A DNA stretch of 64,000 nucleotides from Scytalidium lignicola (lineage: Eukaryota; Ascomycota; Leotiomycetes): positions 1 through 64,000 of the forward strand of contig NCSJ02000008.1 of assembly GCA_002812745.2 (NCBI GenBank), read 5' to 3'. Each line of letters begins with the position of its first letter. Position 1 is the stretch's first letter. Positions 1 to 64,000 of this stretch are shown here, piece by piece. Position numbers and translations under genes: made by a program. A model generated the notes under the pieces. It searched no databases. It saw only the letters and a program-made list of their open reading frames with translations, and had not been told where the DNA came from.

Positions 1-219
1 GTCTGACACTCAATATTTCGGTCCCCACATTGTTGTCGGACCAGACCGTAGTCTCACGGTCTGGTCTTAAATTTTAGCTTCAGACCGTAGACCGTACGGT
101 CTGGTCTCAAATTTTAGCTTCAGACCGTGGTCTGTACGGTCTGGACCGTACAGACCACGGTCTCGAAACGGTCCCCACAAAACCCACGGTCTGGTCCGGT
201 CTGGTCCGATCGGCCAGTC
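1..219. mobile_element. Foldback MITE, right part (cut by window start)
   Basis: GC-rich segment built of reiterated CAGACCGT / GGTCTGGTC words, ending in atcggccagtc followed by TA at 220-221. The last 17 bases match the right end of the complete copy at 2,694-3,082 with one difference. The element continues left of the window. It is much less AT-rich than its surroundings, so it has not been mutated like the neighbouring retroelements. It has no coding capacity: the short open frames are by-products of its palindromic structure. Confidence 0.8.
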
Positions 220-222
220 TAA

Positions 223-2691
223 AGCTAAGAATAATATGTGAAAAAGGTTATATAAGAGGAATTTCATTACTGTACAAGGATGATTATATAGAGTTGTTAG
301 CTAATTCAGCTGATAAGGCAATACTGAATAAGACATAAGATTATATTAAAATGGAGGTTCTTGAGGAATTACTTTAAATAGTATTGTTGTAAGGTAATTA
401 TAATTTATTTAGTCTACTATAATTATAGTAATAATTTGTATACGATCAAAAGTAGTAGTAATGCTTAAGGTTAAGCTGAAATCGGTAGTTATATGTAGAT
501 TTTAAGATGAGGTTATGTAGATTTAGCCAAAGCCTTCTTTNAAAAAGAGAAATAATAAGGTCTTAAAATGGAAATAACTTTTATGTTAGTTAAATTAAAC
601 AGTTATAACAAAGTTAAGTATAATAGTTTATAAAAGCCTATTAGCACTCTTGTTAAGTCCATAATATAACTTCTTCTGTATAATGTATCGAGTTCTATAA
701 TTATAATATAACACTAAGTATAATAACCTTGATAACAAGATCATAACATTTAGTTTCTAAAGTCTACTTCTTGTTATGTTAAAGATAAGATACTATTCTT
801 ATAAAAGCTTTTAATAAATTCAAAACAGTTATAATTATATAGGTATAGTATAATAGTATTGTTAAACAACAAAGTATTTAACTAGTCCTTAACACCTTTA
901 TAAGTTGACTATACTAGTATACCTAATCTGTTTAGGTTCNTTTTTCTTAGCAAAATTAGACTAGTAAGTCATAAGGTTTTTTAAGAATTGAATATCATTA
1001 AAAGATAACGTTAATATACTTTGGTTACTAAAGATAGATTAAATCCTAATTCTAAGTTGCCAAAGACAAAAGGTGTCTTAGTTGTATAAGTTGCAATAAG
1101 AGAATAAGATAATGTATAAGTAAAATAATAAATATATATATCCTTAACATAAGCCTTGTATTGCTAGTTAGCAGCTTCTTATGTCTGTTAGCATATGATG
1201 AGGTTGTCAATAAAAGTTATAATAAAAGTATTATACAATAAGAAAGCATTGCTAGGGTAAAGAATAAAAGCTTCAAAGATCTTGTTGTTGAAAAGTCATT
1301 TCAAGTCTTATTAGTATATTAAATTGGCCATTAGAAGGCTATGTCCAAAAAAGAGAATCTCCTCCTCAGAAGTCCATCCAGCTAGCAAAGGAATCTTAGC
1401 TTGTTTGCCTTAAGCAAAGATAATGTTAAGCATAGTAAACAGAACATAATTATCGATATTAAAGGAGAAGGAGATTAAAGTTAAATCTGAATTAAAGTCT
1501 TAAATGTTAATAACCATTATTATTATAATTAAAAGCTTACAAAGCCTTGTAATGTCTTTTATACCTAAAGTCTTTTGAAAGGCAAAGCTTATAGTACAAA
1601 CTTATTAGTATATATTAAAAGAGCTATATTCATTGTCTTATTATATTCTACTTTCCAAGATAGCCTTGTTAAATAACTTATATACTAAAGGAGAAACAAC
1701 AAAAATACCAACTAAGTAAACATTTGCAAATTGTTTAAAGATAATGATATTGTCAGGATTACTACCAAAGGGTATAATATTCACTTTAATCTATTTTAAT
1801 ATTATGATTTAATCTTGTAAACTAAAGTTACCAAATGTAAATCTCTTATAGTTAAGTTCTAACAACGTCAAAAATTTAAGAACAGCTAAGCAATAGTTAA
1901 AGTTGACCAGAATAACACTTTGAGTTATAAAGCTTGTACTATTGTAAAAAGGATTAACTAATGCCTTAAACTAAAAGTTATTACCGTAAATCCAAACTAT
2001 AACAAGGAGCTTGTCGGTAAAATATAGTATACGAATCCACACATTCATTGTTAAGCAATCTTCATCTTAAAGTTTATATATGAGTTGCCTTGAGTAAGAG
2101 CTTTAACATAAGTTTCTGTATTTTATAATTATAATAGTAAATCTTGAATAAGGTATAACCAGGTGTAATAACTTCTAACACAACTTATTAACTAAGAATA
2201 TAACATAAGGAATGCTTAGAAAAGTCATTATACTTGCAAAATCCTGAGAAAAATCATTTATAACACTGTTAACAGTCTTAATACTAGAAGTAATAATAAT
2301 GTTAAAAGAAGGTAAAGTGTAAAAAGTCGTTAAGAGACATTTAATCTACTTTTAATTAAAACTAAAGTTTATAAAAATAATTAAATTAGATTAGTTATCA
2401 CAGAGTACAATATAAAAAAAGTTAAACTCTTAAGTTTATAAGATTAATATATTATTATAAGATTATAATTCAAATCAAACTTTAAACATATAAAACTTAA
2501 CATAAGAAAAGTAGTAGTATACACAAAGTAAAATATATAAACCTAAATCAAATATAAAAGATATTTTATAATTTTTAAAGTTAAAGAAATATATCTTAAA
2601 TAGCTAAGTCTATTATAGTATACTAGTTTATCATCGTGGAAATTAGCCTAAAGGTAATTCCTTTAATCTTTAACCTTAATAGCCTAACAAC
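223..2691. other. AT-rich, RIP-like degraded DNA, no recognisable gene
   Basis: Very AT-rich with stops in all frames. It lies between two MITE copies and is probably old transposon sequence. I could not align it to the integrase or RT parts of the copia relic at 12.4-15.2 kb, so its origin is unresolved. Isolated N characters at 541 and 940 sit beside A or T runs. Confidence 0.6.
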
Positions 2692-2693
2692 TA

Positions 2694-3082
2694 GACTGGC
2701 CGATCGGTCCAGACCGGACCAGACCGTGGGTTTTGTGGGGACCGTTTCGAGACCGTGGTCTGAAGCCAAAATTTTGAGACCAGACCGTACGGTCTACGGT
2801 CTGAAGCTAAAATTTTAAGACCAGACCGTGAGACTACGGTCTGTCGACAACAAATGTGGGGACCGAATATTAGTGTCAGACCGTACAGTCNGNCTGGACC
2901 AGACCGTGGAGACCAGACCGTACGGTCTGACACTAATATTCGGTCCCCACATTTGTTGTCGGACCAGACCATAGTCTCACGGTCTGGTCTCNAAATTTTG
3001 GCTTCAGACCGTACAGACCACGGTCTCGAAACGGTCCCCACAAAACCCACGGTCTGGTCCGGTCTGGACCGATCGGCCAGTC
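2694..3082. mobile_element. Foldback MITE, complete, TA target duplication
   Basis: A 389-bp near-palindrome. It starts gactggccgatcggtcc and ends with the exact reverse complement. TA lies directly outside both ends (2,692-2,693 and 3,083-3,084), the target duplication typical of Tc1/mariner-superfamily elements. The arms are about 190 bp each and meet near 2,885, where two N characters lie at the fold centre. The sequence is largely permutations of CAGACCGT. It has no transposase, so it must be mobilised in trans. It interrupts the RNase H region of a copia relic directly upstream of that relic's conserved SxxKCKKVT block. Confidence 0.88.
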
Positions 3083-3420
3083 TATTAGTCCTTGATCAAG
3101 TGCAAAAAGGTTACTCAGAGTGTTTTAGCCTTTGAACTTTATAGAATAGCTTATGAGTTCGATATAAGAGCTTTTATCAAATCTACCATCGATAAGGCCT
3201 TGAAGATTAACCTCTTATTAACTCTTTGTATAAATTCGAAATCACTTTACAATTACCTTGTCAAGCTAGGAACTATACAAGAAAAGCACTTGATGATCAA
3301 CATGATGTGCTTTTGCCAAGCTTACAAGCAACAAGAGATTATAAAGGTTAAATAGATACAAGGAACTATAAATCCAGCCAATTCCATGACCAAGGAAAAG
3401 TCTTCGAACACTTTAAAGTA
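3083..3420 (+). pseudogene. Ty1/copia RNase H domain relic (copy 1)
   Basis: The frame opening at about 3,098 reads IKCKKVTQSVLAFELY, then a SKSLYNYLVKLG block, then QEKHLMINMMCF. This is the RNase H module at the end of copia polyproteins (usual form KCKRVTRSVLASELY ... DSKSLYDCLVKLGTTQEKRLM). The tail SNTLK and NTNKV follows to about 3,420 with stops. TAG stands where Trp is expected in the HWSS motif just after the MITE, a C-to-T type change on one strand. Copy 2 at 14.8-15.2 kb and copy 3 at 17.3-17.65 kb carry the same module. Confidence 0.85.
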
Positions 3421-3502
3421 ATTGGTAAATACGAATAAAGTGTAATTAGAAGTAGTAGAATAAGTAAAACGTAGAGAAAGTAACAGCAAAGTTTGAGCAA
3501 TA

Positions 3503-3799
3503 GCTTAGAGCTAAGCCTAAATAGGCAATTAACATGTGATCAGGAGAAAACAATGGATTTAAGCTTTTTAAGCTTTTGTACAATAGTTTGGCAATTTTCA
3601 GAATAGTTCTAGTGTTAGTAGACTAGTTATGTATGAATGTAATCAGTCACATGTTAGCTAGTCCTAATTAGGTAGTAGGGAGTTGTAGCCTTAAGCTATA
3701 GCTCTACCCTATTACCTTTACAATCAATCAACTATTAACATAACTAGTATATCACTTATAAAGTGACGTACTATGTGTTATATCAGTAGTATACCAACA
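3503..3799 (+). repeat. Probable 3' LTR of copia copy 1
   Basis: The segment lies just downstream of the RNase H relic and is similar along its length to 15,253-15,543, which follows copia copy 2 in the same relative position. Shared blocks include the aggcaatta word near the start, gctagtcct.attaggta near the middle and a cc(a/g)aca end. The start is approximate because the terminal TG is not preserved. No matching 5' LTR is visible in the window. Confidence 0.65.
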
Positions 3800-6700
3800 G
3801 TTTATAAATAGACTTTACCTTTTATAATTATCTTCAAAGAAAAGAATTATCAACTAGCTTAGTATTACAAATTACTTNAAAAGTTAAAAGCTTAAAACAA
3901 GTGATAATAAATAAATTAACAATCGAATTAGCCTTAAATAACTTTAAAAAATATTTAATTTATTCATTAAGGATAAAATTAAAAGTTAATATCGTATGTT
4001 AGTTTTTAATAGTTATAATAGTTATATAACATTTGAATTTGATCAATATTACACTTAAAACAACATTATTCTATTGTGTATGCTTTTTTTACTTATCTTA
4101 TTTTCTTTAATTACTTGATATGACTTGTTTTTTAATTCTTAAGCGTATATATAATATGCAAATTGAAGGTAAAGTATATAATAGAATTTATTATATCAAC
4201 AAGGAGGATTTTCTGGAGTTATATTTAATTGTACATCAGTAAACTTTTAAATTAACAGTTATTCAGAATAAATTTTTAGTTATTAAATTGATTTTATATG
4301 AATTAGATTATATGTTAGCTAAATTGTACATTTAAGTTGAAAAGACTCTTATATCTTCAAGGAGTACTTATAATAATCCTGAAATATAATAAGTTTTACA
4401 AACACCTTATAACTTTATTTAATTGTATTTGCAATCTTAGTCTATTTAACAATTACTTAGAAAATAGTATAGTCTTTTAACTTTTACAAAAAGAGTTATA
4501 AATCAACTAGTCAAAGAATTCAAAATAATTATACATAAGATAGTATTTATGATTAAAAATATAAAAGTATTACGAACTGAAAACGCTTTAATTCAAGCAA
4601 AGCTATATAAACTTAAAAAGTAATTAGTTCATACAAGTTTATTGAGAGTACAAGAGGCTTAAACATTAGCTTAATTAAGTGTTACAGTACAAAATGCATC
4701 AGAGGTCATTAATCCTTCAATATCCAGATATATTAGATTTGATTAAAAGTATGCTTTAGAGGTGTTAGGCTATTATTGATGTTAAAGGTTACTATACAAA
4801 ATATTAAGAACAGAGCAACAATAGTTTAGTCCATTTTAGTATTAGTTGTGTAGAGTGACAGGGTTGCAAATTATTTATCCAAATTTTGCGATTGAATCCT
4901 AAGCTTCTTAAACTTATTCCTTGAGCTTTGAATATAATTTGTGAATTATTCCCTACTTATTTTGTATATAATCCTTCATCTAATTCCATATTATCTTGAT
5001 TGAATTCAGATCAAAGGAGTTTGCTAGTTATTTAATTACTAAAATCCCTTATCATTTTAACTTTTCCTAAGTTAATTTAATTATATAACATTTTATATTA
5101 TCTTATATTAAAACCAAATCTTTCCCTTATATATAAAAATCAATTATTAAAATTATATACTCTTAATAACTATCTTGATTAATTAAACCTTAATCTTTCT
5201 CTTAAAAGAAGTTTAGTCCTTTGTTATATTTCCTTGAAATACAACCTTAAAACATTTACTCAATTTAATATTATATTTTAAGCTTTATATAATCTTTATA
5301 TAAAGCTTCTTCTTTATATTATATAACCTTAATCTTTTTATACTTTCCTGATTATACTCAAGTTTTATCTGTCCAAAAGATTATAAACTATTAGTCTTCT
5401 GTTCAATTAAGATATTTTATAACTTATTATAAACATTTCTGTACATTGTTTAAACTAAGTTAAAGTTTTTTAAGTACTGATTATCATGAAAACCTTATTA
5501 ATTTAAAAGTTATAATAATAGTATATACTTTGCAATTCTAACTTAAAATTACAAGTATTCTATACTACTTTACATATTTGTTTATTACTAAAGAGTATAC
5601 TTATTCAATTAATAGTTTTCTTTCAAAAGGACTAAGAAATAAACAATGTCCAGATTTAGCTTTTTGAAGAGTAAGACAATAAGTTAAAGTGTATTTAATT
5701 TAACTTGAAATAATATTTAATTAAAGTATAATATCATCTTTAGTCTATTTTCCTTAAAAGAATAAAGTTTAGATTTTAAGTCTTTAATTGTATGTATAAT
5801 CTGCATGCTTGATTTTAAGGGTTAAGACTACTTATGTCTTTTCCTCATCATCAGAGCTCTTAAACAAGGATAAATATAAGTTGTTATAATTCATGTTCAA
5901 TGAAGATAATTATTTAAGATATTGTATAAGGACTATCTTAAGGCAATATAAACAGCTTAATTTATAGTTAGCCTAAAGTTATTATAACAAATGTGCTAGA
6001 ATTAACTAAGGCTGACTAAAACAACAGAGTTGTTAATTATTTATCTTAATATTACATGTTAAGGATTATAGACAGTTAGTCTTAGACAGCGAACTGATGT
6101 TAGGATGCAAGAGGATAAGGTATGTGTATTGTATAAACTAATTCTTGAAGAGTTCTTTTCCCTTTAACAATGTTAATATACAAGTAAACATATAACTTTG
6201 TTACTTTAAGGATGATTAAGCAAATCTCCTCTACTATTATAGTATAACTTTGAGGATCTGCCTTTAAGTTCTTAACATTACCTCCTTCTTTTAAACTCTT
6301 GCCCTCAAGAGTTAATAGTCTTTTATATAAAGTTTTACTAACAAAGAGCTATTAATCCTTTAGTCAAGGGGTATAACCCTTACTTTATTGTATTAAGGAT
6401 ATATCCTTTAAACTATCTTTATTCTTGTAATAAAGTTTTACATTACTCTTTTAGTATATTACTTAGTAAAATTAAAAAGGTTATTAAGTTAAGAAATTTT
6501 AAGGTTTACTTACTTTGTTATAATGTGAAATATTAATAATTTAATAAGGTTCTTTTAATAATATAATAAATAAAGCTTTTAATATTATAATTATTTGTTA
6601 TAATTTGGTGATTTTATTAATGTATATACATGTATAAATATTCTCTTTATACCTTCAACTTCTTATCCTTTTCTCCTTGTTGTCCTTGCTTTTAAACATT

Positions 6701-8538
6701 ATAATATATTACACAATTTATACTTTAATATAAATCCTTATATGTATTTCCNTTTTTATATTATCTACATATTGATTTATTTTATGTTAATAATATTACT
6801 TAACCTTAACATCTTATCTCCTTGTATACTTAGTATAAACTTAAAACTTATTTACCTTTATTATCTTTGTTATATAAAGAGACAGTTAAACATACTAGGA
6901 TTATAATACATAATACATGTAGATAATATAATATATANTATAANAATTATTGTAATTGTTTAAACTTTTATAAATGTTATACAAGAAAAAGAATAACACT
7001 TATAAAGCGAAGAAAACTTTTAATACACTTTTTAAGACTTTTAAAAAGGACTTATCACTTTTATAGTTATTATACTTTTTATAACTGTTCAACATTAAGT
7101 TAACTTTAAAATTTTTAGTTTAATGTACACAAGTTAAGAATTAAACACTTTTTAACTTTTATAACCTTTTAAAACGATTATTAATAATTTTACAGGTTAT
7201 AACAAAATTATAACTTTGATTACAAGCATAACTTATTACTATTACTTTTAACTTAACTTATATATATAAAACATGTCTTTAATATTATTAAAATGTACAT
7301 AAAAGATTAAAAGTATAATAGAGTAACTAATAACTTTAAATACAAGTTAATAATCTTTAAAAGTTATTATGAACAAGTAAAGTTATTAAAAGAATTTTAT
7401 ATTAAAGTGTTCTTTACTATATTAACAAAATTAATAAAAGGCTACTTTATTATTAACAACTTTGTTAAACATACATTTGAAAAAGTATATACTTACTTAT
7501 ACAACTTTTATAAAGAACTTATATATTATCGTCGAATTTATATTGAATAAGAAAGCATAATGTTAACCTTGATTATAATTAGAAATTTTAAGAAAACAAT
7601 ACTTNAAAAACATATAATTGTTTATTAACAAGCTTTAAAAGCTTTAATATAACTTTTAACTAACTTATAAAGCAATTAATATTCTTCATAAGAAGTTAAT
7701 TATTACTTGTTAAAAATCTTCAATGTATAAATATACTATTTTAGACTTACCNAAAAAACTTAAAGCAACTTATTAATAAGTTTCACTTGTTAATCATATT
7801 ATACAAAAAGNAAAAAGAAATAAAAACATAATAGTAAAACTTACTTTACAAATTATTATTATTATACTAATTATAAAACAAGTTAACAATTTAATTTATA
7901 AAGCTTTAAACATATTACTTTACATTCTTAAATGCAAGGAAAATGCTTTATATATNAAAAAAAGAAGGATATTGATCATGAAAACACTTGTAAGAAAAGC
8001 AAAATATAAAGAAAGTACATTTTAAAGTTAAAAATATAAGTAAATTTAACTTTAATGTTTATAATTCTGAATAACATTTCAATGAACAGTTTAAATAATA
8101 TATTACTAATTGTAAAAGAAGTAACTTCAAGGAAGACAAGTTAAACTTTACTTTTAAGACTTTATTTACTTATAATAACTTTGAAACAGACTTTAAGAAA
8201 CTTGACTAACCTGAAATTATATTCTTTATTATAACTATATTCTTTACTTTATATAAAAGTCTTTTAGTAAAATTAACTATATTAATTACTACAGAATTAA
8301 CTAACAATGCNTTTTTTATACTAATTAACAATTAAAATACTAATGACTAAGAATTACTCTTAAAAATTTNAATTCAAAAACCTTCATAATAATTATAACA
8401 GAAGTATACAGTGTAAAAAGCTTAATAAAAGTACAATTTAAAGTAATTTTATAAAATCTTGATTAATACAAAAGTTATAAAACACTTTACAACTGATTAT
8501 AGTCAATTTAAAGTTTTATAGTAAATAGATCAAACTAT
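3800..8538. other. AT-rich degraded DNA, no recognisable gene
   Basis: About 4.7 kb of extremely AT-rich sequence without any open frame of useful length. Local patches near 5.8-6.4 kb are slightly richer in GC, but I recognise no domain there. Presumed retroelement debris. Confidence 0.6.
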
Positions 8539-8751
8539 TGTAGAAGAGGTTTAATAGAGTAGTTAGTAATAATACTAGAAAAGATATATAATTATAAAAT
8601 ATAATATAACTGACTAATCAAAAGGTATAATCTAGTAAAATAAGAAGAAGAAAGTTAATTTATGTTGTAATTGTAAGAATTACATTACATATACTATATA
8701 CAATCAAGTACATGTACTACTCACATGAACATACTGGTTTTCCTTATTATA
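8539..8751. repeat. Left direct repeat (LTR) of the 8.5-11.9 kb element
   Basis: 213 bp, matching 11,720-11,934 with mainly C/T and G/A differences, as expected for RIP of duplicated copies. The outer start is tgtagaag. The inner end is near ttccttattata. Confidence 0.65.
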
Positions 8752-9119
8752 TATGTTTTGAACTTATTATTTAGTCACTTAATTATAATAATAAGCTTAA
8801 ACTTAAAAGGTAAACTAAAGGGTAAACTAAACTAATAATTATATACTTTGAAATCTGACTAATCAAACTACTTAAATTAATCTTTGAATATATTACTAAA
8901 TTATATGTAAATCATTTTAAAATAACTTTTAAATCTATACTTAAAATTGTTCTTAAATATATCCTTGAATTACTCTTAAATCTATCTTCTGAATTTAACT
9001 AATCATATCGATTAAAATCAAGGAATTAACTTATCAAATCTTTTAATTTTGTTATTAGCATTTATACTTTTTGTAATATATATGCTATTAAGGTTGTTAC
9101 TTATATTATATAAATAGTA

Positions 9120-9560
9120 AACTCTTTGTTTTCACTTAATTACAAGATGACTAATTAAGTTTTTTTTATTTATAATTAAGTTTTTTATCGTTTAATTGTA
9201 AAATAACTAATTAAATGTCTTAAGTCTTTATAATCTTTCTTTACTTAATTGTAGAATAGTTAATCAAATCTGTTTTTGTAGTTAAATCTTTCTTTACTTA
9301 ATTATAAAGCAATTAATTAAGTCNTTTTTGTTTATAATCAAATCTCTTTGTAATTACTCAATTATAAGTAACTAATCAAATCTTTAAAATTTATCATTAC
9401 TTATATTATATAAGTAATAAAATTAAGTTTTTCAAATCTTTTTGTAATTACTTGATCGTTGAGTAATTAATTAAATTTCCGTTTATAATTAAGTCTTTCT
9501 TTACTTAATCATAAAGCAGTTAATTCTTTGTCATTATTTAATTGTAAGGTAGTTTTCAAT
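9120..9560. repeat. Imperfect tandem repeat, unit about 55-65 bp
   Basis: Successive units follow the pattern ttacttaattataa, then a taactaat(c/t)aaat word, then tttttgtttataat(c/t)aa, at least six times in 440 bp. Weaker forms of the same words continue across the rest of the LTR-flanked interior up to about 11.6 kb. Confidence 0.6.
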
Positions 9561-11719
9561 AATAATCACTTAAAATCGTCTAACTGACTAATAACGTCGA
9601 AGAATTGTACTAGAACTGTAATATTATATTAGAATTAAAGAGTTATAATAAATTGAATATCTGAAGTTATCTTGAATTATTACTTAAATTGTTATTTGTA
9701 TTGTTTGCATTATTAAGATTATAACCAAATTATATTACTTAAAATTGTAAATTAACTAATAAAATCNAAAAAATCAAAATAATCAAAAAATCCGAAAATA
9801 TACTTGAAAAAATACTTGAAAACTTATATTACTTTTGTCTTTCTTTTATTGTTAAGCTTTTAACTATAACAATNAAAAGCTTTATTCAAACATTTATTCG
9901 ATTATATCTTGATTGTTTCTTTGATTAATTAAATTATTAGAATTGTTAGAATTAACTACTTATATTATTCAAAACTATTAATTAAATTACTGAATCTTTA
10001 ATTTACTTGTTTAAATAACTTGTAATTAATATAAAATTATATTTTTAAAGTGTATTCAAAACTATCAATTTAGTTAAATTCAGCTAATTATATTTTAGCA
10101 AATACAGATTCTGTACAATAAAAGAACTTATATTCAACAATTATATAATATAGTAGAATTACTTTAAACTAACCTCTTAAACTACNTTTTAAGCTTTTGT
10201 TTTCTAATGTCAACTAATGAAATTACTTAAAATTAACTAATTACATTGTATAATCACAAGTTATATTATTCTTTAAGTTAAATAACCTTTAAAATATCTT
10301 AGAAATTGTTTTACTAAACTTAAGAATTAATCAAATTGTTAGAAACCGTTTATAATTGTTAAAATTAATCAATTATATAAAATAATTGATATTGTATATG
10401 TCCTTTATATTATCTCTCTCCTTCAAATTACTTCTTTGAATTGTTTTCAAGTTATATGTTAAATTTGCTTTTAACTAATCAAATAACTCTAAAATCAAAC
10501 ATTCTTTATAAGCTAAATTGTTTTCAATTAAGTTAATCACTTTAATATTATCTTGAATTGCTAACTTAAATTAATCAAAACTGTATTCTTAAAACCATAT
10601 ATATAATTAAGTTACAAGTGATAAACTACTTTAATTGTTTTAATCATAAGTTGAATTACTTAAAACTCATTGAATTACTTAAACTATTAATTAAACATAT
10701 TATCTTTTAAATTTATTTACAATCCTTTTATATGAACAACACTTAACAATATTATAGTTTTAACTAATAAGATCATTTAAAACTATGAAATTAATTAATC
10801 AAATTAAAGTGTTATAATCGTTATTGTTTTTAATATTATTTTTAACTTTCTCTTTTAAATTATATTCTTTAAATCATTATTTTCATTTCTGAATTAACTG
10901 TAAACCATTTATAAATCCTATGTATGAATAATAATTGTTAACTTTACTTTTCTAGTTAATAATATTTCTTAAATTATTAAACTGTCCAATAGAATCAAAT
11001 AATAATAATTGCTTTTATATCTTGAATTATTCTTTAAATTATTGTCTTCTTGTCTATAAGTTTTATACTATTCTGTATTACTTGAATAACTTTTAACNTT
11101 TTTGTCTTTAACTAATAATATTGCTTTAAATTATGTAGTTGACTAATAGAATTGAACATTACTCTTTTGAATCATATTCTTAGAGTTGTCTTTTGAACTT
11201 GTCTTTTGAATTCGAATAATCTCTTGAATTATTAAAATTTTGTAATCTTTAACTAATTATATTACTCTGAACTATTTGTTTGTTTAATTAAATCTTTTAA
11301 AAGTTAATTGTAATCTTTGTCTTTGTTTGTTTGTCTTTTAAAGCTAGTTAAAATTGTCCTCAAAATGTTGTTGAATAAATTGCTTTAACTGCTTTACATC
11401 TTTAACTAATCAAATTGCTTGAATTTGTTAAATTAATTAATAATATTGTAAGATTCTCTACTGATCATTAACTTTAGCATTTGATTATAGTATTATAAGT
11501 CTTTATCTTTGTATTTATTGCTTAACTACTTTTCTAAATTGTAATCTCTTAAATTTTCAACGTCTTCAAGATTATCTACTTCAAAACCTTTAATTCTGAA
11601 CCTTTTATATTAACAATTTCCNTTTTTTTTCTATTATTATATTATACTTTTAGTAATACAATTATAATTTTGTATATATTACTTTAACTAATTAAAACTT
11701 TTCTTATAATAGTTATTAA

Positions 11720-11934
11720 TGTAAAAAAAGTCTAACAAAGTAGTTAGTAATAATATTAGAAAAGATATATATAATTATAGAATATAATATAATTAACTAA
11801 TTAAAAGGTATAGTTTAATAGAATAAGAAGGAGAAAATGAGTTTGTATTGTAATTATAAGAATTATATTATATATACTATGTACAGTCAAGCATATGTAC
11901 TACTCATGTGAATGTACCGGTTTTCCTTACTATA
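11720..11934. repeat. Right direct repeat (LTR) of the 8.5-11.9 kb element
   Basis: 215 bp, partner of 8,539-8,751. It keeps a few C positions (for example accggttttccttac) that are T in the left copy, so the two were degraded independently. Confidence 0.65.
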
Positions 11935-12399
11935 TTATAATACTTAATACTATAATTAAAAGTATAATAATAGTATAATTTGAAATTAAAAGTATAACTT
12001 CGATAAATTCTATATAAATGAATATATTAATTAAACAAATTGAATTTTATGTAATTAAATTAACTATACTTTTCTTATTATGCTTAATGGATATAAACTA
12101 ATTAAGTATATATTTTAACAACTTTACAAATTTATTTGTTATCTTATAAAGAAGTATTCTAGTTATATAACAATTTAACCATAGCTTTCTACTTTAAAAC
12201 ACATCTTTATACACTTTCATTTTTAATTTACTAAAGGAAAACCTTTGTTTTTTTACTAATATAAAACTATAATACTTATACTAATATTTTAACTATTTGT
12301 TAATAATTAAATTGTAATATATATTAAACTGTACAAGTTATAATATCAACAAAAACATATTAGAATACCTTATTAAGTTCTATGCTTATTATTAATGTT

Positions 12400-15180
12400 A
12401 TAAGAAGTTATTAAGAAAGTTCAGATTTAACTTATAAGACAACATTAACTTTAATTACTTTATTATTGTTAATGTCTTTTATATTATTAACAAAAGAATA
12501 CATTATTAAACTAGTAAATAACTTTAAAATATCAATGTAAAACACATTTAAAATACTTTACAAGTATATTAAATTAACATTTATTTAAAACCTTTAAACT
12601 AGATTATAACTAATATTNAAAAAGAACTTTGTCAGTNAAAAAGTTTTAATAAAACATTACAATTATAAGAATAACTTTAAAAGTAGTCTTAATAAAAGTT
12701 TACAACTTAATTAATTATATTAAACAATATTATACACTTGTACAATATACTTACTAGATAATTATATGTCAAGGGTATTTGTACACAGAGTGAAGAGAGA
12801 CTAGGAGGCTGAAACATAATCAGAGACTAGCAGTAAGATAGCAGTTGGTTAGGTGTAGATTCGCTCTAAAACTCGGTGCTCTTCTAAAAATTACAAGATT
12901 GATCTCTGACTCCTGTCAAAGAGAAGGGGAAACCCCCCTCTTTATAGACGGGAGTCAGCAGCTAAGGAGCGGCTAGGACTCGGACTACTATCCTTTTCCC
13001 CCCTTCACGTGATTAGTGCACTAAGGCCTTGACATTATAATTGAAATTTATAATCTTAACAAAGATATAACTTTATAAATAGCATTTAAAGCTGTTAATG
13101 ATTTAGTAAAACCTGATAGACTTGTCCTTATATTACTAGTTTATAATACTTACTTATATATGTTAAAACTTAACATTTTAATTTCAATTAACTAAAGAAT
13201 TATAATGATCAAGAAAGTTATAAAAGAAATCAGCAAAATCAAGGTAAAATAACAAGTACAATATACAATTAATATGTATAATAACTTTAATGTAAATACT
13301 ACTTACAACTTATTATTAAATTCAAATGTTCTTATGTAAAAAACAAGAAATATAAGTTAAAATAGAAGTTAAGAAAGATTATACAAGTTTATAAGTATAA
13401 ACGNAAAAAATATATATATTAATATTACTGTATAAGAATATATTATTCAGGTTAACAATTATAAAACTATATTTCATGCTTATAAAAGGAATTAATAGAA
13501 TTGACTTATTAAAGTTAGAAATTATAATTATTNAAAAAGCACTAAAAGGAATTTAATAAGTTGACTATAACTGTTACTTTACTACTAACACTAATTATAA
13601 AGTATAAATGTAAAAATTTTGCAAATACCTTAAAATCATTGTTTTCTTGTAAAATAAGGAATTAGAACTTTAATTTATAACTTTATATTAAGCTGAAATA
13701 TCAGAATTACTTAAAAAAAAGCGTTTTCGAGGTTGTAAACCTTTAAAACATGTTTAACAATATATATATATTCAATGTTAACTTTATAAACAAAATCAAA
13801 AACAAAAGAATTAAAAAAGCTTTTNAAAAAGTCATACTTTATAGTACAAGCTTACAAGGACAATGAGAAGAAGCTTGTTTTAACTTAATTACTTACTATT
13901 CAACATGTTAACTAGTATATTATTCTCTATATTACTGTTATAAAGCATAAAGATATAAACTTGTACTTACAAGACATTTCACAAGTGTATATACAATCTA
14001 CTACCTTGTTAAATCAGGATTTCTATATATAACCACCTTTAAAGCTTATAAAACAACTTAATCTCTACAAAAGTTCAATTCTACAAGTTATAAAACTATT
14101 TTATAAAGTCTTTAAAGTTAAAAACTACTAGTTCTAAACTTATTACTCTTATCATATTAAAGTACTTACTATAAAACCATTAACATACAACCTTTGCTTA
14201 TTGTATAACATTAAACCTTTTGATGTTATAAGGCTTTAAACCAACAATACCTTATTTGTCAAAGATGCTTAATTTACTGAACTTGAGTAAGAACAACTGA
14301 AAAAGGCTAATTTCCTAGTAAAAGAACATAAAACATTAACTATTAACAAGGGAATCAAGTTTAATAAAGATATTATACAACTAAATAATACTAGAATTTC
14401 ATTTACTTAAAAGTGTTAGTATATTAATTTATAGTTTATAATCAAGAAATCAACTATTACAACAAGTTTATAAGGAATTATACACTAAAACCTTATTACT
14501 AAGGAATAATATATTGTATAATATACTTAAGAAGTATATATAACTTTAGTTTGCTAATTAGAAATATTATATAACTTATTGATAATTACTTAAGCTATCA
14601 ATCCTAGTTAAGAAGACATGAAATCATTGAATAAACACTTATAATAACAAATCCAGAATATTGTTAAAGGAATACAATTTATCAAGCTTAATAAAAAGAC
14701 ATTACAACTATTAATCTTTATAAATATCTTATTTGTGAATAACAAAAACTTATCATCACAAATTAACTATATTATAACACTTGTAGACTAAAAAGGAAAT
14801 GTAAATATATTATACTAGATATTAGTCAAGTATAAGAAGATTATACACAGTATTTTAACCTTAGAACTATACAGAATAACTTATGAGTTTAATATAAGAA
14901 TTATAATCAAGTCAATTATTAAAGGAATCCTTGAAATTAACCTCTTACTAATCATATACACAGATTTAAGGATATTATACAATTACCTTGTTAAGTTAAG
15001 AATTATACAGGAAAAGCAGTTCATGATCAATATGATATACCTTCGTTAAGTGTATGAACAATACTAGATCACTAAGGTATGATAGATTGAAGGAATTACA
15101 AATCCAGTTGATTCTATGACTAAAGGAAAGCCATCTAACACTCTAAAACAGTTGTTAAATATGAATAAAGTGTAATTGAA
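12400..15180 (+). pseudogene. Ty1/copia polyprotein relic (copy 2): integrase, RT, RNase H
   Basis: Conserved copia blocks can be read in order through stops. At 12.4-12.7 kb an integrase core with a KNFVS motif. At 13.06-13.4 kb the integrase tail IAFKAVNDL. At 13.83-14.3 kb an RT beginning with a VQAYKD block, then LYLQDISQVYIQST, DFYI*PP and YNLCLLY; the catalytic YVDD-type box is eroded to TNNTLFVKD. At 14.5-14.8 kb the tether region. At 14.82-15.18 kb RNase H, including LVKLRIIQEKQFMI and the tail SNTLKQLL. TAA and TAG replace Gln and Trp codons throughout. The solo LTR at 12,767-13,034 interrupts the integrase region. A 3' LTR follows at about 15,253. Confidence 0.85.
12767..13034. mobile_element. 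Solo LTR with 5-bp target duplication
   Basis: 268 bp, starting TGTCAAGG and ending CCTTGACA, perfect short terminal inverted repeats of LTR type. TTATA lies immediately outside both ends (12,762-12,766 and 13,035-13,039). The segment has far higher GC than its surroundings and contains aacccccctctttatag, a plausible promoter region. No internal retroelement sequence is attached, so it is a solo LTR left by recombination. It sits inside the integrase region of copia copy 2, so it inserted later. Confidence 0.88.
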
Positions 15181-15234
15181 AGTAGTAGAATAAGTAGAAT
15201 ATAATAATATAAGTAATAGAACAAAGAATCATAT

Positions 15235-15543
15235 GAAGGAGGGATTTGGAGTTATTCTCAATTAGGCAATTAGCATGCAATTAGGAAAACTCTATGAATT
15301 TGAACATTTTGAGAACTACAGCATACAGCCATTTTTAGAGTAACTCTAGTATTAGTAGAATAGTGGTTATGTACACATAATATTCACATGTCCCTGTAAG
15401 CTAGTCCTGATTAGGTAATAGAAACGAGTGAAGCTCCTACAACTTCGCTCTCCTACCCTTAATCATACAACAACCATGGAATAACACAACGAGTATATTA
15501 CATATAATTACGTACCGTACTTCGTGCTACAAGTGAACCGACA
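15235..15543 (+). repeat. Polypurine tract and 3' LTR of copia copy 2
   Basis: A purine run (gaaggaggga, 15,235-15,244) precedes an LTR-like segment from about 15,253 to 15,543 that aligns with 3,503-3,799. This orientation agrees with the plus-strand polyprotein relic upstream. The start is uncertain by about 10 bases. Confidence 0.65.
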
Positions 15544-17249
15544 ATTAAGTTATATAATATAGTATAAGCTATAAAATATATTTACAAATATATTTATAAA
15601 GGTTATAATTATTCAATACTCATTATTAAACTTAGTCAGAATAAGATTAAGCAATATATTCAAGCTTAATATATAAGCCTTATAAAGGTATTTACATGTT
15701 TTATAAAATATAAAATACATTAAGAATAACCTTTAATAACATATCTTCTTGTACACCTTCAAGAGGAATAATTTGTATGGTTTTATAATGATATAAGGTT
15801 AAATACTATTATAATTAAGCTTAAAGTGTAGAATTTGAAGCTTATAATGTTTTTTAAGTATAATGCTCAGTATGAAGATAATTGTCAATGATTATATTAA
15901 GAGTTTCCAAAGTATTATGTGTAGAATGTAAAGAATTAATGCTAACAACTTTGAAAACAAAGATATTCAATTAGTTGAATATATTATTATAACTTAATAT
16001 ATAAGGAGAGATTTTATCTATGGTTATTACTTACTTATGTACAAAGGCTATAATTGTTTGAGGAATTGTACATAGTTAATAATATTTAGCATTTAACATA
16101 TTATATTATGTATATCATTTGAGGATTAACTAAGAATAACTTAGAATAATTTTAATACTTTGAGAAAGTAATCTAATTTGATTTAACTAACTGTTTATAA
16201 ACTGTATTCTTTATAAGCTTATACTCTTGGCTAATAAGTAACCTTATAACTTTGTAAGATTGATTTAAGTTTTACTTATATGATGATTTATATTATTACT
16301 TAAGCTTTCTTCAGAATATAAGTTTCCTGTTAACATTATAAGATTTAAAATATGATTATAGTTTATATATACTTAACAAGAAACTTTATAATATACAATT
16401 AACAATGATTGACTTTAGTTTACCTTTATTTTCCTTTAATTAGTCTGTTATTCATAATTGAATTATATTAAAATACAATGTTGTAAAAGAAGTTATTATT
16501 ACCTTAATAATATAAGCTTAATTGAATTAAGATCAACGTAAGTACTTTAATATGATTATTATAATTATTAAGAATAAACTATAAATTACTTACTTTTACT
16601 TGTAAAGGTTAAAAGGGAATAATAAGACTTTTCTTTACAAAACCTTATACTATTACTTTTGTAAATTGGATAAGTATGTACTTTATATAGCTTTTACAAG
16701 AATTATAATACTTTTATTATTAGTCAACTGTACAATATACTTATAATTCTAAATCTTAATTAAGTTAAATAAAAGTTTTGTTAATTGTTGGTTTATCTTT
16801 ACAATGAATGTATATTTCCAATATATAAAGGTAATATATGTTGATATAATAATTGATTGTTGTTAGTTATAAGTAAGTTTGTATTATAATAGTTATATAA
16901 GGAGTACTGTTGTATAGTACTACCTTCCCTTATTATAACTAAACTAGCCTTATCTTATTTATATGTACATTTAATCTATATATAATTCTAGTTTATATAT
17001 GACTATGTTAACATTGATAACAACTAAAAGTAATAAAAATTGTAAAAGTTATAAAAATAGTAGAAAAACAATAGTAGACTGAAAAGACAATAGTAAATAT
17101 AAAGGCTTTTGTAAGTGTACAAAGGTATTATAAAAAGCTTTGTAGTTCTATCTTACTTTTAAACTCTTTATAGTATTCTTATAACTTTATAACCGTTTTT
17201 AAACTCTTATAACATCTTTAATTCCTTTAATTTCAAGCTCTTTTCATTT
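15544..17249. other. AT-rich degraded DNA, no recognisable gene
   Basis: Stops in every frame and no domain or repeat that I can name. It adjoins the minus-strand copia relic, so part of it may be that element's 3' region and LTR. Confidence 0.55.
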
Positions 17250-18060
17250 TACTTATTCTGTTATATATAAGTTAACTTTATTCTTGTCAATTAAGTCTTT
17301 AAGTACTTTACAAGCTTTAGATTTCATTATAGAATTTGTGAGGTTATTATTACTATTGATTTACTTAACCTTAGTAATCTCCTGATGTTTATATGATTAG
17401 TATAAACATATAAGGTCTACTATAAGTCATTTCTCCTATATAATATCCAATTTGATAAAGCAATTGTATAATGACTTTGAATCAGTGTAAAGAACAAGTA
17501 GAATAGTCATTTTAAGGATTTTCTTAATAGTTAACTTTAAAGCAATTTTAATATTGAATCCATAAGTTATAGTATAGAGTTCTAAGGCTAGTACACTTCT
17601 GGTAATCCTCTTGCATTTGATTAAAGACTAGTAAACAATATTTCCCTTCATATTAACATTTGCAAGTATGATTATGTACTTAATTTATGAGGAGAAGTTT
17701 ATATTGTTTACAAAAGAAGTGTTTGTAAACATTAATAACTAAAGAGAATTGTAGTCAAATAGTATATACTTAAGGCCTCTTTCAACATTGTCAATTTGTT
17801 ATTGTAAATGTTTGTTAAGTGCTTTAACGNTTTTTTTCTTGAGGATTAACTATTTAAGTAACAAAGAAAAAAATCAAAAATAACCTTTAGTTAGTTAACA
17901 ATAGTTATGTATACTCCTTAAGCTCTTTGAATTATATACTAGTCTTTAAGTATTATTGCCTTTTGTAAGATTCCTCTTGTACTAACAAAGTTTAATAGTT
18001 AAGAGTTGACAAGCTTAAGGTTTTTGTATTATTATTCTTGGTTAAAGGAAATTAAGTTAT
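17250..18060 (-). pseudogene. Ty1/copia RT-tether and RNase H relic (copy 3), minus strand
   Basis: Read on the minus strand from 18,060 downward: LKLVNS, then VSTRGIL, YIIQRA, an ALKHL/NIYNN region, then KCK-type VLALELYTITYGFNI, LYTDSKSLYNCFIKLDI and KVLKDLIDKNKVNL, ending near 17,257. These blocks match the C-terminal third of copia polyproteins and copies 1 and 2. TAG and TAA occur at Gln, Arg and Trp positions. The relic stops at the left LTR of the gypsy element. The preceding polyprotein segment resumes beyond the right LTR at 22,885, so the gypsy element inserted into this copy. Confidence 0.8.
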
Positions 18061-18062
18061 CA

Positions 18063-18453
18063 TGTTACGGGTTTTACCTAACAAGTGATTGGTGTGGGCC
18101 TGAGGCTCGATACACAGCAGAGTGTATATAGAGAACCTAGCAATCACGTGACATGATTGGGACCCGGGGGACCTGGAGGGTCTAAGGGGTCCATGGACCT
18201 ATAAGACCTGTAAAGTCCAAGGGGTCCATGGACTTATAGGACTTATAAGGTCCAAAGGGTCTAGCAGGATTTCATTGTCTATATAAGCACACTGTAAGAA
18301 CATAAGAGTAGACTCCTTGTGTTCAACCTAAATACATTACTAGATCCTACCTTTAACTTAATCACCTGCTTGTATATCACACATTTCCACTGTCCTTGAA
18401 CATCTACCTTACCCTAGGCTATCCAGTGACTTGGATAACATAGTTTTATAACA
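18063..18453 (+). repeat. 5' LTR of the gypsy element
   Basis: 391 bp. It shares with the right LTR the blocks cctaaatacattact, cactgtcc.tgaacatctac and a gtagtttt/tagtttt end. It retains more C and G than the right LTR and carries an extra tandem repeat (18,181-18,262), which accounts for much of its additional length. Confidence 0.85.
18181..18262. repeat. 35-bp tandem repeat inside the 5' LTR
   Basis: Two full units (18,181-18,215 and 18,216-18,250) and a partial third unit. Each unit contains aaggggtccatggac followed by a tata.gac/act word. The pattern is absent from the right LTR, where the corresponding stretch is shorter and diverged. Confidence 0.75.
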
Positions 18454-18476
18454 TTTTGAACATTACTTATCTTGAT

Positions 18477-19816
18477 GAATCAGGATTTGAAAACAAGCAC
18501 ATCAGTAGATAATAACAACGAACAACAACCTGAAGAAGATTCTAAAGAAAACTCTAAAGAAGAATCTAAAGAGGGATTTGAGGAAGTATCTGAGGAAAGT
18601 TCAGAAGATAGTTCTGAAGAAGATCAAGGTAAGGACTAGATTATCGAGGAAACTAACATCTAAGAAGGAGTATTAAAGGAAGTTGTTATATTACCAAAGC
18701 AACTTACTAAGTCAACAAAAGAATTAACTGTTGAAGAATCATCAAAAGCTTTAAAGAAGAAGTTAACACCTCCATTACCTAAACTTAACCTAGAACCAGT
18801 TCAAGTACCAAAAGCTCTAAACTTAAACCCTGATCCAGACTTTGAGCTAGAAGACAACGTTGAACAAGTTCTAATAACAACATTTAGAGAAGTCAAAATC
18901 ACCAAGCTAGACTTATTCTATAAGGACAAAAAGAAGCTTAAGGTGTATCTTGCTTAGACAAGAACTTATTTGGTATTAAATGACTACTTATTGCTTGAAG
19001 ACATATATAAGGTTCTGTAAGTATCAACATACTTGAAAGGAGTAGTTAAAACTTAGTTTTAACCCTTTAAGGACAAATAGTTTACTACTAATAGAGGAAT
19101 AACAAACTAAGGAGTAAGAAACATTCTTAGAAGCTAAGAAAACTACATAGGAGAACTTAAACACTTGTATGAGAATGTTAACAAAAAAAAGGAATGTTAA
19201 AAAACAATTGACTTACCTTAAGCAAACCAAAAGTCTTAATAAATATACAATACTCTATTACTAGTATACAGTATTAATCAACTAAAGAGAAGAAGTATAT
19301 ATATACTAGTATAAGACTAGACTAAAGGATTTTATCAAAGAAGAATTGTATTAACAACTTGTTATTATTACATTTAATACTCTTGTTGACTTGTCCATCA
19401 AGATTAAGAATGAACAATACAAGATAATCTTAGACAAAAAGAGTAAATCATACTTTAATCAAAGAAAGACTAATAATAAGAAGGATTATGAAGACCTTAT
19501 AAAGTTAAATATTATGAAGAAAGGAAAAACCTTTAAAGGAAAGAGAAAGAAACACTTTGGAAGAAAAAGCAAAAAAGGGAATTCCTTTAGAATTTCTCCT
19601 AAAGAACTTGACAACAAGAGAAAGAACAAATTGTGTTTTAAGTACAAACTTTCTAAGTATATAGTAAATACTCATAAGAAGGATATTAAGTTGAGCTTAT
19701 TGGTTAAAGTTAAAGCTATGAGAATCCTGAAGATTATGGACATCTTGTTAGAATCATCAGAGGAAGAGAGCTTAAATGAGGAAGAGAACTCCTTAGAAGA
19801 AGAAGAGGAACAGTAG
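18477..19816 (+). pseudogene. Gag-like region of the gypsy element
   Basis: After the LTR an acidic reading frame (NQDLKTSTSVDNNNEQQ, then SKEESKEGFEEVSEESSED) runs with stops. The longest surviving open piece is 19,391-19,816. That piece is lysine-rich, contains CFKYKLSKYIVNTHKKD, a damaged CCHC zinc-knuckle arrangement, and ends in an acidic EEE tract. Gag proteins bind the genomic RNA through such knuckles. Loss of the second Cys and of the spacing shows that it is not functional. I cannot place capsid or protease boundaries. Confidence 0.6.
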
Positions 19817-21337
19817 AATTTGATAACCATACCAGAAACTACTGTTGAAACTGATGCAGATGAAATGGCAATAACAAGAATCCTTGAAACAAGTTTTGTA
19901 CTAATAAGAAGGACTCAGCATATAAGATACCCTCAGAATCAAGAGGAGGCTATTAGCTCAAATAGATGAAAGTCTATGTTAAGAATCAGTAGAATCTAGA
20001 TGATTATGTTAATAGAGTTTAAAGTTATACTAACAGAGTAATATCTTGTTTTTAAAGAATTATTAGTCTTGAAATATTATCTCATGATTAATATAAGAGG
20101 ACTAAGAGGATAGGAAATCCTGGACAAAAGCCAACTCTATAAAACCATATAATAAGAAGAAGTGACTGTTGAAAAACAAAAACTCAATCTTGAAGATCTT
20201 ACTTTAGTTTATAAAACTAATTTACAAAGTATTGTTATAAAGAAAGGATCACATAAATTCCTCTTACTAGTAAAAAGAATTTAGATCTAGAACAACTTCA
20301 ACTAAATACTCAAGGATACCTGGATAGTAATAGAAGAAGGATTAAACTATGTTATATAAGGATAATATAACATTCAACATAAAAGACTTCTAATGATAAC
20401 TTTCTGATAAGACTAATTAAAAGTAAAAACATAGTACAGAAAAATCTAAGGTTTAAGAAAATCAGTAGAACAATTACTTGAAGCTAAACAATATCATACT
20501 CAACAAGAGCAAAGAGAATTAATGGAAATTATTATTGAACAAGCCAACTAGAATATAAAAGCTTTACTTACAGTTAACAAACTAGAGAAGGATTCACTAC
20601 CTTTAGAATTACTTATTATGTTACCAGNAAAAAAACGAATTAATAAAAAGAATCAATCAACAGTTTAACCAAGAAGTAATAATATACCCTTTAAATTTTG
20701 CAGAAAGAATTCTTAAGGAAAGTAATGTCTTAATCATTAAGATAAGAGAATACCTTGGAAATTAAATAATAAAATAAGTACAAGATATATATACATTTAT
20801 AGAAGATGAAAGCTTAGATAAACTAAGACTGCAAAATCTTAGTAAAAGATAAACAATACTGTTTGAAGAACTTTAAGAAAATGCTAAAGATTTAGAAATT
20901 AAAGATGACATATCAGTTAATAATGCTAGAAATATCAATCTTTACTTTATGAATAATAAAAGTTCATTATATATCAATATAATGCTATGTNAAAAAGTTA
21001 ATAAGAGCCTTGATTAATTCAAAAGTTAAAAAGAACTTTATCAGTGAACAAGTCATAAAATGACTTAAGCTTAGTACAAGAGTTAAGGATAACAACTACT
21101 TGATATCATTAGTAAACAGTATTAAGGTTTAAAAGCATGTTAATATTCAAACTTAGAACTTAGATATAAGGTATAACAAAAGCTACCAGGAGAAGATATC
21201 TTTTGATGTTATGAGGTTGAGAACATATTAGGTTATATTAGGAATTGAATAGATAAAGAAGTATAATCTAATAATTGATTAAAGAATAAGTATGATTACC
21301 TTCTTAGAAGAAACTATGTCTTTAAGAGTTATTTATA

Positions 21338-21560
21338 TCAATAAGATTATAAAATACATACTTGAAGAATATTATGAATGGCTAAAGCTATTTACAAAAA
21401 GACTTGATGATTCAGCCTTACCTGAGTACAAACTATAAGATCATAAGATAAAGCTCAAAAAGGAGTTCAGACTAGCCTACAGACTAATTTACCAAACAAC
21501 TCTTATTGAGGATAAGACAACAAAAAAATAATTACTCAAGAAAATAGTTCTTAAAGNTTT
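21338..21560 (+). pseudogene. Start of gypsy reverse transcriptase, truncated
   Basis: The frame reads INKIIKYILEEYYEWLKLF, then DDSALPEYKL*DHKIKLKKE, RLIYQTTLIEDKTTKK and LLKKIV. This is the conserved lead-in to fungal gypsy RTs (usual form: EYxEWxxLF, ALPxHxPWDHxIxL, GPIYxxSxxE, LDENLxKG). The stop sits at the Trp of the PWDH motif. The match ends at about 21,560 next to an N, and no catalytic YxDD region follows, so most of pol has been lost. Confidence 0.75.
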
Positions 21561-21949
21561 ATAAACCTTTAATATATAAATTAAAATTATTAACAATAAT
21601 TAAGATATATCTTGTTTTTTATGTTTTACTTCTTGAATTAACACTTGAAAATATTTAAATATTAATATTAGAAGAAGTCAATTTAGAAAGAGAATACAAA
21701 GTTGAGAAAATTATTAGTTATAAAATATATTATAAGAAATTATAATACTTAATTAAATAGATAAAGTATCTAAAGAATAAGAATAGATAAGAACTTACTT
21801 TTAATCTTATAAGTTATGAGGAGTTATTAAAAGGATATTATTAAACTTATCTTAGAACAGATTTCCAGGTGATAAAATTACAAGGTTAAAGAAGAAGAGG
21901 TTAACAACAAAGGAAGAAGTTACCCTTAAGTTAAGAGAATACAACTCTA

Positions 21950-22305
21950 GAGGTTATAAAGAACTCTGTTTCTCTTGCCTCTCTTTCTTCTCCTTAACGT
22001 CTAGTTCATCCAAGGTCTTTAAACCATAATAAACTATCTTTTCAGCATACCTCTGGAGAAAGACTTACTGTTTATCCAGGCAAGCAAGACAAGCAACAGC
22101 CTTAGCCAAGGCTTGAGAAGCCTGGGTTAAGGCATAAGAGGTCTTCTCACACTTAGAAGAAAGGCATTCGTCCTCCTGTTTATACAACTCCTAGGAGGGT
22201 ATATAAAGGTATTTGCCATCACATTTTCAGCCGTTACAAACGCATTCACCACAATGATCAGAATTAAGAACCATCTTACATAGCAGTCCTTTTCATTCAC
22301 AATAT
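21950..22305 (-). pseudogene. Relic of an antisense accessory ORF of the gypsy element
   Basis: Read on the minus strand, one frame gives NSDHCGECVCNG*KCDGKY, then a QEDECLSSKCEKTS region, ALTQASQALAKAVACLACLDKQ and YGLKTLDELDVKEK. The pattern CGxCxxxGxxCD followed by a heptad-rich coiled-coil and a terminal LxxLDELE block is familiar to me from ORFs carried antisense near the 3' end of many fungal LTR retrotransposons; no search was possible. Three in-frame stops at most interrupt it. It is less AT-rich than its surroundings. The function of the intact protein is unknown. Confidence 0.55.
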
Positions 22306-22524
22306 ATACAAGGCATTACTTTGATCCTGATGTTTTGAATATAAATACTAAGACTTAATCTTTCTTGGTATTTCCTTGATCATAATCATTCTAGTAAATT
22401 ACTATCATTAGAATAATGATGTTTTAGTAGCATGTTTAAAAGAAGNAAAAGACTTACAGAATAATAAGATTGTTCATGATGATATCTTAAGCATCAAAGC
22501 AACGCTAGTACAAAAAGGGGATAA

Positions 22525-22884
22525 TATTATGGATTTGACCGAACAAGCTAATTGGTGTAAGCCTAAGGCTTGGTACACAACAAGTGTACACAGAGAACCT
22601 AACAATTAGGAAGTCATATAATTAAGATCTTTGTATTAGAGTAATCCAGTGATCTAAGTATCTAGATTAAGGGATTATAACAATCCAACGATCCAATTGT
22701 ATTCTATTATCTATATAAGCATGCTGTAGAAACATGAGGGTAGACTTCTCATGTTCAACCTAAATACATTACTAAATCCTACCTTTGACTTAGTCACCTG
22801 CTCAAGTGTCTCCTGTTTCCACTGTCCCTGAACATCTACCTTACCCCTGCTATCCAGTGACCTGGATGGTGTAGTTTTGTAACA
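22525..22884 (+). repeat. 3' LTR of the gypsy element
   Basis: 360 bp starting tattatgg, the RIP-shifted form of TGTTACGG, and ending gtagttttgtaaca. It is more mutated than the 5' LTR at the left end and less so at the right end. Confidence 0.85.
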
Positions 22885-23060
22885 TTATATAAGTTGAAAT
22901 TAATAGTATATTTAATATTAATTTAAAGAATCTTTTCCTTTTTAATAACTTTATTCTTGAATATCTTTTTAAGATATTGTTATTAATTATTATAATGTAT
23001 TTCAGATATAATAAGTTTCTTCTTAACATTATAACTATATACTAACATATCTTCACNTTT
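22885..23060 (-). pseudogene. Upstream part of copia copy 3, displaced by the gypsy insertion
   Basis: On the minus strand the frame reads YLKKIFKNKVIKKEKIL*INIKYTINFN. This fits the copia segment FLTKERExLTxxKPIKFN that should directly precede the sequence ending at 18,060. The reading frame is interrupted only by the 4.8-kb gypsy element. Confidence 0.55.
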
Positions 23061-23182
23061 TTAGAACTCTTTGTATATGTTTATATATTGTATAATTAAT
23101 TATAAACTCTCTTCTTTTTACAATAATCAATTTATATTAAAGATGATAAAGGTTATTCAGATTGACTATATATACATAAGAT

Positions 23183-23437
23183 GTGATAATCTTTCCTTTA
23201 AAATATACCTTTATTTGGAACTTTATATTGTATTCAGGTAAAGGTGTTGAAAGTAAAGATATTCTAGCTGGTCATTGTATATTAGTCGAATTGGAGGGCA
23301 AATTGGATAGCAAAAATGACAGTAAAACACTTGATGAACATTCAGTTAAAGCCTCTGGAGATGTAACAATTACAAAAGATGGTAATTGTTCTGTTAAAGT
23401 AAGAGTTCAAGATATAAGTCGAATTCTAGGTCGTTGA
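23183..23437 (+). CDS. Hypothetical 84-residue ORF at the isochore edge
   Basis: The frame is open for 84 codons, with ordinary amino-acid composition after residue 18 (GKGVESKDILAGHCILVELEG, then KASGDVTITKDGNCSVKVRV). I do not recognise a family. A possible splice acceptor (tattcag, ending 23,238) precedes GTAAAGGTGTTGAAAG, so the first 18 residues may not be coding. It lies where AT-rich DNA gives way to balanced sequence and could be a fragment of a gene truncated by the retroelement block. Low confidence. Confidence 0.25.
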   Translation: MIIFPLKYTFIWNFILYSGKGVESKDILAGHCILVELEGKLDSKNDSKTLDEHSVKASGDVTITKDGNCSVKVRVQDISRILGR

Positions 23438-24066
23438 ATAAAGGTTGAGGGGTTTGAAAGCTGTTTCGACTTCTTAGAAGGTGCCTTTTTGGTTGTCTTT
23501 TTGGATTTTGGACATAGTATATTACATTCGATATCTAACGGTAAAATAACACGAAAAACAAGTGTAGAAACGCGTTGTATAGTAAGCAATTGATTGATTC
23601 TATCCTACGCATTACTTTTCTATAGTACGCACACCAAAAAGTGGTGTACGGGGCTCTNTTTCGCGAAAAAACAGGCTGAATGTGCATATGACAGTAGCTG
23701 GCGACAATAATTGTAACCGAGAAGTCGAAATAGGTTCACTGGCCCAATGTGCCCAAACCCCGTGCACCATTGCTCACCTGCTTCCCCTTCGCCTCACCCT
23801 TTCCCACCTCCGCCTCACCTTACTCACCTTAACTCACCCAATATTGCCGATAAAGCAACTTTGCTCACCTTTCCGAGCAGAAACAGATTTTCTTCATCTC
23901 AGGATTGGCGTGTGATAATCACCTGTTACTATTCATGATATTACGCTATTCACGACTTCATCAGCGCAGCCGGGCATTCCCCACTCCGTTGAGACTATGT
24001 AGTCCATTTGGCTTGCAAGGAAAGGAACCTCATACCCCTATATTGGTTATGTCTGACAGAAAGTGT
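23438..24066. other. Isochore boundary, no gene; small palindromes and CTCACC-rich tract
   Basis: Base composition changes here from AT-rich to balanced. The stretch has a short stem (acaccaaaaagtggtgt, about 23,628-23,644), a palindrome tttcgcgaaa beside an N at 23,658, and a pyrimidine-rich tract (about 23,770-23,870) with seven CTCACC words. I see no supported reading frame. Confidence 0.5.
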
Positions 24067-25550
24067 CTACACTTCAATGGCTTCTATTGCTATCTTCTTC
24101 GCCTCTCTTTTGATATCATAATCCCAAAAGGAATCATTTACCGACACGCCATGCGTCGCCTGGGTTGATTCGCTATCTGCCTCCATAGTCTTCCACCTAG
24201 CCACGTTATGCCTACCACTTAACATGACATCTGTACATCTAGGCAGCCTGAGGTCCTGAAACGCCTTTATGACGGCCGGAATTTGAGACTTGTCCTTGGC
24301 TCGAGCTAACAATTCAGCGATAGCAGCCCCATCCTCAATACCCATAGCTGCACCCATGGACGAAGATGGTAGCACTGCATGAGCTGCATCCCCTAACAAA
24401 ACAATTTTGCCCCCAGGGAGGATCCAGGAGTCTAATGGGTCTAAGTCACATAGCTTCCACTCCAGCACATTCTCTTGAGGGAGTTTCTTGAGAATTTTGA
24501 CAAGTCGCGGATCCCAATGCTTATAAAGCTCTACTACTTCGTCTTGGTTGGCGTTGACGACGAATTTGTCGCCTTTGGTATGAATTGCGGGTTGAGTCAG
24601 AACGATGTTGTAGCTTTTTCCTTGACGGACTGGATATGCGACCACAAATTGACCATCCCCGACCCTGTTTGCCGGAATATTAGCTATCAATTCAATAAAA
24701 AGAATATATCATAGTTACCAGCAATAGTTGCTCGGATACGCCCAGTCGATTAGTGGAGCCAGTTCAGGGTCATCAAGCTCACTGCAAGGAATTAAGGCTC
24801 TGAAGCAGGAATTTCCACTGAATCGAGGTTCATCACGTCGACCTTTTAGACATGACCGTGCACGAGACCGGTAGCCTAAATATCTCCTTTGTTTAGCAAA
24901 GTAGTGTCGATGTGAAAGTCAGTAAGACTACTTGCCATCTGCACTTAAGATAACATCCGCATTTAGCACTGTGCCATCTTGCAATGTTACACTTGGTGCC
25001 TGCCCATCGAAATCGATTACCAAAGCTCCCATCTTGATATCTACCTTTACATCCCTTGCCTTCTGTAACAAAACGTCATGCAAATCCCCACGATGAATCA
25101 TCCAGGCTGGATAACCTAGTTTGATTTCCGAATCCTCAAACAATCTCTCAGCTAATACGGTATCACCCGTGTTATTGTGGAAGCGAACTCGCTTTATAAT
25201 CCCGCCAGCTTTGTCTAACGATTCACGCAAGCCCATGCCAAGAAGAACACGAGTGGAATTGGCTGCTATAGAGAGACCAGCTCCGACCTAGAAGTCAGTC
25301 AGTTCATGCATTCTGCCTTCAAATGTAGATTTTGTAACCTGTTATATTCCTGTGTATTTTAATGAACGCATGGGTTTTACAACTGGTATTTACTTACATG
25401 TGTGAACTGTTCCAATGCTTCTAGAACAGTGACATTAAATCCTTTCTCCTTACAGGCAATTGCCGCGGTTAGCCCACATATCCCTGACCCAACGATGAGA
25501 ACATTGAGATCCAAGGGATTTGTCGTGTGGACATCTGGAGTTCCATTCAT
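24067..25550 (-). CDS. FAD-dependent monooxygenase (salicylate hydroxylase-like)
   Basis: Four exons: 25,398-25,550, 24,936-25,287, 24,719-24,875 and 24,067-24,664, giving 419 residues. The family uses FAD and NAD(P)H to hydroxylate aromatic or polyketide-like substrates. Visible motifs: the N-terminal dinucleotide fold VLIVGSGICGLTAA (GxGxxG, about residues 17-30), the DG motif SADGYRSRARSC at the exon 2/3 junction, and the GD motif VLLGDAAHAVLP near residue 300 followed by GAAMGIEDGAAIAEL. Length is normal for the group. Intron 1 is GTAAGT-TAG, intron 2 needs a GC donor (GCAAGT), and intron 3 is GTAACT with acceptor aaacag. The gene is divergent from the MDR oxidoreductase, with 578 bp between the starts. 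The substrate cannot be told. Confidence 0.85.
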
Positions 25551-26128
25551 CACAGCTATGGCTGACTATTCAGTTACAGGTTTTCAATTAACATTCTGGT
25601 TTGATACATTTAAATAAGTCTATCAATTGAACGTTGATCTTTGAATTCTAAATCCTGCCTCGGGCTAAATCTTATTTAATTGCCGAGCTCCATGGCATGT
25701 GGGAGTTCTCCGTATTAAGCGGCAATGTAAGAAAGGACCTTCGACAACGTGAAATACCAAAGCGTGAGAAGACATGAGATGAGACCTTTGGAAATTTGGC
25801 TGGGATGACCGGCAGACTAATAATTATGAGCCAAGAAGTGTGTTGAGATAGATTGGAATTTCCTAGTGTATGTCAAGCAGACTCCGATACTCGACGCTTT
25901 CTTCCCCCTTCGCATTGTCTAAGGCGGCCTCCTAGGGAGGTAACTGCGGGGTCGATGATAGCTTCGGCTCGAACCACAGAATACGTTCTTTCCGGATTGT
26001 ACATAGCCGGGCCCTGCTGATCCTTGAGCGAATTATTTTGACACTTCTAATTCCAGAGTCTGGTTTATTCCCTTGATTTGTTTTTCAGATTGTATCCCCA
26101 TTTTCCACACATCCCAATCAACTCAAAG
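25551..26128. promoter_or_regulatory. Shared intergenic region of two divergent oxidoreductase genes
   Basis: 578 bp separate the monooxygenase start (25,550, minus) from the MDR start (26,129, plus). No coding frame is supported. I cannot name specific operator sites. A bidirectional promoter is inference from the layout. Confidence 0.4.
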
Positions 26129-27285
26129 ATGCGCGGCATCCAGATCAAACAATATGTCAAGGTATGGTCCAGCTTGCTGCAACCATGAAAGCTGCTCTCT
26201 CGCTCTCACAAACACACCTTCTGTCATACTCAATTGGCAACTGTCAAGAAATCATATGCGCCCTACTCAAGCACTTCCCATGCTGACATCTGAAATTCGC
26301 AACCCAGGGGCCAGACGAACTCGCGGTAACGGATCTCCCAGATCCCGTCCCTACGCCCGAGCAATATCTCATCGCCGTCCACGCCTCCGCAACCAACTTT
26401 TTCGACCTCCTCCAGATTGCCGGCAAGTATCAGCACCAACCACCTTTACCATGGATCTCCGGGTCGGAGTTCTCTGGCGTCGTTCTCCAAACCCCTAGCA
26501 GCAACACCTCACCCAAGTATAAGGTCGGCGACCGTGTCTTTGGCGCCTCGCAGGGTGGATATGCGACGAAGGTCTGCGCTCCCGAACACACACTGAAGCC
26601 CGTCCCCGAAGGCTGGAGCTTCGTGGAAGCCGCAGGGCTCTTTGTGACGGCACCCACCAGCTACGGCGCGTTGGTGCTACGTGCAGGAGTCAAGAAGGGC
26701 GACTGGGTCCTCGTCCACGCAGCAGCCGGCGGCGTCGGTCTCGCAGCGGTACAGATTGCGAAGGCATTCGGCGCGACAGTCATTGCCACAGCTGGCACGC
26801 AGCACAAACTCAATGTCGCGAAACAGTTTGGCGCTGACTATGTCATCGATTATAAGGATCCAACATGGCCAGATAAGGTGAAGAAGCTGACGCCCAACAA
26901 CCGCGGCGTGGATATCGTGTACGATCCCGTGGGCATGATCGATAAGAGCACGAAATGCATCGCCTGGAATGGTCGGCTCCTGGTGATCGGATTCGCGGCC
27001 GGCCAGATTGAGAAGGTCGCTATGAACAAGGTGTTGTTAAAGAACATCAGTATCGTGGGGTTACATTGGGGAGCGTATGCCATCAATGAGCCACAGACCA
27101 TCAATGTGGTGTGGGACGGCATTTTTGATTTGATTGCCCAAAAGAAGTTCCGCGGAACAGTGTACACGGATCGTGAGTTTGTCGGATTGGAAAGCGTGCC
27201 GGCTGCATTGAAGTCATTGGGGAGCCGAGAAACTTGGGGCAAGGTAATCGTGAAGGTTCCACAAGAAGGGCAGAGCAAGATTTAG
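26129..27285 (+). CDS. MDR-family NADPH:quinone oxidoreductase-like protein
   Basis: Two exons, 26,129-26,161 and 26,308-27,285, giving 336 residues; the short first exon encodes MRGIQIKQYVK. It is a medium-chain dehydrogenase/reductase of the quinone oxidoreductase branch, which reduces quinones or enones with NADPH and lacks zinc. Motifs: GROES-like N-terminus with HASATNFFDLLQIAG and VGDRVFGAS, nucleotide-binding AAAGGVGLAAVQIA (about residue 142), ATAGTQHK and the GADYVIDY strand, and the C-terminal GKVIVKV strand. No catalytic-zinc cysteine set is visible. GC-rich codon use differs clearly from the retroelement block. It may act with the divergent monooxygenase. A family member in secondary metabolism (enoyl reductase) is an alternative. 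Confidence 0.9.
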
Positions 27286-27991
27286 ATTTCCAATACACGT
27301 GTAACCATTATGAAATTAATAAAGATCTCTTTTTTTTTAATTTCTTAAAGAGAAAAGCCATTCTTAGATAAATGTCTATCATGAAACATCATCGAAAAGG
27401 AGGGGTTAGATCTAGCCTCAGATTCCAAACTACCTAAATTCATGGCTCATCGACTTTAAATGTTAGGTTTATTGGATGCAGTGGCCTCTACTCTCCGTGG
27501 GCTACTGCATCAGGCTAGGCAGAAGTTTACTTCGTGTCAGGAGGATGGAATTGTCAGATCTGTATCTAAAGATATGCAAAGCATGCAAATGGCTCTCTCC
27601 CAAGAGTGGGGAAGACAAAAAGTAAACAGCTATTATTGTGGACAGGAACCAAATTGCAAGGGCCATTGGAACCGTAAAGATTGATTAGAAATCTGTATCA
27701 AGCAACCTAAAAGTTGAGGGAACGGACAACTGATTATTTCTTCAAATTCATGTTACACATTATCAAGGACGCACTAGTTGTAGAAAGATTCTGCTGTTTG
27801 CAACGGCCCTAGGTTAGTTAGTTATTAGCAAATTTTGTGACTCATTGGATAGGCTTTAATTTGGTATTGATAAACTCCCTTATTGTATATCAGCCAGCCT
27901 TGGGAGACATATGTTCCTCTTACGGACAGTATTGTAAACCACTGCCATATTTCTCATATTCTTCGTATTCTCATACCTACATATCTCCGGA
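27286..27991. other. Intergenic; one unsupported ORF
   Basis: Contains an AT-rich 3' flank with T-run and a 74-codon frame (27,460-27,684, plus) ending YYCGQEPNCKGHWNRKD. That end has a vague zinc-knuckle look but does not meet CCHC spacing. I see no promoter, intron or domain that would support it. Confidence 0.4.
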
Positions 27992-28558
27992 ATGCCTGTC
28001 CTTGACATAGATGCGTCTTCCTGCCGCCTAGAAATCATTGACCGCGATTGGTCTCACCCCGATGGCGAATATCTACGAAACCTGCAAAGACAAGAGCTTG
28101 CTGAAATCTACGGACAGCCAGATGGGGGAGAGCCCGGGACACCACCATCTGCGGATGACATATCCGAGTTTGTCGTTGCTTACATCTGCTTATCCAACAC
28201 ATCAGCATATGATGCGTGTTCCTGTTCTGTTCCAATCCCAGTCGCATGCGGGGCGCTTCGTGCCTTGAGCAAGGACCTAGATCCCATCACCGGCAAACCT
28301 TATCCTGGTGATGCAGAAATTAAGCGGATGTATGTCCACCACGACTATCGAGGGAAACCACTCTATGCAGCAAAGGCGGTTCTGAGACGACTAGAGAAAA
28401 AGGCAGTAGAAAGAGGATGGAAGAGACTTGTGTTGGAGACTGGATACAAGCAGGAAGCAGCGATTCGGTTCTATGAAAGAGAGAGCTATATTGAAATACC
28501 TACATTTGGATCCTATGCCGGATCACAATTATCTCGGTGTTATAGAAAGATGATTTGA
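27992..28558 (+). CDS. GNAT-family N-acetyltransferase
   Basis: Single exon, 188 residues. GNAT enzymes transfer acetyl from acetyl-CoA to amines or protein N-termini. Visible elements: the strand ACGALRAL, the central strand plus acetyl-CoA loop EIKRMYVHHDYRGKPLYAAK (about residues 110-129), the following helix AVLRRLEKKA, the LVLETG strand and the AIRFYERESYIEI C-terminal helix-strand. The usual Q/RxxGxG/A loop is degenerate (RGKPLY), so CoA binding may be altered. The start is preceded by an adenine-poor but acceptable context. Substrate unknown. Confidence 0.8.
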   Translation: MPVLDIDASSCRLEIIDRDWSHPDGEYLRNLQRQELAEIYGQPDGGEPGTPPSADDISEFVVAYICLSNTSAYDACSCSVPIPVACGALRALSKDLDPITGKPYPGDAEIKRMYVHHDYRGKPLYAAKAVLRRLEKKAVERGWKRLVLETGYKQEAAIRFYERESYIEIPTFGSYAGSQLSRCYRKMI

Positions 28559-29283
28559 GATATCGTTCATCCGAAGCATATATTTCCTTCTTTTAAAAGA
28601 GATGGAGCTCATATTGACCTCATTGAGGTAAACCATAATAGATTTCTTAATATCAATCACCCCCCTTAAGAGTAGATTAACATAAATCAAGTCAAGCCGA
28701 TCACGACTAGCTAATTAGTAAATCCACTCGCAAAATTGAGTAATACTACGTGTTAATAACACTTGGGCAGTCATATATTTAATCTCCGACAATTCCCCTC
28801 TCCCTGTTTCTCTCCAGTTGCAGAGATTGTTAATTATTATTAATTCCTGGATGAAGTTATTCAAGCCAACCGCCGCTGCCTAGATTTATGCAGATGCACA
28901 ACTGTCTATCGATCGGCTCCTCTCTGCATTGCGTGAGACGACTCAGCCCCCCATGGATTGTCCCCATCCTCGGATCCTTCGCCCACACATCAAGGATATC
29001 AATTGGTTGAACGGATTATTTGCTTGGCACATGTATCATGATACGTCTCATTGCCATAGAAACATTATAGGCAGCACAATTCCAAGCTGTCCCATTCGCT
29101 GCATGTTAATATCCAAAATGTTGACACCTTTTCTCCGTGACCGTTTCAATGCGCTTGTTGCCTGTCGTATCGTGCACGACTGCAGTACCGCACTCATATA
29201 TACATCTTGGTAGCCCTAGAGTCTGAACTCACAATCAACTCTTTTCCGTCTCTCCTGGTTGATGTTGATCACATTAAACAGCC
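28559..29283. other. Intergenic, promoter of the membrane protein gene
   Basis: No supported gene. A tatata word at about 29,200 followed by a CT-rich leader lies upstream of the 29,284 start, in a plausible promoter arrangement. An open frame of 94 codons at 28,929 has no coding character. Confidence 0.4.
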
Positions 29284-30112
29284 ATGGCAACCGCTCGCTA
29301 CCACATCCTCCCTGAAGAGGGCCGACCATCAATAGACTCAATTCCCGAGAGCGAGAGTCTTCTCGGCCCGCTCGGCCTCTCTTCTCCTCCCATCCCAAAG
29401 AAACCCTTCACAATCACCTACCATCCAACTTTCATTCTCCGTCTCGTAATTCTTGGCCCTCTTATTGCCACGCTTGTACTTTACATCCTCAGCCAAAACG
29501 GCTTTACAGTCCCAGCTATCGTCTTTTTAACCTTTGCGATTCTTCGCAATGTATTAGTGTTATTGCAGCATTTCGGGGAGTTTGTTAAGATTAAGATCAA
29601 TGTTGAATTTGTCGGGAGAGAGATGACTCTTGGGGGGAGCCAAGGTAGAGAAATGAAAAAGAGGATTCGCCATTTCGGCAAGCGGTCGGTTCAGGTGGTG
29701 ATTGACCTTACGCTCATTGCAGTATTGTTAATTACTTCATTGGTTGCTTATCACAATCTCGACAGGTGGTTTTGGGACGGGCAAACGATTATACCCGGAT
29801 CAGTAAACTGTTGGGTTGCTCTGTACGTCTTTTCCTTCTGCCTCACTTCCTATTCACCTCTGTCACACTCTTTGCTAATTTTCAAATAGCCCGCTCTACC
29901 TCGTTGCTTCAATTGACATGGGCAGGCCAAGCAGGATCTCGATGACTACTGCCATTACTCTAAATATGGGTCGGGATAAGGATAAACATTTACCAACGAC
30001 GGCAGTTCCTCAAGGTGCCTATGGGGATGTTGAAGCCGGCTTTGTGGATGTAGATGAGGTTGAAACTAGAGCCCCGGCTCAAGCTAGGAAGACCAGGAAT
30101 GATTCACCGTGA
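29284..30112 (+). CDS. Small polytopic membrane protein, uncharacterised
   Basis: Two exons, 29,284-29,822 and 29,890-30,112 (67-bp intron, GTACGT donor, AAATAG acceptor), giving 253 residues. The ATG has a good context (cagccATGgc). After a proline-rich cytosolic-looking N-terminus, hydrophobic segments lie at about residues 48-67 (FILRLVILGPLIATLVLYIL), 72-94, 137-157 and, across the splice junction, 176-190 (CWVALPLYLVASIDM). The C-terminus is charged and ends in RKTRNDSP. I recognise no named family. The organisation of four membrane spans resembles small fungal plasma-membrane proteins of unknown role. Confidence 0.75.
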
Positions 30113-31376
30113 ATAAATTACAGAGTTGCACTGAGCAGAGTAGAAATACACTACGGTTAGTGTAGGATAGTTGACACTTTAAGAGCGGGGAAAGAGTTGG
30201 GATGGAGTATTTTGGGAAAGGAGCATTCGAAATTTTAGTGCAAAGAGTTGCAAAGTCTCGTTGAACGAGCTGATTACGAGACGTATTTTGTTAGGGTATC
30301 ATCCCACTGGACGTTCTATAATAGCGTTGAGACAAATATAACAGCACATTTATGAAAGTTAACTATGGTCCAACCCCTCAACCTTCCAATCTACGGAGTA
30401 CAGTAAATTCTTCTCTAAAATAGTAGAATTCCTCTACTATAGTCCTTCCGCGTCCCAATTGACCCACGCCATCTGCCCCCGAGAAAGCCACGTCTCCCCG
30501 CTGTTGCAAACCAGAGCTTGAACCCCACTGGAAGTTCGGCTATCTACGTACGTAACGTAATAAGTGTTCACTCAGATTAGTGGAGACTAATCTGAGTGAA
30601 CACTTATTTACACCAAAACTCACTTACTTTATCCTGGATTTGATTGATACTCTAAAATCATTGGATTTTTACCTTAATTAATCGAGTTTAATAAAATTTA
30701 AATCCAAAGTAAAGTAGTGGAAGGCCGTTCGCTCAGTAGTGCCTGCCCACTATACGGGATAACTTGCGAATGTCTTCTCCTTGAATCCTAGACTTAGAAG
30801 ACGTATCAGTATCAATAGGATCCGAGTGAGTGGATGCTAAACACCTTAAAATCTGCATACCCTCCTAGTGTAGCTTACATGATATTTAATGATGCCAGCT
30901 CCATAACTTGATAACTCTCCGAAATTCGAAAAATGAACAACTGCTGAGTTGACATTAAATAGTAGTATATCGAGATCTGCATGCTAAATAAAAGATTATG
31001 TAACAATGCATGCTCCTTTGGTATTGATCTCAAAAGGTTTCCGCCAGCAATCAATATCGGCGTTATGAATGGATGTGGATAGCCAGCATTGCTAACCACA
31101 ATCATCTTGCAGGACTCTTACATCCTCAATTGAACCCTTGCACTGGTACTATTTAACCTTTAGGATGACGGCGAAGGGACCGATCGAGAAGCTACCCATC
31201 GATACCCGCCCGCTACTTCTTCTGACTGAACGCAGCACGGAAAGTACGTCATCATGTTCTAATATCCTCACGTGCATCTGAAGAGTAGATATTCTTTATA
31301 TATATATATATGATTGAATATCTATATACCTCCATATCCCTTATACATGACCAATCTTTGTTACTAGGATAGCACC
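30113..31376. other. Intergenic with a perfect hairpin
   Basis: No supported gene. It includes the inverted repeat at 30,559-30,608 and an alternating TA tract at about 31,297-31,311, about 65 bp upstream of the next start. Confidence 0.45.
30559..30608. repeat. Perfect 23-bp inverted repeat, 4-bp loop
   Basis: The arm aataagtgttcactcagat plus tagt is followed by loop ggag and the exact reverse complement. The region upstream (tacgtacgtaacgtaa) is itself palindromic. It lies in an intergenic region, 0.45 kb from the membrane-protein stop, too far for a tight terminator. It could be a tiny foldback transposon relic. Confidence 0.85.
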
Positions 31377-32339
31377 ATGTCAGGGAACGTCCAAGCATCC
31401 GACTCCCCACCAATTAGAGGCCCTCCCGTGCGCGTCAAGTCTGCGTCAAGTCGACTCCAGTTCATCGAAGAGAGGCTCTCGAATTTCAACCGACCATACG
31501 TGGAAAGGTTCGATTATAAACTGTGTAAAATCGACGCCCGCGAGGTCCAGCTCGATCCAGTGGGTGCGCCCTCCGCTGATTTCGCTTTCTTTACTCCATA
31601 TCAAGGAAACTTACCGGATCTCAATGATCCACGCATCGAAGCTCAATTCCTCCCCTACGATGAGAACGACCCAGCTCTCAAACACCGCAAAGACATCCCC
31701 ATCATCCAACGTACCAGAGCCCTTCTCTACTGCCTGGAATGCTAGTTGCCAACATGCGAACTAGACATTCCACCACAGAATAGAGGGCCATGGGATTATA
31801 AGGAGTGCGTTTTGTTGCAGCTTTTCCTCATCTCCCCTTTGTAGAGATCCTTGTTTGGACTAACATTACATAATAGCATTGCTGAATTTGAGTTTGGTGT
31901 AATACTTTCCTCCTTTGACAAACCGGAATGGCAAACAATGGATGTGGCTGAAATTCCTGGTCGCCAACACCCGCATCCGCTGCTCATCATGATGCATGAT
32001 ATTGGTGGAAAGAAGCATCTGCTACGTGGTGAACTACTTGCTATAACCCAAGCCTTGACCAACCGCTTGAGTTTACGGCGGTTTGGGCAACACAAAATAG
32101 CCCCAGTAAGATCATCTCTTTTCAGAAGCAACCTCGACCAAAGATTTCACTTACGCAATTCCTAGATTCTGGTGCTTTCCCTTATGGGACCCCAACACGG
32201 CTGTATACTGCAGGCGTACTTGGACGGCGAGAAACTCGTTGTTCGTTACTCTACTTTATATGATTTTACGACCTGGAATAATAATTTGCAGCTCTTCGCT
32301 CGCTGGGCCTTCAGTTTTCTTACTGGAAACACCATGTGA
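31377..32339 (+). pseudogene. Uncharacterised fungal protein with two in-frame TAG codons
   Basis: One frame runs from ATG 31,377 (MSGNVQASDSPPIRGPPVRV) to 32,105. A 60-bp intron follows (32,106-32,165, GTAAGA to CCTAG), then an exon to TGA at 32,337-32,339 that carries MGPQHGCILQAYLDGEKLVV. That block is characteristic of a family of fungal proteins of unknown function. The frame is broken by TAG at 31,743-31,745 and again by TAG shortly before 31,845 (SPL*RSLFGL). Sequence on both sides of each TAG looks coding, and CAG-to-TAG changes would explain both. An additional intron cannot remove both stops in frame with good sites. Probably a recent pseudogene; an unusual splice form is the alternative. 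Confidence 0.6.
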
Positions 32340-32996
32340 TGGAAACACTGGAGCTGCATTGCAAAATACTGGGTATGATAATTAGAAGGGAATGCCAGGC
32401 AAATACGTCTTTCTTCATTTACCATTGGTTTACAGGTGGAACTGGCCGGGAAATTAATTCTCACACTACTTGGCGTTGTACATGGCGTTTTCGATGCAAG
32501 AGGTATCAGACGGATCTCTGAATGTTTAGCTAGTTAATTACTAAGCTATGGAATTAATACAAATAATAACAATCTCTTGATGATTCATATCACGAGTTGG
32601 ATGGTTATTTGTCGATACGAATCATCCGAAATGCACCCATAGGTATGCCTTAACTTGTGTTGCTACGAAACATGAGTTCATGCAGTGCGTGCTGTATTGA
32701 AAACCAGGTAAATATTAAGTAATTATGCCCACTATTTCTCAATGACCCACTGGGTATCAATCGAACTGACTAATTGATCTGCTCTGGAGTCGTGACAATT
32801 TAACCTGTCGAAATATTTCAATGCCATCGCACTAATATCATATCGCCGTAGTTATCCTGTTCCCAGGTTGCTTGAAGAAATACTCTGTACATCATCCTCC
32901 AGAGGTTTACTACTCTTGAAGTAGAATGCAGTATGCTCTTTATCTTCTGCTGCTAGCTATACCTCCGTAGTGTTGACAGCAGGGTTGTCACATAGC
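32340..32996. other. Intergenic, nothing recognised
   Basis: AT-rich tail region between two convergent genes. Short open frames here show no domain or coding bias. Confidence 0.4.
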
Positions 32997-33828
32997 TCAC
33001 ACAAGGTCGGACATTTTCTCAACCTCCTTTTCCAAGAAATAAACGCCGTATTCTCCTTTCCCGCCATACATTGAGTCATCTTGAATGATCTGATCTAGCA
33101 GCTTGAAGCCTAGCTTTTTATAAACACCGTATCCAGCCTTCATGGCAAGGACAAAGATTGGAAGACCCATTTTTTCTGCCTCTCGAATGCCGCTCTCGAC
33201 CAATATTGTGGCAATACCCTGGCGTCGGTGATCAGGATGAACGGCAAGGTAATCGAGAGCTTGGCTAGTTAGTAAGTGGTATCCAATTGTCTTGTTGAGT
33301 TAATGCGAAGGAGCCAGTTATCCTTGTATGTTGTAGGATGTATAATGGGAATTACTCACTGAGATATTTCTTCTTTTTCAACTTGTTCTCCATAGCTCTC
33401 ACTGGAATATCTATGTCGCCAACATCTAGTTGACCAGGTGGAGGACGATGTATCCAGTCTGCACTTTGGAAGAGCTTCTCTGCCTCCTTCTTCTCCTGAT
33501 CGCTCACTTCCGGTACTATGGCTTCACTCCATATGTTCCCCATCTCTTTATCACTCATGCCCAATCCCATACCATCAGGCAGAATCCATCTGATATATCC
33601 CACGATCTCTCCAGTACGCTCATCAATGGCCACCTGATGGCGCTTGTGAGATCGGTTAGTCAGTAAATTAAAAGGCGTGCGAAGTGCTGCTTGTTTTATC
33701 ACATCTTCTAGAGTCCTGTCGCCCCATACGAGGACCCAGTTTGAGTCTGTCCAAAATGCGGACATATTGTTTCTTGCGAGTGCTTCGCTGTTTCTGATTG
33801 TGCATTTGTGGATGGTAAAAGGAGGCAT
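32997..33828 (-). CDS. GNAT-family N-acetyltransferase, second type
   Basis: Two exons, 33,360-33,828 and 32,997-33,259 (100-bp intron, GTGAGT donor, CCAAG acceptor), giving 243 residues. The start MPPFTIHKCTIRNSEAL is chosen because upstream in-frame codons are AT-rich and non-coding in style. Features: an IVGYIRWILP strand after an N-terminal helix, a long insert rich in charged residues, then LAVHPDHRRQGIATILVESG with the canonical acetyl-CoA loop RRQGIA, the helix IREAEKMGL, the IFVLAM strand and the YGVYKKLGFKLL helix. This arrangement is common in fungal GNATs of unknown substrate. It is not closely similar to the GNAT at 28 kb. Confidence 0.85.
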
Positions 33829-35026
33829 AATGTTGTTGGGCTTGGAAGTGATCCTTTTTGAATAAATTAATTTCCTATATATTATAAGAATGTCAATTTT
33901 TAAATTTAATAATGCCCGATAAAACAATTATGTTGGGGGAAAGAGAAGAGATTATGTAGGACAGATTGGAGATATATAAAACATGAATAGTTCTGGACAG
34001 ATTTTCGAGCAGGTGTATTCGCTCTTTGTTCAAATCTGATTGAGATTCGCAATCAGAAATTGTGATAATATCAAACCAATAGATCATCTCAAATTGCTCC
34101 TGGCAATAATCAGTGACTCATATACTGTGAAATTGCACTTTGAGATGACACAAGGTAAACTGATAGATCCTGTCCGAATTTGGAAGGTCTGAACCTTTTT
34201 CTAGGCACCGATTGAAGACAACACGTTGTCTTAAAGAGATAACCAGCTTGTGGTTTAAACTTTTATCTAATTACATATTATTACTATTATTTCTGCGATA
34301 AATGCCGTGCAAAATTTTACAAGATTATGGCCGCCTTGAAAGATGGAATTCCATTGCTTCATCGGTTTATTGTGCCTTAACTCATTGACTCTTTAGCGAC
34401 GAGACCTTCCTGCTCCGACCGAAGATCTTTAACTTGAGCGCGCCATTGATTGTTTCTCTTCTAGTAAAAGGCACATTTTTCGCCCCAAGAGAGCGTCCTG
34501 TCTAACGGAGTTTCTTCATTTTTTCTAATATAGCCCTTTAGGCTTAATATTACTACAGTTAACTACCGAGGGTCGATCACTTACAGGTACTTACTAGTTC
34601 TCGTTCCGCGTTGTGGAGTGAATATGATGCGTTTTTTGGAATTGGTGGGGCAGGAGCAAAGTGTGGCTATTTATAACGCGCAACATGGCAGCCAAACTGG
34701 GGGATTAAATGAGTGGTGTTCAGGTATGGATGGTCTTGGAATGCTGGTTTCGACTACGGTCACACTATTTATTGTGAACAGAAATGGGGGAAAGCTGTAG
34801 TCACAAAAAGGAACACGAAATCTGGAACCACGATATTTGGAAATACTTTTTATAATCAAAATATTGACGAGATAAAATAATTTTTAGTGGTTACTTAAAA
34901 CCACACCCAATAAATAAATAAAACATTATGCAGAAGTGCTCTATGCAAGAAAGGTCATAGATCTCATATACACATATACCCACAAACCAACTCCTAATTC
35001 ATATATATCTCATTATTTTCCCCATC
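33829..35026. other. Intergenic, nothing recognised
   Basis: Moderately AT-rich. A 60-codon frame at 34,618 (plus) has no supporting features. The left part serves as promoter for the minus-strand GNAT; the right part is the 3' flank of the ferritin-fold gene. Confidence 0.4.
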
Positions 35027-36097
35027 TTAGTTGATCTCAATTAATCCAGGTCCAGCATAGGTNGCCTTGGCAACTGCATCAGGATCTGCGAAAGGACCCT
35101 TGCCCTTCACAAGAGATGCGATCGTGAGACCATCACCAAGGTTGATGCCATCGAATGGGAACCAAGCCTGGAAGCGGACCTCACCTTGTCGAGGATCGAT
35201 ATCAGTCAGACCGGCAACAATGGGAGTGTTCTGTTGGTTGATGTAGACGATGCTGTAGTCTGCATAGTTGATGCTTGGGTCTGGGTTGATCGAGAAGAGA
35301 AGACGCTGTTCGTCGGCGTGGATCTCGTGAGTGATAACATTCAGTGGCTTGAAAATTGGAAGATCGATGGTATTAGAGTTGGGGCAGGAGCCTGGCACGA
35401 CAAAGGCCTGGTTCTGGGCGGAGAAGGCATAGGCGCGGGCAGCAGCTGTGAGGAATGGAAGTGCTGAAGGGATCTTGCCCAGGGTAGTTCTGTACCAGCC
35501 GTTTTGCTCTCCTTCTTGTGCGATGGTTCCACCAACTGGGCGGATGAGGCCAATATCGCCGGCCTCGGCGAGGGCGGTTTGGACGTCTGGGAGGACGCCG
35601 AGGACGAGATCAGTGAAGGTGCTGGCAAGAGCAATCGCGTCCTTGAAGTTGGTGACAGGGAATTGGTATTTGCAAGGCAGAATTGGGCCCTCATTGAAGT
35701 GGGCCAAGGCATTCTGCGCGTTTAGTACGTGGAGTTCTTCTTGTGCTTGAATTGCTTCAAGGTTCTTGATAACAGTTGATCTCGAGCCGGCACGCTCTGG
35801 GATATCTTCACGTCTATAGCCAGGGACGTTGTTGGTGACGTTAGCGAGCAACTCGCTGAAGAAAGCGACCTCGGTCATTTCGGCAAAGTTGATGAGGCGA
35901 AGAGAGGTGAAGGTGTCGTCGCTGAGCTTGGGTGGTGGCGGGCCATTGGGAAGAGAACCATGCGCTAGTAATTCGATTTCCTTGAGCTCGTCGGCATTAG
36001 GATTAGGAAAGCCATTGGGCAAGGGGAATGAAAAAGGAACAGCGGCAGCAGCAGTGAAGAGGGCCGCAGCAGATACGAGAGGAAGTATGGCATGCAT
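35027..36097 (-). CDS. Secreted Rds1-like ferritin-domain protein
   Basis: Single exon, 356 residues. The N-terminus MHAILPLVSAAALFTAAAA is a signal peptide. The body has the ferritin-like fold of fungal stress and late-sexual-development proteins related to fission yeast Rds1: LINFAEMTEVAFFSELLANV, then AIQAQEELHVLNAQNAL with the conserved Glu/His pattern, CKYQFPV, and TAAARAYAFSAQNQAFV, followed by a beta-rich C-terminal third (THEIHADEQRLLFSI). Role in the family: extracellular or wall-associated protein induced by nutrient stress and sexual development. The one N (35,063) falls at the third base of a GCN codon, so residue 346 is Ala whatever the base. Confidence 0.85.
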   Translation of the reverse strand: MHAILPLVSAAALFTAAAAVPFSFPLPNGFPNPNADELKEIELLAHGSLPNGPPPPKLSDDTFTSLRLINFAEMTEVAFFSELLANVTNNVPGYRREDIPERAGSRSTVIKNLEAIQAQEELHVLNAQNALAHFNEGPILPCKYQFPVTNFKDAIALASTFTDLVLGVLPDVQTALAEAGDIGLIRPVGGTIAQEGEQNGWYRTTLGKIPSALPFLTAAARAYAFSAQNQAFVVPGSCPNSNTIDLPIFKPLNVITHEIHADEQRLLFSINPDPSINYADYSIVYINQQNTPIVAGLTDIDPRQGEVRFQAWFPFDGINLGDGLTIASLVKGKGPFADPDAVAKXTYAGPGLIEIN

Positions 36098-37954
36098 ATT
36101 GAGGAGAGATGATGGGGTGAATTATTAAGATGATGTATATGTAGGTAGGATGTTAAAGGAAAATAGATGATTAAGAAAATGGATGTGGATGAGGAGATGA
36201 GATGAACAGGACTCCGTTTAGAAGAAACGGAATCAATATATAGAGAAAGTAGGAGCAGAATCTTACAGTTGATCTCACCGTCATCTTCAGAGCTTGAATC
36301 TCGACAAACCCCAGCGGATCTGCGCACATCATTCTTAGAGCTTACTGCTAATTTGCTTTGATAAAGCCACAGAAGCCACAAACCGTCAGCACTGCCAGCA
36401 GCAAGCCAACGGATGGCAGCTGTGCCGGCCACGACCTGATCCCATTGCCGGTTCCTGTGATGCTGAATGGATAGAAGCGATGTCGGGTCTCGGACGTGCT
36501 CACCAAAAGTCTAATAATATTTTTTCGTCCCAATGAAATTACCCAACTGCGCTTACTGGTGGCTGGTGCGCCGCTGGTGCTTACATACATTGATATTTTA
36601 TGTGCTCTACCGTGCTTTCCGGCGTATTACAGTAAGAGTTTGCTGACAGTGCTAAGCTGTAAATAGCAAGGAAGGAAGTCTGCACAAATTGCACTGGACG
36701 TTGAACAGGTCGAGGCTTGACTCAGCCGCAATTCGCAGCAGGACAGAGCCACTCACCACCCACAGATTGCTGTCAGTCAACCCCTATATTTAGAACACCA
36801 CCTCCCCTCAATGGCTAAGCTTCAAGAAGCTTTTTTTCTAATCTTGGCTTAGCAACTCGATGAAGAAAATAGTTTGGAATACATACAAGCGCGAGTACAG
36901 TCGTACTTTGATTTGTCAAATTAAAGTTGTTTCGTTTCATACAGTATTTGTGGTATCTTTAGTACTGTATTCCTCTCCTTGGCACCTCCCGCACTCCTGG
37001 TATGATTTGCAGAATCTTAATCCTCAATAGCGCAAATGTTAAGCTTTTGTTGGTTCCGTCACTAAAACACTTGTTATTCATCTAGAGTACGATGATGACT
37101 CTCTTCTGTAATCTTCAATTAAAATGTCATAATTACGAACGATCAGAGGTACAATCATCCACATTACTGTCCTGCGCGCAAAACTTTCAGATTATGTACT
37201 GATCTAGAAGGTAATAATATCCTGCCAACGTATCGCGATATTATTACTCTCATTTTCTTAAGACCTGTGTATCCTCCGGAAGCTGCCAAACCCGACAGAC
37301 CTTAAATCTCACCCTTCATCGAAATCCACGTGCCATGATAACGTACTCCTCCTTCTCCACCAAACCCTCCATTCTCGCGGCGATATTAACTCCATGGCTA
37401 GTTCCGCATATGTGTGTCATAGTCCGGAGAAATACATCCTCTCCATGTTTTGCGGCAGAAAAGATACACGCTTACGTGACCATCGTAAAATATTATGAAG
37501 AATCACCTCTTTGCTACGCCTCCGCTCCAAATTCTAATAAAAATAGCAAAATGAGCATTTCTAAGTCGGAAACCATACGTTATTGAATATACCTAAATGG
37601 ATTATGATAAAAATTTAGGCAGTTCATAAAAGCGGAAATCTAGGGTTTACTCCACAAGGTGTGTTTATTTAGCCAGGCTTGCGGCCACAGTTGAAGTTAA
37701 AGCTTGGAAAATTGAAGTATTGGATTGCCTCCGAAGGTGAACATCAAAAAGATTCCACTGCTGCGAATTAGCAAGCCATTCAATTGTAAAGAACAGCGGA
37801 TAAATGAAGTGAATCGCTTATAGGCCGTTATTCTCTACTTTATCTATACCTAGAGAAGGAAGTATACAACCGTGACATATACCCAAGTCGTATATAATTT
37901 AGTCTAGAAGTAATTGCAATAAGTATTTTAATTACCAAGTGAGTATCAATGGAT
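36098..37954. other. Intergenic, nothing recognised
   Basis: About 1.86 kb upstream of the ferritin-domain gene and of tRNA-Phe. Open frames of 60-155 codons on the minus strand (36.0-36.6 kb) overlap the promoter and lack domains. No repeat was found. Confidence 0.4.
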
Positions 37955-38104
37955 GGGGCGATAGCTCAGTTGGTAAGCGAATTTGGCTCTGTTTGGAAAT
38001 AGTCCTGGTACTAATATCGTTATAGGGAGAGCGTCAGACTGAAGTAAAACTTCTTTCTACAGATAGATATCTGAAGGTCACTGGTTCGATCCCGGTTCGG
38101 CCCA
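37955..38104 (+). tRNA. tRNA-Phe (GAA) with two introns
   Basis: The acceptor GGGGCGA (37,955-37,961) pairs with TCGGCCC (38,097-38,103), with one G-G mismatch at the fourth pair. A box TAGCTCAGTTG is at 37,962-37,972 and B box GGTTCGATCCC at 38,083-38,093. The anticodon stem TCAGA/TCTGA encloses loop CT-GAA-G-A, so the anticodon is GAA. A 24-nt intron (38,045-38,068) sits at the canonical 37/38 site. A further 53-nt insert (37,973-38,025) splits the D loop. Without both inserts the gene gives a D arm GCTCAGTTGGGAGAGC and a normal cloverleaf. T runs at 38,110 and 38,119 serve as Pol III terminators. The acceptor mismatch leaves open that the gene is a pseudogene. Confidence 0.85.
37973..38025 (+). 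other. Spliceosomal-type intron inside the tRNA D loop
   Basis: 53 nt starting GTAAGC and ending ATAG, with TACTAAT at 38,009-38,015. This places the branch A 11 nt before the acceptor. All are standard fungal pre-mRNA intron signals, and the length is typical. Exact removal joins AGTTG to GGAGAGC. The insert begins one base after the A box ends, leaving that promoter element intact. Confidence 0.7.
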
Positions 38105-39242
38105 CATCATTTTTCTTGTTTTTTTATTATTATTTTTTAAACAAGGTAGTTTAGTGTATATTATTTACAAGTGGGCGCCAAGTGGCCTAAATACATAGGT
38201 CCGAGGGCTCGTTTAGTGGGGTTTATTTTCTACACTTAGAACGTACAACAGTGTGCCTCTTCCGTATGTGATAGGATTCGATTAGGATGACTTGGGATAA
38301 TTTTATAGTGTGTGAAGCAATATGAGTAGAAGGGGGGTTCAAATAATTCAGTCTTAAGAATAAAATGTATTTAAATAGCTATTCGAGTTAGAAGGTATAG
38401 ATAACATTGAAACATCTCTGTCCCTTGATCACTGTTACTTATATTTGTCGCATCCTCAATGCTTGCGTCATCTGCCCTCTTCACTTGCACCCAGAGACTG
38501 TTGATAATACCAGATTACCAATCGTCATAGAAGGATATGTGAATCGGGCTTTTACCAACCATCGGCAAGGTCTCCCAGAGCTAGACGGCAGAATGGCAGA
38601 GCCTCTGCTTCCTACATCAGTTACCAAAACAGTCACGGCTGAACAACAATACCTACTTAATGAAATTGAAGGAAGACATATTAAATAACTGTTTGTCCTC
38701 TTCGACACTGATCATTTGCCTCTTTCAGAACAATCAGAATATTAAGAAGCATCAGGATTCATTCTGTAGTTATATAAAGCTTATTTTTATGAAACAGAAT
38801 GCCTTCTTGGTGGTGTTGTCTCTCCTTCTCTTCCTTTTAATTAGGTGCCATGGATGATGCGACCCTGGAGAGATATGAAAGCAGCGTCTCAATACAAATG
38901 TGGTCATCAATTCATACCAAGTAATGAGCTTGAGGCGAGATCTTGAGAACAACTGACAGTTACTAAAAAGCAAAGGGATTCTATATTCCAATCGTTGAAG
39001 GAGGAGTGTGGAGTTAAGAAAGGGCAGAAGAGATTAGATAAACCCTCTCTCCCTAATCAATGTTAATCAATAATACTCCAGCGATATTGATGCTATGCTA
39101 TACTATGCTCTCGCTAACTTAAAAATCCATCCAAAAGAAAAACATGTTTCTTCTCAAAGAAGCCCAATAAATTTGTAGTTTCCAATAATAATCATGATGA
39201 AAATTAAGATACAATATTGCTACATGACAACTTGATATCAGA
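38105..39242. other. Intergenic, nothing recognised
   Basis: Starts with the tRNA terminator. A 93-codon plus-strand frame at 38,407 and overlapping minus frames lack domain or splice support. Confidence 0.4.
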
Positions 39243-40151
39243 TTACATCAACAAGATGCCGGCAGCAAAAGATAGCAGAATTGGGATGCCAGCTGCAATC
39301 TGGATTGCTGAGTTTGGCTGTTGTGTGGAAACGGTCGAATTAGAGGTCCCAGAAGTTGGCGCGGAAGTCGAGGTTGACTTAGATGGAGACGAACTAACAG
39401 CCGCGGTAGCTTTTGTCGAAGTAGTAGTAGGAGCGCTGGGACCGCCAGATGCCAAAGCGGAAGGGGATGAGGAAGAGGAAGAGGAAGAGGAAGAGTCGTC
39501 TGAATCACCGAAGGCCTCGCCGCCATACGTTTCATTCCAGCTTGGAACGTGTATCCCAGGACAAGCTGCCATACACTCATAACCCGCCTTGGTTTCAGCC
39601 TCAGCTGCTTCGGCGCTGATATTCTGCAAATTGTCGAAATCAACGAGTAGGGTGCAATTTCTGACACAGTTATATGACGTGCACGGGACGATAGTATCGT
39701 CTCCAAACGCGGTTCCTTGCAATTCCGCTGGACTCCATTTCGCAGTGCCTCCCTCAAGATTGAAATCACCACCATCAGTGAATATATAATTGGTGTCTCC
39801 ATCCGCAGTAACATCCGTGATAGCAAGGGAGTAATACGGACCGGAGGGACCAACGTCTGCAGGGATGGTGATACTCAAGGTGGTTGTGTCGCTGGCGGTG
39901 GAATTAACAAGCCAGCAAACTGGACCGGCCTCTGAATTTTCTGAATCCGATAATCCTGGTGACGTTATGACTAGGGACACGCGGAAGGTGTCGTCGCCAG
40001 GTTCAGTGCCGGGACCCATATCATTGTTGATAGTTAGAGTTGTAGGTTTGCCGGCCGTCACCACCGAGGGGAACTGGAAGCTATTAATGGCGTGCACGAG
40101 AGGAACACCAACCGCAAGGACTGCGACGGCTTTGGAGATTGGGGAAAGCAT
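39243..40151 (-). CDS. GPI-anchored serine-rich cell-surface protein
   Basis: Single exon from ATG 40,151, 302 residues; the open frame extends five codons upstream but begins with TTG and lies in a tttttgcag acceptor-like context. Signal peptide MLSPISKAVAVLAVGVPLVHA. Then a beta-rich ectodomain of about 190 residues starting INSFQFPSVVTAGKPTTLTI, like Kre9/Knh1-type Ig-like domains in fungal wall proteins, with Cys-containing SYNCVRNCTLLVDF and YECMAACPG. A Ser/Thr-rich stalk with a run of Ser follows (about residues 222-280). The protein ends in a hydrophobic tail, IPILLSFAAGILLM, after a small-residue omega region (NSAIQ), typical for GPI attachment. Expected location: plasma membrane or wall. 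Confidence 0.8.
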   Translation of the reverse strand: MLSPISKAVAVLAVGVPLVHAINSFQFPSVVTAGKPTTLTINNDMGPGTEPGDDTFRVSLVITSPGLSDSENSEAGPVCWLVNSTASDTTTLSITIPADVGPSGPYYSLAITDVTADGDTNYIFTDGGDFNLEGGTAKWSPAELQGTAFGDDTIVPCTSYNCVRNCTLLVDFDNLQNISAEAAEAETKAGYECMAACPGIHVPSWNETYGGEAFGDSDDSSSSSSSSSSPSALASGGPSAPTTTSTKATAAVSSSPSKSTSTSAPTSGTSNSTVSTQQPNSAIQIAAGIPILLSFAAGILLM

Positions 40152-41757
40152 GGCTGCAAAAAACAACGTGATTGCTCAGTAAATATGAATGGTATTTATT
40201 TGTTTTGTTTATTTGATGACAGCACAAATATAAACACAAAATCAGCAATAGCAAAGATGAAGGTAATGACCGTGGCGGTTTTTGATACCAAAAAAACGAG
40301 TGTCTGGTGATGCTTGAGGTTACGGGGCAAAGGTCAAGTTTAAGACTAAAAAACAGTCTAGCCAAGAGCTACGCCCCTCGGAAGAAAGTGTTGGCTCTTC
40401 CTGTTTGGGCAACCGGGCTTGGAAATGGGCCGGCTTACCCAAAGGGAAAGCTTAGCGCTGGTAAACATCCCTGTTTTTAGGTAAATGACGGACAGAGAAA
40501 CCTTAAAAGGCCTTAGCTGTCATGCTCTGGTAAGGGGCAAAGGGTAAATTAAAAAGAGGCGTTAATTAAAGTCCTTACGTACGGTAAACCGAGCCTCTTG
40601 CAATGCAATTGCAGAAGATAAACAAACCATAATGCATAATCTCTTAAAAAAATATGTCCGCATACACAGCCACTTAGTTCATCTTCTATGGTCATATCTT
40701 CTCACAAGAATGGTATGTATTCGCTCATATTGCCATCGAGACGTTTGATCAGCACGGCTTTCACCCCGCATCCATCACAAACCCCTTCAGGGTGGTTCGA
40801 TTTTAATTAATATATACATCTCCAACAAATACAAGAAGATACCAATAATGCTCCTCTCAACGTAATACTATTTATTCTAGGATAAAAATAGTCTGATTTG
40901 TCCTATTTGCACGGGAGAGGAAGCTCTTCGAATAGAGCTTTTTCTTCCACGTTTTTGCTCTTGAGATGGTGATAAGCGAGCATTAATACAGTAGTGTAAC
41001 TCTGTGGAGGCTTCGACATATTTCTATCTCCTGTTCCCGGATTAAACGCATGTAATTGCTACTGGGGTTTTTTTAGAACATTTTAAGCTAGTACTTGATC
41101 GTGTGCATGCCGTATCTGGGGTACGGGGTGACGAATGACTAGCAGGCAGGTAGCAGATCAAATAAAGGATCATCCCTCGAACTAGTCGGGGAAGAGCCGT
41201 TAAAGTTGTCGGGTTGGGGAACTTCTTCCAAAGCACATTTCTAAGTTTTAACAANTTTTTTATGCATGGTATTTTACAATGGAAAAGGAATGGCCGTTTT
41301 CCTGATAGTTCTATTAGTATTGTAAGATGTTAAGATAAGAGTTATATAAATATATAGATTTTCGTATGATCTAATCTGACTCAGCCAAGGTAGTCAGGAA
41401 TCGAAACATTATCAACTTTGGAGGTCATTCCTCTACATCATTTTCCTTTAAATTATTGCGATATAAAAGCATTAAATAAGCATCCAAAGGAAAAGNAAAA
41501 AAGGTCTAGAATCTATCAGTATTGCCGGCGCTTTCGGAAATACCCTACAATTATCAATACCATTGATTTTACTGTTCCTTTTTTTTAAGATAGCTATTTT
41601 TCGCCAACTTCTAGCTCTGAAGACAAGTATAATGCAGTAAACATTTTATTTTATTTAGCTCACGGGTTAAAATTAAGTACAGGAAGAAACCCCCCACACA
41701 CATCCAACCTCATCCATAAATATATATAGCCCGTGGCTAAAACGCACATGACGCCAT
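40152..41757. other. Intergenic, nothing recognised
   Basis: Promoter region of the GPI protein followed by spacer. It contains N characters at 41,255 and 41,496 beside T or A runs. No supported gene. Confidence 0.4.
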
Positions 41758-43409
41758 TTAGGTGGAATCGGTCGTATCCCAGATAACAGCTCCCGAAGCA
41801 TCAAAGATCTGGATGTAAGGAGCAGTATTCAAGCACGTCATCTGCGCTCCACGACCACTAGTTCCACTCGTGAACAGCGGCGTGTTGTTAAAATAGGACA
41901 CGAAATTCCCATCGCCCTGGAAGGATAAGCGGCACAAGCTGGGACTGCCGCAGCTGGAGACAGTGTGACCACTGGCCCAGACCGGGGAAAATCCATTGGG
42001 GTTAGTGGTATCGTAGGCTACGATGTTGCTGTCGCCTTGGTATTGAATGATGACACCATGAAGGTTTGCGAAAGGCGGAGAGTCGGAGACGATATTTAAG
42101 GAGTTGGGAGTGAAGGAGACGGAGTTGGGAAGGGGCTCGGAGGTGCAGAGGAAGTTTGTGACATTGGAGGGTGCGGCGACGAAACCGGATTGGAGGGTTT
42201 GAGCGCCGATTACGCCAGCTGGATAGTAGACTAGGGCGTCGTTGTTGTTGAAGAGGGTTTGGATACCAGCGTCGCATTGGGATGCATCAGCAAAGTTAGA
42301 TCTTGGTGTTGTTATGCCAGAGACGTCGTTGCCGGTGACCTATTGTAGTTATGTGAGTTGAGCTAGTCAAACATGAGAGATGATGAGGGCTTTACATACT
42401 GTGAGTCCATCTTGCCATCCGTTGATGGCAATTGGGAATGCAACACTGCCTTTGATCGTGTTGCCAGTGATGGTGGCAGGTCCACTGAGCAGATACGGGT
42501 CATTGAAGGACCAGACATTTGCTCCAATACCAATGCCGAGGTTGAATAGCTTCGTTCCAGTGATAACATTGTTTGTCACCTTCACACCGGAATAGCTGCC
42601 ACTGTATTCTCCATCGACCATGTTAATCGCCCCGAAACCCTTCTCGGTCGCCGAGGAAGTGATGGTGTTGCTGTCAACGGTACTTCCAGGCGAACCGAAT
42701 ATCACGATGCCGCCATCGGTGCTTCCAGTGATCTTTGAAATAAAATTAGCATTGGCAAAAAGAAGACAAGAGTCAACACCAAAGGGAGATTTACAGTATT
42801 GTGTTGCACCAACGAACTCGTGCAGTCGAGAGACACTCCATCAGCCCATAGACCATTGCCATCTGCATCAGTTCCTTCCTGTCCACAGGGGCCAATATCG
42901 TTGTTGGTGACAGTGGCGTTGCTGCAGGGCGAGGAATCGCTGCCAGACCCGATGACGTGCAGACAACTCCATCCTCTGGGATTCCGCGAAGCTACATGGT
43001 CGACGACCTGGCCAGACGATAATCCTCCGATTTCAATGTTGGCACCGCCACCGACCTGTAAGCCATTGTTGGGCCGGTCTCCGTCCAACTGGATGTTCCG
43101 AATTTTGATGCCATTGTTCTTGCCCGTGATCAGCGTACTGGCAGTGTTGCCCGGCGCAATCTGGATGGTGGCACGGCTGCTGTCGGTGGGATAGCCCTGG
43201 GTCGAGATCTCCTGGTTGTCAGCAGAAAAGTTGATGGTGTCAGTGATCAGGATGGTAGCTCCAGGACATAGCTGGACGACGGCGCCCGCACCTCCAGATG
43301 AGAGCGCAGTGTTGATGGTGTTCTGGTCGCCGGAGCTGATGCAGGCGGCGCTGGCGGCAGTGAGCAGGCCGCTCAGGGCAAGGTAACGTTTCAGCGAGAG
43401 TGAAGACAT
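41758..43409 (-). CDS. Secreted beta-helix protein with C-terminal bulb-type lectin domain
   Basis: Three exons, 42,795-43,409, 42,400-42,732 and 41,758-42,339 (donors GTAAAT and GTATGT; both introns phase 0), giving 509 residues. Signal peptide MSSLSLKRYLALSGLLTAASA. Residues about 25-375 form a right-handed parallel beta-helix of the pectin-lyase type: repeated short strands with Asn ladders such as GIKIRNIQLDG, NATVTNNDIG, VTNNVITG and ATITGNTIKGS. Residues about 395-509 match a bulb-type (mannose-binding) lectin fold: GVIIQYQGDSNIVAYD, RLSFQGDGNFVSYF and IQIFDASGAVIWDT, the QxDxNxVxY-like pattern. Probable role: an extracellular polysaccharide-acting or carbohydrate-binding protein. The catalytic residues of known lyases cannot be identified by eye. 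Confidence 0.85.
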
Positions 43410-45534
43410 GTCAAGTTGAGGGTCAATCCTAACGGAGAGGAGCGGCGAGAAACATCCATCTCTGCTCGTAGTATATATATGCTCCGGCAGTAAGAATTGC
43501 TTGCCCAGGACTAGGTTTGTCGAATGGTTATGATGACTGTTGATCTCTCCAAGGTTTCACATAGACTTGTTAAACTACGCGTTCAGGACCGAGTTATGAG
43601 CCGACACATTCGGTCCGGCCCTTGTTTTCTGGGTCGTGGTCATGGTTTCACGACTTTTCCCCCTGAGCTAATATAATACTGTACGAGGCCCCTGGATACG
43701 ACTTTGTCAGGCCTGCTAGGGATTCGCCCGTCAGCATGCCCATCCGCCGCCCTGGTTAAACATGCCTCTTTTAGATGAAGATTAGATGAACTACAAAGGC
43801 TCGATATGCGATATGGTACGGAGTACCTCTGCCAGCCACTCATATCCCTGGGAAGGTTTAGATCCTGCATGTATATTATCTCTAGTTTATCCCGATAATT
43901 ACAGCATCCTTTTCAAGCAGACTCTCATCACCGCCTGCAACTCCGAAGACGCGACCGTTGTGGACTTTGTTCCCCGCACTGATCTCAACGATTCCCCGAT
44001 GCAACGCCTGACGACGACGTTACAGCACTCGGCATCCTGTAATCTAAGCCCTTGCGAAGCTTACTTTGTACTGTAATAATGTATTCTAATTACTGACACG
44101 CAGCCCCGCCCGTAACTGTTCGAGTCCGGTACAGGGCCTTGTGATCAATGAACCTAGCCACGCTTGATTAGTGAACTCTTTGTCTTGCACCAATTGCTTA
44201 GGTCTGACTGTTATGTGAGATAGGACGAAGGTTTGATAGGCTGGCTGCCCTTTGGGATGATGCCCCGTTTGTCTTTTAAGAAAAATCTATTATAGCGACA
44301 ACACACCATAAAAGATGTGCGACAAGCATATGAATTACTGTGTCAATAATTACTGAATCCCTGTGCAATACTTTGGTAGAAAATGATAAATACCGCATCA
44401 TCCAGGAAACCAGCTCATATGAATACGACGCGTGGAATTTGACCGGCCCTATTCTCTCCAATGAAAATGATGGTACGGCCATAATTGTTTATGATCTCTG
44501 CAGCTGAGATGCTTGTTAAGATGTGGAGAGCTTTTATTAGTGAGTAAGCAGAGACGTGCTTACTGTGGTACGTGTACAGCGATAAATTCAAAAAATCTAG
44601 GTCACCTTTTACCGAGAACACGACCTAGCGATTTATAATTAATGTATAGAACAGCGCACTACGCTCCGCCCCAGAGATAAGTGAGTAATAGGAGAATAAA
44701 GCTGAAGAAGGAGTTCTTTATGTCTATAGAGATGGGTGATTCATATATATATATATATGCCCCAGAATTTGTGTTCAGTACTCCATACAGTCAACGGTTA
44801 CTCTCTCTCGTCATCTAATTGACTGTCCGAACATCACTAGCACCCTCCACCCATCAACTTCGGACTCTTAGAATTTAAAAAAGAAAACAAGAAACAGGTT
44901 GCACCGAACACTTTGCTGCAAGGAATATATTAATTTGTTAATAAGCTTGAATGCGGGAAATGAACGAAATTGTACTGTACAGTACCTTGCAAATGCGGAC
45001 AAATAACTTAGGCAATATGCACTTCAATTTTACCGGAAAATCCCCCGAAGAAAGTCCCTAGAAAAGCCTGGTTCTTGTAATGTTTTATAGTGTTTTCTGG
45101 TGTCATAGCTGGTGTGATGACTGTTCTACATAATGATGATGTAAAGTGACTTGATCTGCTTGCTCCGCTTACATGTAGCTTTTAGGCTGAGTGTGGTAAC
45201 TTCGATCTGTCGACCAGAGAAGAAATATTTGGTCGACACCCAGTGAATATACTTTCTAGCAAGGACATTAATACTTTTCATTATATGGCAAGTCTCAATG
45301 ATTAAAAGGCACGCTACTTGGTTATTGGCCACACATTTCTAATTATTGAATGATATTTGGGCTGCTTCATGATATGCAGATCAATCCTATTAAGCCAACT
45401 ATTATTGTTTATGGCAAATTGCTCTACTATTTCACGTTTGCGCGCCATGAGCGAAACCCAGGATACCTATATTTTCCATGCTCGTACCGTCCTATTCCAG
45501 ATGCCATGATGAACCCTAATGCCTTCCCGGCTAG
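43410..45534. other. Intergenic, nothing recognised
   Basis: About 2.1 kb. It holds the promoter of the beta-helix gene, an (AT)8 microsatellite at 44,743-44,758 and several frames of 60-96 codons (for example 43,786-44,076, plus) without domains. Confidence 0.4.
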
Positions 45535-46619
45535 CTATGAATGATACATGCGACACTTTTCTTTATCCTTGGACCTCCCACCAGCCTTCAAACAATGCAG
45601 ACAGACGAAAGTCTTGGATATATGCTTTATGAAACAGGCCTCATTATATAGCTCCTCTCCCAGGAGCTCCGTTGGCTCACTCTGACATTCACAGCTAGGC
45701 TTTGTACACCGATACTTTGTGGCCGAAATCGGTGGTAGATTTGTAGCCTTCTTTATGAGATCACCGAATTTATGTTCCTCAAACCCAAGATCTTGTGGTA
45801 GGATTTTGGCTGAGCGAAGTGAGTCGAAGTAACACCCCACAGCCTTAGCAGCACAATAGCAGCCTTCCGAGAGGGTCTTCCATTCCCTGTTCAAAGGATC
45901 CATGATGGCCCGGTAAAACGACTGACAGTATTCAAATCTCTTCTTATCCAATTCCTCTGTGAAAGGTTAGCTGCAGTCTTGGGTACACACATATATCTTG
46001 AAGACTTACTTGCGACATCCTGGTGGAGAAGAGGATGGTCCACGAGCATCTTCGACTGCGTATATGTTCCCGTGAATGGACCTTTGTGAAAGAGAAATAG
46101 TTTCCATGCAATGCCCAAAAATTCATAAGGTAGATCAATGACATATGCAAAGATAAGGAGTCGACAAAGATTGTCAATAGACGGATCGAATGAATCGTAG
46201 ACGCGTAGCCAGTCCCTTATCCAGAGCCCGCCACAGTATTTCACTGCACCGGTGCATTGGTACTTGTCACAGACAATTGCCAGCTTCTCTAGACAACTTG
46301 TTGTAGGTTTTTTTGGGACATCATAGTAGTGAAGGATTTTGCAAAGGAGAAGGATTGCTTCTTCATCGTCCTCGGGTAGAACCAAGACATACGGCTTGGA
46401 GGTTCCATTGGTCTCAGCAATTTCAACTCCCTCTTTGAACCTGCCATTGATCATCGCCTTAAAAACAGGCGATGCTAGAGACAGGACTTTGGAGGATACA
46501 ACCAGTTCTTGCGACTCCGAATCCGTCGGCTTCTCGTCGGAACCATCTTCGCTGGGTTGCTCTCGGGGAAGTTGCAACACAATATCCCCGTCCGGGTCGA
46601 TTACAGTTTTTGAAGACAT
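45535..46619 (-). CDS. BTB/POZ domain protein
   Basis: Two exons, 46,010-46,619 and 45,535-45,956 (53-bp intron, GTAAGT donor, TCACAG acceptor), giving 343 residues. The first 120 residues form a fungal-type BTB domain: DPDGDIVLQL, then ELVVSSKVLSLASPVFKAM (the conserved HSxVLxxxSxxF position, here SSKVLSLASPVF), followed by EEAILLLCKILHYYDVP. The rest is alpha-helical (LEKLAIVCDKYQCTGAVKYC, SIDNLCRLLIFAYVI) and the C-terminus has paired cysteines (CTKPSCEC, CLHCLKAGG). Such proteins serve as protein-interaction modules, often as cullin-3 adaptors. Many fungal members are lineage-specific and uncharacterised. The start follows the MSSKTV codon set. Upstream codons are not needed. Confidence 0.85.
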
Positions 46620-47970
46620 TTTGCCTCGAGTTCTGTGATGGGAAATCGTACAGAATTCCAATGGATCTTAGTCCTATTTATTTATGACTTTGTTATCTTG
46701 TGGTTGGGGTTTTGAAAAGGGGTTAAGTGGAGCCTAACGTCAATTGACTGGTGGTTGATGCGCTCTTACGTGTTCCTATCCAGTTCCATAAATCCAGTAG
46801 ACCTACATCGCTCCGCTGGCAAAGCAATGCCATCATTTTAAATAGTTGTTTACATTTAGATCGATACACGTTGCTGTCTCGTAATTATTCCACGGTTCAA
46901 CAGCAGTAATATGACATCTCACTATTGACGGTGTCCGTTATTGGTGGCCAAAGCAGCAACACGTGTAAAGCTGCATCAAGGAAGGTACGGTAGCCAACAT
47001 TTTAAGGGCAGCTTACTGAACTCATCATTACCATTACCATCTAACCTGCATTTGCCCCTGTCTACTCTTACCCAATGAATTTGCACTCTCTCTAGAAGTT
47101 CTGCAAGGGCTGGGCATGATTCAACGTAAGGCTGTAATGTCAGGCTGAGTTGCCAGTTCATCACTACAGCCTTACCTTTGCCTGTTCCCCACTCTGTAAT
47201 TTGTCTCGTCTGGAGGATCCAAGAATGTATAAACTACTTAGGTATGCAGTAAACACCATTATAATCGGCAGTGCTTTAACACCCCTACCTGAATAAGTCC
47301 ATGAGATTGAATTGAGTTGTAGAAGTAGACCTCCAGATGAAATTTGGTATGGGCATAGGAAACTTAGTAGAGGATGTGTTTCAATGGAACGGGTTCTTCT
47401 ACAGGAGACTTGCTACAATCCGTTGTTGTTTAGTGTTTGAATATGTCGTGATGAGGCAAGGAGTACTCGGGGAACCATTTATAAAGGGGAGTAGAGCTGT
47501 TTGTTGAAACATACCAATATTCTATTATTATGCGACATAGATTGAGTGAATTATTACTTAATAGTTCACGTCAGTCAGAAACTTAAACAGTTTGGTGAAT
47601 TAAAATAATTCTACAGGGTGTACCCAATAGAGTAAAGATTTCTTCGTTACTCGACAACTTTCTTATCCGTGATCTGAGAGCTCTTAATGTGAGTCGCAAA
47701 CAGGACTGGAAGCACAGGGAAAGTGGTAGATCAGAGCAAAATGAAACAAAACGGCAAAATCCTTAGGTTTGAAGGGGTTTATTACCGGAGACGAGCGAAG
47801 TTTGTTTAATATCAAAGAAGGTCAAGGGTTTGTGCTGCTCTCTGCTTCGCTACTTTCTCGCACTCGCATTCGCATTCTATCGCATTCGGTTACCACATTT
47901 GCGTGTAGTGTCTCTTGGCGCTGATTTGCTAAATATTCATAAATTATAATAAGGTTGCACCGACGTAAAA
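46620..47970. other. Intergenic, nothing recognised
   Basis: Spacer between the BTB gene promoter and tRNA-Leu. A 62-codon minus frame at 46,976 has no support. Confidence 0.4.
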
Positions 47971-48072
47971 GGCAACTTGTCCGAGTGGTCTAAGGAGCTA
48001 GATTTAGGTCAATAATTAAGTTGTTGAAAACTCTAGTCTGCAAAGGCGTGGGTTCGAATCCCACAGTTGTCA
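47971..48072 (+). tRNA. tRNA-Leu (UAG) with intron
   Basis: The acceptor GGCAACT pairs with AGTTGTC (one G-T wobble), discriminator A at 48,072. The anticodon stem CTAGA/TCTAG encloses TT-TAG-G-C, anticodon UAG. A 22-nt intron (48,009-48,030) lies at the canonical 37/38 position. The long variable arm and T arm (GTGGGTTCGAATCCCAC) fit Leu. T8 at 48,077-48,084 terminates Pol III. The D arm (TCCGAGTGGTCTAAGGA) has the expected class II form and no extra insert. Confidence 0.9.
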
Positions 48073-48767
48073 TTAATTTTTTTTCCCTTTCGTAAATTTC
48101 TTATTTCTTTTTGTCTTTATTTACTAGTTCACTATGAGAGTGTTATCTCTCATATTAGCTTCTTTAACACATATTAATATCATATAAGATTATCTACTAT
48201 CATGTTCAAAGTTGATTAGTAGAAATAAAGATTCAAAAGAACATCTTACTAATATTTTTTTTGTAAAATATCAACATCTTACTTCAACGGTCTACATTAC
48301 GATTAAAATATATTATTATTTTACAGTTCATGCTGTAATCTAAACCCACTTAAGGAATTTATGGCGATCTCGGTCAAGTTAACAAAGACATCGATCACCC
48401 CTTAGAAAGAAGTAAAGAATTATGAGTAGCTAAAGATACGTTATATTCTGTCAGTATGAATTCGTAAAATACAGGCAAGAATATAGTATACGCGGTAAGC
48501 CTTAACGGACCGCTGGCTTGTAGGTATTGAACACTATAACCTATGTTTACAGATTGCCTGAAGACTGCGAGATCTTAAGCACACAAGGCGTTGAGGTTCA
48601 AACAGTCCATCTTACTAAGTTACCACTGATAGCCAAGTTTTAGTTTTCAGCATAATTATTGGCGTCACCAGCCTGTTCTAGTGTGATCCGATTTTGTTTA
48701 TTCACTGTATGGATAAGACTAGTGAACCAAATATTCTTATATATTATCTATACAGATTATATATATT
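48073..48767. other. Intergenic, nothing recognised
   Basis: AT-rich. The patch around 48,540-48,630 has a weak B-box-like word (gaggttcaaacag), but no cloverleaf can be folded by eye. Confidence 0.4.
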
Positions 48768-49209
48768 CTACAAACTTCCCTCGCGTTCCAAATGCTCAAT
48801 AAGAGACTTGAACTCGTCATCTACTACTTGTTAGAACTGAAATTTTCAAGTAATTTAACTTGCTCTAATTCACCACTGTACTGAATATAGTATAGAAGTG
48901 GATTTACTTACACGTCATCTCCCTGCTAGTATTAATACCGCAGTTGTTACAGGCTCCTTCAATCGCCGCCGATGACAACGTCTTCCCGCTTAGCTTCTCA
49001 AGAGCCTTGACGGTCTCAGGTATACTTAGACCGTCATCATCATCATTGTCACCAGCCTGGAAGGCTGCCTTGATAGCAGATTCTAAGACCTTTCAAGTAC
49101 GCGGTTTGTGTTAGAGAAAGTAGGATTATTTTAAGAAAGAGGTAGGGAGAGCTACAGGGTGTCAAGTGTGGGAAAGTGTTGAGTTCAAAGATAAGATTGC
49201 ACATACCAT
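48768..49209 (-). CDS. Small EF-hand-like protein, three exons
   Basis: Proposed exons: 49,207-49,209 (the ATG alone, then GTATGT donor), 48,912-49,089 (acceptor tgaaag) and 48,768-48,826 (acceptor aacaag), giving 79 residues. The sequence VLESAIKAAFQAGDNDDDDG, then LSIPETVKALEKLSGKTLS, resembles an EF-hand loop with DxDxDxG-type acidic residues followed by its exit helix. A second helix pair ends DDEFKSLIEHLEREGSL. A stronger-looking acceptor (tttcag, ending at 48,836) would instead give a tail FLTSSR and stop. Calcium binding is inference. The single-codon first exon is unusual but fits the consensus well. Confidence 0.5.
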
Positions 49210-50967
49210 GATTCACAGACGTATAAGATTTTAGCTTTCTATAATTAATTCTTGTGGGTTTTTAATTAAACCCAGTCTGGATGCAACAAAGATGTTGTTA
49301 TTTAGGCAATATTGTTGGTAGTATTTGATTGCATTTACCCCACCCTGATGCGCTGTTCATGATATGATTCTAGCAGACCTTAGGATGTTGGGCAGCAGCG
49401 CTTTACTGGTTGTAGTTACTGTAACGGGTTATATAATCGTCGGTCTTCGCCTACATAGACTTCATATGAAACTATGAACAATGGCGAAGGCTACCAACAC
49501 GGAGTAAAACTGATTGGATTGGAATTTGGAGGGCCGTATGAGGATAATTTCTGTCATGTATGCTGAATAACAATTAAATATGATCATTAATGTGTGAGTA
49601 CGACTTATAAGATTGAGTGTTCATTGATCTTTCTTATCACTAATTGGGTTGAAACTATTGGATACTAGATCGAGGGACGACATTGGCCAGCCAATCTTGC
49701 ATCTGAAACTCTGAGGAAATCAGCTTCAGGATCAGGATCAAAAAATTGCCTCCCATACTAGACCTTCACTCTTGTGGACTTGAGCACGAAAGCAGGTTCT
49801 CGATTCGTTATACTTAAAGAAGTCGCAAAATAGATCCTTCTATTCCGAGTTGTCTCACATGATAGAAATATAACATGAGTGATGCCGACAGATTAGGCTT
49901 TTTATTATTACGAGAAAAGGGTTTTATTGAGGTTTGGGATGAATCCACGATTGAAATTGTTGCAGGAAAAATATCCAAGCCAAGATCCGAAGCTGCATAT
50001 TTTGGTGGAAAATTGACCCGAGCCAGGAGATTTCGAAAACTTGATAGGATCGTAAATAAAACAGTTTGGCTCAGCNAAAAAAAGTCGTAACCTGACATTC
50101 AAACCTAACTAGATATATGTACTTAACAAATTAGAACATGCCTAATACGGGGTTCATAAAAATGAGTTTGGTTAGATCTTCGTTAACTCATAAAGTAACT
50201 GTGCTGTTAGTATCCTCCGAAGATGTTTACCATCACCTTTTTTGTTGGGACCTCTATTTAATCAGGGGAGAGAGAGCAATGAGAACCAGCATTTTAAGTT
50301 CACATATTTCACCTCATTCTTCTTGTTGCCCTTTAAATCCTTCTTGCCATAATCTTTCATTCTTAGTTTATGAATTTTGACATCGACCATGTGTATTAGC
50401 ATGTAATTTTGAACTTTGAACTACTACCAGTCCATCATATACACACAATAACCGTAAAGTAGGGTAGTATAGCGGAGATACGAATAATATAAGAGTTATG
50501 CTACATGTCCACCATAGCTATGAAGTGATTAATGTTTGATCAGCACCTATAATATAAGGCTAATAGTTAAAGCTAATTGGTTGCAATTCTAGCTGATTAT
50601 TGAACGCTTGATATGGCTATGAATAGGTGTTGATTATTGTTTGTGACAAGCTTGGCTTTTACTTTTTTTTTTATCTCGCCAAACAGTGGGTTGGATTGAA
50701 ACGCATCACATGAGAAGTACGGTGCTTTTTAGCTTTGCCTTATTCAGCTGCGGAATACGTAGGCCCTATCTGCGACAGATAATGCGGAACCCCTCTTCCA
50801 CTGCATTTAGCCTAAATTTTATTCATCCGGACATATATTGTTGTTGTAGAATATCACTCTAAAACCTAGAACTATGTTGTAACCGTTGGATGCACATCTT
50901 ACTATATTCCAAGTAAAATTGTGTCCAGAACAAAAGCAGCCTTAGTAGATTTTAACACCAATAAGAA
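49210..50967. other. Intergenic, one ambiguous ORF
   Basis: Frames overlap on both strands at 49,814-50,098 (plus: MSDADRLGFLLLREKGFIEVW, followed by IEIVAGKISKPR; minus alternatives exist). None has a recognisable domain, and an N breaks both near 50,076. The remainder is spacer and the promoter of the dioxygenase. Confidence 0.35.
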
Positions 50968-52033
50968 ATGCCAGGTGCTACGGATAACGCTCTTGTTTTG
51001 AGCGATGCTCAAAAGGAGCATTTTATGAAGTATGGTTTCGTAAAGGTCGAAGGATGCTTCACTCGCGCACAAGCCGACGAATTCACCTCGAAGCTATGGG
51101 TTCGTCTTGGGATGTCGCCCACCGATAAATCAACCTGGCATACTGAACGCACTAATATGCCTTCTCACGGAAATATCTTAGTCTCAGACTTTGCCCCAAA
51201 GGCTTGGGCTGCCATATGTGAGCTCCTCGGAGGTGAAGAGCGGATTTCGGAGACTATGCGAACATGGAGTGATGGCTTTATTGTGAACCTCGGCAAGGAA
51301 GAGTATAATTCTGATCAAGACTTAAACTATAGAGAGTTGGATGGATGGCATAATGATGGGGATTTCTTTGTGCATTTCTTGGATAGTCCTGAACAGGCTT
51401 TGCTGGTTATTCCACTTTGGAGTGATATAGATTCGAAGGCTGGTGGTACGGTCATATGCGCCGATGGCATCAAGCCAATTGCACAACATCTAGTGAGACC
51501 CCAAACTGCGTTCTAATATTACTTTTAGATGATTCTCACACTTATAAAAGTATGATCACCCTGAAGGCGTGACACCTTGGATGAGATCCGTGGATGATCC
51601 GAGTCATGCCGACTACGAGGGCCGCGAGTTCTGGCTTGACCTTGCCCAAGACCCTTCGAAAACAAGAGATGAAAGCTTCTATGAAGCCACAGGGAAAGTT
51701 GGAGATGTGTTCTTATTGCATCCATTCATGCTCCACACTGCGTCGAAGAACCTATCACGACAAATCCGGGTCATAACCAATCCTCCAGTATCTCTGAAGG
51801 AGCCATTTCGCTATTATAGACAGGATGGAAACTACAGTATGGTGGAACAAAAGACTTTGAATGACTTGGGGGAGCTAGAAGGTGTGCCTGGCTGGCATAT
51901 CACCCAGCCAAGGCGAGGGTGGATTCCGAGGAGGGTAAAGAGAATGGAAGAAATGAAAAAGCAAGAACTTGAACGCCTAAATAGCCTGAATAGCCTGAAT
52001 AGCCTGAAGAAGGATCAACCTGTGCAACCCTAA
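50968..52033 (+). CDS. Phytanoyl-CoA dioxygenase (PhyH) family protein
   Basis: Two exons, 50,968-51,492 and 51,551-52,033 (58-bp intron, GTGAGA donor, TAAAAG acceptor), giving 335 residues. Members are Fe(II)/2-oxoglutarate oxygenases that hydroxylate lipids or secondary metabolites. The metal facial triad is visible: HxD in DGWHNDGDFFVHFLD (about residues 128-142) and the distal His in FLLHPFMLHTASKN, followed by RQIRVI, whose Arg would bind 2-oxoglutarate. The N-terminal helix LSDAQKEHFMKYGFVKVEGCF is typical. The C-terminus has an in-frame triplicated 9-bp unit (NSLNSLNSL) in a charged coiled tail. The substrate is not evident; nothing nearby suggests a pathway. Confidence 0.88.
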
Positions 52034-53199
52034 GCGCAAACTGTCTAATTTATGAACCATGTCTAGGATTCGGATTACAACGTAGCCTTAAACTATCTAT
52101 GACTTTTAGATTCTAGAATATTTAATTCCATATGGACATCAATAGATGCCTTGCAATAAGAAATCAAATTCCCACCGGAATTTCAGACTTAGAATGAGCC
52201 TGAATCCAGGCCTAGTTTTTGTTTAGTGCATTATGATATTTATCTAGCTAATGATATTCTATAACTAATATCTCGTGGCTGCCCCGCAGGAATAGTTACA
52301 AGAAACTGGTTCCAGATTCCCCGCATGATTGACGACAAAAGCACATCCCCAATCAGTGTTGAATGCGTAATCATAATTGTCACAAAATTTCATGATAAAA
52401 TTCCATTTTCTCTTAGTTGCAGGAAAATCAACTCATTCTTGTTGAAACGTTATCCTATCACATTAATCTGTCTATATAACTGGATAACGGGATGAGTTGA
52501 GTGTAAGATCAGCCCAACTTAGGAGGATCAACTAGGACAAGTGCAATGTATGACTACAGGGTCGTCACACCCAATTAATCTGTTAATATCATTGATTTGT
52601 TCGGCCCGGACCGCCTTGCAACGGCTGGTGGCGAACTGTCCAGTTTATGGAAGCTCAAAAACTAGAAGGATGGCCTCTGACATCATTAATGTGATTGAGG
52701 TGAGTTTTTAATGCGTTCTAATTTGCTAAAGTAAATTGCCACGTAGCATGTGCGGCCCCCATTAACCTATTGCTGATGATTAAATACCACAAAAATCCAG
52801 ATTACTCCAGTTGGCTAACGAAGTTGATGGAGTCCAGTCAGGACGCACGTGCACCAATACTTCAGATCCACGTCTATGCAAATGTAGCTCATTTGATGCA
52901 TAGTGGCACAAGAAGTGGAGGGAAAGCTGTACGGCACAGCGAATCCGAATATATCGGCCTCACTCTGGCAATAGTGAGGCTGCTTGGGATGGCTGCTGTT
53001 ATTGCAGATTCGCTTGCTTCTCACATCGTCAACTCGCCACAAAGGGAGTCAAATATCTGCAAGATATCTTTTTCATAAACATCTATGCAAGTAGACTTCT
53101 TACCGTTTTCATATTTTAAATCGTAATATTCTCACAGTGTATTTATTATTCTTTTTGGCAGTTTTCATAATTTATTTCTTCAGTTCACTTCTACCTAAT
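52034..53199. other. Intergenic with possible gene fragment
   Basis: 52,670-52,699 encodes MASDIINVIE followed by a GTGAGT donor. At 52,802 a frame reads LLQLANEVDGVQSG before stopping. Both look like pieces of the N-terminal helical domain of fungal STAND proteins, but they cannot be joined convincingly. A 102-codon frame at 52,770 overlaps in another frame. Otherwise nothing is recognised. Confidence 0.3.
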
Positions 53200-53881
53200 A
53201 TGGCGGAAGCTTTTCTCAAGGCAGCCCATACCTTTACTTCAGATAATGGATACAAGTTAATTGAAAGCCTTGTTGAAGAATCCATGTTGCTGAAAATGCA
53301 GCTTGGGTCAAAGACAAAAGAGACCGATGATCTTAGAGCGGAGATCATCAGTCTCAAAACTCGGTATGAGGACCGGTTGCAAGAAAACCTCGAAATATAT
53401 CGCAGGCAACGTAATAGACTGGCACGGGAAAACGTGGCGCTTGAAAAGGACATAATCACACTAAATACTGTGATTTATGAGAAGGATGCTACTACGACTA
53501 AGCTCAATCAAATATTGGATGGAATCTCAACCCAACTTGATCATTTTGGACAATGGTTGGACCAGGAAAAGGAGAAGCTGAGAATAACAAACATGAGCAT
53601 GGAAACACTACAACAACTTTTGACGGATAAGGACATGGGGATAGAAAGTCTGGAGCAAGAGCTGAGGAATGAGGAAATCGCAATCTGAGGGTTTATCGCA
53701 GGCTCGCCGGGAGCAAAATGCCATTTTTCAAGACGAATTGAAAATTGAGAGTCGGAATCCACCAATTTCTATTAACCACGACAATGACTTTTCGTATCCT
53801 CCAACTCTATTAAGCCCAAATAGTGCCGATTCAAGCGGGAGTTGGGTCATCGAAGGAAAACAAGAACTTGGATTCTCGTAA
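53200..53881 (+). CDS. Coiled-coil protein, split by an apparent frameshift
   Basis: The frame from ATG 53,200 (MAEAFLKAAHTFTSDNGYKL) gives 162 residues to TGA at 53,686-53,688. It is almost wholly alpha-helical with heptads (TDDLRAEIISLKTRYEDRL, RLARENVALEKDIITLN, SMETLQQLLTDKDMGIESL). From about 53,669 another frame continues with coding-like sequence (LSQARREQNAIFQDELKIES, then SYPPTLLSPNSADSSGSWV) to a stop at 53,879-53,881. One base gained or lost near 53,670-53,690 would unite them into about 226 residues. No intron fits. No named family. Similar coiled-coil hypothetical proteins are common in filamentous ascomycetes. Confidence 0.55.
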
Positions 53882-54269
53882 AGCTTGGGAAGATATATAT
53901 AATCTTTTCTTTTGTGGTATAATTTTGCTAATGTTAATATTACGATATGGATATGTTAATTAATGATGTCAAAATTGAGGAGTCGGGCATACCAACTCGT
54001 GAAAAAGGAACTGGGAAAAGTTCTCAGTTTAAGACAAGTGGAAATGGAAAATGTACAGTAATAAGAGATTTCAGTCATTCATTGTCAAATTGCGTTGGGC
54101 AAACATGGTTGGCAGTTGTGGTAAAAGTCCTAATATATTGAGAGGGTTGAAATAATGGCTATAATGGCTAAAATGCCTTTAGTGCCAAGTTGAATTTACA
54201 CAATGTTGACAAGTAAACACATAAACATAGAGGAGATTAGTCCTCCTCCAAAATGGTGGAAATAAACTA
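53882..54269. other. Intergenic, nothing recognised
   Basis: 3' flanks of two convergent genes. A 64-codon plus frame at 53,947 has no support. Confidence 0.4.
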
Positions 54270-55411
54270 TCAATAAATAGCTGAGTAAATGCAGTGTCCA
54301 CACCAGCCGCAGTCTTTGTCGCAGATACTCCAGTCCTCGTCTACAGTTATATCCATCACATAGCCACCCTCCCCATAGAGCATCGAGGATTCTAATGAAC
54401 TGTGCTCGGAACTTGCATCGGATCCACTCCTTTCCCATGTATCTGCTCGTGTTACATCGGTTTCCTCGGTTTCAACTGAGTCCTCCGAAATCAGTGACGA
54501 CCGAGGGCTTTGTTGCGTATCTGGTAATTGGATGGAACTAATGGGGTTGAACGGAAGGTGCTAGAATTTCTGGTCAGTAATAACCTCATCGGCGGCCCAG
54601 GAGTTTGCATTGGCTTAACTTGATGGTCAAATAACAAAATCGGTTGCAGATTCTCGTCTCCGCTGGCAGCCGTGTCACTAGAGAGCTGATATGTAGGAAT
54701 GGCTTGTGCAATATTTGCCGTCTCTTTTGTGTGCTGTAACTGTTTTACTGGTCGGTGAGCTGGGGAATCACGATTGTGCTGATAAAGGTATTGTTGTTTG
54801 CGAAATTTGCGGTTGCATAGCTGGCATATCAAGCTATGAGATTCGCGAGTGTGGAAATTAAGGGCTTCTTGACTACTGAGTTTGCGTGAGCATTGAGGGC
54901 ATCTGAAGACATGAGGGGGGGAATCGAGGTGGTTGTTGAGAGATTGCTGGTTGTGAAACGTTCTGTTGCACTGACTGCACATGTGCTTATGAACTGGGGA
55001 ACCAAGATGCTGATCGAGGGAATCTTGGCTGCCAAATATCCTAGCACACTCGCTACATGGGTAGCTGGCGAAATGGGCTGGAGATCCAAGGTGGTCATCA
55101 AGAGCTTTTTTATTACCGAATTTTTTGTTATGTTCTCTGCACTGAAACACTGGGAGAGGAACATGAGCCGGAGAGGCGAGGTGGTCGTCGAGGCGCTTCT
55201 GGTTGTCGAATTTTCGATTATGCTCTCGGCAGATATACACTTGAGCAGGGACATGAGCTGGAGAGTTGAGATGATCCTGAAGGGATTTCTGATTAGCCAA
55301 CACTCGGCCACACTTGGAACATTTGCAGGAGTGAGCAGGAGAATCCAAGTGCTGCTGAAGTGCCTGCTGATTAACGAAGCTTCGATTACACGATGCACAG
55401 AATGTGGTCAT
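54270..55411 (-). CDS. C2H2 zinc-finger protein with eight tandem fingers
   Basis: Two exons, 54,620-55,411 and 54,270-54,560 (59-bp intron, GTTAAG donor, TTCTAG acceptor, CTGAC branch), giving 360 residues. Eight fingers fill residues 1-225, each close to CxxC-x(12)-H-x(5)-H with the shared motif DHLxSPAH. Fingers 3 and 4 have CREH, replacing the second Cys with His. The C-terminal part is Ser- and acid-rich (ETEETDVTRADTWERSGSD) and ends in a cysteine cluster, CDKDCGWCGHCIY. The intron is chosen because reading through it gives a shorter, less plausible tail, while the spliced frame is clearly coding. Role: nucleic-acid or protein binding, possibly RNA given the spacing; a specific function is not known. 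Confidence 0.8.
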
Positions 55412-56032
55412 TTCGTCTTGCAGTTGCTATGAAGCTGTAGAACTTGGTTCATTAAAGAATATGGAGTGTAGAATACTGCAGAATGTCACCCCGCTATATG
55501 ATCCAACAGTGACGGAACCAACAACCTAAGTAGAGACCTGTGCACGTGATAGTGCTAGCTGTCGATCCGCGGGACTTTCCCGTTCGGCTCGGTCCTTCTT
55601 CTGGTTCTGAACGAATCGGATTGATCCGGATTTTGGGTTACACGTGTAGTCCGAATTTGATTCTCAATTGCGGACTGGAAAAGGTTTTAATCTGTCAAAT
55701 TAATAAGTAGATTTGAGTCGGATTCTTGTACTATTTCTACTGTAATACAGAAGACGGTAGAGTACAATTGAAAAATTATGTTAGGATCTCTCAGACAAAA
55801 CCGACCATAAAGTAAAACATTGAGCAGATATATTTAAATGACATTAAAGATCCATTTCTACGAGATAAAGCGAAATAACTTTGATCTTCACGGGTACTCA
55901 AACCTAGAACTCGAACTTACAACGTAGGTCTGACGGTAACTAAACTAGTAGCGGGTACAAGGTACTGTAATATATTGTATATACGTTTATACTTCTTCTA
56001 AGTATTTTTTAAATTGACTAACCGCATTAAGT
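55412..56032. other. Intergenic, nothing certain
   Basis: Promoter of the zinc-finger gene. The minus strand near 55,880-55,960 carries a GTTCGAGTTC word and a tRNA-like end, but no stable cloverleaf is apparent. Confidence 0.4.
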
Positions 56033-57224
56033 TTATCCTAACAAAATATAATTGCCACGTTGGTTCATGATTGTAGTCCAATCACAATTGTATGAACAAG
56101 TCTTCTTTACCTCCCAGTACTCTTCTATGATCTTAAAAGCCTCAAACACCCCCCAACCGTTGATTGAGTGATTTCTGAAGCAGGAAACAGGCCTCGGAAA
56201 AAGCTCTGTTGTTCTCTGAGTGCTAGACATCCGGAAATACAAAATAGTCAACCCATATTGTGCAACCGTCTCGGATCCCCCAGACTCTTGAACACAGCCA
56301 TTGTTTCTGACACACTTACTGTGATCTCTGGCAGCTCTGGATAGGCACCAGAAATAACAACATCGAGATAGGCAATTGTTGAGAGAGCAAGATTTTGCTA
56401 ATTGAGTAGGTACCGAGAATATCCTTGACCGATTCCATGACGATGGCCCCGTCGCAGGAATTTTCTGAATACGTTCCAATTTTTGCTAGAGTCGTTCCCT
56501 GATTTGACCACCACACTTTGCCAAATCTACAATGTTTAGCTTGTGGGCTGCCTGAGCCTCTTTCTTCCACCTATCTAATAAAGAAATTTCGCAAATGAGA
56601 GTTATGGCTGAATTCTGGCAACCCGTAAACTTTCTAAAGAAATACCAAGGGTGCCAAGCGCCCGCAGATGATTAATGTTCAAGAGGGGAGTGGACCGAGT
56701 AGAAACGCAGGAGATAATGTCAAATGATATAAAGGAACTACGTAAGAAACTGATCGAAATGTCACTTTCAGGATCCAGGGTTCTTTTATTTGATTGTTTA
56801 CCGGCACAGTCTGACCTGTCGAATTTAGCATGATAAGAGCCACCCTTTGAGCTGATAACATGCCCTGTCCCTTACTGAGATCTTGTGACAGCTGAGCCGT
56901 AGAAAGCAGTTTTCATGTTCCCTTCTTCCATTTCATCTGGCTGACAATACATTTGATTTTCGAAGCTTGGTCTCTGCAATATTCCGTTATCCATCCACTG
57001 TGGCCTAGGTCCGTATCCGTGACACTTCAACTCAAGAGAAATACATGCCGAGCATAAAGGGCGGGATTCATCACATTTCTTCCTCCGAACTCGACAAGTC
57101 CAGCAGCTATGGATGCTTCGCAGGGCTAAATTATAGTAGAAATATCAGAGGAAAGAATCCATATATTGAGGAATGAAGGCAGATGAAATCCATGAAGCTT
57201 ACGAGTTCTGGCAGTTGTAGTCAT
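56033..57224 (-). pseudogene. Zn2Cys6 fungal transcription factor, decayed
   Basis: The start is well preserved: exon 57,203-57,224 (MTTTART), GTAAGC donor, acceptor ATTTAG, then a Zn2Cys6 cluster CWTCRVRRKKCDESRPLCSA continuing CISLELKC, all six Cys at canonical spacing. A second intron starts at CA/GTAAGG. The fungal-TF body follows in pieces: ISCVSTRSTPLLNINHLRAL, EISLLDRWKKEAQAAHKL, VVISGAYPELPEI, CLALREQQSFFRGL and the end KKTCSYNCDWTTIMNQRG with stop at 56,033. These lie in different frames. TAG at 56,486-56,488 and TGA at 56,248-56,250 (at an expected Trp) also break it, with about four frameshifts. In my memory the C-terminus resembles the Pro1/acr-2-like group of regulators. Not functional as read. 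Confidence 0.75.
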
Positions 57225-58613
57225 GCTGACGAAATCAACCCTCTTGTGTTCAGGATACTCTAACACTGTTAAGACTATATTTAATAGTAAAGCACTGCAC
57301 CGTTAGGGAGTATGGTTTGATCTATGCAGCGCATAAGTTGATATAGCAGATATGGAATTGGGCTTAAGAGAACTAAAATATTTTTTGGGTACATTCAGAT
57401 GAGAAACTCGACAAGTTTCATGACGGGACTCATACTATCAATTAATCAGCTGGAGATAATGACTAGAGCCACTACGTATAGACACGACAACGAGAGAGAG
57501 TAGCATGGTTCCGACACCTCCTCTGCCATGTAAGCAGAGCAGAGAGCGAAGTGGCCACAAGCACCTCTTCTGCGGACACGCCAGTACCGACTGTGCCGGC
57601 TGTGCCACCGCCAGGCTCCTTCCTCTTGAGCTCTTACGCGATTATCGACACAGAGTAACAAAATAGATGAATCCTTATTCATAAACCACTTCGAGTCTTG
57701 GAGAGGAATGCTGGTTTGTCACCAGTATCGAATTGCTAACGTCACTACTTAAAGGTGATGGCCAAGCATTCAAGCGATAAGCCGAATATCTCGGACTGCC
57801 GCGGTCAACAGCCAACCAGAAAAGGGAGCGCACGATTTGAATGAGATGTAGGCGGAGTTGTATCCAACCACAGAACCCCCTGTCTTACATCCCAGCGGAT
57901 CTCTCTGTAATTCGTCCGATCTGCGGTTTAGACTATGATTTGTCAGAAGACAGCAAGGGTTTCTACTCTACTGGCCTGGATCAGCGAGATACACCGTGCC
58001 ATAGGCAGTATGATTAATTAGCAATTGGATATTAGATTCAAGGTTCTCAGAGGCATAATCAAGTGTTGGTAAAACCTTGATAAATCCATAATCGGAGGCT
58101 ATGGCTTACAAATCCTGTAAGATGTGGCATGTAACCTTACGGGCTGTTGCAAGGGTCCCGCGGATTTCTTTATGATTAGTTCAAGGTGCGGTTTGCGTTA
58201 CAATTCGCTCTGAAAATGGTGTCTAGGCTGCGGCTGTATTCGTAGTTTTGGGACCGGCTCCCTTAAAATATTTGTCTAACAAATTGTATTCCTTGGGGGC
58301 GTTTCAAACAGTTGACAAAACATTCCCACTCTATTTCTAAGCACTGCGCTCCCTTTTATGGTTGGTTGTTGGAAGCGGAGGCAAGATCCGCCTGAACCAC
58401 GACGATACAGCTTCACCTCATATCCTGCCTCTACAATCTAATTTATTGATATAAATATAATGGCACGTCGGGGACGATGTATGTAGCATCAATCTTGCCG
58501 GTTCAGCTATTCACCATGCATACTTCGCTAGCACCATCGGCCTCGAATTGGTAATTTCCATATCGCCCTCTTAAGTTCCAAGGCTCAGTCTCAGTCCTTG
58601 TCTCTGCATTACG
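57225..58613. other. Intergenic, nothing recognised
   Basis: About 1.4 kb between divergent genes. A 78-codon minus frame at 57,446 has no support. Confidence 0.4.
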
Positions 58614-60041
58614 ATGCTTTATATGCTTCGTTACGCTGCAAACACTTTTCAACAGGTCATTAAAACCACCTTTCACTTTCTCACTGGGTATCACTTCCAA
58701 CAAATACAAGATCCAATTGTTGCATCTCGAACCATGAAGAATATCGTCATTCTCGGAGGCTCTTACGCGGGAATTACGGCTGCACATGGACTCCTTAAGC
58801 AAGTTGCAAAGATAGGTTCTTTCAAGATAACATTAGTATCTCCAAACACCCATCATTACGGGAACATGGCCTCAGCCCGTGGCATTGTTCCGGAGCAGTT
58901 CGCGGATGAGACGCTCTTCCAACCTATCGCTCCCGGTTTTGCCAAATATCCAAGCTCTCAGTTTGAATTCATCGTTGCTTCGGCTGAGAGCCTCGATGTT
59001 GTGGCCAAAAAGGTAGAGATTTCTAGTGCGACTGGACATGCAACGCTCGAGTATGACTATCTTATTCTTGCTACGGGAACCCGTACAGCAGAGTCTACAC
59101 CATTCAAAGGACTGGGTTCCACAGAAGCAACGAAAGCCGCTTTGCATGACTTCCAGGCGCAGGTAAAGAGGGCAAAAACGATCGTCGTAGCTGGCGCCGG
59201 CGTAACAGGTGTCGAGGTTGCTGGCGAACTGGGGTACTCATATGGACAGTCGAAGGAGATCATTCTCGTAAGTATCTTTGCCTCTACCTCTCAAAACCAC
59301 ATCTACCTATGATCTGACCCAATATGCTCATATATAACTGACTCCCATACAGCTCTCAAGCACTGCCAAAATCCTACCACAAAGCCCTAAATTCGTATCT
59401 CGCATTTCCACAGCCTCCCTCCTCAATCTACATGTTTCCATCAAGTACCTAACGCGCGTCGTTTCCTCCAAAGCATCGGATGGCGGACATATTCTTACTC
59501 TTTCGAATGGAGAACACTTAAAGGCAGATATGTATATCCCGACGTTTGGACTGACGCCTAACTCGACATACATCCCTTCAAAATTCCTCAATGACAACGG
59601 ATTCGTAGAGGTGGATGAGTATCTCCGTGTCAAGGGACTAAAAGATGTGTGGGCCATAGGGGACGTCTCGGCGATGGAGGCGAAGCAGTATTTGCCTAGC
59701 AGGGCACAAGCATTTTACCTTTCTAAAACCTTTGCTTCTATCCTGCGCAACAAATTGCCCACCCCTTACAAGGCCTCTACTCGTACGTATAGTATTTTCA
59801 TTGCCACAGTACATTATCTTTTTTATTTATCCTTTTCAGGAGAGTTATTCGAGAAACAGGGAGAGGCTGACCTTATGACTTCTATGCAGGGCCTATAGGT
59901 CTTCAGATCGGGAAAGAGGTTGGGGTGGGGCATTTTGGGAGTTGGAAAATGCCGACATTTATGATTGTTATGTCGAGGAAGAATCTGTTTACAGAGAATT
60001 TGAAGCCGTTGGTTGATGGGACCTTGTCTAGTTGGTTCTAA
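58614..60041 (+). CDS. AMID/AIF-like FAD-dependent NAD(P)H oxidoreductase
   Basis: Three exons, 58,614-59,267, 59,353-59,782 and 59,890-60,041, giving 411 residues. The family comprises FAD enzymes related to AIF-homologous mitochondrion-associated inducer of death and NDH-2-type oxidoreductases. Motifs: a hydrophobic N-terminal stretch, the FAD fold KNIVILGGSYAGITAAHGLL (about residues 42-61), YLILATGTR, the second dinucleotide fold IVVAGAGVTGVEVAGELG, and WAIGDVSAME before the C-terminal helix. The last exon supplies GVGHFGSWKMPTFMIVMSRK, a conserved family end. An alternative acceptor at 59,839 (tttcag) would give only RELFEKQG and a stop 20 codons later, so the downstream acceptor (tatgcag, ending 59,889) is preferred. 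Expected at membranes of mitochondria or cytosol. Confidence 0.8.
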
Positions 60042-60555
60042 GAGCAGAGGCCAAATACCGTTGGTATCATGTTTCGTTAATGGTTGATTAGTTTTTTAAT
60101 TAGGTGTTATTCTGTTCTTAAAATGACTTGTTGAGATAGTGAAATACAATTAAACAACCTAGAACAAAACTCATGAATTTTAGTGATAAGAATAATTGCA
60201 GTAGTATAAACTGCTAAATTGACATTAGGTAGAATAACTTCTCATGTGCTGAATTTGTTGAACTCTCCTTAGTTACTTAGTATTCTAGTCATACATAGCC
60301 TTCAGCCTTCTTTCAAATGTGGGTGGTAGTGTCTGTATTGCTGCTAGATCTTTGGCGTAGAGGTGTATAAATAGCTCATAACTCACTCAAAATAAAGAAG
60401 AAAGTAGTTGTATTTGCGGGCTGTTTTATAGTTATTCAAAGAAGAATTTATGGCCGATCAAAGNAAAAAACAATTCAAAGTCATAATATATTATCATATA
60501 GACCAATTAAATATCATCTATAATTAATACAAGTTGCTCAAAAATCATTAAAGAG
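60042..60555. other. Intergenic, nothing recognised
   Basis: AT-rich 3' flanks of convergent genes, with an N beside an A run at 60,464. Confidence 0.4.
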
Positions 60556-62433
60556 CTAGTGATAAGTAACATTTTTAAACAGTTTACTACGGTGCACTGG
60601 CACTGTTGAGGATGCCGCAATACGGTACTCTATCTTGCCGTTCTGGCCATCTTGGATAGGGAAAATATCAAGCTTGACTGGTTGTATAAGGTCCCCTGAG
60701 AGTGTTGCTCCAGCTAAGCTATCGAGACTTTGGCGTTCAACCCCTGACAGAATCGTTACTAATCCGAATCCTTTACTCAGCGGTGTCGAATGAAACGTGA
60801 CAGTCACCACAAGGATAACAGCAATGAGCAGAGGCTGTAGGGCGATGACAATATAAAGCAAGCCTGCCTTCTGTAGAGTTGGTCGGGCGTATAGAATAGT
60901 TTGGTTGGTGACTGGGTATGTCATCCAGGCATAGCCAGCACCGTTGAATAACCCCGTTGAAGAATTGAACTGCGATGCGTTGAATTGTAACGGGCTATCC
61001 AAACCTGTTATTCTCGACCACACCATTGCCGCTACACTTGTCGACATGGACGGGCCTAACCAAGGGGATTGAGTTCTGGCGCCGCCGCCACTAAATGAGC
61101 CCAATACATCGATGAGGGATGGATAATACCATCCACCAATCTCCTCCTGGCTAGAAATCATCTGCTGCTTCTCCGGTGGCAGAGCCGTGTCGTTACAAGA
61201 GGCATCTATGAGCTGGATGCCACCTCGAGTGACTGACCAGGTGCCTTTACACTGCTGCCGATTGACATTGTAGAGTTGGGTATAAGTGGAAAGACTATAG
61301 CATGGTGTTTGAGTTCCCGGTGCAAAACCGATATACTGCATAGACTGATCTGACACATTTGTCTCATCGAGCAGTATGAGAGACCAGCCATTGTACAAGT
61401 CGGCGATTGTCAAGTCCCAGGTCCCTGGGTTGTCACCTTTATTTTGACCAGCTAAACAGGCAGCTGTGAAAGTAGAGTTGAATGCAGTTGGTTCTTCAGT
61501 CCTCGAGCGATTGAGGGTGGCAACAGTAGCAAAAACAGGCGCGTTGATCGCCCATGACTCTCCTAGTGCAAGCAACTCCTGTACTTCGCTGAGATATTCG
61601 GGCTGTGGGGTATCTAGAATCGCGGTGCTCTCATTGTTTAACGAGAGGATATTGAAACCATAAGTTTGAGGATATGTCGGTGGAAGTGGTTCAGAGCCGT
61701 TTGAAATTAATGACGATGCCACGAAGAACGGCACCGTTGCGTTGAAGAAGATTGAGACACCGGTATGAAAGCCCATAGATAGGAAGCCTGGCGGAGGGAA
61801 CATGCCAAAGAATGACGCCGTTGATACGTAATCCATGGTATTCACAACCACTGCGCTCTCGCCGCCCTTGAAAGTCTTATATGCAATACTGAGTCCGATT
61901 GGGAGGGCCAACATGAGGGCAAGAAGGATGCGCCAGACGATACTGACCCTCGATGCAAGAGGCTTATTACGAAGAATTGCGTCATAGTTCTGGAGTACAG
62001 ATGGGCCAATCTTGGCTTCGAGAAGTAGAAATAATTCTGGCGCGACAATCCCGAGACATAGGTTCATGATACTGAGCAGAAAACCAATAACAATCAGTTG
62101 GTAGTTTCCAACACCCAGGCGCCACGAGAAGTCGTTATTTGCCACTGCCATGATAGCAACAACTGCACAAATGAACGCCAGACCAGCCGCAAATAGGTCT
62201 ATAGCGTAGAGTCTCTTCTTTATTGTCGGCCTGCCAAGCGGCAGGAGGGAAGATGACTTAGAAGCAGCAGACGACATATCCCGAAGCTGGAATTCTCTCT
62301 GTTGGCCATCTATAAGAGGTGCCAAAGCGCCATCGTCGAATTCTGATGTACGATATGTGTTGAAAGAAGCTGGTGGTGATATCCCATGGTTATGACTGTC
62401 GCGATCAGTCGGATCCGATTGTTGTGAAGCCAT
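60556..62433 (-). CDS. Large polytopic membrane protein with glycosylated outer domain
   Basis: Single exon from ATG 62,433 (MASQQSDPTDRDSHNHG), 625 residues; the frame is open 70 codons further upstream, but that part is cysteine-rich and non-coding in style. Hydrophobic segments lie at about residues 80-100 (LYAIDLFAAGLAFICAVVAI), 110-130, 168-188 (IVWRILLALMLALPIGLSIA) and 530-550 (LLYIVIALQPLLIAVILVV). A loop of some 330 residues between spans three and four has many N-x-S/T sites (NATVPF, NRS, NST, NVS, NQT) and conserved Cys. A Ser-rich N-terminus and a short C-terminus probably face the cytosol. This architecture occurs in a set of fungal hypothetical membrane proteins; no function is known to me. 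Confidence 0.75.
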   Translation of the reverse strand: MASQQSDPTDRDSHNHGISPPASFNTYRTSEFDDGALAPLIDGQQREFQLRDMSSAASKSSSLLPLGRPTIKKRLYAIDLFAAGLAFICAVVAIMAVANNDFSWRLGVGNYQLIVIGFLLSIMNLCLGIVAPELFLLLEAKIGPSVLQNYDAILRNKPLASRVSIVWRILLALMLALPIGLSIAYKTFKGGESAVVVNTMDYVSTASFFGMFPPPGFLSMGFHTGVSIFFNATVPFFVASSLISNGSEPLPPTYPQTYGFNILSLNNESTAILDTPQPEYLSEVQELLALGESWAINAPVFATVATLNRSRTEEPTAFNSTFTAACLAGQNKGDNPGTWDLTIADLYNGWSLILLDETNVSDQSMQYIGFAPGTQTPCYSLSTYTQLYNVNRQQCKGTWSVTRGGIQLIDASCNDTALPPEKQQMISSQEEIGGWYYPSLIDVLGSFSGGGARTQSPWLGPSMSTSVAAMVWSRITGLDSPLQFNASQFNSSTGLFNGAGYAWMTYPVTNQTILYARPTLQKAGLLYIVIALQPLLIAVILVVTVTFHSTPLSKGFGLVTILSGVERQSLDSLAGATLSGDLIQPVKLDIFPIQDGQNGKIEYRIAASSTVPVHRSKLFKNVTYH

Positions 62434-63505
62434 AGTATTTTTTTTGAAAAGATGCAGAAGAGGCTTTCCTGGATAGCCGCCACCCTCGTTGAACGTTCGA
62501 AAAAAGATAAGATGACTATATATGAAAGATGGACACGCCGCAAATAGAGTACTTACTGGATCCTTGAGTACAAAAAGACAAAACGGCCTGCTGTGCCACG
62601 GCCCTGCAGTGGTCTTGAGCAGGCAAAACTTTGCATGCAGCATAACTTATAACTTAGCACGAAGAAGCCTAGCCTACAGTAAACCTGAGAAGATAATAAG
62701 AGTACACAGACGCTGGAGTTGTGCGGCAAAGCCAAGCATCCTTGTACTGTGGGGATTCACTTGCATGTCATTGATATCAATACCTAGAGGCTTACTCAGC
62801 CCCGATCGAATTAGTTCACAAGAGCCTCACAGGATGGAGCAGATGAAACTCATCATTGGCAGAAGAGAGTCAAGAGACCTGAGTTGGGTATCTCAGCGGT
62901 AAAGCTAGGCACATCTGGCCTGGTCATAAACGCCGCATGTAATTTATTGCGATCCAGCTAGGGTTGACACGACGTTTCTTACCACCCTGTGTGCCACATG
63001 TAACTGGCAGCTACGTTATAGTGACGCTAGCTCTTGGAATGCGCAAAACTGTATTTATAATCATTAAATTAATATTACATCAATGAAGCCTTAAAATAAA
63101 TGGACTATAAGGAATAATTAAATTCATAAAATGACTAAACAATACAAGGCTAACTAGTGTTATTATAACTTGTTGAATAATGTAATGAAAGGAATAGTTT
63201 AGAAAGATTAAATTGATTATTATATTCGGAGACTATGGATCTAAGAGGCGAAGCAACATTCTTACCACTAAATCTGGATGTTTGCCTCAACATCACAGAC
63301 CTAAATTGTGTATTAATATATGATGATATCGATATTGTAGTAATGACGATTCAAATATAAATTGTGCTACGCTAAAGAGTGAAATATACTGGGCATGGAA
63401 GAGATACATACTGAACTGTGTGAATACATGTTAATGAAAGTGAGTAAGAGATTCAAGAGAGAAATTCAAGATTTTCGTGAACAAATGGGACAGGAGCATC
63501 ATAAC
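62434..63505. other. Intergenic, nothing recognised
   Basis: Promoter of the membrane protein, then an AT-rich stretch (63.05-63.45 kb). A 126-codon plus frame at 62,522 is antisense to the upstream open part of that gene and has no domain. Confidence 0.4.
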
Positions 63506-64000
63506 TTAATCTGACCAAGGGTCGTACCCAGTGTCAGGATGCGGCCATCCCAGATCCTCTGCAATATCAGACCAATGCAGCGTCTCATCTGTCTCCGAGG
63601 TGGAAGAGAAAGATCTGCCTCCAAGCCCCGTCCCTAAAGACCTCATCTTTTCCTCAGCAGCCTTTTTAGCTTCTTGAAGCCTCTTTCTCTCTTCTCGCTT
63701 TCGCTCTTCTTCTGATCTCTTAATCTGGGCCCACTTTTGAAGCTCGTCCTCGTGTTGTATGCACCATAACACAACATCTCTCGTGGCCAGGACATCTTCC
63801 ATACAATCATGGGTGCTTTTCTTGTTGTCTCGGAATTTGATATGAAGCAGTTCACGACAGAGAGTATCAAGACCCCACTGACGGGCTTCACCAACAGCCT
63901 CTCTTGTCAGGATTGCTGAGTCCACAATACGAGGATGTATCAACCTCAAAACGTCCAGGTCATTCCGTAAGGCATGTCCTACAAGAATGGTACTCTCGTC
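63506..64000 (-). CDS. DEDDh-type 3'-5' RNA exonuclease, C-terminal part
   Basis: Partial, 164 codons to the window end plus stop; the start lies beyond 64,000. Motif Exo II is STILVGHALRNDLDVLRL with its catalytic Asp, and Exo III is STHDCMEDVLATRDV with the His/Asp pair of the DEDDh class. The family includes Rex-type exonucleases that trim RNA 3' ends. The missing upstream part should contain Exo I (DxE). The C-terminal third is a lysine/glutamate-rich helix (RSEEERKREERKRLQEA), followed by an acidic Trp-containing tail (HWSDIAEDLGWPHPD). Assignment to Rex3/Rex4-like or another member is not possible from this part. Confidence 0.85.
   Translation of the reverse strand, partial: DESTILVGHALRNDLDVLRLIHPRIVDSAILTREAVGEARQWGLDTLCRELLHIKFRDNKKSTHDCMEDVLATRDVVLWCIQHEDELQKWAQIKRSEEERKREERKRLQEAKKAAEEKMRSLGTGLGGRSFSSTSETDETLHWSDIAEDLGWPHPDTGYDPWSD

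What the first reader, a model, noticed from the sequence alone, without database searches (positions are those of the whole stretch)
37955..38104. tRNA-Phe gene with an mRNA-type intron in the D loop plus the canonical intron
Seen directly: a 53-nt insert at 37,973-38,025 starts GTAAGC, has TACTAAT 11 nt before the 3' AG of the branch A, and ends ATAG. Removing it by GT-AG rules rebuilds AGTTG+GGAGAGC, the usual ascomycete tRNA-Phe D arm. A second, 24-nt intron occupies the normal 37/38 site. Known: nuclear tRNA introns are normally confined to 37/38 and cut by the tRNA endonuclease, while spliceosomal introns in Pol III genes are known from U6 snRNA. Inference: this may be a tRNA precursor needing both the spliceosome and the tRNA endonuclease. 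The A box ends one base before the insert, so promoter function would survive.
Basis: partly seen in the sequence, partly recalled or inferred. Interest (0 to 1): 0.88.

Follow-up and report, generated by a model that had tools for sequence, protein, structure and literature searches.

The report
Spliceosomal introns inside fungal tRNA genes
In the mould Scytalidium lignicola, all three detected genes for phenylalanine transfer RNA, and several other tRNA genes, are interrupted by what look like ordinary messenger-RNA introns, in some of them beside the usual tRNA intron, so making those tRNAs would need two unrelated splicing machines.

Summary
The window is Scytalidium lignicola DSM 105466. 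The tRNA-Phe gene at 37955-38104 carries a 53-nt GT-AG insert at 18/19 and a 24-nt canonical intron at 37/38. Three searches find three tRNA-Phe loci in the held assembly. All three carry the insert, with identical exons (73/73 nt), conserved splice and branch signals and a diverged interior. Inserts of the same build (48-56 nt, GTRAGY, ACTAAY, branch A 9-12 nt from the end, AG) lie in six further tRNA genes at four other positions: Thr-AGT (21/22), Arg-TCT twice (25/26; one copy decayed), Trp (27/28), and both detected Arg-ACG copies (31/32). The Thr gene has an intronless paralogue with 72/72 identical exons. A U6 gene also has a GT-AG intron. Best reading: U2-type spliceosomal introns in working Pol III tRNA genes, removed by the spliceosome before TSEN cuts the canonical intron. 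No transcript data were available, so splicing is inferred. My bulge-helix-bulge test was only weakly informative. My paper searches found no earlier report; a 2017 paper names only U3 and U6 as small structured RNAs often interrupted by introns. The pseudogene reading is disfavoured.

The parts
37955..38104 (+). tRNA-Phe(GAA) gene, 150 bp, two introns of different kinds
   Evidence: sequence; covariance match 59.0 bits (model partly trained on this gene); ARAGORN tRNA-Phe(GAA) once the insert is removed
37955..37972 (+). exon 1, tRNA positions 1-18
37973..38025 (+). 53-nt GT-AG insert (U2-type spliceosomal intron) between tRNA positions 18 and 19
   Evidence: GTAAGC, TACTAAT, ATAG; same insert, diverged, in the two other tRNA-Phe genes
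37973..37978 (+). 5' splice site GTAAGC
   Evidence: identical in 3 of 3 Phe genes
38009..38015 (+). branch site TACTAAT, branch A 38014
   Evidence: ACTAAY in 3 of 3 Phe genes, A 11 nt from the end in all three
38024..38025 (+). 3' splice site AG
38026..38044 (+). exon 2, tRNA positions 19-37 with anticodon GAA
38045..38068 (+). canonical 37/38 tRNA intron, 24 nt, holding CTTC complementary to GAAG (possible anticodon-intron pairing, read by eye)
   Evidence: 3 of 4 central and 3 of 3 outer pairs of the endonuclease motif
38069..38104 (+). exon 3, tRNA positions 38-73
37962..37973 (+). A box TAGCTCAGTTGG, intact in unspliced DNA (last G is the insert's first base)
38083..38093 (+). B box GGTTCGATCCC
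   Evidence: about 110 nt after the A box
38110..38114 (+). Pol III terminator-like T5 run, starting 6 nt after the gene

Best explanation
The inserts are U2-type spliceosomal introns that have entered several nuclear tRNA genes of Scytalidium lignicola, between the A box and the anticodon. Pol III transcribes the whole gene from its A and B boxes. The nuclear spliceosome removes the GT-AG intron, which lets the cloverleaf fold. TSEN and tRNA ligase then remove the canonical 37/38 intron where the same precursor has one (Phe, Trp and, placed by eye, Arg-ACG genes). Shown here: anatomy, exon restoration, conserved signals, repetition at five positions, and no insert-free tRNA-Phe found in the held assembly. 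Inferred: transcription, splicing by the spliceosome, and the order of the two reactions.
For: (1) Three searches find three tRNA-Phe loci: pattern (3 of 16 hits), BLAST (3 of 3 hits), pattern (3 of 6 hits). All three have the insert at 18/19. None of the 41 nuclear tRNA genes typed from the Rfam search is tRNA-Phe. (2) Exons are 73/73 identical in all three pairs, while the inserts match at only 40/53, 30/51 and 37/49 aligned positions; GTAAGCGAAT, ACTAA, GTT and AG stay. (3) Thr-AGT (C125): the exons equal an intronless paralogue at C510 over 72/72 nt. (4) Arg-TCT (2 copies, 25/26), Trp (27/28) and Arg-ACG (2 of 2 copies found, 31/32) carry inserts of the same build. Thr-AGT of C125, Trp of C30 and Arg-ACG were not in the covariance model's training set. 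(5) Against the fungal intron rules quoted in PMC5832005 (passages): branch RCTRAY 9 of 9, branch-acceptor distance within 6-36 nt 9 of 9, donor GTRWGT 6 of 9 (the three Phe genes have GTAAGC), acceptor YAG 6 of 9. (6) A U6 gene at C33 has a 51-nt GTAAGT..GCTAAT..ACAG intron. (7) A box, B box and a T-run 3-13 nt after the gene in 9 of 9, one with an altered B box.
Against: No RNA evidence of any kind. Acceptor mismatch G4-G69 in all three Phe genes. 3 of 9 inserts end AAG (two Phe, Trp), while all but one U3 intron in PMC5832005 end YAG. The published assembly is an Ion Torrent draft of 47.7 Mb with BUSCO 97.6% and the held copy has 46.85 Mb, so an unseen intact tRNA-Phe cannot be excluded. 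One Arg-TCT copy (L123) is decayed, the Trp copy has a 31-39 mismatch (by eye), and the C373 Arg-ACG copy has a non-standard acceptor pair, so not every carrier need be active. No related fungal genome was available for a conservation test.
Confidence: 0.87

Rival explanations
1. The genes are tRNA pseudogenes or a dead dispersed family in which a GT-AG-like insert is accidental or irrelevant; functional tRNA-Phe comes from genes missing in the held assembly.
For: G4-G69 acceptor mismatch; decayed relatives exist: Arg-TCT copy L123 and a truncated Thr fragment L148; 664-contig draft about 0.85 Mb smaller than the published one; flanks of the three Phe genes are partly alike.
Against: 73/73 exon identity in three copies whose inserts and flanks have diverged points to selection on the exons; three searches find no insert-free tRNA-Phe; boxes and terminators of the Phe genes intact; GT-AG boundaries at five different positions.
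Confidence: 0.07
2. The inserts are removed by the tRNA endonuclease as ectopic bulge-helix-bulge introns, as in the red alga Cyanidioschyzon and in archaea.
For: Ectopic tRNA introns removed by TSEN-type enzymes are known in those groups (PMC3978253, passages). In my pair count two inserts (Thr, decayed Arg-TCT) reach 3 of 4 central pairs, as many as the two canonical-intron controls, which do not meet the strict form either.
Against: 0 of 9 inserts form the full 4-bp central helix, and the outer helix has at most 2 of 3 pairs against 3 of 3 in both controls. The motif would not explain GTRAGY and ACTAAY at a fixed distance in 9 of 9.
Confidence: 0.04
3. The genes are real and the spliceosome acts on them, but on Pol II transcripts running through the locus, not on the Pol III precursor.
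For: Spliceosomal splicing is normally coupled to Pol II (general knowledge).
Against: A and B boxes present and T-runs at 3-13 nt; a U6 gene of the same genome has such an intron, and U6 is a Pol III gene in fungi (recalled; the U6 intron of fission yeast appears in the reference list of PMC5832005).
Confidence: 0.02

Closest known systems
Spliceosomal introns in U6 snRNA and U3 snoRNA genes of fungi
   Same: GT-AG introns with RCTRAY-type branch sites inside short structured RNA genes; [quoted passage not shown] paralogues with and without the intron coexist in eight genomes (PMC5832005, passages). A U6 gene of this genome has one.
   Different: Host genes here are tRNA genes, with internal promoters, and five insertion positions over five tRNA types; some carry a second, canonical tRNA intron.
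Canonical nuclear tRNA introns (37/38, TSEN)
   Same: The Phe and Trp genes, and by eye the Arg-ACG genes, also have one at 37/38.
   Different: The new inserts lie at 18/19 to 31/32 and carry mRNA-type signals. tRNAscan-SE 2.0 states that eukaryotic tRNA genes are limited to one intron (PMC8450103, passages).
Ectopic BHB introns of archaea and of Cyanidioschyzon merolae
   Same: Introns outside 37/38, more than one per gene.
   Different: Those depend on RNA shape (PMC3978253, passages); these show conserved sequence signals.
Spliceosomal introns in nuclear rRNA genes of ascomycetes
   Same: mRNA-type introns in a non-coding RNA gene; a 1993 title on 18S rDNA of deuteromycetes was seen in a reference list.
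   Different: Pol I genes; details recalled only, not read.

Membership tests
U2-type spliceosomal intron | GT-AG ends with GTRAGY donor | tested here: met
   9 of 9 inserts; acceptor YAG in 6 of 9, AAG in 3
U2-type spliceosomal intron | RCTRAY branch site 6-36 nt before the acceptor | tested here: met
   9 of 9 ACTAAY, A 9-12 nt from the end; rule from PMC5832005
U2-type spliceosomal intron | removal restores the host RNA exactly | tested here: met
   Thr: 72/72 with intronless paralogue. ARAGORN on the 9 spliced sequences: Phe(GAA) x3, Thr(AGT), Arg(TCT), Trp(CCA) as expected; decayed copy called Lys(TTT); the two Arg-ACG genes called Tyr(GTA) because ARAGORN placed the second intron at 33; with it at 37/38 the anticodon is ACG
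U2-type spliceosomal intron | excision by the spliceosome through a lariat | not testable with these tools
   no RNA data
TSEN bulge-helix-bulge intron | 4-bp central helix between 3-nt bulges with flanking helices | tested here: inconclusive
   strict form in 0 of 9 inserts, but also in 0 of 2 canonical-intron controls (3 of 4 central pairs); the outer helix separates them: at most 2 of 3 pairs in the inserts, 3 of 3 in the controls
Group I or group II self-splicing intron | catalytic core of hundreds of nt | tested here: not met
   inserts are 48-56 nt; core size recalled
Functional Pol III tRNA gene | cloverleaf, A and B boxes, T-run | tested here: met
   window gene: 20 of 21 pairs standard, G4-G69 mismatch
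Functional Pol III tRNA gene | expression as mature charged tRNA | not testable with these tools
   no RNA data
tRNA pseudogene | decay of exons relative to other copies | tested here: not met
   for the three Phe genes: exons 73/73 identical. Decay is seen in Arg-TCT copy L123 and Thr fragment L148
Introner-like element | introns at different sites alike in sequence | tested here: not met
   in 15 of 15 pairwise comparisons of 5 tRNA-type introns and the U6 intron, at least 10 of 200 single-base shuffles scored as high

The most novel reading that the evidence does not exclude
In this fungus reading of Phe codons, and probably of the Arg CGU/CGC codons, depends wholly on the spliceosome: every cytosolic tRNA-Phe and tRNA-Arg(ACG) precursor must first be spliced as if it were mRNA and then by TSEN. 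Spliceosomal introns form a third way of interrupting nuclear tRNA genes, gained here at five positions and so probably five times, and overlooked because eukaryotic tRNA finders expect introns only at 37/38.
Probability: 0.75. Interest if true: 0.94.

Novelty: new variant of a known kind. Interest (0 to 1): 0.9.

Why it matters
tRNA splicing and mRNA splicing are taught as separate systems with separate substrates. A tRNA precursor that carries one intron of each kind joins them and would make translation of a whole amino acid depend on the spliceosome. It extends intron gain to very short Pol III genes with internal promoters and folded products, and it offers a minimal pair (Thr-AGT with and without intron, exons identical) for testing how the spliceosome handles a Pol III transcript. 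It also predicts missed or miscalled tRNA genes in other fungal annotations.

Tried and rejected
Pseudogene reading: rejected as main explanation for Phe (exon identity, no insert-free copy found). Endonuclease (BHB) reading: disfavoured, but my test is weak because the two canonical-intron controls do not meet the strict form either. Introner-like origin: no similarity clearly beyond chance between introns of different tRNAs. A host-intron survey of the window by a strict regular expression gave 0 and 1 hits on the two strands and 0 and 1 in two controls, so it is uninformative. One host mRNA intron was read from gene B7463_g854: donor GTAAGT, AACTGAC near its 3' end, ending ACAG; its second intron was not resolved.

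Census limits: the Rfam tRNA search scored 63 of 2176 candidates and listed 55; the B-box list (193 matches) was cut at contig C262. None of the 56 places was newly fetched. Of 65 places, 3 were newly fetched and none was a tRNA. So the nuclear tRNA set is incomplete. The pattern was wrongly written by me and found nothing; one search replaced it. Rows left out of the count of 54: three tRNA-like loci with a long arm (L082, L094 1525-1633, L112), the Thr fragment L148 and the weak window hit 48793-48874.

Papers: ten searches (one search was about the organism), open-licence PMC only. I saw no report of spliceosomal introns in tRNA genes in the listings or in the passages I read; subscription papers are not covered. 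The U6 intron paper of 2016 is not held and was seen only in a reference list.

Full report
What is there. The window is contig C653 of a 46.85-Mb, 664-contig fungal genome. A window protein is 100% identical to B7463_g847 of Scytalidium lignicola on a contig of the same length, 309105, and the largest contig of the published DSM 105466 assembly, 505685 bp, has the length of C111 here (PMC6256649, whole text read: Ion Torrent draft, 826 contigs, 47.7 Mb, BUSCO 97.6%). The held copy is thus about 0.85 Mb smaller than the published one. The tRNA-Phe gene at 37955-38104 has exons 37955-37972, 38026-38044 and 38069-38104, a 53-nt insert 37973-38025 and a 24-nt canonical intron 38045-38068.

Standard tools miss it. 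ARAGORN as run by the tool and Rfam at gathering scores find no tRNA in the window. With introns allowed, ARAGORN calls the unspliced Phe genes Glu, Met or nothing; with the insert removed it calls all three tRNA-Phe(GAA).

All detected tRNA-Phe genes carry it. Three searches of the whole assembly agree on three loci (3 of 16 pattern hits; 3 of 3 BLAST hits; 3 of 6), and none of the 41 nuclear tRNA genes typed is tRNA-Phe. Exons are identical over 73 nt in all pairs, while the inserts match at 40/53, 30/51 and 37/49 aligned positions. What stays fixed in the insert is GTAAGCGAAT, ACTAA with the A 11 nt from the end, GTT and AG. Drift between fixed splice signals, inside fixed exons, is what an intron under splicing constraint should show. 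The probable mitochondrial contig C648 has its own tRNA-Phe, which would not serve the cytosol.

It is not confined to Phe. An intron-tolerant covariance model could not be run on the whole genome, but on loci picked by a B-box pattern it found more. Thr-AGT at C125 has a 53-nt insert at 21/22 and exons identical over 72/72 nt to an intronless gene at C510. Arg-TCT at C129 and a decayed copy at C555 have it at 25/26. Trp at C30 has it at 27/28, and a second Trp gene at C81 lacks it. Arg-ACG has it at 31/32 in both copies found, C140 and C373. ARAGORN calls the two Arg-ACG genes Tyr(GTA) because it puts their second intron at 33; placed at 37/38 it leaves ACG, and a separate tRNA-Tyr-like gene, read by eye, lies at C55 (L098). 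In all, 9 of the 54 nuclear tRNA genes I counted by hand (plus the three Phe genes) carry such an insert; the set is incomplete.

The signals are those of fungal mRNA introns. All 9 inserts have GTRAGY, ACTAAY 9-12 nt from the end, AG, and 48-56 nt. PMC5832005 (passages) gives RCTRAY, 6-36 nt from branch to acceptor, mainly GTRWGT donors and nearly always YAG acceptors. Branch and distance fit in 9 of 9, GTRWGT in 6 of 9 (Phe has GTAAGC) and YAG in 6 of 9 (two Phe and Trp have AAG). The loose signature occurs at 9 and 17 of 575532 start/length combinations on the two strands of the window and 16 times in the reversed control; the strict one occurs once on the plus strand, which is the Phe insert itself, and nowhere else in these three scans. 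Of the 9 tRNA inserts 8 meet the strict form; Thr misses by one base of spacing. A U6 gene at C33 has a 51-nt intron of the same build between GGTCATT and TTAAAACAATACAGAGA. Two weaker U6-like hits were not read, so an intronless U6 is not excluded.

Endonuclease alternative. Tested at every register that gives the same product, 0 of 9 inserts form the strict bulge-helix-bulge. This says little by itself, because the canonical introns of two Phe genes, run as controls, have 3 of 4 central pairs, as do two of the inserts. The outer helix separates them: 3 of 3 pairs in the controls, at most 2 of 3 in the inserts. The main argument against the endonuclease is the mRNA-type signals.

How it likely works. 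A and B boxes are present before splicing and 80-111 nt apart, and T-runs follow within 3-13 nt in 9 of 9 genes; the decayed copy has an altered B box. All 9 inserts lie between the A box and the anticodon. The likely order (inference from the yeast pathway, recalled) is Pol III transcription, nuclear spliceosomal removal, folding, then TSEN cleavage of the canonical intron. TSEN needs the folded mature domain, so it should act later.

Doubts. There is no transcript evidence. The G4-G69 mismatch is odd but shared by all three Phe copies. The draft assembly could lack an intact gene. Some other carriers have mismatches or decay (L123; Trp 31-39 by eye; acceptor pair of the C373 Arg-ACG copy). 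No related fungal genome could be searched here.

Novelty. Reviews and tools describe nuclear tRNA introns as confined to 37/38 and cut by the endonuclease (PMC3978253, passages, which also notes exceptions in algae; PMC8450103, passages, which says eukaryotic tRNA genes are limited to one intron). A 2017 paper names U3 and U6 as the only small structured RNAs known to be often interrupted (PMC5832005, passages). Passages of PMC4090602, PMC13149111, PMC6461891, PMC11782384, PMC13130702 and PMC13148404 report no spliceosomal intron in a tRNA gene. Ten paper searches showed none in their listings, within an open-licence library only.

Noticed in passing
window 47971-48072 (+): A second tRNA in the window, probably tRNA-Leu(TAG) with a canonical 37/38 intron and no GT-AG insert; anticodon read by eye.
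   Followed up: partly
L149 (C33:222297-222347): U6 snRNA gene with a 51-nt GT-AG intron just upstream of the ACAGAGA box; two weaker U6-like hits at C195 and C657 were not read.
   Followed up: partly
L082 1413-1522, L094 1525-1633 (-), L112 441-557: Three tRNA-like sequences with a long extra arm and similar ends (CCCAGATT or CCCGGATT .. AGGTCTGG); identity unclear, possibly a dispersed element.
   Followed up: no
L148 121-181 (C455): Thr-AGT fragment lacking most of the D arm, a decayed tRNA copy.
   Followed up: no
window 1-24000: AT-rich block (18-30% GC) next to a 39-47% GC gene region; looks like repeat-induced mutation of repeats (interpretation recalled).
   Followed up: no
nuclear tRNA loci: Canonical 37/38 introns are very common in the nuclear tRNA genes of this fungus, including Ala, Gln, His and Val genes.
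   Followed up: partly
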